Assembly (NCBI GenBank): GCA_903844645.1
Contig: CAIMUP010000119.1
Coordinates: forward strand, 1-38,056
Direction of reading: 5' to 3'
DNA: 38,056 nt
Source of the DNA: an uncultured Bacteroidota bacterium
GTDB lineage: Bacteria; Bacteroidota; Bacteroidia; AKYH767-A; JABDAW01
The translations under genes and the position numbers were made by a program. The notes under the pieces were generated by a model. It searched no databases. It saw only the letters and a program-made list of their open reading frames with translations, and was not told the origin of the DNA. Positions within the stretch are counted from its first letter, which is position 1, and each line of letters starts with the position of its first letter. This document shows positions 1-38,056 of the stretch, piece after piece.

Positions 1-190
1 ACCCTCACAACCTTTTCAAAGACCCTCACAACCTTTTCAAAGACCCTCACAACCTTTTCAAAGACCCTCACAACCTTTTTAAAGACCCTCACAACCTTTT
101 TAAAGACCCTCACAACCCTTTCAAAGACCCTCACAACCCTTTCAAAGACCCTCACAACTCTAACACGTCCCCTCACAACACATACACGTC
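1..190. repeat. Intergenic 21-bp tandem array A1 (cut by window edge)
   Basis: Seven head-to-tail units of exactly 21 bp fill 1-147. Each starts ACCCTCACAACC and ends in a dyad of the form CTTT..AAAG. The dyad core varies (TTTTCAAA, TTTTTAAA, TTTCAAA) while the symmetry is kept. Two degenerate units that keep CCCTCACAAC follow to about 190. The array begins at base 1, so it probably continues outside the window. It lies just upstream of the lepA promoter. No gene is supported here. Confidence 0.95.
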
Positions 191-195
191 CCAAC

Positions 196-219
196 GGTCA
201 GGATTTGTAATCCCGACCC
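196..219. repeat. 24-nt imperfect palindrome, copy 1
   Basis: The arms GGTCAGGATT and AATCCCGACC are separated by TGT and pair with one mismatch. An identical 24-nt copy lies at 3589-3612. Both copies sit between a 21-bp array and the promoter of a plus-strand gene, so this may be a dispersed hairpin element. Confidence 0.8.
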
Positions 220-236
220 CATACCCAACCTTTTGC

Positions 237-244
237 TATCTTTG
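237..244 (+). promoter_or_regulatory. lepA -7 element
   Basis: TATCTTTG matches the Bacteroidota -7 consensus TAnnTTTG. It ends 6 nt before the lepA ATG, so the transcript should begin at or within a few bases of the start codon. I saw no good TTTG -33 element 19-21 bp upstream. Confidence 0.6.
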
Positions 245-250
245 CCCCCG

Positions 251-2041
251 ATGAAAAACATACGAAATTTCTGCATCATAGCACACATAGATCACGGGAA
301 AAGTACCCTCGCTGACAGGCTCTTAGAATTCACCAAGACGGTATCTACCCGCGATGCCCAGGCACAAGTCCTCGATGATATGGACCTCGAACGGGAACGT
401 GGAATAACCATCAAAAGCCACGCAATACAAATGAATTATACCTTGGATGGACAACATTATGTCTTGAATTTGATAGACACTCCCGGGCATGTGGACTTTT
501 CTTACGAGGTATCCCGATCCATCGCCGCATGTGAAGGCGCACTACTCATCGTAGATGCAGCACAAGGCATCCAGGCACAAACAATCTCCAACTTATACCT
601 CGCCTTGGAGAATGATTTGGTGATAATTCCCGTATTAAATAAGATAGATCTCCCCTCCGCGAACCCCGAAGAAGTGAAAGATCAAATCGTTGACCTCGTA
701 GGTTGCGACCGCGACGAGATAATCCCCGCCAGTGCCAAGATGGGGATGGGAATTGAAGAGATATTGTATGCCATCATCCATAAAATCCATCCCCCTAAAG
801 GCGATCCGAACGGTCCTTTGCAGGCATTGATATTTGATTCGGTATTTAATTCCTTTCGAGGGATTATCGCTTATTACAAAGTCGTCAATGGCGAGATTCG
901 CAAAGGAGAAAAAGTAAAATTCTTCAACACCGAGAAAGAATATTTCGCAGAAGAAATAGGCATTCTCAAGTTAGATAAAATCCCTAAACAGGTAGTCAAA
1001 ACAGGCGACGTAGGATACATTATTTCCGGCATCAAAGAAGCCAAAGAAGTAAAGGTAGGCGATACCATTACCTCGATGGAACGCCCCTGTGCCGAAGGAA
1101 TCAAAGGCTTTACCGATGTCAAGCCGATGGTCTTCGCAGGAATCTATCCCGTTGATACCGATGACTACGAAGAACTGCGGGCTTCGATGGGAAAACTCCA
1201 ACTAAACGATGCTTCCTTGGTATTCGAGCCGGAAAGTTCCGCGGCATTAGGCTTCGGTTTCCGATGTGGATTCCTCGGTATGTTGCACATGGAAATTATT
1301 CAAGAACGATTGGAACGAGAATTCAACATGACTGTCATCACTACCGTCCCGAATGTATCGTATCATGCCTATTTAACCAATGGCGAGGACTATGTAATAA
1401 ATAATCCATCGGATATGCCAGACCCTGCCCGATTGGCAAAGATTGAAGAACCATATATCAAAGCACAAATCATCACCAAGTCGGAATATATAGGTGCTAT
1501 CATGACTCTGTGCATCAATAAAAGGGGTTTGATAAAAGGACAATCGTATCTCACGACGGATCGCGTGGAATTGTCATTTGAAATGCCGCTGGCAGAGATT
1601 GTTTTTGATTTTTATGATCGGTTAAAGACTATTTCTAAGGGATATGCTTCCTTCGATTATCATCCTGTGGGCTATCAAGAATCATCTTTGGTTCGGTTGG
1701 ATATTAAATTAAACGGAGAACCGGTAGATGCACTCTCGGCATTGATACATCGGGATAATGCATACAACTTCGGGAAGAAAATATGTGAAAAACTGAAAGA
1801 ATTATTACCCCGCCAGCAATTTGAAATCATCATTCAGGCATCTATAGGCGTAAAAGTAATCGCTCGAGAAACAGTGAAGGCATTAAGAAAGGACGTTACT
1901 GCGAAATGCTATGGAGGAGATATTTCCCGTAAAAGAAAGCTCCTCGAAAAGCAAAAAGCCGGAAAGAAACGGATGCGCCAAGTAGGTAATGTAGAGATTC
2001 CGCAGCAAGCCTTCCTCGCGGTATTGAAATTAGATTCTTAA
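251..2041 (+). CDS. lepA: Elongation factor 4 (LepA), ribosome-associated GTPase
   Basis: LepA/EF-4 is a cytoplasmic translational GTPase that acts on stalled or mistranslocated ribosomes. All G motifs are visible: AHIDHGKST (G1), RERGITI (G2), DTPGHVDF (G3), NKIDLP (G4) and SAK (G5). The LepA-specific C-terminus, with its basic stretch [11 protein letters not shown] and [13 protein letters not shown], is intact. Length is 596 residues, against about 599 for E. coli. I chose the ATG at 251 because the protein family begins [16 protein letters not shown]; the longer frame from a TTG at 233 would run through the -7 element. The gene converges on the cold-shock gene and shares its terminator. 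Confidence 0.98.
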
Positions 2042-2066
2042 CCAAAACGAAACTTCCAATAAAAAG

Positions 2067-2098
2067 AAAAAGCCCCACGATTGCTCGTGGGGCTTTTT
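2067..2098. terminator. Bidirectional terminator between lepA and csp
   Basis: A perfect stem (AAAAAGCCCCACGA with TCGTGGGGCTTTTT) around the loop TTGC has a T-run on both strands. It can end lepA transcripts and those of the convergent cold-shock gene. Confidence 0.92.
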
Positions 2099-2119
2099 AG
2101 ATAAAAAAGCAAATCAATA

Positions 2120-2314
2120 TTAACTAACTCTTTTTACGTTGGTCGCGTTTAACCCTTTTGGTCCCTTTTCAACATCGAAAGAAACCTTGTCGTTTTCGTT
2201 GATTTGATCAACCAAACTGTTCTGATGAACAAACAAATCTCCACTACCATCATCTGGTTGAATGAAGCCGAATCCTTTGCTCATGTTGAAGAACTTTACT
2301 ACTCCTGTTTTCAT
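2120..2314 (-). CDS. Cold-shock domain protein (CspA family)
   Basis: This 64-residue single cold-shock domain is a nucleic-acid-binding OB fold that acts as an RNA chaperone in the cytoplasm. RNP1 (KGFGFI, residues 13-18) and RNP2 (DLFVH, 26-30) are both present, and the length is normal for the family. The first residues [10 protein letters not shown] are the usual Csp start. The gene is monocistronic with its own -7 element about 30 nt upstream. Its 5' UTR is short, so the long cold-inducible leader of E. coli cspA is absent. I cannot tell from sequence whether it is cold-induced or constitutive. Confidence 0.96.
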
Positions 2315-2344
2315 TTTTAAAATTTTAAATTGTTATTAATGGCG

Positions 2345-2352
2345 CAAATATA
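2345..2352 (-). promoter_or_regulatory. csp -7 element
   Basis: On the minus strand this reads TATATTTG, a full match to TAnnTTTG, 30 nt upstream of the csp ATG. No clear TTTG lies at -33. Confidence 0.6.
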
Positions 2353-2429
2353 CATTTATTTTCGGAAAGAAGATTACACATCCCGAATTATATGCTGTCA
2401 TTAGCTCTTTTCATTCCCGTTTCATTCCC

Positions 2430-2437
2430 TATTTTTG
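2430..2437 (+). promoter_or_regulatory. tag -7 element
   Basis: TATTTTTG matches TAnnTTTG and lies 29 nt before the ATG at 2467. It is inside the longer ORF that opens at 2392, which supports the later start. Confidence 0.6.
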
Positions 2438-2466
2438 CGGCATCTGATTTTATTTTAATAAGAACT

Positions 2467-3036
2467 ATGAAAACTATTATCCGTTGCAAATGGTGCCTCT
2501 CAAGCGAGAAAATGATAGCGTACCACGATGAAGAATGGGGCGTACCCGTGCATGACGATCGTTTGTTGTTTGAATATATTGTCCTCGATGCGTTCCAGGC
2601 GGGCTTGAGTTGGGCTACGATATTGAACAAGAGGGAGAACTTTGAGAAGGCTTTCGACAAGTTCGATGCTCGCAAGATTATTAAATACAACGATGCCAAG
2701 ATTGCGGAACTGATGCTCGATGCAGGTATTATCCGAAACAAAGCGAAGATAAATTCTACCGTAGGGAATGCCCGTGCATTCCTCGAAATTCAAAAAGAAT
2801 TCGGCACCTTCGATAAGTTTATCTGGCAATTCACGAAGGGTAAAACGATTAATAATAAGCTCGATGATTCCATGCCGATCCCTGCTCGGTCTCCCGAATC
2901 GGATGCGATGAGCAAAGAGCTGATGAAACGCGGATTCAAGTTTGTCGGCTCCACGATTTGCTATGCTTTTATGCAGGCTGCCGGCATGGTGAACGACCAC
3001 CACGTCCAATGTTTTCGGTACCAACAGGTTCAATAA
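2467..3036 (+). CDS. tag: DNA-3-methyladenine glycosylase I
   Basis: Tag excises 3-methyladenine from alkylated DNA, the first step of base excision repair. The 189-residue product aligns along its length with E. coli Tag: AYHDEEWGVPVHD, QAGLSWATIL, LMLDAGIIRNKAKI, KRGFKFVGSTICYAFMQA. The zinc ligands known in E. coli (Cys4, His17, His175, Cys179) correspond to Cys7, His20, His178 and Cys182. The position of E. coli Glu38 is Asp here, in LDAFQAG. I chose the ATG at 2467 because the zinc-binding N-terminus starts there and a -7 element lies just upstream. The extra 25 residues of the longer ORF are unlikely to be translated. Confidence 0.95.
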   Translation: MKTIIRCKWCLSSEKMIAYHDEEWGVPVHDDRLLFEYIVLDAFQAGLSWATILNKRENFEKAFDKFDARKIIKYNDAKIAELMLDAGIIRNKAKINSTVGNARAFLEIQKEFGTFDKFIWQFTKGKTINNKLDDSMPIPARSPESDAMSKELMKRGFKFVGSTICYAFMQAAGMVNDHHVQCFRYQQVQ

Positions 3037-3090
3037 CACGATTTTCCCTTTTAATAGACCTCTTCGAAACACAGCCGAGAGGTGAGCATA

Positions 3091-3280
3091 GATAAACCAT
3101 GCAAGTCTGTGGTTTATCATGGCGCGTCCCCTACTGCCTCCCACCAAAGACCCCACCAAAGGCAGTAGCGGTCAGGCTGTCCGGGGGTTCCGTTCCCGCC
3201 ATCCACCCAAGACCCCACCAAATTGGCGGTAACCGTACCGCCCCTCCCATCCCTCGCGCACCAAACGACCCAGTCCACCA
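3091..3280. other. GC-rich intergenic segment with inverted repeats
   Basis: Between tag and array A2 lies a segment much richer in G+C than its surroundings. GATAAACCA (3091-3099) pairs with TGGTTTATC (3110-3118) over a 10-nt loop. CTACTGCCT and AGGCAGTAG (about 3129-3168) enclose the motif AGACCCCACCAAA, which recurs near 3210 as AGACCCCACCAAATT. ORFs through it are low-complexity on both strands and I do not believe them. It may be a remnant of a mobile or REP-like element, but no transposase is present. Confidence 0.45.
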
Positions 3281-3292
3281 ATCGCGAGAAGA

Positions 3293-3502
3293 CATTTTCT
3301 CGATACGGGGAGCCACTTTCTTGACACGGGGAGCCATTCCCTCGATACGGGGAGCCATTTTCTTGATCCGGGGAGCCATTCCCTCGATACGGGGAGTCAT
3401 TCCCTCGATACAGGGAGTCATTCCCTCGATACGGGGAGTCATTCCCTTGATACGGGGAGCCATTTTCTTGATACGGGGAGCCATTCCCTTGTGTCGGGGA
3501 GC
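3293..3502. repeat. Intergenic 21-bp tandem array A2 (10 units)
   Basis: Ten contiguous units of exactly 21 bp share the core GATACGGGGAG, preceded by CATTCCCTC or CATTTTCTT. Units differ by scattered substitutions and I saw no length changes. Because 21 is divisible by three, several frames on both strands stay open and give repetitive pseudo-proteins. The last unit changes to GTGTCGGGGAGC and becomes the left arm of the terminator-like hairpin that follows. Confidence 0.95.
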
Positions 3503-3534
3503 AGCTCCCCGACACTCTTTTTCGCCCTTTTTAA
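3491..3534 (+). terminator. Terminator-like hairpin fused to the end of array A2
   Basis: GTGTCGGGGAGC (3491-3502) and GCTCCCCGACAC (3504-3515) are perfect 12-bp complements around a single A. They are followed by the T-rich stretch TCTTTTTCGCCCTTTTT. It resembles an intrinsic terminator, but lies about 450 bp after tag. It could stop read-through across the array before the gene at 3725. Confidence 0.65.
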
Positions 3535-3588
3535 GGTAAATTAGGAATGAAACGACAAAATAAGAAGGAATTCTATGACCTCTCCGCT

Positions 3589-3612
3589 GGTCAGGATTTG
3601 TAATCCCGACCC
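3589..3612. repeat. 24-nt imperfect palindrome, copy 2
   Basis: This is base-for-base identical to 196-219, with the same single mismatch between arms. It lies after array A2 and its hairpin, and before the promoter of the gene at 3725. Confidence 0.8.
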
Positions 3613-3684
3613 TTACATTCCCCGTCGAACCACTCCTATTATATATAGGAATATCGCTGGAGGGCGGAATATGGAATAATTTTG

Positions 3685-3692
3685 TAGTTTCG
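3685..3692 (+). promoter_or_regulatory. Probable -7 element for the gene at 3725
   Basis: TAGTTTCG is a one-base variant of TAnnTTTG, 32 nt before the ATG. TTCG variants also precede kmo, the acyltransferase gene and the DCC gene, so they are probably tolerated in this genome. Confidence 0.45.
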
Positions 3693-3724
3693 CGGCATCA
3701 AATTAATTATAAATATCTACTACG

Positions 3725-4336
3725 ATGAAGCGAATTGTACTAATCTCATGCCTGATTCTTATGGCACTGCCCGGTTTTTCTCAAGATTATTTGGATAAGA
3801 TTGCAGAAAAATGTTGCGAATGTTTTACGAAATTTCCGGATTCCTTGACTGCCGAGAAACTCCAAATGCAGTTAGGTCTCTGCATGATTGATGTCGCGAC
3901 GCCCTATAAAAAGGAGTTGAAGAAAAATAATGGCATCAATATGGATAATATCGGTAGCGGAACGGAGGGAGAAAAATTGGGGCATCTGATCGGTTTGAAA
4001 ATGGCAGGCATTTGTCCGGAAGCCTTGATAAAACTGGCTGGTGAAACGAAAACGAAAAAAGCCGAGAAAAACCTGAACCAAACCGTTCGCGGAGTGGTGT
4101 CGAAGGTCGAAAATGATTGTTTCGTGGTATTCTCCGTGAAAGATGATACCGGGAAGATTACGAAATATTATTGGCTGACCTTTGTAGAATCAGAAATGGA
4201 ATTAACCGGCAATTATGCCACCATGACGGGTAAGTCCGTAAAAATAACGTACGACATTCAAGATTTTTTTGATGCCAAAATCAAAGAATACCGACAATAT
4301 TATATCGTGAAAAAGATGGTATTAATAAATGATTAA
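3725..4336 (+). CDS. Secreted hypothetical protein
   Basis: I do not recognise this 203-residue protein. It begins with a clear signal peptide (basic MKR, a hydrophobic core, and cleavage probably after GFSQ at residue 20), so it should be exported to the periplasm or beyond. The mature N-terminal half looks helical and has several cysteines (CCECF, LGLCM, GICPEAL) that could form disulfides. A lysine-rich linker around residue 115 leads to a C-terminal part of alternating hydrophobic residues, probably beta strands. No catalytic motif is visible. It has its own putative promoter and converges on the DCC gene, with 32 bp between them. Confidence 0.85.
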   Translation: MKRIVLISCLILMALPGFSQDYLDKIAEKCCECFTKFPDSLTAEKLQMQLGLCMIDVATPYKKELKKNNGINMDNIGSGTEGEKLGHLIGLKMAGICPEALIKLAGETKTKKAEKNLNQTVRGVVSKVENDCFVVFSVKDDTGKITKYYWLTFVESEMELTGNYATMTGKSVKITYDIQDFFDAKIKEYRQYYIVKKMVLIND

Positions 4337-4368
4337 TGCCCCAACTCGGAATAAAATGGAGGGGTATA

Positions 4369-4767
4369 TTAAATCAAAAACTTCTCTTTTATTGAATCAT
4401 CTGGAATCATACATTCATCTCTCTTGCCAAATATTTTGTACCGATTCCGGGCAACAAGATGGTAGCCATAATCGCGCAAAGAGGGCGGAAGAATCATCAA
4501 TAAAAACAACCACCACCAATACCAAGGTAGATGCCTCAACACCCTGAATGCAGCGGTAGCATGGGCATACACCTTTCCGTTTTCTATCAGATAAAAAGTA
4601 TCGTTCAAGGTAGTTTTACTATGGTATTCTTCAAGCACTTTTTTCCCTGTATCGCTTTGTTGAGCCGCAAACCGAAACCGATCGTGCTTGTCATATTTAA
4701 TGATAAAATTCACCAATGCATTGCAGTAATTACAGACCCCATCGAAGAGAATTATAGAATGATTCAT
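4369..4767 (-). CDS. DCC-family (DUF393) thiol-disulfide oxidoreductase-like protein
   Basis: The family is named for its D-x-x-C-x-x-C signature, here Asp9-Gly-Val-Cys12-x-x-Cys15 in LFDGVCNYC. The fold is thioredoxin-like and members are predicted redox proteins with poorly defined substrates. At 132 residues it is full length. The family's downstream features are present: ALVNFIIKYD, FAAQQS, a TAAFRVLRHL segment and a Trp/Leu-rich hydrophobic stretch (about 80-95), then a Tyr/Arg-rich tail. There is no signal peptide. The gene runs opposite to both neighbours and has its own -7 element only 4 nt from the start codon. Confidence 0.88.
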   Translation of the reverse strand: MNHSIILFDGVCNYCNALVNFIIKYDKHDRFRFAAQQSDTGKKVLEEYHSKTTLNDTFYLIENGKVYAHATAAFRVLRHLPWYWWWLFLLMILPPSLRDYGYHLVARNRYKIFGKRDECMIPDDSIKEKFLI

Positions 4768-4771
4768 CCGG

Positions 4772-4779
4772 CGAAATTA
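4772..4779 (-). promoter_or_regulatory. DCC gene -7 element
   Basis: On the minus strand this reads TAATTTCG, four bases before the ATG at 4767. If it is used, the mRNA would be essentially leaderless. Confidence 0.45.
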
Positions 4780-4835
4780 GGAAACGGTTTACAAAGGTTT
4801 CAGCCTCTGTCGTTCTTTATGAACAATAATTTTTG

Positions 4836-4843
4836 CACCTTTG
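4836..4843 (+). promoter_or_regulatory. Probable -7 element of the gene at 4848
   Basis: CACCTTTG is a TAnnTTTG variant followed by CCGC and then the ATG pair. The spacing to the start is 4 nt, as for the divergent DCC gene. Confidence 0.4.
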
Positions 4844-4847
4844 CCGC

Positions 4848-5810
4848 ATGATGAATAAATCGGAATCGGGAGTAAAGTGTCTATTGGTGGTCGTTTATCT
4901 TTTGATAAATACATTCGCGTTTTCGCAGGATAATTCTGTATTACGATTGAAGCAAATAGATTCTCTTCTCGATGCCGGCGGGAATCCTAATATAGGTATC
5001 AGGAGCAACGATTCGACCGTTTTGAAACCTCAAATAGATACCGTTTCCATCCTCCCCAAACTCGATTCGCTCCCCAAGAAAAGAAAAGGAAAGTTGGCGA
5101 TTGCACTCGGCGGCGCGTTTAATATTAATAGGAATAATCTGCACTACTCGTATCAAATGAGCGAAGACAAAACGGATAATGCATTCCTCGATTTTAAGAT
5201 AACTCCACAGATAAATTTCATGTATATTTCTAAAAATAATTTCATCGCTGCTATCGAAGCTTGGGAACAATCCGGAAACAATGTGATGGATAATCTGGCA
5301 ACCGGAAACTCCCTGACGGTAACCCATGTCAGCGTTTCGTTGATGCATCTTATCAAGGCGAAGACGACGGATAAGTTTACCATCGGACCTTATGTCGGAT
5401 TGAAATTTAATTACAGTACCAAAGAATTATCCTACCTGATCAATTACAACACACTAGACTCTGGAACTACCCCTCCTACCAGAATTCAAAGGCGATATTC
5501 TTATAACGAAACCTCAACGCTACAAATGGTGCAAGTACCCATCGGCATAACCTTTATGAGCAAGAAAATCATTGTTGATATTGGGACTTCAATAAACCTT
5601 TATGGTAATGAAACAGGGCACTGGGACTCTAAAAATAATGAAATCAATACCTATTACAAAAGCGGCGATTACTCTAAAACATTAATGATTAATGATAACC
5701 TGAAGACCCAATATATTCTTGATGCTATCGTTTTTAAGATAGGGTATTTGTTCCAAAGCAAACCGCGCAAACCGCGTCCTATTCCGGATGCAGGTCCAGC
5801 AGACAAGTGA
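4848..5810 (+). CDS. Exported hypothetical protein, probable outer-membrane beta-barrel
   Basis: The start is one of two adjacent ATGs (4848 or 4851). The frame opens earlier at a TTG, but that codon lies just before the proposed -7 element. A signal peptide is visible (basic start, then CLLVVVYLLINTFAFSQ). A linker rich in Asp, Ser and Pro follows (about 25-75), then amphipathic strands with alternating hydrophobic residues (KLAIALGGAFNIN, FTIGPYVGLKFNYS, IIVDIGTSINLYG, ILDAIVFKIGYLF). This pattern resembles small Bacteroidota outer-membrane barrels. The tail is basic and Pro-rich. I do not recognise a specific family. Its 3' end overlaps that of the EEP gene on the other strand by 32 bp. 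Confidence 0.8.
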   Translation: MMNKSESGVKCLLVVVYLLINTFAFSQDNSVLRLKQIDSLLDAGGNPNIGIRSNDSTVLKPQIDTVSILPKLDSLPKKRKGKLAIALGGAFNINRNNLHYSYQMSEDKTDNAFLDFKITPQINFMYISKNNFIAAIEAWEQSGNNVMDNLATGNSLTVTHVSVSLMHLIKAKTTDKFTIGPYVGLKFNYSTKELSYLINYNTLDSGTTPPTRIQRRYSYNETSTLQMVQVPIGITFMSKKIIVDIGTSINLYGNETGHWDSKNNEINTYYKSGDYSKTLMINDNLKTQYILDAIVFKIGYLFQSKPRKPRPIPDAGPADK

Positions 5811-6900
5811 TAGGGCGGTGGTCAGAATATCGCTTGCGAATGGTAGTATATTCATAAGCCTTGAATTTCTTGTCGTGGAAGATATAATCTATCCGAAAGG
5901 AAGGAATCGAGTTGCCTATGTAGGTGCCGCCAAAGCCCCTGCCTGTCTCGCAGAACGCATCTTTTAAGTTGCGGGATAAAAGGTGATAAGCATACGACGA
6001 TGCCGGATCATTAAAGTCGCCACAAACAACGACAGGATACGGCGAGTTCCGGATATGTTCCGCTACCATATCCGTTTGTTTTGCCCGCTTGATGTAAGCC
6101 TTTTTCAGAAGCCACAGAATCCGTTTCGAGCCTTCTATTTCTTCGTCTTTATCTTTCACGATGAGGCTGTCCATAAACGAATAATCGCGCTTCAGGAAGT
6201 TGATGGATTGCAGATGAATATTGTACACCCGTATCGTGTCATCGTTAATCTTTATGTCTGTAAAAATACAGCTATTATTAAAGGTGCGACCGACAAACTC
6301 CAACTTGCCTTTGTGCACGATAGGATATTTCGAGAAGGTGGCAATTCCCCAGTGGTCAGTGCCGCGGAGGTTCACCGTATATTCGACATGGACATTCTTG
6401 GCGGCAAGAAATTGTGTCAACGTATCTATGTTATGAAACGCTCCCCGTTCAGAATTAAAGAACTCTTGGAAGCAACAAATATCTGCCGATTCATCGGTTA
6501 AAAGATTGAACATTTTAGACCGTGTTTCGAGGTTGTGCCACCAGTTATAGAGATCGAAAAGACGGACATTGTAACACATGATTTTCACCGGCGTATGCGT
6601 GGCAGGGAACTTGGTTTTAAAATTATATTGGACGAAGCCGAGCAAGGTATTTGCGCCAAGCAGAATCGCGATAAAGGAGATTAAAAAAAAACGTTTCTTA
6701 TTCATGATGAACCAATAAATTACAAACAAAATATTCATACAAACCAAGACCGGAAACCCGAGTCCGAAGATGGCGAGTATCCAATAATTCTCCGGGCAAA
6801 TGTAGGTCGCCGATTCTGATATTAACAAAGCGGAAACCGCAATGATATTAAGAAAAAGGATGATCTTATTCAACACCGAAAACTTCGATTTGGATTTCAT
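5779..6900 (-). CDS. Membrane-anchored endonuclease/exonuclease/phosphatase (EEP) family hydrolase
   Basis: Three hydrophobic helices (about 12-29, 40-65, 70-90) precede an EEP domain (about 105-373). Motifs follow the DNase I/phosphodiesterase order: CYNVRLFD with Asn111, CCFQEFF with the metal-binding Glu146, YNIHLQS with His229, GDFNDP with Asp295/Asn297, FRIDYIF with Asp338, and SDHRP with Asp360/His361. The metal-dependent active site is therefore complete and should hydrolyse a phosphodiester. The substrate could be nucleic acid, a phospholipid or an inositol phosphate, and the sequence does not decide it. The ATG overlaps the rhomboid stop codon as ATGA, so the two are probably translationally coupled. 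Confidence 0.93.
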   Translation of the reverse strand: MKSKSKFSVLNKIILFLNIIAVSALLISESATYICPENYWILAIFGLGFPVLVCMNILFVIYWFIMNKKRFFLISFIAILLGANTLLGFVQYNFKTKFPATHTPVKIMCYNVRLFDLYNWWHNLETRSKMFNLLTDESADICCFQEFFNSERGAFHNIDTLTQFLAAKNVHVEYTVNLRGTDHWGIATFSKYPIVHKGKLEFVGRTFNNSCIFTDIKINDDTIRVYNIHLQSINFLKRDYSFMDSLIVKDKDEEIEGSKRILWLLKKAYIKRAKQTDMVAEHIRNSPYPVVVCGDFNDPASSYAYHLLSRNLKDAFCETGRGFGGTYIGNSIPSFRIDYIFHDKKFKAYEYTTIRKRYSDHRPITCLLDLHPE

Positions 6901-7784
6901 TTACTGGCTCTGAATAAAGTTTCTTTTTCTTCCTTAGAAAGGCTGTCGTAGCCCGATTTTGCTATCTTGTCTAAGATGCGATCTACCGCGTCCTGGCGGG
7001 CTTTGCGAGTCTCGTTGAACTGTTCGTCGGTCAGTGGGCGTTTATGTGCGACCCGCATTTTTGGCTTCGGTTTGAGGAACGATTTTATCGCCTCCAATAG
7101 GTTCTCAAACCATTTGCCGTAGTCTTTTCCTTGCTGCAATTGTTTGATATAAAAATACCCGAATACTGCGCCGCCAAGATGCGCAATATGCCCGCCGGCA
7201 TTGGATGTGTGGATGCTTATTGCGTCTGACATTACCGAAAAGAGGGCTATATATTTCAGCGGTACGGCTCCTAAAAAAATTAGGTTGATAGAGTAATTCG
7301 GAGTATAAGTTGCCGTCGCGATAACGATGGCGAGGATGCCTGCGGAGGCTCCCAAAGCATACGATTCGTGGACGGAATTCGCGAAAAGGGGGAAGATATT
7401 AAACGATAGTACATACAATATTCCGCCGGACAATCCGCCTAAAACATACACCGTGGTGAGCATTTTGCCGCCCTTGTAATGCAAAAATATTTGTCCGAAA
7501 ACCCAGAGCCAGAGCATGTTGAAGAAGAGGTGCATAAATTCTTCGTGGACGAACATATAGGTCAGCAAAGTCCAGGGTTGGAGCATTAATTTCGTGATGG
7601 ATGCAGGCAGCATTACATGGCGGATGAGGGTCAGATAAATATCGGTCGGGAAGGTGAAAAGGGCAAGCACGGCTTCCAGGATTCTTATCGCCAAAAAGAT
7701 GGCGACATTGACAATAATCAGCTTTTTTAAGGCATCGGAGGTATTGAAGAATTTTCTGAAATCAGAGGCTATCAGGTTTGTCAT
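6897..7784 (-). CDS. Rhomboid-family intramembrane serine protease
   Basis: From the ATG at 7784 the protein is 295 residues. About six membrane helices carry the rhomboid signatures: FVHEEFMHLFFNM (about 78-90), the nucleophile Ser147 in GASAG, and the catalytic His202 in AHLGGAVFG. It should cleave substrates within the membrane. A basic linker (KPKPKMRVAHKR) leads to a cytoplasmic helical tail ending KSGYDSLSKEEKETLF, which is common in Bacteroidota rhomboids. The frame opens earlier at a TTG (7817), but that codon lies inside the -7 element, so the later ATG is preferred. It is the first gene of a two-gene operon with the EEP hydrolase. Confidence 0.94.
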   Translation of the reverse strand: MTNLIASDFRKFFNTSDALKKLIIVNVAIFLAIRILEAVLALFTFPTDIYLTLIRHVMLPASITKLMLQPWTLLTYMFVHEEFMHLFFNMLWLWVFGQIFLHYKGGKMLTTVYVLGGLSGGILYVLSFNIFPLFANSVHESYALGASAGILAIVIATATYTPNYSINLIFLGAVPLKYIALFSVMSDAISIHTSNAGGHIAHLGGAVFGYFYIKQLQQGKDYGKWFENLLEAIKSFLKPKPKMRVAHKRPLTDEQFNETRKARQDAVDRILDKIAKSGYDSLSKEEKETLFRASK

Positions 7785-7814
7785 TTCGGGGTAGTTAATG
7801 GTAAATAAGTGGGG

Positions 7815-7846
7815 CAAAATTAGGAAATTCTATACATAATGCCGAA
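7815..7846 (-). promoter_or_regulatory. Promoter of the rhomboid-EEP operon
   Basis: On the minus strand TTCG (7843-7846) is followed by 20 bp and then TAATTTTG (7815-7822), a full -7 match with correct spacing and a one-base -33 variant. The upstream edge of the -33 element abuts the first unit of array A3. Confidence 0.65.
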
Positions 7847-8098
7847 CATCATCCCCAAAAGGATTTACATCATCCCCAAAAGGATTCACATCATCCCCAA
7901 AAGGATTCACATCATCCTTAAAAGGATTTGCATCATCCCCAAAAGGATTAACATCATCCCTAAAAGGATTTGCATCATCCCCAAAAGGAGATTTATTTTC
8001 CTCAAAAGGAAAACTTTTTTCGCCAAAAGGAGATACATTACCCCCAAAAGGAAAACTTTTTTCATTAAAAGGAAAACTTTTTTTGGGCAAAAGGAAAT
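7847..8098. repeat. Intergenic 21-bp tandem array A3 (12 units)
   Basis: Twelve 21-bp steps lie between divergent genes. Units 1-6 are close copies of CATCATCCCCAAAAGGAT plus three bases. Units 7-12 keep the phase and the core AAAAGGA but change elsewhere. Most early units contain the dyad ATCC..GGAT. In unit 8 (7994-8014) both arms change together to TTTTCC..GGAAAA. Both strands have long open frames that are only products of the period. 8099-8213 holds no gene; a weak -7 match (AATCTTTG, 8215-8222) follows. Confidence 0.95.
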
Positions 8099-8261
8099 AG
8101 TTATCATTTCATAAGTATCATTATATCAATACATTATCCCATTTTTCCCTCGTCATCTAAAATAATGTTCATAACTTTATCCCTCCCGATGCCCTTTATT
8201 CCAAATTTTAATTCAATCTTTGCAGCCCCAAACAAAAACAGAATTAAAAAAAATAAAAATT

Positions 8262-9221
8262 ATGCCTCACATTTTAACACAAACCGAAAGCAACGAGGTT
8301 ACGAGAGACCACAAGCAAATGGATTTTTGCAATATCTCCACAAACGCGACCATTATTGATGGATACCCACCCTTCAAAAGGAATATGGCTGCCCTCTTGG
8401 TCGAGGTCAATTATATCGAAGGAAAAGAAGCCCAAAAAGATGTCAGCCATCACGGAACGACGGTAGGAAAAATGTCGTTGAAAGTAGGCTTCGCAGATTT
8501 TGAAATCCCTATCATGAACAAAGTCCGCGCCTTCTCCCTCGACCCGCTGAATAGAACGCCGGACGCCATGATCGCCATGACTCAACTGGAGGAAGATATG
8601 ACCATCCGCCACGACGAAATTATCTCGATGAAAGATGCCGATGTCATCGGATTTGCCGAAAAAATAAAAGAAAAAGTAACTCCCTTTTTACCGCAATTAT
8701 TTACCCAGGAATACGATGTCGTCGTCGCCAATTTAGATGCAGGAATTGCCAAAGCAACGCTCTTCAAAAATTCTATCGGAGCCGCCAGCACCATCGAAGC
8801 AGGAGCACATGTCGCAGGAGTAGATATTCATACCTCGTATGTCAGAATTATCGCCATCCAGAAGCTGATAAAACTGAATTTAAGCCACTGGGATATCCTC
8901 AATCCCGATTTCGTTCTCGGCATGAAATCATCCAGCGTGGTAGACCATCTCGGACATAGCAATACCGTATTAAAAGGAGTCGTAACAGGCGGTCCGGAAA
9001 ATACCCCCTTGGATAATGCCACCGTCCAAAACAAAAGAAATTTAAGATTCGCCGACATTAATATTTTAGCCCAATACGAACTCCGGAAGTTTCATGCCCA
9101 TTTAGATTTTTGGGAAATAAAATGCCCCGGATTCCAAACCAAATTAATAGCAATAAAAACCCAAGCCGGCAAAACAATGACCATGGATTTCCATCTCGAC
9201 CCCATCGTCCCCGCTCCTTAA
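8262..9221 (+). CDS. Hypothetical protein, 319 aa
   Basis: I do not recognise this protein. It begins MPHILTQTESNE, with no signal peptide or membrane helix, so it is probably cytoplasmic. The N-terminal third is beta-rich (MAALLVEVNYIEG, MSLKVGFADFEIPI). The middle is helical (about 120-185), including a repeated Ala/Gly pattern around NSIGAASTIEAGAHVAGVD. The C-terminal third looks like a beta-sandwich. The ATG at 8262 was chosen over an earlier in-frame start at 8220 because the weak -7 element overlaps that codon and the region between is A-rich leader. It stands alone between array A3 and a strong terminator. Phage- or secretion-related structural roles are possible but not supported by a motif. 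Confidence 0.85.
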   Translation: MPHILTQTESNEVTRDHKQMDFCNISTNATIIDGYPPFKRNMAALLVEVNYIEGKEAQKDVSHHGTTVGKMSLKVGFADFEIPIMNKVRAFSLDPLNRTPDAMIAMTQLEEDMTIRHDEIISMKDADVIGFAEKIKEKVTPFLPQLFTQEYDVVVANLDAGIAKATLFKNSIGAASTIEAGAHVAGVDIHTSYVRIIAIQKLIKLNLSHWDILNPDFVLGMKSSSVVDHLGHSNTVLKGVVTGGPENTPLDNATVQNKRNLRFADINILAQYELRKFHAHLDFWEIKCPGFQTKLIAIKTQAGKTMTMDFHLDPIVPAP

Positions 9222-9247
9222 TAAAAAGATAAATTATTTGCAACAAC

Positions 9248-9282
9248 AAAGCCTCCCGATGTAAGATTCGGGAGGCTTTTTT
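9248..9282 (+). terminator. Intrinsic terminator after the gene at 8262
   Basis: The stem AAAGCCTCCCGA with TCGGGAGGCTTT encloses the loop TGTAAGAT, and a T-run follows on the plus strand. The stop codon is 26 nt upstream. 9283-9446 has no gene or array. Confidence 0.92.
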
Positions 9283-9446
9283 AGGAAATTATAAGAGAAT
9301 AAAAACCACCCTTTCAAAGCATAACAGAAGCATTCAGAAGGACATCAACAAACATCCGGCAAGGTGGAATGAGTTGGACTTTTTTAAGAAATCCTTGTAA
9401 AAACAGTAAGGTTTCCAAGAAAATCTTGAAAAAGTTCAACCCGAAA

Positions 9447-9478
9447 TTTGGAGATGTCCCCAAAAAACTGTATTTTTG
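9447..9478 (+). promoter_or_regulatory. Consensus promoter of the collagen-like fibre gene
   Basis: TTTG (9447-9450), 20 bp, then TATTTTTG (9471-9478) is a perfect match to the Bacteroidota -33/-7 consensus and spacing. Transcription should start near 9484 and give a 5' UTR of about 85 nt. Confidence 0.8.
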
Positions 9479-9568
9479 CAGTGTTGAAAATTAACAGAGC
9501 CTCCGCAACAGCGCAAATGAAACGTATAAAACCAGAAATAAATAATATTAATAAAAGTAAATAATCAA

Positions 9569-12500
9569 ATGAAAAAAGTAAACAAAATTTTAATCCTGTG
9601 CCTCGCACTGTTCATCATGATGAACGCCCAGGCACAAACCGGACCTACGGGACCAACAGGAGGAACAGGCAAAGGGTACAATGCCAAGTCTGCCTCCAAT
9701 GTAGCAGTTGGAACAGGTTCAAAGACTTTTGTAACCACCGTCGTAACCTCTACCTACGCCTATTCAGTAGGCGAGAGAGTTCGAATCATTGACTCGGTAA
9801 GTACTCCGATTTACATGGAAGGTTCGATAACAACAGTTAATGGATCGTCTTACGTTGTCAATGTAGATGTAGCAGTCGGTTCAGGTTCTTTCACTACTTG
9901 GGTAATTCAAGTTGCAGGGAATGTCGGAACATCAGGTGCAACAGGTGCTACTGGTTCGGCAGGAGCTAATGGCGCAACAGGAGCAGCAGGTACTAATGGA
10001 ACAAATGGAGCAACAGGAGCTGCCGGAACAAACGGTTCTAATGGCGCAACAGGAGCTACCGGAGCGATTGGTAATGATGGACCAGCAGGTCCAACAGGAG
10101 CAGCAGGTACAAACGGAACAAACGGTTCTAATGGAGCAACAGGAGCTACCGGAGCAGCAGGTACTAATGGTACAAACGGAACAAATGGTTCTAACGGTGC
10201 AACAGGTGCTACCGGAGCAGCAGGAGCAACAGGAGCTACTGGCGCAGCAGGAACTAATGGTACAAACGGAACGAATGGTACTAATGGAGCAACAGGTGCT
10301 ACCGGTGTTGGCTTAACAGGTCCTACCGGAGCAACAGGTCCAAGTGGAGGTCCAGTAGGTCCTACCGGTGCAGCAGGAACGAATGGTACGAATGGAACAA
10401 ACGGTACGAATGGCGCAACAGGTGCTACCGGAGCAGCAGGAACTAATGGTACGAATGGAACAAACGGTACGAATGGCGCAACAGGTGCTACTGGTCCAGC
10501 AGGTACTAATGGAACCAATGGAGCAACTGGAGGAACTGGAAATACAGGTGCTGCAGGTGCTGCAGGGAAAGGATATAATGCTCAATCCGCAACTAGTACA
10601 TTAATGGGTACTGGTTCAAAAGTATTTACAACTGGTTCATTAACCAGTACCATGGCTTATACAACAGGGGTGCGAGTAAGAGTAATTAATACTATTACCC
10701 CTACAATTTACATGGAAGGTTCCATAACAAATGTTGCTACATCTTCATATACAGTTAATGTTGATTTGGTTGTAGGTTCAGGTACGTTTGCGTCATGGGC
10801 AATTAATGTTACAGGAAATATTGGAGCAACAGGAGCAACAGGAAGTGCTGGTGCAACTGGAGCCACAGGTGCAGGATCTAATGGAGCAACAGGCGCAACA
10901 GGTGCTGCCGGAACAAACGGTGCTAATGGAGCGACAGGCGCAACAGGTGCTGCCGGAACAAATGGTTCTAATGGAGCGACAGGTGCTACAGGAGCGAATG
11001 GAAATAACGGTTCTAATGGAGCAACAGGTGCTACGGGAGCAGCCGGAACAAATGGTTCTAATGGAGCAACTGGTGCTACCGGAGCAAATGGAAATAACGG
11101 TTCCAATGGAGCAACAGGCGCAACAGGTGCTGCCGGAACAAATGGTTCTAATGGAGCAACAGGCGCAACAGGTGCTGCCGGAACAAACGGTTCTAATGGA
11201 GCGACAGGTGCTACAGGTGCAGCCGGAACAAATGGTTCTAATGGAGCGACAGGTGCAACAGGAGCTGCCGGAACAAATGGTTCTAATGGAGCGACAGGTG
11301 CTACAGGAGCTGCTGGAACAAATGGTTCTAATGGAGCGACAGGTGCTACAGGAGCGAATGGAAATAACGGTTCTAATGGAGCAACAGGTGCTACGGGAGC
11401 AAATGGAAATAACGGTTCTAATGGAGCAACAGGTGCTACCGGAGCAAATGGAAATAACGGTTCTAATGGAGCGACAGGCGCAACAGGTGCTACCGGAGCG
11501 AATGGAAATAACGGTTCTAATGGAGCGACAGGTGCTACCGGGGCGAATGGAAATAACGGTTCTAATGGAGCAACCGGAGCAACCGGAATTGGTTTAACTG
11601 GTCCTACTGGTCCATCAGGAAATGATGGCTCTGCTGGACCTACTGGTTCTGCAGGTCCAACTGGTCCTACAGGAGCTACTGGTCCAAGTGGTGGTCCTAT
11701 TGGTCCTACTGGTCTTGGTTATGGTGGTAAATCTCATACAACAGTAACGATGATAGCTCCAGGTGTAAGGACATTCACTCTTTTAACCCCTTCTCAATAT
11801 GCTTATCAACCTGGAGTAAGAGTTAGGATTACTGATTCAGCTAATACAGCAATCTATATGGAAGGTATTGATTCTTCTTATAACTCTTCAACAGGAGTTT
11901 TAATTGTTAATGTAGATTTAAGAGTTGGGTCTGGTTCATACAATTCATGGTACATAAATGTTACTGGTAATATTGGTTCTGTAGGCGCAACAGGCGCAAC
12001 AGGAAGTGCTGGTGTTGCTGGACCTACTGGTGCTGCTGGTGTTGCTGGTCCCACTGGTGCAACAGGTGTTGGAGTAGCAGGTGCAACGGGTTCTACTGGT
12101 GCAACAGGTCCATCTGGAGGTCCTGTTGGTCCTACTGGTCCTGTCGGAACAAATGGTATTAATGGAACAAACGGAACAAACGGTGCGACAGGTCCTACTG
12201 GCGCAACAGGTGCTACCGGTCCATCAGGAGGTCCTGTTGGTCCTACGGGTGCTACGGGTGCTACAGGTCCATCAGGAGGTCCTGTTGGTCCTACTGGAGT
12301 TGCTGGTCCGACAGGCGCAACAGGCGCAACTGGTTTTACTGGTCCTGGATATAATTCTTCTTCAGTACAATCTTATACAATAGCTACAGGTAACCAAACA
12401 TTTGTTCTTACCAATGGTAATTATTTCTACAATGTTGGTACCAGAGTAAGAATTTTTAATTCTCTGACAAATTACATGGAAGGCGTAGTTGCGAATTTTT

Positions 12501-14473
12501 CAGGCAATTCTCTTAATGTAACTATCGATAGAATTGTTGGTTCAGGAACATTTAATAGTTGGAATGTTCACCTTACTGGTGATGTTGGTGGTGTTGGTCC
12601 TACTGGTCCTCAAGGTCCTACTGGTCCTACAGGTGTTCAAGGTCAACAAGGCTTTACTGGTGCTACTGGTGCTGCTGGTGCTAATGGAAATACTGGTCCG
12701 ATTGGTCCTACAGGTATTGATGGACTTACTGGTCCTACTGGTGCTACTGGAACTAATGGTTCAAACGGTGCGACAGGTGCGACAGGTGCTCAAGGTCCTA
12801 TCGGTCCTACTGGTGCTACTGGTGCTACCGGATCCTTTACTACTGGCTCTGCCTTCGGACAAACACTTTATTATAATGGAACAGTTTGGACTCCTACTAT
12901 CAATCTTTATAACAATGGAACCAATGTCGGAATTGGTGTTACCAATCCATTAGAGGCTCTTGATATTAACGGAGAGGCGAATCTAAGAATAGGAGGTTCA
13001 TACAGAATTAACGATAACCGAGTTCTTAGTATTAATGGTACTCAAGATCTTTTTGTCGGCACCTATCCTTCGGCATTGTACTCTGCTTCCAATAACACCC
13101 TCATGGGTTCAGGTAGCGGTGCAGGTTTGATTACTGGTGCTTTCAATACCTTTGCTGGTGATAATAGCGGTAATTTTTCTGTTGCCGATTCTGCTAATTC
13201 TTTCTTTGGAAGTTCTGCGGGAGCGATCAATAATGGCAGTAGTTATAATACTTTCATAGGTGCCAATTCCGGAAAAAATAATGTGACCGGTTCAAGAAAT
13301 ACGTTCCTTGGTGAGGAATCAGGATTAAAGAATGCTGCCCTAAGTAATTCTAATGTGTTTATTGGTTATAAAGCTGGTTTGGCTAATTTCAAACTTGCAT
13401 CTAACAATGTTTTTCTGGGAACTATGTCGGGCAGTAATAATTTCTCCGGAAATGGAAATACCTTCCTAGGCGACAGTGCCGGGTATAGAAATATTACCGG
13501 AAATAACAACATCGCAATTGGAAAAAATGCCACTATGGCTGATTCATTAATCAACGCTATTGCGCTTGGTGCAGGTTCATTTGTGAATCAATCGAACACC
13601 ATGTCTATCGGTGGTGATGGAACTACAATTCCTTATCATCATGTGGTGATTGGAAGACCTACCACTCCGTATCAATTAGAACTTACATTGGATGCTGCTG
13701 CCAAACCAGGTACTTCTACATGGATTATTACTTCTGATGCAAGATTGAAGAAAGATGTTACAGAATTCAAAGACGGATTGAATGTTATGGAAAAAATTAA
13801 TCCTGTTTGGTTCTCTTATAATGGAAAAGGAGGGATGCCTACCGGAGATCGTTATGTAGGAATTATTGCTCAAGAAATGCAAAAAATTGCTCCTTATATG
13901 ATAAGTTCTTATAAATATAAAGACCCTAAAACTGGTGTAGAATCTGATTATTTGAACTATAATGCCAACGCTTTATTCTACATTACGGTGAATTCTATTA
14001 AAGAGCAACAAAAACAAATTCAGGCTAAAGACGCTCAAATTGCAGACCTCGGAAATCAGGTTACTAACCTTCAATCCGAAGTGAATGCACTGAAATCGCA
14101 GAGCACACAGATTGATGCGATGAAGAATCGTTTGGATGCATTCGAGAAATCATTGTCGGAATGTTGTACCAATTTCCAAACAGGTACAGGTGCTAATACC
14201 GCCGCCCCTGCTACGCCTTTCTTAGAGCAAAATCAACCAAATCCATTCAATGAAAATACTACTATTCGCTATTATATCCCTACCAATGCGAAGGGTGCGA
14301 CGGTAACGATTCATTCATTAGATGGAAAGAAATTGAATACTTTCAAGATTGATCAAACGGGCTTTGGACAAATCATCATCTCTGGCGGAACACTCCCAAC
14401 CGGAACGTATTTGTATCAATTAACAATTGACAACAAGGTGATAGATTCTAAGCAAATGATGCTGATAAAATAA
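9569..14473 (+). CDS. Secreted collagen-like fibre protein with S74 chaperone domain and T9SS sorting domain
   Basis: This 1634-residue protein has a signal peptide (1-23, ending AQAQ). Long Gly-X-Y tracts rich in GATGATG and [10 protein letters not shown] are interrupted by four related beta-domains of about 85 residues (near 35-120, 334-418, 716-801, 925-1007), each with Y..G.RVRI and YMEG. A head region (about 1091-1330) has repeats such as NTFIGANSG and NTFLGDSAG, reminiscent of trimeric adhesins. A peptidase S74 intramolecular chaperone follows, with Ser1389 in SDARLKK, and then a coiled coil (about 1477-1530). The final 84 residues are a T9SS sorting domain ([14 protein letters not shown] through [15 protein letters not shown]). 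It is probably a trimeric cell-surface fibre. The substrate of adhesion is unknown. Confidence 0.95.
10900..11590 (+). repeat. Coding minisatellite in the collagen-like region
   Basis: Near-identical in-frame units of mainly 45 bp encode [15 protein letters not shown], interspersed with a second type encoding [15 protein letters not shown]. Neighbouring units match in long stretches and differ mostly at third codon positions (GGA/GGT, GCG/GCA/GCT). This suggests recent unit exchange under selection for the Gly-X-Y pattern, and length variation between strains is likely. Confidence 0.85.
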
Positions 14474-14492
14474 AAGCCTCTGATGCTTCCTC

Positions 14493-14531
14493 GAAACCCC
14501 CGTTATTCGTTTAACGGGGGTTTCTTTTTTT
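14493..14531 (+). terminator. Intrinsic terminator of the fibre gene
   Basis: The 13-bp stem GAAACCCCCGTTA with TAACGGGGGTTTC encloses a 6-nt loop and is followed by seven T residues. It lies 19 nt after the stop codon. Confidence 0.93.
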
Positions 14532-14560
14532 GGGATTAAATAATCTCTATCCCCACTCAT

Positions 14561-14770
14561 GTTAGCAACACCCTCACACGTGTTGGCAACACCCTCACAC
14601 GTGTTGGCAACACCCTCACACGTGTTAGCAACACCCTCACACGTGTTAGCAACATCCTCACACGTGTTAGCAACACCCTCACACGTGTTGGCAACACCCT
14701 CACACGTGTTAGCAACACCCTCACACGTGTTAGCAACACCCTCACACGTGTTAGCAACACGCTAATGTCT
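14561..14770. repeat. Intergenic 21-bp tandem array A4 (9 full units plus one partial)
   Basis: The unit GTTRGCAACACCCTCACACG plus T repeats every 21 bp with very few substitutions (mainly A/G at position 4). It contains GTTGGCAAC, and unit junctions create the perfect palindrome ACACGTGT. The string CACCCTCACA resembles the start of the A1 unit, the only sequence link I saw between arrays. It lies between two convergent genes, so it cannot sit in a promoter. The remaining 170 bp to 14944 shows no feature. Confidence 0.95.
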
Positions 14771-14944
14771 GTGTCGTCCCTTTTTCCCGTTATGAAACTC
14801 GATTTTGAGGTGTAAAGCAGAAGATTTCTCAAAATGACCATTGATTCAACCTCCAGGCAGGTTTTTCTCTTGCCAGATTTTGAAGAATAAAATTTAATTA
14901 GCCTTCCTCGATATTTGGTGGAAGATAGGGCGATTTCTGAAACC

Positions 14945-17900
14945 TTAGTTTTTCCTTTCTCCGACGAAAAACATTTCTATTTCGCCCTTGTGCTTCGCCT
15001 CAATTTTCCCTCGTGAGGCACATTCAAAATCGTTTTTCACCAGTTCATAGGTCGAACCGGAGATATTTATCTGTCCCACCTCGGCATTGGATTCCATTCT
15101 GGCAGCAGTATTTACAGTATCTCCCCAAATATCAAAAGCAAACTTCTTGGTGCCGACCACTCCTGCCACTACCGGTCCGGAATTAATGCCGATACGTATC
15201 TCGAAATAATGTTCATTCCGAGCCTCGGCTTCGGCTTTGTGGAGGTTCATATAATCCTGAATTTCGAGAGCGGCATTAATCATGTCCTTGGCATGAGATT
15301 GGGTAACGATAGGCAGCCCGCTAACGCACATGTAAGCATCGCCAATCGTCTTTATCTTTTCGATGCCATGCTTCTCTAATATCCTGTCGAACTCGCCAAA
15401 GAACTGGTCAATTTTTGACACCAATGTTTCAGGATCTAACCGCTCGGATATTTGGGTGAAGCCTTTAAAATCGGTGAACATGACGGAGACATTTTCGTAT
15501 TTCTTAGGGGTGGATCTACCATCTCTTTTTAACTCCTCGGCAATCTCGAAAGGGAGAATATTAAGGAGCAATAAGTCGGATTTATTCTTTTCTATTTCTA
15601 ATAATTCCTTCTGCTTTTCAATCTCCATAGTCCGCTCGGCAACCTTATTTTCGAGATTAGCATAAAGCAACGCGTTGTTAATAGAAATCGCCATCTGCCC
15701 TGAGAGCAAGTTCAATACCTCCAATCGCGAAGGGGTAAACACATCCGAAGCAAGGTTGTTTTCAAGATAAATAATCGCAATCACTTTTCCCTGCATCAGG
15801 ATAGGCATGCAGAGGATAGACTTGGGTTTGTTTTCCTGAATGTAAGCGTCCTTGGCGAACCGTTGATCCACCGAAGGATTATTCAAGATTAAATTTTCTT
15901 TGGTATGATACACCAATTGTACCACTGTATGCGGTATGCCCACAACATTTTCCAACAGATTATTCTGGAACTTAAACTGCGAACCGTCATCCATTTTGTT
16001 CACCGCCTCCACGAATAATTTTTCATCACGAACCATGACAATATATCCATTCTGTGCACCCGCATTTTCAATCACTATCTTCAACAATTTATCCAGCAAT
16101 CTTTCGAACACCACCTCCCCTGAAATGCTGGTAGAGGCTTTAAAAATGCTTTGCAAATCTATCATGGAAGAAGTTGTCGAACTGACCATTCCCATGGAAC
16201 TTGTCCTGCGCATAGCCTTATCGTGGCTTTCCCACAGTTGCGCCAATTGAGGGTAGTTCGCCTCCAATTGTTTCACCTTCGCGATAGCACCCCACTGACC
16301 ATAATCCATCCACGCATCACGAATCAATAAGTTGGCAATATCATTGAAGCCTTTGTTGAAATAAAACTCTGCACAACGCTCAAAGATGATAGCCGAAACA
16401 TGTGGTAAATTAGAACTCCGCCCTTCATTAATAGTTTCACCATACAGTTCGGCAGCACGCGCATATTTCTTTTTATACAACGCCAATTCCGATTCTATTA
16501 AAAGATATTTTGCTTTGAAATTTCCGGGAGCACTCTTCGCCCACAAGTTCATCATCTTTTGATTTTCTAACAACTTTGTAAGTAATTCCTTTTCTGCTTC
16601 AGGCTTATGATTTTTTTTCTTATTCAAAAGGGCAATGATGCTTAATGAATGATAGAAGTTATGCTCTCCAAACTCCGGTAAACCAATAACAGATGGCATC
16701 AAAGGTACCGCCTTCTCGGCAGACTCATAAGCCTTTTCATAGTCATTGAAGTAATAATAAATCGCTGAATCGAAGATGTAATAAGTAGCCAGAGTAAGTT
16801 GAACACCGATGGCTGCAAAATCTATCAGGAACTTGAAATGAACATCAGGGTCTGAGAATTCGCCATATACATCTTCTTCATATTTCTTACCTGTAAGGGC
16901 AACCGCCATCCGAGTAATAGAAAGCAATTGATGTAGTGAAACTGGGGATTGAATTTGTCTTGCAAAGTGGACATACCCTTTCGCTTTATTGTATGCAGAT
17001 TCTAAATTTTCGCCACCAAAAATTTGGCTTCTGTTGATGAAAGTTACAGCATAACCTGCATAAATCAAATCGTTAGATTCAACACCCACATCATGAGCTA
17101 TACGGAGACCCGGTAATGCTTTGAAATAATTATCCTTCCAATGTGAAACACAACCTTCAGCAATAACCAATACTTTTGAGCGAAGGGTTTTATCATCAAA
17201 CTTCTCATTAATCTTAATCCCTAAACGAGAATATTCATAACCATTCTTAAAGTCTTTCAACTGTGCAGATAAAACATATCCATAGAAAGCAAATGCCACA
17301 GCTGATTCAATTGAATTACCATTCCTCACAGAAAGATTCACCATCCTTAAAATAAAAAATACAAGCAAGTTTTGCTTTTGTAAAAGATAACACGGACCCC
17401 AAAGATTCATCAAAATCTTCATGGTAAGCATAAGCTCTGGCGACTTCATGTTTTTATTCTTTAATAAGCTACCTATAGATTTACCTTTCAGCAACGTAGT
17501 AACCTCACCCAGCTCTCCATAAACTTGTTCAGGGGTAGTATCAATAGGTAAATCCAAACCAAGCAATGCCAAGCCTTCCTTAGCCGAATCAATTGCTAAC
17601 TGATGACGTTGGGTGTTCTCATACAACTGCATTTTACGGGCATAAACTTCTGCTTTCTTCAAGTTAGTATCCGCATTTTCTAATGCAATGTCAAACATCT
17701 TTTCCGACTCTTCGTAATTACCACAAAGGTACTCACATTCAGAACGGGCGATAAGGAAATCTTTATAAAGATCAGATGATTTATCATGTTCCAATAAATC
17801 CATTCCGGATTGATAACAATTGAGAGCTGCTTGATAGGCATTAGAGTTTTTCGCCTTCTCCGCAGCTCTGAAATTAAGCTTCGCTATTTTCTCTTGTTCC

Positions 17901-20140
17901 TTTTTATCTGTAATCAATTCATTAGAAAAATTCAGATGACCGAGAATGTCAAAAATATTGTCATTGATTTCAGATTCGGAAAGTTTGTTAAGCAGCAATC
18001 TCCCTATTCTTAAATGGACTTTCTTCCGGTCTGTTTCTGGAATCAGGGAATAGGCTGCTTGCTGAATCCTGTCATGATGAAAATTAAAGTAGGTAAATTC
18101 TTTGGTGATTTCTTTCATACCTATTTCTTCCCACAACTCATCTTTATAATGTTTAGACCACTTGCCTCGAGGATTAATGAAGCCTTCCTGCACGGTTTCC
18201 CATAGAATATTTGCGGCTTCGCTTTCCGATTTCTCTGCAATGATAGACAATGTTCCTATGTCAAAACTATTCCCGATAGAAGAAGCATGCTTTAAAATAT
18301 TCTGTGCTGGCTTCGATAGTTGTTGGATTTTATTCACCACCAAATCTACCACATTATCCGTAACATTCATCTTCCCGATACCATCGGCATTCCATTTCCA
18401 AGAGAGAGAAAGTAGGTCAAAATAGATTAATTTATGCTGGGCTAATGTCTGGACAAATTGTTTGATGAAAAAAGGATTACCATGAGTTTTATTCATGACC
18501 AAGTCGGTCAGCTCTTTAGTATTAGTGGCATTCTGACGTAAGGAATCTGCGATAAACTGATTCACTTGTTCACTGTCTAATTCTTTCAGGGTAATGGTAT
18601 TTACTTTATTCGGGGCTTCTTTAGCTAACCGTTCCAATTCCATCATTAAAGGATGTGAAGGACTTACTTCATTGTCGCGGTATGCACCGAGTACAAGAAC
18701 ATTGTTGATGGATGCATCGGTGAGCAACGTATGTATCAATTCAAATGAACCGGAATCTGCCCATTGCAAATCGTCCACGAAGATAACTAATGGGTGTTCC
18801 TTCGTCGCCAATATCCTTAGCAGCTTTTGAAAGAGATTAAAGAACCGGATTTTCGTTTCGCTCAACCCCAACTTCAATACCTGTGGTTGTTTCCCTATCA
18901 GCAATTCCAATTCTGGAATAATATCAATTAACACTTGTCCATTGCCTTCGAGGGCTTCCAGAATATCTTGTTGCCATTGTCCTATGTTCTCCTGATTTTC
19001 GGTTAATAACAACCTTACTAATGACCCAAATGCCTGGCTGAATGCACTGTATGGAACATCTCTATTATATTGGTCGAATTTGCCAGAGGTAAAGTACCCA
19101 TCTTGCTTGGCGATGGGCTTATGGATTTCATTGATCAGTCTGGTTTTGCCAATGCCGGAATACCCCGCTACCAGCACCATCTCGACACCACTATCTTTGA
19201 TTCTGTCGAACGAAGAAATCAGGTTCACGATCTCGTCGCCACGACCATAAAGCTTCTCGGAGATAGATAAAACTGGCGAATGATCTCTACTACTTATCTT
19301 CACGATGCCTATCTTGCCGGTCGTGTTCCATTGCAGCAGGCATTCCTCCAAATCGGCTTTGATTCCTTCCGCGCTTTGATACCTGTCCTCGGCATTTTTT
19401 GCCATTAACTTCATCACAATATCCGAAATGGCTTTTGGAATAAGGGGATTCAAAACATCAGGGGCGATGGGGGCTTTCGCGATGTGGGCATGTACCAATT
19501 CCATCAGATCGTCATAAACAAAAGGCAGTTTGCCCGTCAGCATTTGATAGAAGGTAACGCCCAAAGAATAGAAATCGGTACGATAATCTATGCTCCGATT
19601 CATCCTCCCTGTTTGTTCGGGAGAGATATGCGCCAAGGACCCGCGGATAGCTTCTGAATGGCTCAATTCGGACAGTTCTTTGGCGAGCGTGGTAGAGATT
19701 TCGAAGTTGCAAATCTTCAATTTCATGCTCTCCGAACCCATCAGGATATTAAAAGGATTAAAATTTTTATGAATGATTTTCTTTTCATGAATTGCTGACA
19801 GGATGGTCGCCATCCGGATTCCTAAATCCAGAAAAGAGGGTATCGAAACAGGCTTTTCTTCGATATGTTTGATCAAGGGGATACCATTAAAATACTCTTT
19901 CACGACCGCGAAGCCGCCTTGATATTTCACCATGTCATAACTTTCCAAGACGCCGTACATGTGGTTCGAGTTGGTGATTTCATAATCATTCTTGAGGCTC
20001 ACCAAATCATCCAAAGTGGGGAAATCGGCATCCGGAATCTGAATTAAAAACTTCTTATCCGTGCCTTCTTTCAGTGCCTCGAAATACATGGTATTGGAGG
20101 ATTGGAATTGCGACTTGAGTATCTGGTAGCCTTTGATCAT
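14945..20140 (-). CDS. Multidomain class III adenylate cyclase with degenerate kinase and AAA ATPase domains
   Basis: Domains of this 1731-residue protein are as follows. 1-270: a Ser/Thr kinase fold with ISPEQTGRMNR and DFYSLGVTFYQMLTGKLPF, but with Gln34 for the ATP-binding Lys, Asn126 for the catalytic Asp (HKNFNP) and Asn145 for the DFG Asp (CNFE). 295-600: an AAA/STAND-type ATPase with Walker A GYSGIGKT (326-333) and Walker B FVDDLQWAD (454-462). About 750-1290: helical, TPR-like. About 1330-1488: GAF. 1490-1525: coiled coil. 1540-1725: a cyclase with metal ligands Asp1557 and Asp1601, adenine-selecting Lys1597 and Asp1670, and Asn1677/Arg1681. The cyclase site is complete and ATP-specific, so the product should be cAMP. 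It is cytoplasmic and has its own promoter. Confidence 0.95.
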   Translation of the reverse strand: MIKGYQILKSQFQSSNTMYFEALKEGTDKKFLIQIPDADFPTLDDLVSLKNDYEITNSNHMYGVLESYDMVKYQGGFAVVKEYFNGIPLIKHIEEKPVSIPSFLDLGIRMATILSAIHEKKIIHKNFNPFNILMGSESMKLKICNFEISTTLAKELSELSHSEAIRGSLAHISPEQTGRMNRSIDYRTDFYSLGVTFYQMLTGKLPFVYDDLMELVHAHIAKAPIAPDVLNPLIPKAISDIVMKLMAKNAEDRYQSAEGIKADLEECLLQWNTTGKIGIVKISSRDHSPVLSISEKLYGRGDEIVNLISSFDRIKDSGVEMVLVAGYSGIGKTRLINEIHKPIAKQDGYFTSGKFDQYNRDVPYSAFSQAFGSLVRLLLTENQENIGQWQQDILEALEGNGQVLIDIIPELELLIGKQPQVLKLGLSETKIRFFNLFQKLLRILATKEHPLVIFVDDLQWADSGSFELIHTLLTDASINNVLVLGAYRDNEVSPSHPLMMELERLAKEAPNKVNTITLKELDSEQVNQFIADSLRQNATNTKELTDLVMNKTHGNPFFIKQFVQTLAQHKLIYFDLLSLSWKWNADGIGKMNVTDNVVDLVVNKIQQLSKPAQNILKHASSIGNSFDIGTLSIIAEKSESEAANILWETVQEGFINPRGKWSKHYKDELWEEIGMKEITKEFTYFNFHHDRIQQAAYSLIPETDRKKVHLRIGRLLLNKLSESEINDNIFDILGHLNFSNELITDKKEQEKIAKLNFRAAEKAKNSNAYQAALNCYQSGMDLLEHDKSSDLYKDFLIARSECEYLCGNYEESEKMFDIALENADTNLKKAEVYARKMQLYENTQRHQLAIDSAKEGLALLGLDLPIDTTPEQVYGELGEVTTLLKGKSIGSLLKNKNMKSPELMLTMKILMNLWGPCYLLQKQNLLVFFILRMVNLSVRNGNSIESAVAFAFYGYVLSAQLKDFKNGYEYSRLGIKINEKFDDKTLRSKVLVIAEGCVSHWKDNYFKALPGLRIAHDVGVESNDLIYAGYAVTFINRSQIFGGENLESAYNKAKGYVHFARQIQSPVSLHQLLSITRMAVALTGKKYEEDVYGEFSDPDVHFKFLIDFAAIGVQLTLATYYIFDSAIYYYFNDYEKAYESAEKAVPLMPSVIGLPEFGEHNFYHSLSIIALLNKKKNHKPEAEKELLTKLLENQKMMNLWAKSAPGNFKAKYLLIESELALYKKKYARAAELYGETINEGRSSNLPHVSAIIFERCAEFYFNKGFNDIANLLIRDAWMDYGQWGAIAKVKQLEANYPQLAQLWESHDKAMRRTSSMGMVSSTTSSMIDLQSIFKASTSISGEVVFERLLDKLLKIVIENAGAQNGYIVMVRDEKLFVEAVNKMDDGSQFKFQNNLLENVVGIPHTVVQLVYHTKENLILNNPSVDQRFAKDAYIQENKPKSILCMPILMQGKVIAIIYLENNLASDVFTPSRLEVLNLLSGQMAISINNALLYANLENKVAERTMEIEKQKELLEIEKNKSDLLLLNILPFEIAEELKRDGRSTPKKYENVSVMFTDFKGFTQISERLDPETLVSKIDQFFGEFDRILEKHGIEKIKTIGDAYMCVSGLPIVTQSHAKDMINAALEIQDYMNLHKAEAEARNEHYFEIRIGINSGPVVAGVVGTKKFAFDIWGDTVNTAARMESNAEVGQINISGSTYELVKNDFECASRGKIEAKHKGEIEMFFVGERKN

Positions 20141-20177
20141 CGTTGTTTTTTATTACGTTTTTTCTTATTTGAGTTTG

Positions 20178-20185
20178 CAAACATA
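20178..20185 (-). promoter_or_regulatory. Cyclase gene -7 element
   Basis: On the minus strand TATGTTTG matches TAnnTTTG, 37 nt before the ATG at 20140. A TTTG occurs upstream, but only 15 bp away rather than 19-21. Confidence 0.55.
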
Positions 20186-20242
20186 CTAAAAAATTCATTA
20201 CAAAACGATTTCCCTGAGCATTTTTCTCCTTTTATCAACTAA

Positions 20243-20271
20243 AAAAAGCGGCACTTTTTGTACCGCTTTTT
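20243..20271 (-). terminator. Terminator of the interrupted gene at 20287
   Basis: AAAAAGCGG and CCGCTTTTT form a 9-bp stem around an 11-nt loop, with T-runs on both strands. Reading on the minus strand, it follows the stop at 20287 by 15 nt and insulates the cyclase promoter. Confidence 0.85.
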
Positions 20272-20286
20272 GTGAAACTGTGAGGA

Positions 20287-21210
20287 TTAAATCAATCGCT
20301 TTCCTTTTTGTGATTTGCTGTGCAATTCATACTTGGTTATTCCTGTTGGGAAAAGGCTTTGAACTATAATTTCGGGTCCAAAGAAGTTCAAATATTCTTC
20401 ACCGGGAGTGAGAGTAACCCATTCGGTAACATCAGTAATTTTCTTGCCTCCTCCTATTCTTATATTTCCTAACGTGGAAGTATTTATTATTGCGCTGTTT
20501 TTTATTACCTTTGTCCATCCGAAGGTTGCTAAGGAGGGTAATACGCCAAATTTCCGGGTGTAATGAATACCTGTTTTATAAACTTCGATTGTGGTGAACC
20601 AACCGTTATAAAAATTATTATTTGAGATGAGGTTTATCATCAATTTACTGATGTCAACGATAACACTTGTTAAATTTTTGATATTGCCAGGCATGGTTTG
20701 GGTGGCGGCTTTTCTTTGTGCTATGGCAGCTTTTGGGTCGGCTTTGATGGGGTTAAATCCTAAAACATTTGTAGAAACTAAAGTGATGTCGGCAGCTACC
20801 AATCATGATGTGGCGAGGGCTGTAGGAATGGGACTTGGAATATTGGTAACAATGGATGAACAAAAATTTATTAAGTCATCTGGGGTCATGGCACTTAACT
20901 GGGATGGGGTTCGGAATATTAACGCTTTTAATGCTATATGCGTTTTTGCATAAACAGACCCATCAAATTTATTGATGACTACCAGCGCAGATAATTCCAA
21001 ATCTTCTCTTTTAACTTCTTTGTTTGTTGTTCTGCCTTTGTTGTTTTGGTTTTGAATGGTGGCATTGGAATTAATGGTAATAATTTTCGCATCGCCTTGG
21101 GTTTTATATGTCCCTATATCGGCGATTGAAGCCCATATTAGAGGGTTATCCGCGAGGTATTTCATTGCTAATTCTCCGGCTGTCAGTTTATCTTTTTGAA
21201 TCTTTGTCAT
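20287..21210 (-). pseudogene. Hypothetical gene interrupted by one in-frame TGA
   Basis: Two ORFs, 135 residues (20803-21210) and 171 residues (20287-20802), are contiguous in the same frame, separated only by TGA at 20803-20805. Together they make one 307-codon frame: MTKIQKDKL..TALATS, stop, LVAADITLV..KGKRLI. The helical pattern runs on across the stop. The upstream promoter is a perfect consensus and a good terminator follows, so the gene was functional or still is. It may be a recent nonsense mutation, a sequencing error, or a read-through or restart at the TTG right after the stop. TGA is a normal stop elsewhere here, so code reassignment is excluded. I do not recognise the protein; it has no signal peptide. 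Confidence 0.75.
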
Positions 21211-21268
21211 GTTCGTATTTTTTAATTTTTACTTTCTGTTTTTTCTTGTTCTTATCTTAACAACAAAA

Positions 21269-21300
21269 CAAAATTAGGGATTAAATATTTACTGACCAAA
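21269..21300 (-). promoter_or_regulatory. Consensus promoter of the interrupted gene
   Basis: On the minus strand TTTG (21297-21300), 20 bp, then TAATTTTG (21269-21276) is a perfect match to the Bacteroidota consensus. The leader would be about 50 nt. Confidence 0.75.
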
Positions 21301-21397
21301 TTTTTTTCTGATCTATTGTTTGAGTGGTAAAAATCGTTCCTTGAATGGTAAAAAGGAGGGTGATGGCTTGTTTTAATTTTTGATAAAAGGAGATTTT

Positions 21398-21883
21398 TTA
21401 GTAATTAATCCTCTTTTTTCTTTCTGATTTTCTCCAACGGATGAGTAGTTTTTCTATTGTCGTGGTTACTTTTTTTATGAGTATTTCTTTGTCGGCGAGA
21501 TCTAAATATCTGCTGCGTTGTTTTTTAGATACTTCGGAAATCCAATCGAGGGGGAGGAAAATTGAAACTACTTCATGGTAACGCCCTGTGTGGCTTTTGA
21601 TAAGTGTTTTGTTTATTAGTTCTCCACGGGAATAACAATCGAAGAAGTTGATAGGAAACCAGAGGGCTACTTTACTGAAGCCTCGGCAGTAGGTATATTT
21701 CCTTCCATCTTTCAGGTAGAGGGTGGTATAGTCTCCACTTGCCAAACCATAGACCACATCGGAGATATTGAATAAAATATCTTCTTTGCCTACTGTTTTA
21801 TACACAATTTTTTTATGTAAGTATTCTTCTTTTGTTATTGCTGCTCCGAAGATGGTGAGTATGCGGAAGGGTAGGGTTCTCAT
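21398..21883 (-). CDS. Probable LytTR-like DNA-binding protein
   Basis: This 161-residue basic protein has no signal peptide. Its middle resembles a LytTR DNA-binding domain: DILFNISDVVYGLASGDYTTLYLKDGRKY corresponds to the family pattern of a first strand, a gly/Tyr turn and a Tyr-x-x-Leu strand. NFFDCYSRGELINKTLIKSH corresponds to the F-R-x-H-R-S-x-x-V-N segment, and VSKKQRSRYLDL to the final V-S-R-x-x-x-x-x-L. The match is divergent, and there is no receiver or membrane domain. The C-terminus is strongly basic (IRWRKSERKKR). It would act as a transcription regulator if the assignment holds. It follows the second S74 gene, separated by a GC-rich hairpin. I have only moderate confidence in the family. 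Confidence 0.6.
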   Translation of the reverse strand: MRTLPFRILTIFGAAITKEEYLHKKIVYKTVGKEDILFNISDVVYGLASGDYTTLYLKDGRKYTYCRGFSKVALWFPINFFDCYSRGELINKTLIKSHTGRYHEVVSIFLPLDWISEVSKKQRSRYLDLADKEILIKKVTTTIEKLLIRWRKSERKKRINY

Positions 21884-21924
21884 AGGATTCTTTACTCTTT
21901 TATTATCTTACCTCACAACACCTT

Positions 21925-21967
21925 CCCCTCTCCCTGCCGATAAGTCTCGAGCAATAAAGGAGAGGGG
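21925..21967. repeat. GC-rich hairpin between the S74 gene and the LytTR-like gene
   Basis: CCCCTCTCC (21925-21933) and GGAGAGGGG (21959-21967) are perfect complements around a 25-nt loop, flanked by CCCTGCC and GGCAGGGGGTGGGG. Similar CCCCTCTCC..GGAGAGGGG elements are widespread intergenic repeats in bacteria. It lies 18 nt after a stop codon but lacks a T-tract, so it is more likely a dispersed repeat than a terminator. Confidence 0.6.
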
Positions 21968-21985
21968 CAGGGGGTGGGGCTAAAA

Positions 21986-23557
21986 CTATTTCTGGAAAAT
22001 CATCTTCTTGGTGTCAATCACCTTATTATTAATAATCAAGCTATATGAATATACCCCGCTCGAAAGATTAGTAGCTGTAACATCCAATTCACCCATTCCT
22101 GTTTCTACGATTGAAAAAACTTTTATTCGCGATCCAAACTCATCATAGAAGGCAATAATTGGATTGTTCGTATTATCCGGCACAAAGTACCTGATCTTAG
22201 TACCACCACTATTAAAAGGATTCGGTATATTTTGAAAAATCATAGGAGTGCTCCCTTCACTACTCAATTCAATCGAATGAATATTCCCAGTCCCTACTCT
22301 CTTTTCAGAAGAACCACCATCCCCATTATCCCCATCCCCACCATCACCATGTTTAATGGAATTAGGAGGAGGATTACGCTGATCACAACAATTCTGTAAG
22401 GCAATTAATTGGCTTTGCAATGCCTGAATAGTAGAATCCATTTGATGATTCGATTGAATCAACAAAGGTATAAACTCTATATAATCAACACCCTTCAGGT
22501 GCATCGGTGGGTGGATGGAATCCCCTGGCTGAACCAAATTCTTTACAGCAGTAGGAAGTACATTTTGTAAGTCCTGCGCCAATACTCCATATTCCGTGCC
22601 GCCTTTCATATACATATAACCATATTGTGCAGTATCGAAATTATATACTTTAGGATGCACTTGGTTAAGGATAGCTTGTGCATTCGTGATAGGGTGAATG
22701 TTTTGCTTAACCATAGAATCAAAAATAGAAATCAAAGCACCCGTATAAGCCAAATCCCCATCAAAATATCCTGCATAAGAAAGTACCCCAGCACCCGTGG
22801 CAGCATTGCCATACACACCGTAGTTGGTAGCAGTACCATTCGCATAACCTTGTACCCCTATGCTCGAGGTAGTGCCGTTACTCTCCCCATAAACACCCGT
22901 AGTAGTCCCGGCATCCAGAGCATAACCCTGTACACCATAGTTAGTACCCAATGCACAACTGGCGGTAGCCCTTGCACCTACATTATTAATCTTGGAATTC
23001 GTTGCAGAAAAATCTCCGCCAAAATTACTCGAATTATCATCAGCATGAACCACATCCGTAATACCCGCCACACCCACCATATCATCACCATGATTAGAAT
23101 AGTTCCCCGTCTGATAAAACCTCCCCGCATACTGATTCACATAATTAAAATCCCCAGTACCAAAGGTAGAATCCTTCACATCGAGTTTGGCTTTCAAGCC
23201 AACTGTTTCCTGATACCCAATCCCAACATCCACAGGGTTATTAGAATTATCCATCCTACTCTGACCACGAAAATAAACACTCCATTGCTCATGGTCGCTC
23301 GGTGCACCACTATACATCGGCACAATAGTATTATGCAGCAAAGGCATACCACCCCACTCTATTTTTCCGGTACTATCTTTAGTGATGGCGTTTTGTCCTT
23401 TAATAGAATTGATTAAAGAATCATGGTTTTGATAACCGGAAACAAGGAGGGGGATAACACTTGTATAATTTATACCACATGCCCATGTTGAATCATGTAA
23501 TATTGTAGTCCCGGAGGGACAATCTTTTGGTAGTAATAATAGGATAAGTAGATTCAC
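21986..23557 (-). CDS. S74-domain T9SS surface protein with degenerate cleavage site and abnormal N-terminus
   Basis: The 523-residue frame can begin only at a GTG (23557), because an in-frame TGA lies 8 codons upstream with no ATG between. The start MNLLILLLLPKDCPSG is hydrophobic but lacks a normal basic signal peptide, and no promoter lies upstream, only the hairpin after the PAP2 gene. The gene is probably 5'-truncated or has lost its start. Residues 200-268 carry short GVQGYA/GVYGE repeats. An S74-like domain (about 272-390) reads FDSMVKQNI where the fibre protein has SDARLKKDV, so the autocleavage Ser is Phe279. An Asp/Gly-rich linker (403-416) and a T9SS sorting domain (about 440-523, IPNPFNSGGTKIRYF through NKVIDTKKM) follow. 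The tail closely resembles that of the fibre protein. Confidence 0.8.
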   Translation of the reverse strand: MNLLILLLLPKDCPSGTTILHDSTWACGINYTSVIPLLVSGYQNHDSLINSIKGQNAITKDSTGKIEWGGMPLLHNTIVPMYSGAPSDHEQWSVYFRGQSRMDNSNNPVDVGIGYQETVGLKAKLDVKDSTFGTGDFNYVNQYAGRFYQTGNYSNHGDDMVGVAGITDVVHADDNSSNFGGDFSATNSKINNVGARATASCALGTNYGVQGYALDAGTTTGVYGESNGTTSSIGVQGYANGTATNYGVYGNAATGAGVLSYAGYFDGDLAYTGALISIFDSMVKQNIHPITNAQAILNQVHPKVYNFDTAQYGYMYMKGGTEYGVLAQDLQNVLPTAVKNLVQPGDSIHPPMHLKGVDYIEFIPLLIQSNHQMDSTIQALQSQLIALQNCCDQRNPPPNSIKHGDGGDGDNGDGGSSEKRVGTGNIHSIELSSEGSTPMIFQNIPNPFNSGGTKIRYFVPDNTNNPIIAFYDEFGSRIKVFSIVETGMGELDVTATNLSSGVYSYSLIINNKVIDTKKMIFQK

Positions 23558-23558
23558 A

Positions 23559-23588
23559 AAAGCCCTGAATACCGATATTCAGAGCTTT
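23559..23588 (-). terminator. Hairpin after the PAP2-like gene
   Basis: AAAGCCCTGAATA (23559-23571) and TATTCAGAGCTTT (23576-23588) pair with one mismatch over the loop CCGA. It lies 18 nt beyond the PAP2-like stop and ends 1 nt before the GTG of the S74 gene. Only CTTTT follows, so termination may be weak. Confidence 0.6.
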
Positions 23589-23606
23589 AGTCATGGCTTC
23601 AGTGCT

Positions 23607-24260
23607 TTACTGATGCGCCGTGTCCACTATCTTGTACGCTATCCACGTAAAAAATGGCGCAACCAACACATCGAAGGAATAATGAACATGTTGTATCACC
23701 ACAAACGCCCCGACCGAGATGGTGAGCAAGAGGAAAATAATCTTCAACCAGATATGCCGGACATTGAGGAACATGATAAACACCATCACGGTATGACCGG
23801 AAAAGAAGAGGTCTTTCGTAATCAGGTTTCCTGAATAAACGAACCTCCCGAGGATAGGGTCTGCCAACGGAATCAGCCCTATCGGAGGCTCTAAGGGAAT
23901 GAAATAAAGGGTGCACATCCTGGTGGAAGTAATGAGGAAGACGGTTTCAAAAAGTAAGACCATTTGCTTAGGACGGAACGCGACATAAGTCAGCCCAACG
24001 ATCACTGCGAAGTACTCAAAACCGAACGTCCACCACGAAAGGTCGCGAGGCTGAATCAGGTTCAAGATAGGGTCGTTGATTAAGCTGCCTTCGCGGGTCT
24101 GGATAAAAGGAAAGTACCAATTCACAAACTGAACCAAGGCGATGTTCAGCAGGAACGACACGATTAATTCGACACGGAAGGAGAGGCTGCTCCATGCTTT
24201 GCGCCAGTTGCCCCGAATGTCGGGGAGGGTATAATCGTCCTTGCAAAAAAGTTTCGTCAT
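23607..24260 (-). CDS. PAP2_C / sphingomyelin-synthase-like membrane lipid phosphatase or phosphotransferase
   Basis: This 217-residue protein has about five or six membrane helices. The catalytic motifs of the sphingomyelin synthase branch of the PAP2 superfamily are present: LFFSGHT with His156, and HVHYSFDVLVAPF with His193 and Asp197, matching the known S-G-H-T and H-Y-T-x-D-V-x-x-A motifs. It should act on a phosphorylated lipid or transfer a lipid headgroup in the membrane. Bacteroidota commonly contain sphingolipids, so ceramide-based substrates are plausible but unproven. It starts 25 nt after the kmo stop codon on the same strand and is probably cotranscribed, though no metabolic link to kmo is obvious. 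A weak hairpin follows. Confidence 0.85.
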   Translation of the reverse strand: MTKLFCKDDYTLPDIRGNWRKAWSSLSFRVELIVSFLLNIALVQFVNWYFPFIQTREGSLINDPILNLIQPRDLSWWTFGFEYFAVIVGLTYVAFRPKQMVLLFETVFLITSTRMCTLYFIPLEPPIGLIPLADPILGRFVYSGNLITKDLFFSGHTVMVFIMFLNVRHIWLKIIFLLLTISVGAFVVIQHVHYSFDVLVAPFFTWIAYKIVDTAHQ

Positions 24261-24285
24261 AAGGATGGGTAACGTGGTAAGTAGT

Positions 24286-25623
24286 TTAATTAATATAATT
24301 GTGGAGCCAGTCCTTGTTATCGGAATTCCATTTTTCCTCCAAGTCGGGAAGATCCATGATGTTTCTCATGATGATTTCCTGACGCTTGCCCTCCTGCATC
24401 GCCTGTGAATAGGGCATTTGAGAGAAGGTAACCATAGAATAAAGCGGAATCCATTTATCAGGGAACTGTTGGTTTAGGTACGCCTCTATCTTTTTCCGAA
24501 GAAGGAACTTATCGTCCGCCACGAGGTCTCGCATTTCAATGAAGTTCCCTACTGCGAGGTCAGCAATAGCATCAGAGTTGGGCTTTCTGGCATGTTGGAA
24601 TTCATTCAAGCAAGTCGTCCAATCATCACCGTGCAAATCCATCAATTCATTCAGCACCGAACAGTCCTCGAAGCCGCAATTCATCCCCTGCCCAAAGAAA
24701 GGAACGATAGCGTGGGCAGCATCGCCAATCAGCATCATCGTATCTTTATAACCCCACGGAAAACACTTCACGGTAACTAAGGAACTGGTAGGATTCGTGA
24801 AGTAATCGTTCACCAAAGTAGGCATTAATTCCACCACATCAGGGAAGATGCGATGGAAGAACTCCAACAACTCCGATTCATTAGTAATAGAGGCAAACGA
24901 ATTCTCCCCCTCAAACGGAAAGAAGAGGGTACAGGTAAAGGTCCCGTCTAAGTTAGGCAACGCAATGAGCATATAGCTGCCGCGGGGCCAGATATGGAGG
25001 GCATTTTTCTCCAATCTCCAAGAGCCATCGGCAGTAGCGGGGATCATCAATTCCTTGTAGCCATGGTCAAGGTAGTGTTGGGAATAATTAAAGCGATCCG
25101 TCATCTGCATCGGCATTCTTGCGGCAGAGAAAGCACCGTCAGCCCCGAAGATAAGGTCGCTTTTGATGGAAGATTTCTTCATCGTGCCTTGATGCTCAAA
25201 GTGAATTACGTTCTCTGCCAAGTCAATGTTCGTACATCGTTCCTCAAAAAAGAAATTCACATTGTCCCAGTGTTCGGCAAGGTCCATTAATTTACAATTT
25301 AAGCCACCGCGGGATACGGAATAGATACTTTGTCCTTCTTTTCCGTAGGGTTGATAATTAATTTGTCCGTTAAGATTATGAATCATGCGTCCATTCATCG
25401 GGATTGCCACCTTCCGAATCTCTTCATCAATCCCAATTCCTTCCAGCCCGCGCCATCCCCTGTCAGAAAGGGCAAGGTTGATAGACTTCCCTGCCGAAAT
25501 CCTGTTCGTTCGCAAGTCAGGGCGGCGTTCATAGACAGATATTTTATGCCCACGCTTGGCAAGGTAAATAGAAAGCAGTGATCCTACCAGCCCTGCTCCA
25601 ATGATTGAAATATTCTTCTTCAT
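24286..25623 (-). CDS. kmo: Kynurenine 3-monooxygenase
   Basis: KMO is an FAD- and NADPH-dependent hydroxylase that converts kynurenine to 3-hydroxykynurenine on the tryptophan-to-quinolinate route of NAD synthesis. The 445-residue product has the FAD-binding Rossmann motif GAGLVGSLLSIYLAKRG (9-25) and Glu at the end of the second strand (YERRPD). KMO hallmarks are GKSINLALSDRG, the group-A flavoprotein motif IFGADGAFSAAR, and LIGDAAHAIVPFFGQGMNCGFED. The length is normal for bacterial KMO. I chose the ATG at 25623, which starts MKKNISIIGAG. The longer ORF runs through the promoter. No other kynurenine-pathway gene lies in the window. Confidence 0.95.
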   Translation of the reverse strand: MKKNISIIGAGLVGSLLSIYLAKRGHKISVYERRPDLRTNRISAGKSINLALSDRGWRGLEGIGIDEEIRKVAIPMNGRMIHNLNGQINYQPYGKEGQSIYSVSRGGLNCKLMDLAEHWDNVNFFFEERCTNIDLAENVIHFEHQGTMKKSSIKSDLIFGADGAFSAARMPMQMTDRFNYSQHYLDHGYKELMIPATADGSWRLEKNALHIWPRGSYMLIALPNLDGTFTCTLFFPFEGENSFASITNESELLEFFHRIFPDVVELMPTLVNDYFTNPTSSLVTVKCFPWGYKDTMMLIGDAAHAIVPFFGQGMNCGFEDCSVLNELMDLHGDDWTTCLNEFQHARKPNSDAIADLAVGNFIEMRDLVADDKFLLRKKIEAYLNQQFPDKWIPLYSMVTFSQMPYSQAMQEGKRQEIIMRNIMDLPDLEEKWNSDNKDWLHNYIN

Positions 25624-25646
25624 AATTTGATTAAAAATTGAGGTTG

Positions 25647-25654
25647 CGAATTTA
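25647..25654 (-). promoter_or_regulatory. kmo -7 element
   Basis: On the minus strand TAAATTCG, a TTCG variant of TAnnTTTG, lies 23 nt before the ATG at 25623. It faces the divergent acyltransferase promoter about 45 bp away. Confidence 0.45.
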
Positions 25655-25697
25655 GGATTATTCAAAGACATCGCCCATATCCTGATAAACAATTTGT

Positions 25698-25705
25698 AGA
25701 TTCGC
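25698..25705 (+). promoter_or_regulatory. Acyltransferase gene -7 element
   Basis: TAGATTCG, the same TTCG-type variant, lies 20 nt before the ATG at 25726. Confidence 0.45.
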
Positions 25706-25725
25706 CCACCAAGAATAATAATACA

Positions 25726-26757
25726 ATGGTCCAGCTAAAACCATCCGATAAAAACCATTATACCGAGATAGATTGTATCCGAGGTATCTGCGCCATTCTC
25801 CTATTGCTGCATCATTACACGAAATATATTTATGATAAGAATCAATGGCAGGATTGGTACTATGTTATCAATGAATATGGGCGGTATGGGGTACATTTTT
25901 TCTTCGTCATCAGTGGCTTTTTAATCTTTATGACATTAGATAAAGCCAAGCACCCTAAAGATTTTATCATCTCGCGGTTTTCGCGGCTCTATCCCGGCTA
26001 TTGGGTGTGTATTTTGCTCACTACTTTGGTGGTCAATAGCAGTCCGTATTATGCTTTTCATACCATAACATTAAATCAATTCTTAATCAATCTCACGATG
26101 CTGCAACACTGGTTCTTGATCGAGGATATTGATGGCGTTTATTGGACTTTGGCGGTCGAATTATGTTTTTATTTATTAATATTTTTGGTCTTTATTACAA
26201 AGCAACAAAGGCATATCGAGCGTATCGGCATTATCTGGATGGGGATTATGCTATTAAATTATTATAGTGCCGGATTACAAATCCTGCATAGCGACCAGCA
26301 GCCAAGTAACTTGAATTTCTACCTCCCATTATTAAAAAACGGGACCCTTTTCTTCGGTGGCATTCTCTTTTATCAATTAAAAAAAGACCCATCGCAAAAG
26401 AGAAAATATGTACTCCTTTTATTAACCCTCGTTGTTCATTTTATCATCAATAAAACAGAGGAAACGATGGTCATTATCTTTGTCTATTTCATCCTGTATT
26501 TGTTCTTGATTGATAAGCTCCGATTCATGCGTGGCAAGGTTTCCTACTTCATCGGCATCATCTCGTACTCACTTTATTTGCTGCATCAATACATCGGTTA
26601 TGAGGTGATTAATTTCCTGAATGATCACGGAATCACGAACATCTTTTTGGAAATCCTCATCACAGGATTCCTGATTTTGATCCTTTCTACCATCGTGGCA
26701 TTCGGGGTGGAACGTCCAGCAATGAAATTTATCCGAGGCAAGTTTTTCAGGGAATAA
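25726..26757 (+). CDS. Acyltransferase 3 family integral membrane protein
   Basis: The 343-residue protein has about ten hydrophobic helices. The acyltransferase-3 (OafA/YrhL) signatures are in order: IDCIRGICAILLLLHHY near residue 17, with the double His used in catalysis; HFFFVISGFLIF; ISRFSRLYPGYWVC; VYWTLAVELCFYLL; and ISYSLYLLHQY near the C-terminus. Such proteins transfer acyl groups, often acetyl, across the membrane to sugars of O-antigen, capsule or other envelope glycans. No extra SGNH domain is fused, and no glycan biosynthesis gene is adjacent, so the acceptor cannot be named. It is divergent from kmo and appears monocistronic. Confidence 0.92.
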   Translation: MVQLKPSDKNHYTEIDCIRGICAILLLLHHYTKYIYDKNQWQDWYYVINEYGRYGVHFFFVISGFLIFMTLDKAKHPKDFIISRFSRLYPGYWVCILLTTLVVNSSPYYAFHTITLNQFLINLTMLQHWFLIEDIDGVYWTLAVELCFYLLIFLVFITKQQRHIERIGIIWMGIMLLNYYSAGLQILHSDQQPSNLNFYLPLLKNGTLFFGGILFYQLKKDPSQKRKYVLLLLTLVVHFIINKTEETMVIIFVYFILYLFLIDKLRFMRGKVSYFIGIISYSLYLLHQYIGYEVINFLNDHGITNIFLEILITGFLILILSTIVAFGVERPAMKFIRGKFFRE

Positions 26758-26814
26758 AATTTTAAAAAGTTAATATTTAGGCAACTCCAAATCTTTTAGT
26801 TTTCTGAAAAGGTG

Positions 26815-27010
26815 TCGAATTGGGAACTCCTACTCTGCATTCTTGACAAAATTTTTACAGATCAGGAGCTCCAACTCTGCATTTTGGAAGAAAATTATGC
26901 AGACTTGGAGCTGGAAGTCTGCATAAAAATTGTTTTTTATGCAGACTTCCAGCTCCCGATCTGCAAAAAAAACAAATTTTTTGCAGGTCGGAACGTACCA
27001 ATTGACACAT
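26815..27010. repeat. Intergenic array A5, period 42 bp (2 x 21), palindromic
   Basis: Units start at 26815, 26857, 26899, 26941 and 26983, exactly 42 bp apart, and are more diverged than in the other arrays. Positions 1-4 (GCAG) and 21-25 (CTGCA) of each unit are the best conserved. In unit 3 ATGCAGACTT (26897-26906) is complementary to AAGTCTGCAT (26915-26924), a 10-bp stem around GGAGCTGG. AT-rich tracts fill the other half of each unit. A 73-codon frame opens across it (26812-27033) with a 14-residue repeat, probably a consequence of the period. 27025-27276 is AT-rich and shows no gene. Confidence 0.85.
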
Positions 27011-27276
27011 TTTCTATTATTATGAATGAATAGGAGTTGCCCCTTTATTATTCAACTTATTAATATTATTGATTTAATAACAAAAATATTCATCATAATA
27101 AAATACATATTGCATAATAGTATGGTATTATATTAAATTATTAAAAAGGCAAGAATTGGGAGAAAACCCATGCTCCTGCGGAAAAAAAGGGACTTAATCA
27201 GGATTTGGGGTATGCTCCGGCTTTTAGGAATTTGCCCCGACTCTATTATCTTATGCCAAACCCACGAAAATTTTGC

Positions 27277-27284
27277 TATTTTTG
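27277..27284 (+). promoter_or_regulatory. ileS operon -7 element
   Basis: TATTTTTG is a full TAnnTTTG match, 19 nt before the ileS ATG. A short leader of roughly 13 nt leaves no room for a T-box or attenuator. Confidence 0.6.
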
Positions 27285-27303
27285 CCGCCCTTAAAAGCGA
27301 ATT

Positions 27304-30300
27304 ATGTCTAAATATAAAGAATATAAAAACCTCGACCTTCCGGCTATCAGCAAGGAAATATTAGCTTATTGGGAGACAGAGAAAGTATTTGAAAAGAGTA
27401 TCTCGAATCGTGAGGGCAAGCCGACATTTACATTCTATGAAGGACCTCCTTCGGCGAATGGTTTGCCGGGAATTCATCATGTGATGGCTCGTGCTATTAA
27501 GGATATTTTTTGCCGTTATAAAACGCTGAAAGGCTTCCAGGTAAAGCGTAAGGGAGGCTGGGATACACACGGGCTTCCTATTGAATTGAGTGTCGAGAAA
27601 ACACTTGGGATTAAGAAGGAAGATATTGGAAAAACCATCTCTGTCGAGGATTATAATAAAGCTTGCCGCCGGGAGGTGATGAAGTATAAGGATGTGTGGG
27701 ATGACCTGACGCGGAAGATGGGTTATTGGGTGGATTTGGATGACCCTTATATCACTTTCGATAATAAATATATTGAGACGGTTTGGTGGTTGTTGAAGCA
27801 GTTATTTGATAAGGGATTGTTGTATGAGGGATATACCATTCAGCCCTATTCTCCTGCTGCAGGTACGGGGTTAAGCTCGCATGAATTGAATCAGCCAGGG
27901 ACTTTCAAGATGGTGAAAGATACCACGGTTACTGCCCAATTTAAGGTCATCGGTAAGGACAATGAATTCATCCTTGCTTGGACGACTACTCCTTGGACTT
28001 TGCCCTCTAACACTGCACTTGCGGTCGGGAAGGACATTACCTACATTAAAGTTGCGACGTTTAATCAATATACCTACTTCCCGATTTATGTCATTCTGGC
28101 GAAGGAATTAATGCATAAGTACTTTCCGGAAATCAATAAGGATTTGAAGATGGAAGACTACGAACATGGCAACAAAAATATTCCTTATAAAGTAGTTGAG
28201 GAGATGAAGGGCGAGGATTTATTGGGGATTCGATATGAGCAGTTATTGCCTTATGTTCAGCCCGATAATGGAGATGCGTTTCGAGTTATTGCCGGGGATT
28301 TTATTACAACAGAAGATGGTACCGGGGTGGTTCATATTTCGCCATCTTTTGGGGCTGATGACTTTCGTGTTGCGAAGTTGAATGGAATCGGTTCATTGAC
28401 TTTGGTTGATAAGCAAGGGAAGTTCGTAGATGCTGTCACTGACTTCGCCGGTAGGTATGTAAAAAACTATAATGATGCCGATGAATCTGCTCCCGATTAT
28501 GAGCCTGTGGATGTATCCATTGTTAAGAAATTAAAGATTGAGAATAAGGCATTCAAAGTTGAGAAATACGAGCATAGTTATCCTCATTGCTGGAGGACGG
28601 ATAAGCCGATTTTGTATTATCCATTGGACTCTTGGTTTGTGAAGACTACTGCCGTAAAACAGCGAATGATTGAGTTGAATAATACCATCAACTGGAAGCC
28701 TGAATCTACCGGTACAGGAAGGTTTGGCAATTGGTTGGAGAATCTTGTTGATTGGAATTTATCACGTTCACGTTTCTGGGGAATACCGCTTCCTATCTGG
28801 GCTAATGAAGATAAAAGCGAGTTGAAATGTATCGGTTCTGTGGAGGATTTAAAGAATGAAATTGATGCTTCGGTTAAGGCTGGTTTCATGAAGAATAATT
28901 CATTGAAGAATCTTGAAGATTATAATTCTTTTGATCTTCATAAACCCTATGTTGATACCATCATTTTGGTTTCTTCGATAGGAGAAATGATGGTTCGCGA
29001 ATCTGATTTGATAGATGTTTGGTTTGATTCCGGTTCGATGCCTTATGCGCAATGGCACTATCCTTTTGATAATGTTGAGGAGTTCAAGAAGAGTTTCCCT
29101 GCTGATTTTATTGCAGAAGGTGTTGACCAAACCCGTGGATGGTTTTTTACTTTACATGCTATTGCTTCAATGGTTTTTGATTCTGTTGCTTTTAAGAATG
29201 TAATCTCCAATGGTTTGGTCTTGGATAAGAATGGAAACAAGATGTCGAAGCGACTTGGCAATGCTGCCGATCCTTTCGAAACCATTGATAAATATGGTGC
29301 CGATGCAGCTCGTTGGTATATGATCAGCAATGCCCAGCCTTGGGATAATTTGAAGTTTAATCTGGAAGGAATCACCGAAGTGCAAAGGAAGTTTTTCGGG
29401 ACTTTATATAATACATATAACTTCTTTGCTCTCTATGCAAACATTGATAATTTCAATTATTCAGAGCAGGATATTCCGATTAATAATCGTCCCGAATTAG
29501 ACAGATGGATTCTGTCAGAATTGAATTCATTGATGAAATTTGTTGATGAATGTTATGCCGATTACGAACCCACGAAAGCAGCAAGAGCCATCCAGAATTT
29601 CACCAATGATTATTTGAGTAATTGGTATGTTCGTTTATCACGTCGTCGTTTCTGGAAAGGTGAATATGAGCAGGATAAAATCGCTGCTTATCAAACATTA
29701 TATACTTGCTTGGAAACCCTTGCTATACTTATGTCTCCGATAGCTCCTTTTTACTCCGAACGTTTGTATTCTGATTTGAATTCCATTACCAATAAACAAA
29801 AAGCTACCTCTGTTCACATTGCTGATTTTCCACAATTTAATGAAGCTTTGGTTGATAAAGATTTGGAGGAGAGAATGGAATTGGCTCAACAGATTTCTTC
29901 CATGGTTCTATCATTAAGGAAGAAAGTAAATATTCGTGTTCGCCAGCCTTTGAATAAGATATTGCTTCCTGTTTTGGATATTAAGTTTAAGGATAAGGTG
30001 GATGCCGTCAAGCAATTAATCTTGTCCGAAGTTAATGTCAAGGAACTGGAATATATCACCGATACATCCGGCTTCTTGGTTAAGAAGATTAAGCCTAACT
30101 TTAAAGCATTAGGTGCAAAGGTAGGAGGAAAGATGAAGCAAGTTGCAGCAGCAATTACTCAATTCAATCAAGAGGATATTTCCAAGATTGAAAAGAATGG
30201 GACTTATGATTTAAATATAGATAATCAATCAGTAGCAATCGCAATTTCTGATGTTGAAATCATCTCTGAAGATATCCCGGGTTGGTTGGTTACAAATATC

Positions 30301-30609
30301 GGAAGTCTGACCGTAGCATTGGATGTAAACATCACCGAAAGCCTTCGTGAAGAGGGTATCGCCAGGGAACTTGTCAATAGAATCCAGAACCTCAGAAAGG
30401 ATAAAAACTTTGAGGTTACTGATAAGATTAATGTCAAGATTCAGACTCATGATGCAATCGTCAGTGCGGTTTTAACTAATAAAATATATATTTGCACCGA
30501 AATTTTGGCAAACGAGCTTAAATTGGTAGATGAGATTACAGATAAAAACGCAGATATGGTAGAGGTGGATGAAACAATTAAAACACTAATATTAATTAAT
30601 AAAATTTAA
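27304..30609 (+). CDS. ileS: Isoleucyl-tRNA synthetase (long, type 2-like)
   Basis: This class I synthetase charges tRNA-Ile with isoleucine in the cytoplasm. At 1101 residues it belongs to the long form. The HIGH-equivalent motif is GIHH (56-59) within GPPSANGLPGIHHVMARAIKDIF, and the second signature is KMSK (646-649) within NGNKMSKRLGN. Editing-domain segments (FILAWTTTPWTLPSNTALAV, VHISPSFGADD) and the anticodon-binding region (LDRWILSELNSL) are present. The eukaryote-like GIHH form and extended C-terminus are typical of Bacteroidota and of the mupirocin-tolerant type, but tolerance here is only an inference. It heads an operon; the DksA-like ATG follows the stop after 1 nt. Confidence 0.97.
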   Translation: MSKYKEYKNLDLPAISKEILAYWETEKVFEKSISNREGKPTFTFYEGPPSANGLPGIHHVMARAIKDIFCRYKTLKGFQVKRKGGWDTHGLPIELSVEKTLGIKKEDIGKTISVEDYNKACRREVMKYKDVWDDLTRKMGYWVDLDDPYITFDNKYIETVWWLLKQLFDKGLLYEGYTIQPYSPAAGTGLSSHELNQPGTFKMVKDTTVTAQFKVIGKDNEFILAWTTTPWTLPSNTALAVGKDITYIKVATFNQYTYFPIYVILAKELMHKYFPEINKDLKMEDYEHGNKNIPYKVVEEMKGEDLLGIRYEQLLPYVQPDNGDAFRVIAGDFITTEDGTGVVHISPSFGADDFRVAKLNGIGSLTLVDKQGKFVDAVTDFAGRYVKNYNDADESAPDYEPVDVSIVKKLKIENKAFKVEKYEHSYPHCWRTDKPILYYPLDSWFVKTTAVKQRMIELNNTINWKPESTGTGRFGNWLENLVDWNLSRSRFWGIPLPIWANEDKSELKCIGSVEDLKNEIDASVKAGFMKNNSLKNLEDYNSFDLHKPYVDTIILVSSIGEMMVRESDLIDVWFDSGSMPYAQWHYPFDNVEEFKKSFPADFIAEGVDQTRGWFFTLHAIASMVFDSVAFKNVISNGLVLDKNGNKMSKRLGNAADPFETIDKYGADAARWYMISNAQPWDNLKFNLEGITEVQRKFFGTLYNTYNFFALYANIDNFNYSEQDIPINNRPELDRWILSELNSLMKFVDECYADYEPTKAARAIQNFTNDYLSNWYVRLSRRRFWKGEYEQDKIAAYQTLYTCLETLAILMSPIAPFYSERLYSDLNSITNKQKATSVHIADFPQFNEALVDKDLEERMELAQQISSMVLSLRKKVNIRVRQPLNKILLPVLDIKFKDKVDAVKQLILSEVNVKELEYITDTSGFLVKKIKPNFKALGAKVGGKMKQVAAAITQFNQEDISKIEKNGTYDLNIDNQSVAIAISDVEIISEDIPGWLVTNIGSLTVALDVNITESLREEGIARELVNRIQNLRKDKNFEVTDKINVKIQTHDAIVSAVLTNKIYICTEILANELKLVDEITDKNADMVEVDETIKTLILINKI

Positions 30610-30610
30610 C

Positions 30611-31231
30611 ATGGCAAAAGCAAAAGTTAAAGAAGTAAAAGGAAAGGCAGTGGCGACAAAGGGGAAGGTAGTAGCGGTAAAGAAAGTTGCGGCAAAACCA
30701 AAGGCAGTAGCAGTAAAGAAAGTTGCGGTAAAGGCAAAGGCAGTACCGGTTAAGAAAGTTGCTGCAAAACCAAAAGCAGTAGCAGTAAAGAAGGTTGCGG
30801 TAAAGGCAGTACCAGTTAAAAAAGTTGCTGCAAAGCCAATAACTTCAAATGACGAAAAGACGAGGTATAACGACAAGGAACTTGCTGAATTCCGCAAAAT
30901 CATCAACAAGAAATTAGAGGAAGCAAGGAAGGAATTAACCTCCATGCAGGATACGCTGACGAACCCTAATAATCACGGAACCGATGATACCGGTGGTTCT
31001 TTCAAAATGTTGGAGGATGGTTCTGATTCCTTGGCGAAAGAGGAATTGAGCACGATGGCTATTCGTCAGAAGAAGTTCATCGAACAATTGGAGAATGCGC
31101 TGATTCGTATCGAGAATAAGACTTATGGTATTTGTCGTGTTACGGGCAAGTTAATTCCTGCGGAGCGTCTGCGTGCTGTGCCACATACTACCCAAAGTAT
31201 CGAAGCTAAAAATCAGCAATACAAAGATTAA
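30611..31231 (+). CDS. DksA/TraR-family protein with histone H1-like Lys/Ala-rich N-terminal tail
   Basis: Residues 1-76 are a low-complexity basic tail built from KKVAAKPKAVAV and KKVAVKAKAVPV blocks, much like bacterial histone H1-type tails. Residues 85-206 match the Bacteroidota DksA/TraR-like family: a coiled-coil pair (LAEFRKIINKKLEEARKEL; KEELSTMAIRQKKFIEQLENAL) and YGICRVTGKLIPAERLRAVPHT. Only Cys175 of the four zinc-finger cysteines remains, so metal binding is unlikely. DksA proteins bind RNA polymerase through its secondary channel. The tail suggests additional DNA or RNA binding (inference). The tail repeats about every 72 bp at DNA level and may vary in length. It is the second gene of the ileS operon. 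Confidence 0.88.
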   Translation: MAKAKVKEVKGKAVATKGKVVAVKKVAAKPKAVAVKKVAVKAKAVPVKKVAAKPKAVAVKKVAVKAVPVKKVAAKPITSNDEKTRYNDKELAEFRKIINKKLEEARKELTSMQDTLTNPNNHGTDDTGGSFKMLEDGSDSLAKEELSTMAIRQKKFIEQLENALIRIENKTYGICRVTGKLIPAERLRAVPHTTQSIEAKNQQYKD

Positions 31232-31272
31232 TTCTTGCTATTGTTTCACATTAATTATAATCAAAAATCACT

Positions 31273-31959
31273 ATGAGAAAAGCCCTTGTAGTGATTTTTT
31301 CTGTATTATTAGCCGACCAGGTTCTTAAGATTTGGGTGAAGACCCATATGCTTAGAAACGAGGCTATCAACATCTTCGCCAACTGGTTTCAAATTCATTT
31401 TATTGAGAATAGCGGAATGGCTTTTGGTATGGAGTTTTCAGGAATTTATGGCAAGATATTCTTGAGCTTGTTTCGCATCTTTGTGGTGATGGGATTAGGG
31501 TATTATTTACTTTCATTAATCAAGAAAAAATCCCCGACAGGCTTAATCATCAGTGGCTCATTAATCTTTGCAGGAGCTATTGGTAACATCATTGACAGTG
31601 CCTTCTACGGTGTCATCTTTACACAGAGTAATGAATTTGAATTAGCCAAGATATTCCCAGCGCATGGCTATGCCAGTTTCCTACATGGCAGCGTAGTGGA
31701 CATGCTGTATTTCCCTTTGGTTCACGGTCATTTTCCTACTTGGTTTCCTATATGGGGAGGGGAAGATTTTGAATTCTTTCGACCTGTTTTTAACATTGCT
31801 GATTCTTCGATTACCGTCGGTGTTTCGTTGATTCTTATTTTCCAAAAGTCTTTTTTTCATAAAGAAATTGAGGCAACTGAAGCTACCGAAACGAAGCCCG
31901 AAGAAATCCCTGATCCGACTCTGGAGATTGCTTCGGAAACAGCTCCCGAACTCCCATAA
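31273..31959 (+). CDS. lspA: Lipoprotein signal peptidase (signal peptidase II)
   Basis: LspA is an inner-membrane aspartyl protease that removes signal peptides from prolipoproteins after lipidation. Four hydrophobic helices and the family motifs are present: ADQVLKIWVK (14-23), ENSGMAFG (45-52), GAIGNIIDS (101-109), and catalytic Asp143 (VVDMLYF) and Asp177 (FNIADSS). At 228 residues it is longer than E. coli LspA (164). The extra length is a loop of about 25 residues between GNIID and VVD, plus an acidic, Pro-rich tail (EIEATEATETKPEE) of the kind seen in Bacteroidota homologues. The gap from the DksA-like gene is 41 nt; the PrsW-like gene follows after 3 nt. Confidence 0.95.
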   Translation: MRKALVVIFSVLLADQVLKIWVKTHMLRNEAINIFANWFQIHFIENSGMAFGMEFSGIYGKIFLSLFRIFVVMGLGYYLLSLIKKKSPTGLIISGSLIFAGAIGNIIDSAFYGVIFTQSNEFELAKIFPAHGYASFLHGSVVDMLYFPLVHGHFPTWFPIWGGEDFEFFRPVFNIADSSITVGVSLILIFQKSFFHKEIEATEATETKPEEIPDPTLEIASETAPELP

Positions 31960-31962
31960 ATC

Positions 31963-32634
31963 ATGCCTCTTGTTTTACTTCTCTTAGCTCTTGCCATAGC
32001 TCCGGCGGTGGCGATTGGAGTATTTGTTTATTGGAAAGACAAGTTCGATAAAGAGCCTCGCCTAATTATGTTTTTCTGCTTCGTATTCGGCGGTATCAGC
32101 ATTCTTCCTGCGATCTATTTGGAGGGAATTCCTGACATGTTCGGGTTTGATGAGGATCGTTCTTCGATACTGAATACGCTGCTTTCGGCATTTGTTTTCA
32201 CGGGGTTGTTGGAGGAATCGTGTAAGTATTTTTTCTTGAGAGCGTATGCTTATCCCCGCAAAGCCTTCAATGAACCGTACGATGGAATTACCTATTCCGT
32301 GATGGTTTCATTAGGATTTGCGACGGTGGAGAATATTCATTACGTGATGCGGGGCGGTATGGAAATTGCGTTTGTAAGAATGTTTACTGCTGTACCTGCA
32401 CATGCTACTTTTGGGGTGATTATGGGCTATTTTACGGGGCTTGCCAAGTTTCATCATCGGCAGAAATCGTATTTATTTGTAGGTTTATTATCTGCGGCGG
32501 CATTACATGGGACGTACGATTTCTTTGTCATGTTACAGATACTGCCGGGGCTGTATTTTGGGGCGATTGTGTCGTTAATTATCGGAATAATCTTGTCATT
32601 ACAGGCGATAAAAATCCATGGCAGAGAGCATTAG
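31963..32634 (+). CDS. PrsW-family intramembrane metalloprotease
   Basis: PrsW-family proteins (CPBP/Abi superfamily) are membrane glutamic- or metal-type proteases; in Bacillus PrsW cleaves the anti-sigma factor RsiW. This 223-residue protein has about seven hydrophobic helices. The conserved motifs are Glu84-Glu85 in LLEESCKYF, DGITYSVMVSLGFATVENIHY with Glu123, His147 in PAHATFGVIMGY, and His182/Asp186 in LHGTYDF. The ligand set is therefore complete. It is the last gene of the ileS operon, 3 nt after lspA, so it is probably made together with signal peptidase II. Its substrate here is unknown, and no anti-sigma factor is adjacent. Confidence 0.92.
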   Translation: MPLVLLLLALAIAPAVAIGVFVYWKDKFDKEPRLIMFFCFVFGGISILPAIYLEGIPDMFGFDEDRSSILNTLLSAFVFTGLLEESCKYFFLRAYAYPRKAFNEPYDGITYSVMVSLGFATVENIHYVMRGGMEIAFVRMFTAVPAHATFGVIMGYFTGLAKFHHRQKSYLFVGLLSAAALHGTYDFFVMLQILPGLYFGAIVSLIIGIILSLQAIKIHGREH

Positions 32635-32688
32635 ACTTCTTTCATAATTCAGTCCCGTAGAGACTTTTATGTTACTTATAATTGGGTA

Positions 32689-32704
32689 ATCCGATATATC
32701 GGAT
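32689..32704. other. Perfect 16-bp palindrome after the ileS operon
   Basis: ATCCGATATATCGGAT is a perfect palindrome, 55 bp beyond the PrsW-like stop. Lacking a T-run it is not a standard terminator. It could be a protein-binding site or a hairpin that protects the mRNA 3' end. Confidence 0.6.
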
Positions 32705-32727
32705 GAAAGGGGTTTATTATATTAAAC

Positions 32728-32760
32728 AAAAAAAATCCCCCCGATTCGCACCGAGAGGAT
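32728..32760 (-). terminator. Terminator of the gene at 32779
   Basis: On the minus strand ATCCTCTCGG pairs with the later CGGGGGGAT (several G-U pairs) around a loop of about 6 nt. Eight T residues follow. It starts 18 nt after the stop codon. Confidence 0.8.
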
Positions 32761-32778
32761 CTTAAACTTAATCTTTTA

Positions 32779-33450
32779 TTACTTGGGAACAATGACGTTG
32801 GTATCTTCGCCAAATTCACCACGTCCTTTGTTGTTTTTCCAGCAGAGGCGGATGATGACATTTTTCCCTGCTTCGGCTTCGGTGAAAGCGACAGACAATT
32901 TATCGGTCGAAGAATCGCAACGATAATTAAAGATATGCGGCAGGGCTGGGTCAGTCGGAACGATGCAAACCCATGCCTCGCAGACATCATCCACATCGGG
33001 TTTTGCCGTTTTATCTGGCGTGGCACTGTCGCGGTAATGAAACCCAACATGGCGCGGGGTATTCATATCCGGCAAGCCGCTTTTTACCGGAATCGTTGTC
33101 GGACCATTATGGGGATGACGAACGTGGTCATCAATATGGCAAAACATCGCTATTTTCACGCTGTTCGGGATGAATGGATTGTTCTTAATCCATGCAGCCT
33201 CGATGTGCTGCAACAACGGTTTGTAGGTTTTCGTTGCATCATCCAATTGCCCCACCTGAACGTGGTTTCGGGTAGCCTTGTGTTCTTCACTGGCTACGGC
33301 ATAAAAGCCTTCGTAGGCTGCTTTTGGACCTGCCAAAGTTGCAAATTCTTCAACAGGAATCTTGTAGGCTACCAGGTTCGATGCCAAGTTGGCATTTATT
33401 GCCAATTCCTTGACGTGAAATTCTAATTGTGTTGGATTGTGTTCTGACAT
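32779..33450 (-). CDS. Hypothetical protein with helical N-domain and fibronectin-like C-domain
   Basis: The 223-residue protein has no signal peptide. I know no name for it, but its layout resembles a widespread group of Bacteroidota hypothetical proteins. An N-terminal helical bundle (about 1-95; IPVEEFATLAGPKAAYEGF, LLQHIEAAWIKNNPFIPNSVK) is followed by a Pro/His-rich hinge (HVRHPHNGPTTIP). The C-terminal beta domain (about 128-220) ends in the group's pattern of acidic residue, GK, strand, W-x-N-x-x-G (EAGKNVIIRLCWKNNKGRGEFG) and IVP. Function is unknown. The heptad-repeat small ORF ends 12 nt upstream and no separate promoter is visible, so the two may be transcribed together. A strong terminator follows. 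Confidence 0.85.
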   Translation of the reverse strand: MSEHNPTQLEFHVKELAINANLASNLVAYKIPVEEFATLAGPKAAYEGFYAVASEEHKATRNHVQVGQLDDATKTYKPLLQHIEAAWIKNNPFIPNSVKIAMFCHIDDHVRHPHNGPTTIPVKSGLPDMNTPRHVGFHYRDSATPDKTAKPDVDDVCEAWVCIVPTDPALPHIFNYRCDSSTDKLSVAFTEAEAGKNVIIRLCWKNNKGRGEFGEDTNVIVPK

Positions 33451-33462
33451 TATATTATTTAT

Positions 33463-33717
33463 TTAATTAATAGTAGGTAATTTAATTCGATTATTCCATT
33501 CTAACGACTTTAAAGAGGTGTCTGAAAACTTTTCAGAGGCGTCTGAAAACTTATAAGAGGTGTCTGAAAACTTATAAGAGGTGTCTGAAAACTTTTCAGA
33601 GGCGTCTGAAAACTTATAAGAGGTGTCTGAAAACTTTTCAGAGGTGTCTAAAAACTTATTAGCCACCGCCATTAGTCCTTGTTTTTCGTTTTCCATGAAT
33701 GTTATTTGGAATTCCAT
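33463..33717 (-). CDS. Small heptad-repeat ORF spanning array A6 (doubtful)
   Basis: This 84-codon frame has a non-repeat start (MEFQITFMENEKQGLMAVANKF), about seven heptads of the type FSDTSYK or FSDASEK, and a short unique end. It lies 12 nt upstream of the gene at 32779, as a first cistron would. Against it: the repeat is a 21-bp array of the kind found in five other gaps with no credible protein. The unit differences (ACC/GCC, GAA/TAT in this frame) all change amino acids, which gives no sign of protein-level constraint. No -7 element is evident before either in-frame ATG (33717 or 33696). Confidence 0.35.
   Translation of the reverse strand: MEFQITFMENEKQGLMAVANKFLDTSEKFSDTSYKFSDASEKFSDTSYKFSDTSYKFSDASEKFSDTSLKSLEWNNRIKLPTIN
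33517..33663. repeat. 21-bp tandem array A6 (7 units)
   Basis: Seven exact 21-bp units begin GGTGTCTGAAAACTT or GGCGTCTGAAAACTT. There are two alternative second halves, and each is a dyad: one unit type contains TCTGAAAACTTTTCAGA (perfect 8-bp arms around C), the other CTTATAAG (perfect 8-bp palindrome). The types follow no simple alternation. Confidence 0.95.
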
Positions 33718-33740
33718 TTCGCTTTTTTCCTTTATTTTAT

Positions 33741-33777
33741 TAAAAAAAGAAAGCCGGCTAAAAGTAGCCGGCTTTCT
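33741..33777 (-). terminator. Terminator of the SprB-repeat gene
   Basis: The perfect 13-bp stem AGAAAGCCGGCTA with TAGCCGGCTTTCT encloses a 4-nt loop. A run of seven T residues follows on the minus strand, 24 nt after the stop codon. Confidence 0.95.
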
Positions 33778-33801
33778 GGATTCTTTATTACTTAATTAAG
33801 G

Positions 33802-36800
33802 TTATTGAACGCTTAGCTTTTGTTTGCTTGTTTCGCCTTCGCGTTCAAGGACTACGATATAGATTCCTTTGGCGAGATTGCTCAAATCCATTTCGTACTG
33901 ATTTTCTCCTTCGGTCGTTGTTCCACTGAAGTTCAACACGTTTCTTCCGGTAAGGTCGGTTACGTGAACTGCGAATGGATCATTTTCTTTTTCAGCAGAG
34001 AATCTAACCGTTGCATGTTCTGATGCTGGGTTTGGATACACATTGAATGTTTTCTCAACCACTGCGCCTCTTGGTCCGATAGTGGTGAAGGTATTCGTTG
34101 CTGAATAGTTCGATGTATTTGTCGAAGAAGCGTTACAGTTGCTACGTACATGCCATTCGTAGGTAGTATTCGCTGCCAACACGTTGTTACCCGTGAATAC
34201 GCGGTGATGACCACCTGTAGAACCGAGAATAGCGAATGAAGACCAAACGGTAGAGCCTACGACGCGGTATTGAACCGTGTAGCTGTATGCGCAAGGAACA
34301 GAATCCCAAGAGATGGTAGCGGAGTGGTTCGCACCGATATTAGAAACTGTTTCGCCTGTTGGGGTCTGACAATCTTTGGTAATAACTTGGGTAGCGGTGC
34401 TTACACAACCATTAGCTGCAGTAGCAGTAATGGTATAAGTAGCAGCCACGGTTACGATGATTCTGTTCGTGGTATTTCCATTAGACCATAAGTAGGTGCT
34501 GAATGTACCGGAAACTGTCAGTGTATCGCTTTGAGCACCGTAGTTACTTGGACATACATTCGATGAAGGAGCCAATACGATGGTTGCAGCAGTATTTGCT
34601 GGCTGCGTAATGGTAGCCGATGCAGTGATGGTACAACCGTTGAAGTCAGTAACTGTTACGGTATAAGTTCCGGCAGCTAATGCGGTACGGTTTTGAGTGG
34701 TTGCACCGCCAGTCCAGCTATAGCTGTAAGGTGTTACACCACCGCTCCTTGTTAAGGTAATCGTTCCGTCAGTTGCGCCATTACAAGATACATTGGTTTG
34801 GGTCGTAGAAGCCGCCAAAGCAGTAGGTTGTGTAACGCTTACGTTCGCTGTGCTCGAACAACCATTCACATCTTTCACTACTATTGTATAATTACCGGCA
34901 GCCAATCCTGTAAAGGTATTTGAAGACTGGTGCGTACCGTAGTTATCATCAGAATAAGTGTAAGCAGGTGTACCACCAGTGGCGATGATCGTGATGCTTC
35001 CGGTGCTGTTTCCATTACATAATACATTACCGATAGTTGTTGTGAAAGTTACGCTGCTGGATGCAGTAATGTTGATAGTAGAAGTTCCTGTACAACCATT
35101 TACATCCTTAACAGTAACCGTATAGTTTCCTGCATTCAACCCGCTAAAGGTATTTGAAGATTGGAATATGTTACCATCCACAGAATAAGTATAACCTGGA
35201 GTTCCTCCACTTGCTGTAATCACATCCGATCCACCTGTACAACCGTTACCGTTGGTAACATTGTTTGTCATGGTGATAGCAGTATTTTGAGTTAGGGTAA
35301 CTACTGTTGCAGCACTTGTGCAACCATTGTTATCTTTCACAACGATAGTATAAGAAGTAGCAGCTAAACCGGTAAAGGTTGCATTACTTTGGTAGTTACC
35401 GCCATTGTTCTTAGAGTATGTATAAGAACCAGCACCGCCAGAACCTGTTACCGTGATAGAACCGGTAGAAGCACCATTACAATTAACATTTACCTGCGCA
35501 GTAGTGAATGTTACAACAGAAGGATTGTTAATAGTTACCGCAGAAGCAGAACTTACACAACCATGAGCATCTTTCACAATCACAGAATAATTACCGGCGG
35601 CTAATCCAGAGAATACTGCACTACCTTGGTAGTTACTTCCGCCATCCACAGAATATGTGTAAGGAGCAGTACCGCCAGCACCTGTTACGGTAATCGTTCC
35701 ATCGGTACTGTTATGGCAAGTTACATCTGTAAAGATTACTTGAGATATTGTAACAACAGAAGGTTGGGTAACTGTAACCACTGCAGCAGCACTGGTACAA
35801 CCATTAACATCTTTCACGATACAAGTATAACTACCAGCCGCTAAGCCAGAGAATACATTTGAAGATTGATAACTACCTCCATTGTTATCTGAATAAGTAT
35901 AAGGGCTATTACCACCAGTTGCCGTAATTGTAATGCTTCCTGAACTTCCACCATTACAGCTTACGCTAACAGTAGAAGATGTAAATGTTACAGCAGTAGC
36001 ATTCGTGATAGTAACATCAGCCGGAACACTTGAACAACCATTAGCATCTGATAAGATGACGGTATAAGTTCCTACAGGTAAGTTGTTAAATACATTAGAC
36101 GATTGTGTAGAATTGCCACCATCATCAGAATATAAGTAAGTTGGAGTACCACCAGCAGCAGTAACTGTTATACTACCATTTCCTGTACAACCAACATTAA
36201 TTTGAGTAGTTGTAAATGTTACAGGAGCAGGTTCAGAAATTACTATTGTAGTCGAACTTGTACAACCATTAGCATCTTTCACCCAAACACAATACGAACC
36301 TGCGACTAAGTTATTAAATACAACACCAGGTTGGTAGGCTCCACCGCAATTATCTGAATATGTATATCCACTGGCACCACCCGTTGCATGAACTGTGATA
36401 CGACCGTTATTACCACCACTACAACTTACATTGATGTGCGTTGTTCCTGAAGTGCTAATAGCAGTAGGTTGAGTAATAGTTACTGTCGATGAAGAAGTAC
36501 ATCCACTATTATCTTTCACAACAACAGTATAAGAACCTGCAGCTAAACCAGTGAACTGGTTTGAACCTTGATAGCTTGAACCATTATTATCAGAATATGT
36601 ATATCCTCCTGTTCCGCCATTAGCAGTGATTGTAATGTTGCCTGTACTTCCGCCATTACAAGAAACATCTGTTCTGTTGATTGTAATTCCAATTGCCGTC
36701 GGTTGAGCAACCGTAACATTAGAACTTATTGTACAACCATTAGCATCTTTCACAACCACCGAATAAGAATTAGCAGTTAATGCAGTGAAAGAATTTGAAG

Positions 36801-38056
36801 ATTGATAATTTCCACCACCGTTATTAGAGTATGTGTAAGGACTTGTTCCTCCAGATGCCGTAACTGAAATTGCACCGTTATTTCCACCATTGCATGTTAC
36901 ATTAGTTACACTGCTAGAGAACGAAACAACTGTTGGTTGTGTAATAGTAACATTGGTTGATATTGTACTTGTACATCCATTAGCATCTGTAACTTTTACA
37001 GTGTATGCACCAGCAGCTAATCCTGTAATTGGGGAAGATGAGAATGGATAAGTTACACCACCATTATCAGAATAAGTATAAGGACTTATGCCACCAGAAG
37101 CAGCTATTGAAATTGATCCTGAATTATTATTATTACAAGTCAAATCAGCGTGTGTAACAGTAAATGTAACAGAGGTAGGTTGAGTGACAGTAACATTAAC
37201 AATTGCGCTTAAACAGTTATTGCCGTCCTTAACACTTATTGGATAAGTTCCAGGAGCCAATGAAGCAAACACACCAGAACCACCATAATTAGTGTTATTA
37301 TCCGAATAAGTAAATCCACCACCTGTTCCACCTGAACCTGTAACAACTATTTGACCATTCGATCCACCATTACATTGCACATTAGTGACAACTGTAGATA
37401 GAGTAACGACAGTAGGAGTTGTAATTGTTACAGTGCTACTTATTGTACAACCATTAGCATCTTTGAGGACAATTGAATAAGCACCACCTGTCAAGTTAGC
37501 AAATAATGATGAAGGCTGATACGAAATACCACCATCATTAGAATATAAATATGTTGGTGTCCCACCAGTAGCTGAATTTACAGATATACTGCCATTGTTG
37601 TTACTATAACATGTAGTAACATTTACTTGAGATGTTGAATAACTCAAAGCGGTAGGTTGAGATAAAGTAATTGTGTTTAGACTTGTACAACCATTACCAT
37701 CTGTAAGAGTTAAATTATAAGTTCCCGCAATTAAATTACTCGGGCTTTGAGCTGTAGAAGTAAAACTATTAGGCCCAGTCCAATTAAATGCATAAACAGG
37801 AGCTCCACCGCTGTAGCTTAAGGTTATTGAACCATTATTTCCTCCATTACAACTAATGTTATATCCACCAACATAAGTGGAAGCAACGACTCCTGAAGTT
37901 AAAGCGGTAGGTTGCGACAAGGTAATGCTTGCTATACTTGAACAACCATTTGCGTCAATAACTGTTACTGTATATGCACCTGCTGCCAAACCACTCGGTG
38001 ATTGAACAGTTGAGGTATAACTATTTGGACCTGTCCAATTATAATTATAAGCAACC
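33802..38056 (-). CDS. Giant SprB-repeat surface protein with T9SS sorting domain (5' end outside window)
   Basis: The frame is open to the window edge and the last bases still encode repeat (AYNYNWTGPNSYTS), so about 1418 residues are the C-terminal part of a larger protein. At least 14 complete SprB-type repeats of 70-80 residues are visible. Each has C.GG..GSI.V.A.GG..PYTYS, a QSSN.F.GL segment and AAGSYTVVVKD.NGC; paired Cys recur in each. After them come an Ig-like domain (VCPSNYGAQSDTLTVSG), a fibronectin III domain (TISWDSVPCAYSYTVQYR) and a T9SS sorting domain (FNVYPNPASEHATVRFS, LAKGIYIVVLEREG). SprB of Flavobacterium johnsoniae is a mobile gliding adhesin. Here a surface adhesin role is likely; gliding is not shown, as no gld genes are in the window. 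Confidence 0.93.
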   Translation of the reverse strand, partial: VAYNYNWTGPNSYTSTVQSPSGLAAGAYTVTVIDANGCSSIASITLSQPTALTSGVVASTYVGGYNISCNGGNNGSITLSYSGGAPVYAFNWTGPNSFTSTAQSPSNLIAGTYNLTLTDGNGCTSLNTITLSQPTALSYSTSQVNVTTCYSNNNGSISVNSATGGTPTYLYSNDGGISYQPSSLFANLTGGAYSIVLKDANGCTISSTVTITTPTVVTLSTVVTNVQCNGGSNGQIVVTGSGGTGGGFTYSDNNTNYGGSGVFASLAPGTYPISVKDGNNCLSAIVNVTVTQPTSVTFTVTHADLTCNNNNSGSISIAASGGISPYTYSDNGGVTYPFSSSPITGLAAGAYTVKVTDANGCTSTISTNVTITQPTVVSFSSSVTNVTCNGGNNGAISVTASGGTSPYTYSNNGGGNYQSSNSFTALTANSYSVVVKDANGCTISSNVTVAQPTAIGITINRTDVSCNGGSTGNITITANGGTGGYTYSDNNGSSYQGSNQFTGLAAGSYTVVVKDNSGCTSSSTVTITQPTAISTSGTTHINVSCSGGNNGRITVHATGGASGYTYSDNCGGAYQPGVVFNNLVAGSYCVWVKDANGCTSSTTIVISEPAPVTFTTTQINVGCTGNGSITVTAAGGTPTYLYSDDGGNSTQSSNVFNNLPVGTYTVILSDANGCSSVPADVTITNATAVTFTSSTVSVSCNGGSSGSITITATGGNSPYTYSDNNGGSYQSSNVFSGLAAGSYTCIVKDVNGCTSAAAVVTVTQPSVVTISQVIFTDVTCHNSTDGTITVTGAGGTAPYTYSVDGGSNYQGSAVFSGLAAGNYSVIVKDAHGCVSSASAVTINNPSVVTFTTAQVNVNCNGASTGSITVTGSGGAGSYTYSKNNGGNYQSNATFTGLAATSYTIVVKDNNGCTSAATVVTLTQNTAITMTNNVTNGNGCTGGSDVITASGGTPGYTYSVDGNIFQSSNTFSGLNAGNYTVTVKDVNGCTGTSTINITASSSVTFTTTIGNVLCNGNSTGSITIIATGGTPAYTYSDDNYGTHQSSNTFTGLAAGNYTIVVKDVNGCSSTANVSVTQPTALAASTTQTNVSCNGATDGTITLTRSGGVTPYSYSWTGGATTQNRTALAAGTYTVTVTDFNGCTITASATITQPANTAATIVLAPSSNVCPSNYGAQSDTLTVSGTFSTYLWSNGNTTNRIIVTVAATYTITATAANGCVSTATQVITKDCQTPTGETVSNIGANHSATISWDSVPCAYSYTVQYRVVGSTVWSSFAILGSTGGHHRVFTGNNVLAANTTYEWHVRSNCNASSTNTSNYSATNTFTTIGPRGAVVEKTFNVYPNPASEHATVRFSAEKENDPFAVHVTDLTGRNVLNFSGTTTEGENQYEMDLSNLAKGIYIVVLEREGETSKQKLSVQ

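What the first reader, a model, noticed from the sequence alone, without database searches (positions are those of the whole stretch)
9569..14473. Collagen-like fibre combines an S74 self-cleaving chaperone with a T9SS tail
S74 domains of phage tail spikes trimerise the fibre and then cut themselves off before a Ser. Here Ser1389 and the S-D-x-R-x-K pattern are intact, but the T9SS sorting domain lies beyond. If cleavage occurs, the sorting signal and chaperone would be lost together and the collagen part released or held otherwise. Order of secretion, trimerisation and cleavage is then an open question.
Basis: partly seen in the sequence, partly recalled or inferred. Interest (0 to 1): 0.65.

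Follow-up and report, generated by a model that had tools for sequence, protein, structure and literature searches.

The report
Self-cutting collagen fibre with secretion tag
A bacterium carries a phage-like collagen fibre whose built-in trimerising, self-cutting domain sits just before the tag that takes the protein to the cell surface; the same layout occurs in dozens of related bacteria with the cutting residues preserved, which suggests fibres that free themselves from their own delivery tag.

Summary
ORF 9569-14473 encodes 1634 aa: signal peptide, four collagen blocks alternating with four phage-type beta modules, a stalk and repeat head, a Peptidase_S74 domain with T1388|S1389 and K1394 intact, a 68-residue helix, and a T9SS type A CTD. 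It is not a one-off. A survey using a profile that left out the Ser/Lys columns gave 45 non-redundant S74-CTD proteins. Ser is kept in 44 and Lys in 45; the exception is a truncated gene in this same window. The four most conserved columns (K1394, G1431, S1389, D1390) are the four residues that mutagenesis showed to matter for MYRF self-cleavage. In secreted S74 proteins with nothing upstream to cut, Ser is lost in 4 of 8. AlphaFold/Foldseek matches the S74 part to the MyRF cleavage domain and the tail to CTDs of T9SS cargo and PorU. I infer that the CTD takes chains to the surface, S74 trimerises them, and cutting frees the fibre from a C-terminal part that stays with the T9SS/A-LPS machinery, as MYRF frees its N-terminal trimer from a membrane-held part. 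No paper in the held library describes the pairing. Order of steps and fate of the fibre are untested. New variant of a known kind.

The parts
9569..14473 (+). whole gene, 1634 aa
9569..9637 (+). Sec signal peptide, residues 1-23, ...MNAQA|QTG; type I-like, no lipobox cysteine
   Evidence: sequence; inference
9668..9916 (+). beta module 1 (residues 34-116)
   Evidence: AF2 pLDDT 83 and matches to phage 'Collagen triple helix repeat' proteins
9917..10567 (+). collagen Gly-X-Y block 1 (117-333, with short interruptions)
10568..10813 (+). beta module 2 (334-415)
10814..11713 (+). collagen block 2 (416-715)
11714..11965 (+). beta module 3 (716-799)
11966..12340 (+). collagen block 3 (800-924)
12341..12595 (+). 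beta module 4 (925-1009)
12596..12838 (+). collagen block 4 (1010-1090)
12839..13108 (+). stalk (1091-1180) with a 'NVGIGvtNP..aLDInG'-type segment shared by many S74 proteins
13109..13618 (+). repeat head (1181-1350), 'NTFxGxxSGxxN' repeats resembling trimeric-adhesin (YadA-type) heads
   Evidence: sequence; resemblance only, no family match in this protein
13730..13735 (+). predicted scissile bond T1388|S1389
   Evidence: Pfam model starts at Ser1389; T5 pb1 cleaves T1263|S1264
13733..13963 (+). Peptidase_S74 / ICA domain (1389-1465); dyad S1389 + K1394, with D1390 and G1431
13964..14167 (+). 68-residue helix (1466-1533), the presumed trimeric coiled coil
   Evidence: AF2; profile matches to coiled coils
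14162..14167 (+). C1532-C1533, the only cysteines of the mature protein, at the very end of the helix
14168..14218 (+). linker (1534-1550) with two T|G sites that fit the published PorU motif T/E/D/N|G/A/S
   Evidence: the motif is weak
14219..14470 (+). T9SS type A C-terminal domain (1551-1634)
14493..14524 (+). intrinsic-terminator-like hairpin (13 pairs, T run) just after the stop codon
21986..23557 (-). neighbouring S74-CTD gene, 5'-truncated, no signal peptide, cleavage Ser replaced by Phe: the only Ser loss among 45 S74-CTD proteins

Best explanation
This is a phage-derived collagen fibre turned into a cell-surface or extracellular protein. Step 1 (inferred from the signal peptide): Sec exports the chain. 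Step 2 (CTD shown by model and fold; use inferred): the CTD directs it through the T9SS, whose sortase PorU and translocon SprA are encoded in this genome. Step 3 (inferred): C-terminal helices and S74 domains bring three chains together, C1532-C1533 may lock them by disulphides, and the collagen zips up from this end, as procollagen does from its C-propeptide. Step 4 (competence strongly supported, event not shown): once trimeric, S1389/K1394 cut before S1389. The fibre then leaves a C-terminal fragment (S74, coil, and either the CTD or a PorU-made A-LPS link) that stays with the export/attachment machinery. Export before cutting is the most likely order, because the dyad and the CTD are kept together across many proteins. 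Whether the freed fibre is shed or held non-covalently is open.
For: (1) The dyad is under constraint in the CTD-bearing class. With a search profile lacking the Ser/Lys columns (A1), Ser is kept in 44 and Lys in 45 of 45 non-redundant S74-CTD proteins, which are mostly 20-39% identical to the window protein over S74-CTD. K1394, G1431, S1389 and D1390 are the four most conserved columns. MYRF S578A and K583A abolish cleavage, D579A and G626A markedly reduce it. (2) The single Ser loss is in a gene remnant without its N-terminal half or signal peptide. (3) Natural control: secreted S74 proteins of about 140-160 aa with nothing to cut off have lost Ser in 4 of 8. (4) The CTD is functional-looking: S74 73%, coil 71%, CTD 74% identity between orthologues against 57% for the head; dN 0.19-0.20, dS 1.0 or more. 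(5) AF2 pLDDT 85.5: S74 matches MyRF ICA 7dc3 (Foldseek 6.3e-5; VIA Z 9.5, rmsd 2.5, 122 aligned); the CTD matches T9SS substrate CTDs 8glk_D and 8gl8_D, PorU 6za2, mirolase CTD 8qb1. (6) T9SS present: PorU 1266.7 bits, SprA 2599.3 bits, at least 150 CTD matches. (7) The CTD label changes at least 3 times on supported branches of the S74 tree, about 19 on the best tree, so the pairing arose or was lost repeatedly. (8) More S74-CTD proteins with intact dyads in named organisms, e.g. Flavilitoribacter nigricans, Parabacteroides distasonis, Aureispira anguillae.
Against: No cleavage, secretion or localisation data exist for any member that I could find. The upstream Arg (S-14) that helps form the oxyanion hole in endoNF and T5 is Asp here and is not conserved in the class, though MYRF cuts without it. 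A published T9SS scheme has substrates folding in the periplasm, where S74 could trimerise and cut too early. The CTD is divergent and scores only just above the cut-off. Trimerisation was not modelled.
Confidence: 0.5

Rival explanations
1. S74 cuts in the periplasm soon after trimerisation. The CTD-bearing trimer then carries the fibre through the T9SS by non-covalent grip, or the fibre stays inside.
For: S74 domains cut autonomously in E. coli and yeast; T9SS substrates are drawn as folding in the periplasm; CC at the coil end would be oxidised there.
Against: After cutting, the T5 chaperone must dissociate and its interface is weak and hydrophilic. A trimer would have to pass SprA as one body. 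Selection to keep a CTD that is cut off before use would be hard to explain.
Confidence: 0.15
2. S74 is only a trimerisation knob here. No cut happens in vivo, and PorU alone matures the protein, leaving body-S74-coil attached to A-LPS.
For: No upstream Arg sensor; a PorU-type site is present between coil and CTD.
Against: Ser and Lys are conserved as strictly as in S74 proteins without a CTD, the four top columns are those needed for cutting, and Ser is lost where nothing lies upstream.
Confidence: 0.2
3. Cutting occurs at the surface but the fibre stays on the cell by another contact (lectin-like beta modules, head, or lasting grip of the S74 hairpins), so cutting is a maturation step that exposes the fibre end, as in T5 pb1.
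For: In T5 pb1 removal of the chaperone unmasks receptor binding; many modules are available for binding.
Against: No second anchor was found: no lipobox and no transmembrane segment after the signal peptide (sequence).
Confidence: 0.15

Closest known systems
Phage S74/ICA tail fibres and spikes (endoNF, T5 pb1, S16 gp37, GA-1 neck appendage)
   Same: S74 fold, Ser-Lys dyad at +5, coiled coil after S74; collagen and beta modules like those of phage collagen fibres
   Different: phage chaperones end with the coil; here a signal peptide and a T9SS CTD frame the fibre and the coil is longer (68 residues against about 24 in T5 pb1)
MYRF / MrfA
   Same: S74 in the middle of the protein, same four essential residues, C-terminal piece carries the membrane attachment; best fold match
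   Different: MYRF has a transmembrane segment and releases a transcription factor; here a bacterial secretion CTD and a fibre
T9SS type A cargo
   Same: Sec signal plus C-terminal beta-sandwich CTD; PorU and SprA in the genome
   Different: has its own protease between body and CTD, so it could leave the CTD without PorU
Bacterial collagen-like adhesins (Scl1/Scl2, Lcl)
   Same: long Gly-X-Y blocks
   Different: no LPXTG or Lcl C-terminus; scores are below those models' cut-offs
Trimeric autotransporter adhesins (YadA, EmaA, Ata)
   Same: repeat head and trimeric logic; the Aureispira S74-CTD relative scores against these models
   Different: no YadA membrane anchor was reported by Pfam; S74 plus CTD occupy that place

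Membership tests
Peptidase_S74 / ICA | sequence match over the curated cut-off | tested here: met
   44.7 bits against 22
Peptidase_S74 / ICA | Ser-Lys dyad, S and S+5 | tested here: met
   S1389, K1394
Peptidase_S74 / ICA | S74 fold | tested here: met
   AF2 and Foldseek/VIA match to 7dc3; weaker match to 3gw6
Peptidase_S74 / ICA | upstream Arg at S-14 (endoNF, T5; not required in MYRF, so not defining for the whole family) | tested here: not met
   Asp1375 here and no basic residue at -14 in the 47 CTD+ proteins; MYRF cuts without it
Peptidase_S74 / ICA | trimer formation and self-cleavage | not testable with these tools
   needs the protein
T9SS type A cargo | CTD model over the cut-off at the extreme C-terminus | tested here: met
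   28.1 against 23; Pfam's CTD model silent
T9SS type A cargo | beta-sandwich CTD fold | tested here: met
T9SS type A cargo | host has T9SS translocon and sortase | tested here: met
T9SS type A cargo | T9SS-dependent secretion | not testable with these tools
   needs mutants and proteomics
Bacterial collagen-like protein | long Gly-X-Y tracts | tested here: met
   678 residues in tracts of five or more triplets; Pfam 3e-81
Bacterial collagen-like protein | triple helix formed | not testable with these tools
   needs the protein
Scl/Lcl collagen-like adhesins | whole-protein score over the equivalog cut-off | tested here: not met
   290.9 against 325 (SclB), 228.9 against 500 (Lcl), 216.6 against 400 (SclA)
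Trimeric autotransporter (YadA) | YadA-type membrane anchor domain | tested here: not met
   not among Pfam matches at E<=1; the C-terminus is a T9SS CTD

The most novel reading that the evidence does not exclude
Bacteroidota have a general class of T9SS-delivered trimeric fibres with a built-in release protease. The CTD takes each chain to the surface, S74 senses correct trimerisation there and cuts, and only well-assembled fibres are shed, while a disulphide-locked S74-coil stub stays behind on PorV or A-LPS. This would be an autonomous bacterial counterpart of the procollagen C-propeptide and a PorU-independent way for T9SS cargo to leave the cell.
Probability: 0.35. Interest if true: 0.78.

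Novelty: new variant of a known kind. Interest (0 to 1): 0.6.

Why it matters
Two systems with opposite demands meet in one chain: a self-cutting chaperone and a C-terminal address label behind it. The sequence record says both are kept, so T9SS export and S74 cutting must be ordered. The review read here says it remains to be unravelled how PorU selects cargo to be released or attached; built-in S74 cutting offers a testable alternative to PorU for cargo release. It would also give a bacterial secretion-linked counterpart of MYRF and of procollagen trimerisation, and useful functions for proteins now called 'tail fiber domain-containing protein'. A gut commensal relative of 292 aa (P. distasonis WP_005863685.1) makes the test small and practical.

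Tried and rejected
Literature searches for S74 with T9SS, Bacteroidetes/Bacteroidota or 'tail fiber domain-containing protein', and for collagen-like with T9SS, gave no papers. Of the 24 papers naming Peptidase_S74, the 15 listed concern mostly phages, plus eCIS and polinton-like viruses. Only open-licence papers are held, so this is weak evidence of absence.

'The window neighbour shows S74 without Ser in a working CTD protein' was rejected: it is truncated inside the first S74 of a two-S74 relative and has no signal peptide. Re-anchored dyad counts were set aside as biased, since the anchoring favours S and K; strict counts are used. CC-CTD association: naive Fisher p 4e-12, but a test on independent pairs has no power, so it is not claimed as correlated evolution.

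Beta module against phage records by tblastn: one module gave none, another one weak match; the relation appears by fold and PHROGs. Its PDB matches are middling and not used. VIA rows for the whole model are filled by the CTD sandwich fold, including complement proteins; these show a common fold, not kinship. Synteny: the orthologue's contig shares no other gene with the window.
Full report
WHAT IS THERE. The ORF at 9569-14473 (+) encodes 1634 aa and ends 20 bases before a strong terminator-like hairpin at 14493-14524. Its order of parts, read from the sequence and domain searches, is: signal peptide 1-23; four collagen blocks (117-333, 416-715, 800-924, 1010-1090; 678 residues in Gly-X-Y tracts of five or more triplets) alternating with four copies of a roughly 85-residue beta module; stalk 1091-1180; repeat head 1181-1350; Peptidase_S74 from Ser1389 (44.7 bits against a cut-off of 22); a 68-residue helix 1466-1533; a short linker; a T9SS type A CTD (TIGR04183 28.1 bits against 23). 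The motif T1388|S1389-D-A-R-L-K1394 has the same spacing as T5 pb1 T1263|S1264...K1269 and MYRF S587...K592.

ORIGIN OF THE PARTS. The beta module, predicted at pLDDT 83 from nine copies in two orthologues, matches domains of 'Collagen triple helix repeat' proteins of uncultured Caudovirales phages (TM up to about 0.85, best E 1.3e-7). PHROGs tail and tail-fibre families cover the collagen/module region. The S74 part, as a profile, matches S16 gp37 (8.6e-22), MYRF (6.9e-18), two phage tail fibres and the GA-1 neck appendage. So the fibre is built of phage-fibre parts between a signal peptide and a secretion domain.

NOT A ONE-OFF. In the window's order 26 of 34 genomes carry S74, with 1-7 matches each. 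A profile of the S74 body without the Ser and Lys columns (A1) found matches in 104 of 392 genomes of the phylum. ORFs were rebuilt from 200-odd loci. Counting only hits that need no re-anchoring, there are 45 non-redundant S74 proteins with a CTD and 120 without one but with an upstream body. A further 20 or so, all with intact dyads where the site could be read, came from named records, mostly Saprospiraceae but also Flavilitoribacter nigricans DSM 23189. Parabacteroides distasonis WP_005863685.1 and Aureispira anguillae WP_264793687.1 have the same layout and pass the TIGR04183 cut-off. NCBI labels them 'tail fiber domain-containing protein'. The CTD label changes at least 3 times on well-supported branches of an S74 tree and about 19 times on the best tree. 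That tree has few columns, so exact numbers are soft.

IS THE PROTEASE ALIVE? Among the 45, Lys is kept in 45, Ser in 44, Asp(+1) in 43, and Gly1431 in 45. These are the four most conserved columns of the domain. Mutagenesis of human MYRF, read here, found S578A and K583A to block processing and D579A and G626A to reduce it markedly; the profile alignment places the conserved Gly on MYRF's GVIAQEV glycine. The only Ser loss (Phe) is in the neighbouring gene of this window, 21986-23557 (-). Its ORF begins inside what corresponds to the first S74 of a two-S74 relative and lacks a signal peptide, so this looks like decay. Among proteins without a CTD the one strict exception, L249, is a misalignment (SDRQYK is present, shifted); outside the strict set one domain (second of L150) has lost both residues. 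Conversely, secreted S74 proteins of about 140-160 aa in which the signal peptide directly precedes S74, so that there is nothing to release, have lost Ser in 4 of 8 (one split ORF left out). These are related to each other, so the number of independent losses is small. Taken together the dyad looks maintained for cutting, not for folding. Conservation is not activity: no member has been assayed as far as I could find.

IS THE CTD ALIVE? Between the two orthologues S74 (73%), coil (71%) and CTD (74%) are the best-conserved parts; the head is 57% and the stretch just before the cut 37%. dN is 0.19-0.20 with dS of 1 or more for S74 and CTD. The AF2 model of residues 1344-1634 (pLDDT 85.5) matches CTDs of T9SS substrates in translocon complexes (8glk_D, 8gl8_D), PorU (6za2), mirolase CTD (8qb1) and PorZ (5m11). 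The genome has PorU (1266.7 bits), SprA (2599.3 bits) and at least 150 CTD matches. The score of this CTD is modest and Pfam's model is silent.

HOW IT MOST LIKELY WORKS. Known: S74 cuts only as a trimer, autonomously, in E. coli, yeast and animal cells, and MYRF's C-terminal part stays in the membrane while the N-terminal trimer leaves. Known: T9SS cargo is recognised by its CTD, crosses SprA, is passed by PorV to PorU, which removes the CTD and attaches the rest to A-LPS or lets it go. Inferred: in this protein both act. If S74 cut before export, the CTD would be useless to the fibre and should decay; it has not. So chains most likely reach the surface first, trimerise through coil and S74, and then cut, leaving the fibre free of its C-terminal stub. 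There is no lipobox and no other membrane segment, so a freed fibre has no covalent anchor. Whether it is shed or held by its modules is undecided. The arrangement is reminiscent of procollagen, whose C-propeptide nucleates the trimer and is cut off (general knowledge).

A SECOND FEATURE. The window protein has only two cysteines after the signal peptide, C1532-C1533, at the last turn of the helix. A CC pair between S74 and CTD occurs in 19 of 47 S74-CTD proteins, against 1 of 135 S74 proteins without a CTD and about 1 of 82 CTD proteins without S74, and again in Aureispira. Surrounding sequences differ and the label changes at least 4 times on supported branches. An interchain disulphide lock of the trimer is the obvious guess, like the CC knot of type III collagen (general knowledge). 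It lies on the C-terminal side of the cut, so it would lock the stub, not the fibre. Shared ancestry of a coil-CC-linker-CTD cassette could explain part of the pattern; the independent-pairs test had no power.

VERDICT. The parts and the dyad are real; the layout is widespread and apparently undescribed in the papers searched; the mechanism is a well-supported inference without direct test. New variant of a known kind (S74 self-cutting fibres, T9SS cargo).

Noticed in passing
14162-14167; L330 and other S74-CTD loci: CC pair at the end of the S74 coil, just before the CTD linker, in 19 of 47 S74-CTD proteins and almost nowhere else tested; possible interchain disulphide lock.
   Followed up: partly
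21986-23557 (-): Second S74-CTD gene in the window, 5'-truncated relative to a two-S74 protein, cleavage Ser changed to Phe, CTD below cut-off (20.7 bits).
   Followed up: yes
L017:1-2256 and L020:1018-3183 (G002:C291): One protein with two S74 domains in tandem, both with intact Ser and Lys, then a CTD; two cuts would release an internal segment.
   Followed up: no
L138, L139, L140, L141, L143, L151, L152, L251: Stand-alone secreted S74 proteins of about 140-160 aa (signal peptide + S74 + coil) with nothing upstream; half have lost the cleavage Ser. Possible chaperones acting in trans.
   Followed up: partly
1-158, 3299-3489, 7846-8083, 14560-14760, 33507-33657: Several tandem arrays with different units but the same 21-bp period, e.g. 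TGTTAGCAACACCCTCACACG just downstream of the fibre gene.
   Followed up: no
33802-38055 (-): Large protein with SprB repeats and a T9SS CTD (Pfam), a second surface-adhesin candidate in the window.
   Followed up: no
CTD-negative S74 loci: Most S74 proteins of the phylum have a hydrophobic, signal-like N-terminus but no T9SS CTD and rarely a lipobox; how they would reach the surface, if they do, is unclear.
   Followed up: no
BFVD entry A0A6J5L910: A protein of an uncultured Caudovirales phage is named 'Secretion system C-terminal sorting domain', hinting that CTDs also sit on phage genomes.
   Followed up: no

Follow-up and report, generated by a model that had tools for sequence, protein, structure and literature searches.

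The window (the whole stretch of DNA that was analysed, 38,056 nucleotides) carries on its minus strand a reading frame that is interrupted by one in-frame TGA and that, by comparison with relatives, is a single gene. The frame lies between a match to a Bacteroidetes-type promoter and a terminator-like hairpin, and its features are as follows.

20287..21210, minus strand: one gene, belonging to a paralogue family with a helical domain, with one internal TGA (307 codons including the TGA, plus TAA)
20806..21210, minus strand: segment ahead of the TGA, 135 codons counted from the ATG, matching family profile positions 1-129
20803..20805, minus strand: in-frame TGA, codon 136; its alignment column has Gly in the 13 top-scoring relatives and in 16 of 38 across the wider family
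20290..20802, minus strand: segment following the TGA, 171 codons, open straight from the stop; the initial 88 residues of this segment align with positions 137-225 of the family profile
20287..20289, minus strand: normal terminal stop TAA, codon 308, by frame read-out
21269..21300, minus strand: match to the Bacteroidetes-type promoter TTTG-N20-TAATTTTG, approximately 60 bases before the ATG, by motif match
about 20244..20271, minus strand: terminator-like hairpin with a U-rich 3' side (fold -16.4 kcal/mol, z -4.52)

The frame starts with the ATG at 21210, and the TGA is its sole internal in-frame stop. There are no indels, and the codon directly 3' of the TGA is a TTG. An earlier note on this DNA had described two parts in one frame, with no indel, no second lesion and a TTG right after the stop, and the sequence bears out each of these points. 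The neighbouring two frames of the minus strand are closed between 21210 and 20287, with 34 and 18 stops. Both parts have a normal coding score (0.085 and 0.092, compared with a gene mean of 0.100). In 398 kb of the source genome, 73 pairs of long same-frame segments (at least 100 codons each) are split by a stop. Frame openness alone is therefore weak proof of an interrupted gene, and it is the relatives that carry the case.

The sequence TTTG-N20-TAATTTTG is what we take to be the Bacteroidetes promoter consensus. The earlier note called this promoter perfect. Its location before the ATG agrees with that description, but its rarity does not: the pattern TTTG-N18..22-TAnnTTTG is present three times in the window, compared with 1.35 expected, and up to four times in 40 first-order simulations. 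The motif is thus not rare in the window, and only its position speaks for a promoter role. The terminator, which had been described as retained, fares better. None of 200 shuffles folds as well as the hairpin at 20244-20271, though the hairpin is not among the entries of a generic terminator scan of the window.

A close orthologue of the gene was not found, and a single-sequence search of two same-genus genomes gave none. Single-sequence searches produced matches in six of 61 genomes, the own genome counted, and the listed matches are 20-29% identical. For the read-through protein, no confirmed match to close or named relatives was obtained in genome_contigs, viral_contigs, plasmids or phages. 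Viral_contigs was also searched with alignment A3, again with no confirmed match, and a profile search of genome_contigs with the same alignment gave four loci, all from one MAG. Profile A1 finds the family in every one of the 42 genomes that represent the order, and many of the matches listed reach the C-terminal domain only. Counted from the matches listed, helical-domain members number at least eight in the source genome and at least 12, six and five in three family relatives.

These members form a large, fast-evolving and very divergent paralogue family with many copies per genome, of which the window gene is a lineage-specific member. They (G000-G003, L052-L080) are mostly 300-400 residues long; the N-terminal helical domain takes up ~215 residues, and the C-terminal part varies. 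In none of the eight proteins scanned is the helical domain covered by a Pfam match. Among seven relatives scanned, CarboxypepD_reg (PF13620) follows the helical domain above the cut-off in two, L080 (G003 C401) and L003 (G044 C27), and is below the cut-off in four others. Some relatives thus resemble the CarboxypepD_reg proteins of Bacteroidetes in carrying this domain C-terminally, whereas Pfam gives no match anywhere in the window gene. In a sequence search of solved structures at E <= 0.001, only the CarboxypepD_reg-like C-terminal part of the family was matched.

A profile made from 38 relatives, with the window gene left out, matches the N part at positions 1-129 (E 4.9e-20) and the C part at positions 137-225 (E 2.6e-9), compared with E 0.02 for the best of 1000 shuffles. 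A 13-relative profile matches the N part at 1-123 (E 2.2e-13) and the C part at 137-224 (E 5.2e-6), with the best shuffle at 0.17; both profiles carry a mild circularity, in that their relatives came from searches using the window gene or a profile containing it. Since the two parts fall on neighbouring stretches of a family profile made without the window gene, 20287-21210 is, judged by homology, one gene and not two.

The earlier note had proposed comparing the interrupted codon in relatives, and this comparison gives a sense codon, often Gly. The column of the TGA is Gly in seven of seven sequences in the first alignment and in all 13 best-scoring relatives, where it is one of only four invariant columns. 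The two relatives ranked just after these 13 have Asp, and the wider set of 38 has Gly in 16, Asn in seven, Asp in five and other residues in 10. A turn may lie at this position. An internal stop is present in none of 39 relatives, all distant paralogues, that were drawn from the single-sequence search and from the matches listed for profile A1; a stop shared by close strains alone would escape this comparison. Stops within the matched stretch are found at the C-terminal end only.

A structure model built from six sequences has a mean pLDDT of 62, with values of mostly 70-89 in the helical part and below 50 for residues 209-307. A Foldseek search of the model against the PDB gave no match at E <= 0.001. 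In this low-depth model, the TGA position is in a loop between helices 130-133 and 139-151 and is followed by long helices at 159-192 and 198-209. The same model bears on the idea that one transcript yields two proteins, with ribosomes stopping at the TGA and re-initiating at the TTG to give two subunits of a once-fused protein. The TTG adjoins the TGA, and the in-frame ATGs after the stop are only at codons 173 and 191, as such a scheme would have it. However, the cut divides the helical domain, a domain that is unbroken in 38 aligned relatives, and the modelled loop leaves the long helices on the far side of it. The 20 bases upstream of the TTG are C-rich and contain five A and eight purines, compared with 14 A and 15 purines upstream of the ATG; over 211 genes, the means are 8.5 and 10.7. 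This comparison is weak, as 17.5% of the 211 genes (taken from the first ATG) have as few A. An ATG does overlap the TGA (as ATGA), but it is out of frame with the gene. Two proteins from this transcript are very improbable.

TGA acts as an ordinary stop in the source genome. In 956 kb, 502 non-overlapping frames have 200 codons or more, and 59 of these end in TGA; the calling of the frames presumes TGA to be a stop. The median distance to the next in-frame stop is eight codons after TGA (5% beyond 60), compared with 17 after TAA and 16 after TAG. This short distance indicates that TGA-ended frames are not, as a class, cut-off longer genes. RF2 is found above the score cut-off in an open frame, with the GGQ and SPF motifs that we take to be those of RF2. 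SelA was not found in the source genome by a search that found it in two of 14 control genomes. Eight matches to the tRNA-Sec model are all below the cut-off, and the best of them is a tRNA-Ser. The RNA around the TGA folds like its shuffles (z 0.58, 0.81 and -0.60). Of the three marks of a selenoprotein gene that were sought (SelA, tRNA-Sec and a stem-loop after the UGA), none was found. Among 36 tRNA places, listed from 150 of 202 first-look candidates scored and then read with ARAGORN, none has a UCA anticodon. Reassignment of UGA to Gly or Trp would go with such a tRNA, loss of RF2 and no use of UGA as a stop; the genome instead has RF2 and TGA stops, and the 36 listed tRNAs do not include one with UCA.

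UGA is reported to be recoded as Gly in Gracilibacteria and Absconditabacteria (PMC8629427). The window gene is similar in that its UGA is at a column that is often Gly in relatives, and the source genome differs from the system described there in its RF2, its ordinary TGA stops and the lack of a UCA-anticodon tRNA among those found. A four-pair anticodon stem of tRNA-Trp and the changes A9C and G24A have been linked to UGA read-through (PMC13092985). In the tRNA-Trp of the source genome, a five-pair anticodon stem with a G-U top pair is possible by hand reading, and A9 and G24 are present; the minimum-energy fold does not show the cloverleaf.

Taken as a proposal, programmed or tolerated read-through would mean that the TGA holds expression down and still allows some full-length protein to form. 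The intact frame, the promoter match, the terminator and the coding character on both sides would all fit, as would the purifying selection reported for many bacterial in-frame stops (PMC7918605). Against it stand the relatives, with a stop in none of the 39 distant paralogues, the failure to find SelA, a true tRNA-Sec or a UCA anticodon, the tRNA-Trp stem that can form five pairs, the unremarkable RNA at the TGA and the ordinary use of TGA as a stop. Read-through is very unlikely here.

Other genes of the assembly are interrupted in a similar way. At least four such genes, one of them less certain, are present in about 0.96 Mb including the window gene, and this count is a lower bound that is not systematic. 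The first scan for split genes covered 398 kb, required the first ATG to be at least 25 codons after the stop and gave 21 places including the window gene. Besides the window gene, two were judged to be split, and the remainder were by eye real downstream genes or noise. A stricter scan of 956 kb gave six places; a CheB case was among them, but neither the window gene nor the two cases of the first scan were.

One of these genes, at L138:10261-11346 on the plus strand (G000:C73), has a signal-like start and one in-frame TGA at 10723 and probably encodes a secreted protein. An open same-genus relative covers both of its parts, with 55% and 46% identity. The CheB case, at L155:4635-8492 on the minus strand (G000:C2), is a CheB-CheR-PAS-HisKA protein with a TAA within CheB; positions 1-81 of the CheB profile match before the stop and 94-173 after it. 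An SprB-repeat protein at L136:13572-15269 on the minus strand (G000:C51) is seemingly split by a TAA at 14088, and its downstream SprB match is below the cut-off.

The TGA of the L138 gene, as a second such interruption in the genome, counts in favour of read-through, and the two TAA interruptions count against it. A variant with partial read-through of UGA in this lineage, by which a few genes, the window gene and the G000:C73 gene, would keep it as an expression dimmer without dedicated machinery, is slightly more doubtful still. With two TGA and two TAA, the mixture is better explained by random nonsense changes or consensus errors than by a mechanism specific to UGA, though four cases are too few for a test.

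The same interruptions bear on a sequencing or assembly error, in which case the real genome would have a sense codon at 20803-20805. Several isolated nonsense interruptions in otherwise intact frames in one sample would fit such an error, as would the fragmentation of the assembly into 143 contigs. The coverage of 2.5-3.1 of a related MAG points the same way, though this figure does not belong to the source genome. Stops can be made by 126 of 2754 point changes, a target of 4.6%, and if all four interruptions were errors, this would imply about one substitution error per 11 kb. On the other side are a completeness of 98.68% and a contamination of 0.14%, neither of which measures base errors, and the report that nonsense interruptions are common in complete bacterial genomes too (PMC7918605). 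An error is the less probable explanation, though it keeps an appreciable share of the probability, and a real mutation is favoured over it.

The likely explanation is that an ordinary nonsense change has interrupted one copy within a redundant and fast-evolving family of paralogues, with a recent loss of function. Relatives are open across the stop, and both sides are homologous to one continuous protein, as is expected of a nonsense-interrupted gene. One nonsense substitution at an often-Gly position would have generated the in-frame TGA, and ribosomes would terminate there by means of RF2. The resulting 135-residue product would end before the last long helices, would have none of the C-terminal part and would probably be non-functional. 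The promoter, terminator and remaining frame would still be intact after too little time, or under selection too weak, for more lesions to appear. Loss of one copy would be tolerated through family redundancy, and easily so because the source genome has at least eight members. The analysis demonstrates a single gene with one stop, open relatives, ordinary use of TGA as a stop and no recoding parts found; we infer the substitution itself, the loss of function, the tolerance by redundancy and the recent age. Against this explanation, both parts retain a normal coding score, with no close orthologue found to gauge age or relaxed selection; many bacterial genes with in-frame stops are reported to be under purifying selection (PMC7918605); and a consensus error would give an identical sequence picture.

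The earlier note had named a very recent nonsense mutation as one option. The lack of a second lesion agrees with this, but the bound is loose, as zero further lesions allow a neutral divergence of up to about 1.3-7% for an indel rate of 0.2 to 0 per substitution. Of the options the note had raised, a recent nonsense mutation and an assembly error both fit the data and are not separable from the sequence alone. Read-through and re-initiation gain no positive support, because no relative scanned (all distant) has the stop, no recoding machinery or unusual structure was found, and the TTG context is mediocre.

According to Belinky et al. (2021, PMC7918605), in-frame stops are widespread in bacterial genes, and most of them do not persist for long. 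The window gene resembles the single-nonsense pseudogenes and stop polymorphisms described there in its one stop, its otherwise intact frame, its open relatives and its expected short life. It differs in that no orthologue shares the stop and no dN/dS is possible. Many genes with in-frame stops have a dN/dS below 1 and are argued in that work not to be pseudogenes and possibly to be read through; as presented, this argument favours read-through in general and not for the window gene.

By itself, the interruption means little: a large, fast-evolving Bacteroidetes paralogue family is apparently losing one copy by point mutation. It is also a warning that, where a metagenome assembly shows a lone in-frame TGA, this has to be weighed against how often similar interruptions occur across that assembly.

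The upstream neighbour of the gene (LytTR match below the cut-off) has no match in three other family genomes, and only the cyclase part of the long kinase-cyclase neighbour matches in other family genomes, among the matches listed; there is therefore no orthologous site for comparison. The window encodes at 14945-20140, on the minus strand, a protein of 1731 residues whose domains are kinase, AAA, GAF and guanylate/adenylate cyclase. On the plus strand, the protein encoded at 9569-14473 has 1634 residues, which include six stretches of collagen repeats and an S74 chaperone domain. The helical-domain paralogue family has another member in the window, at 8220-9221 on the plus strand, opposite to that of the interrupted gene, and this second member has no internal stop.
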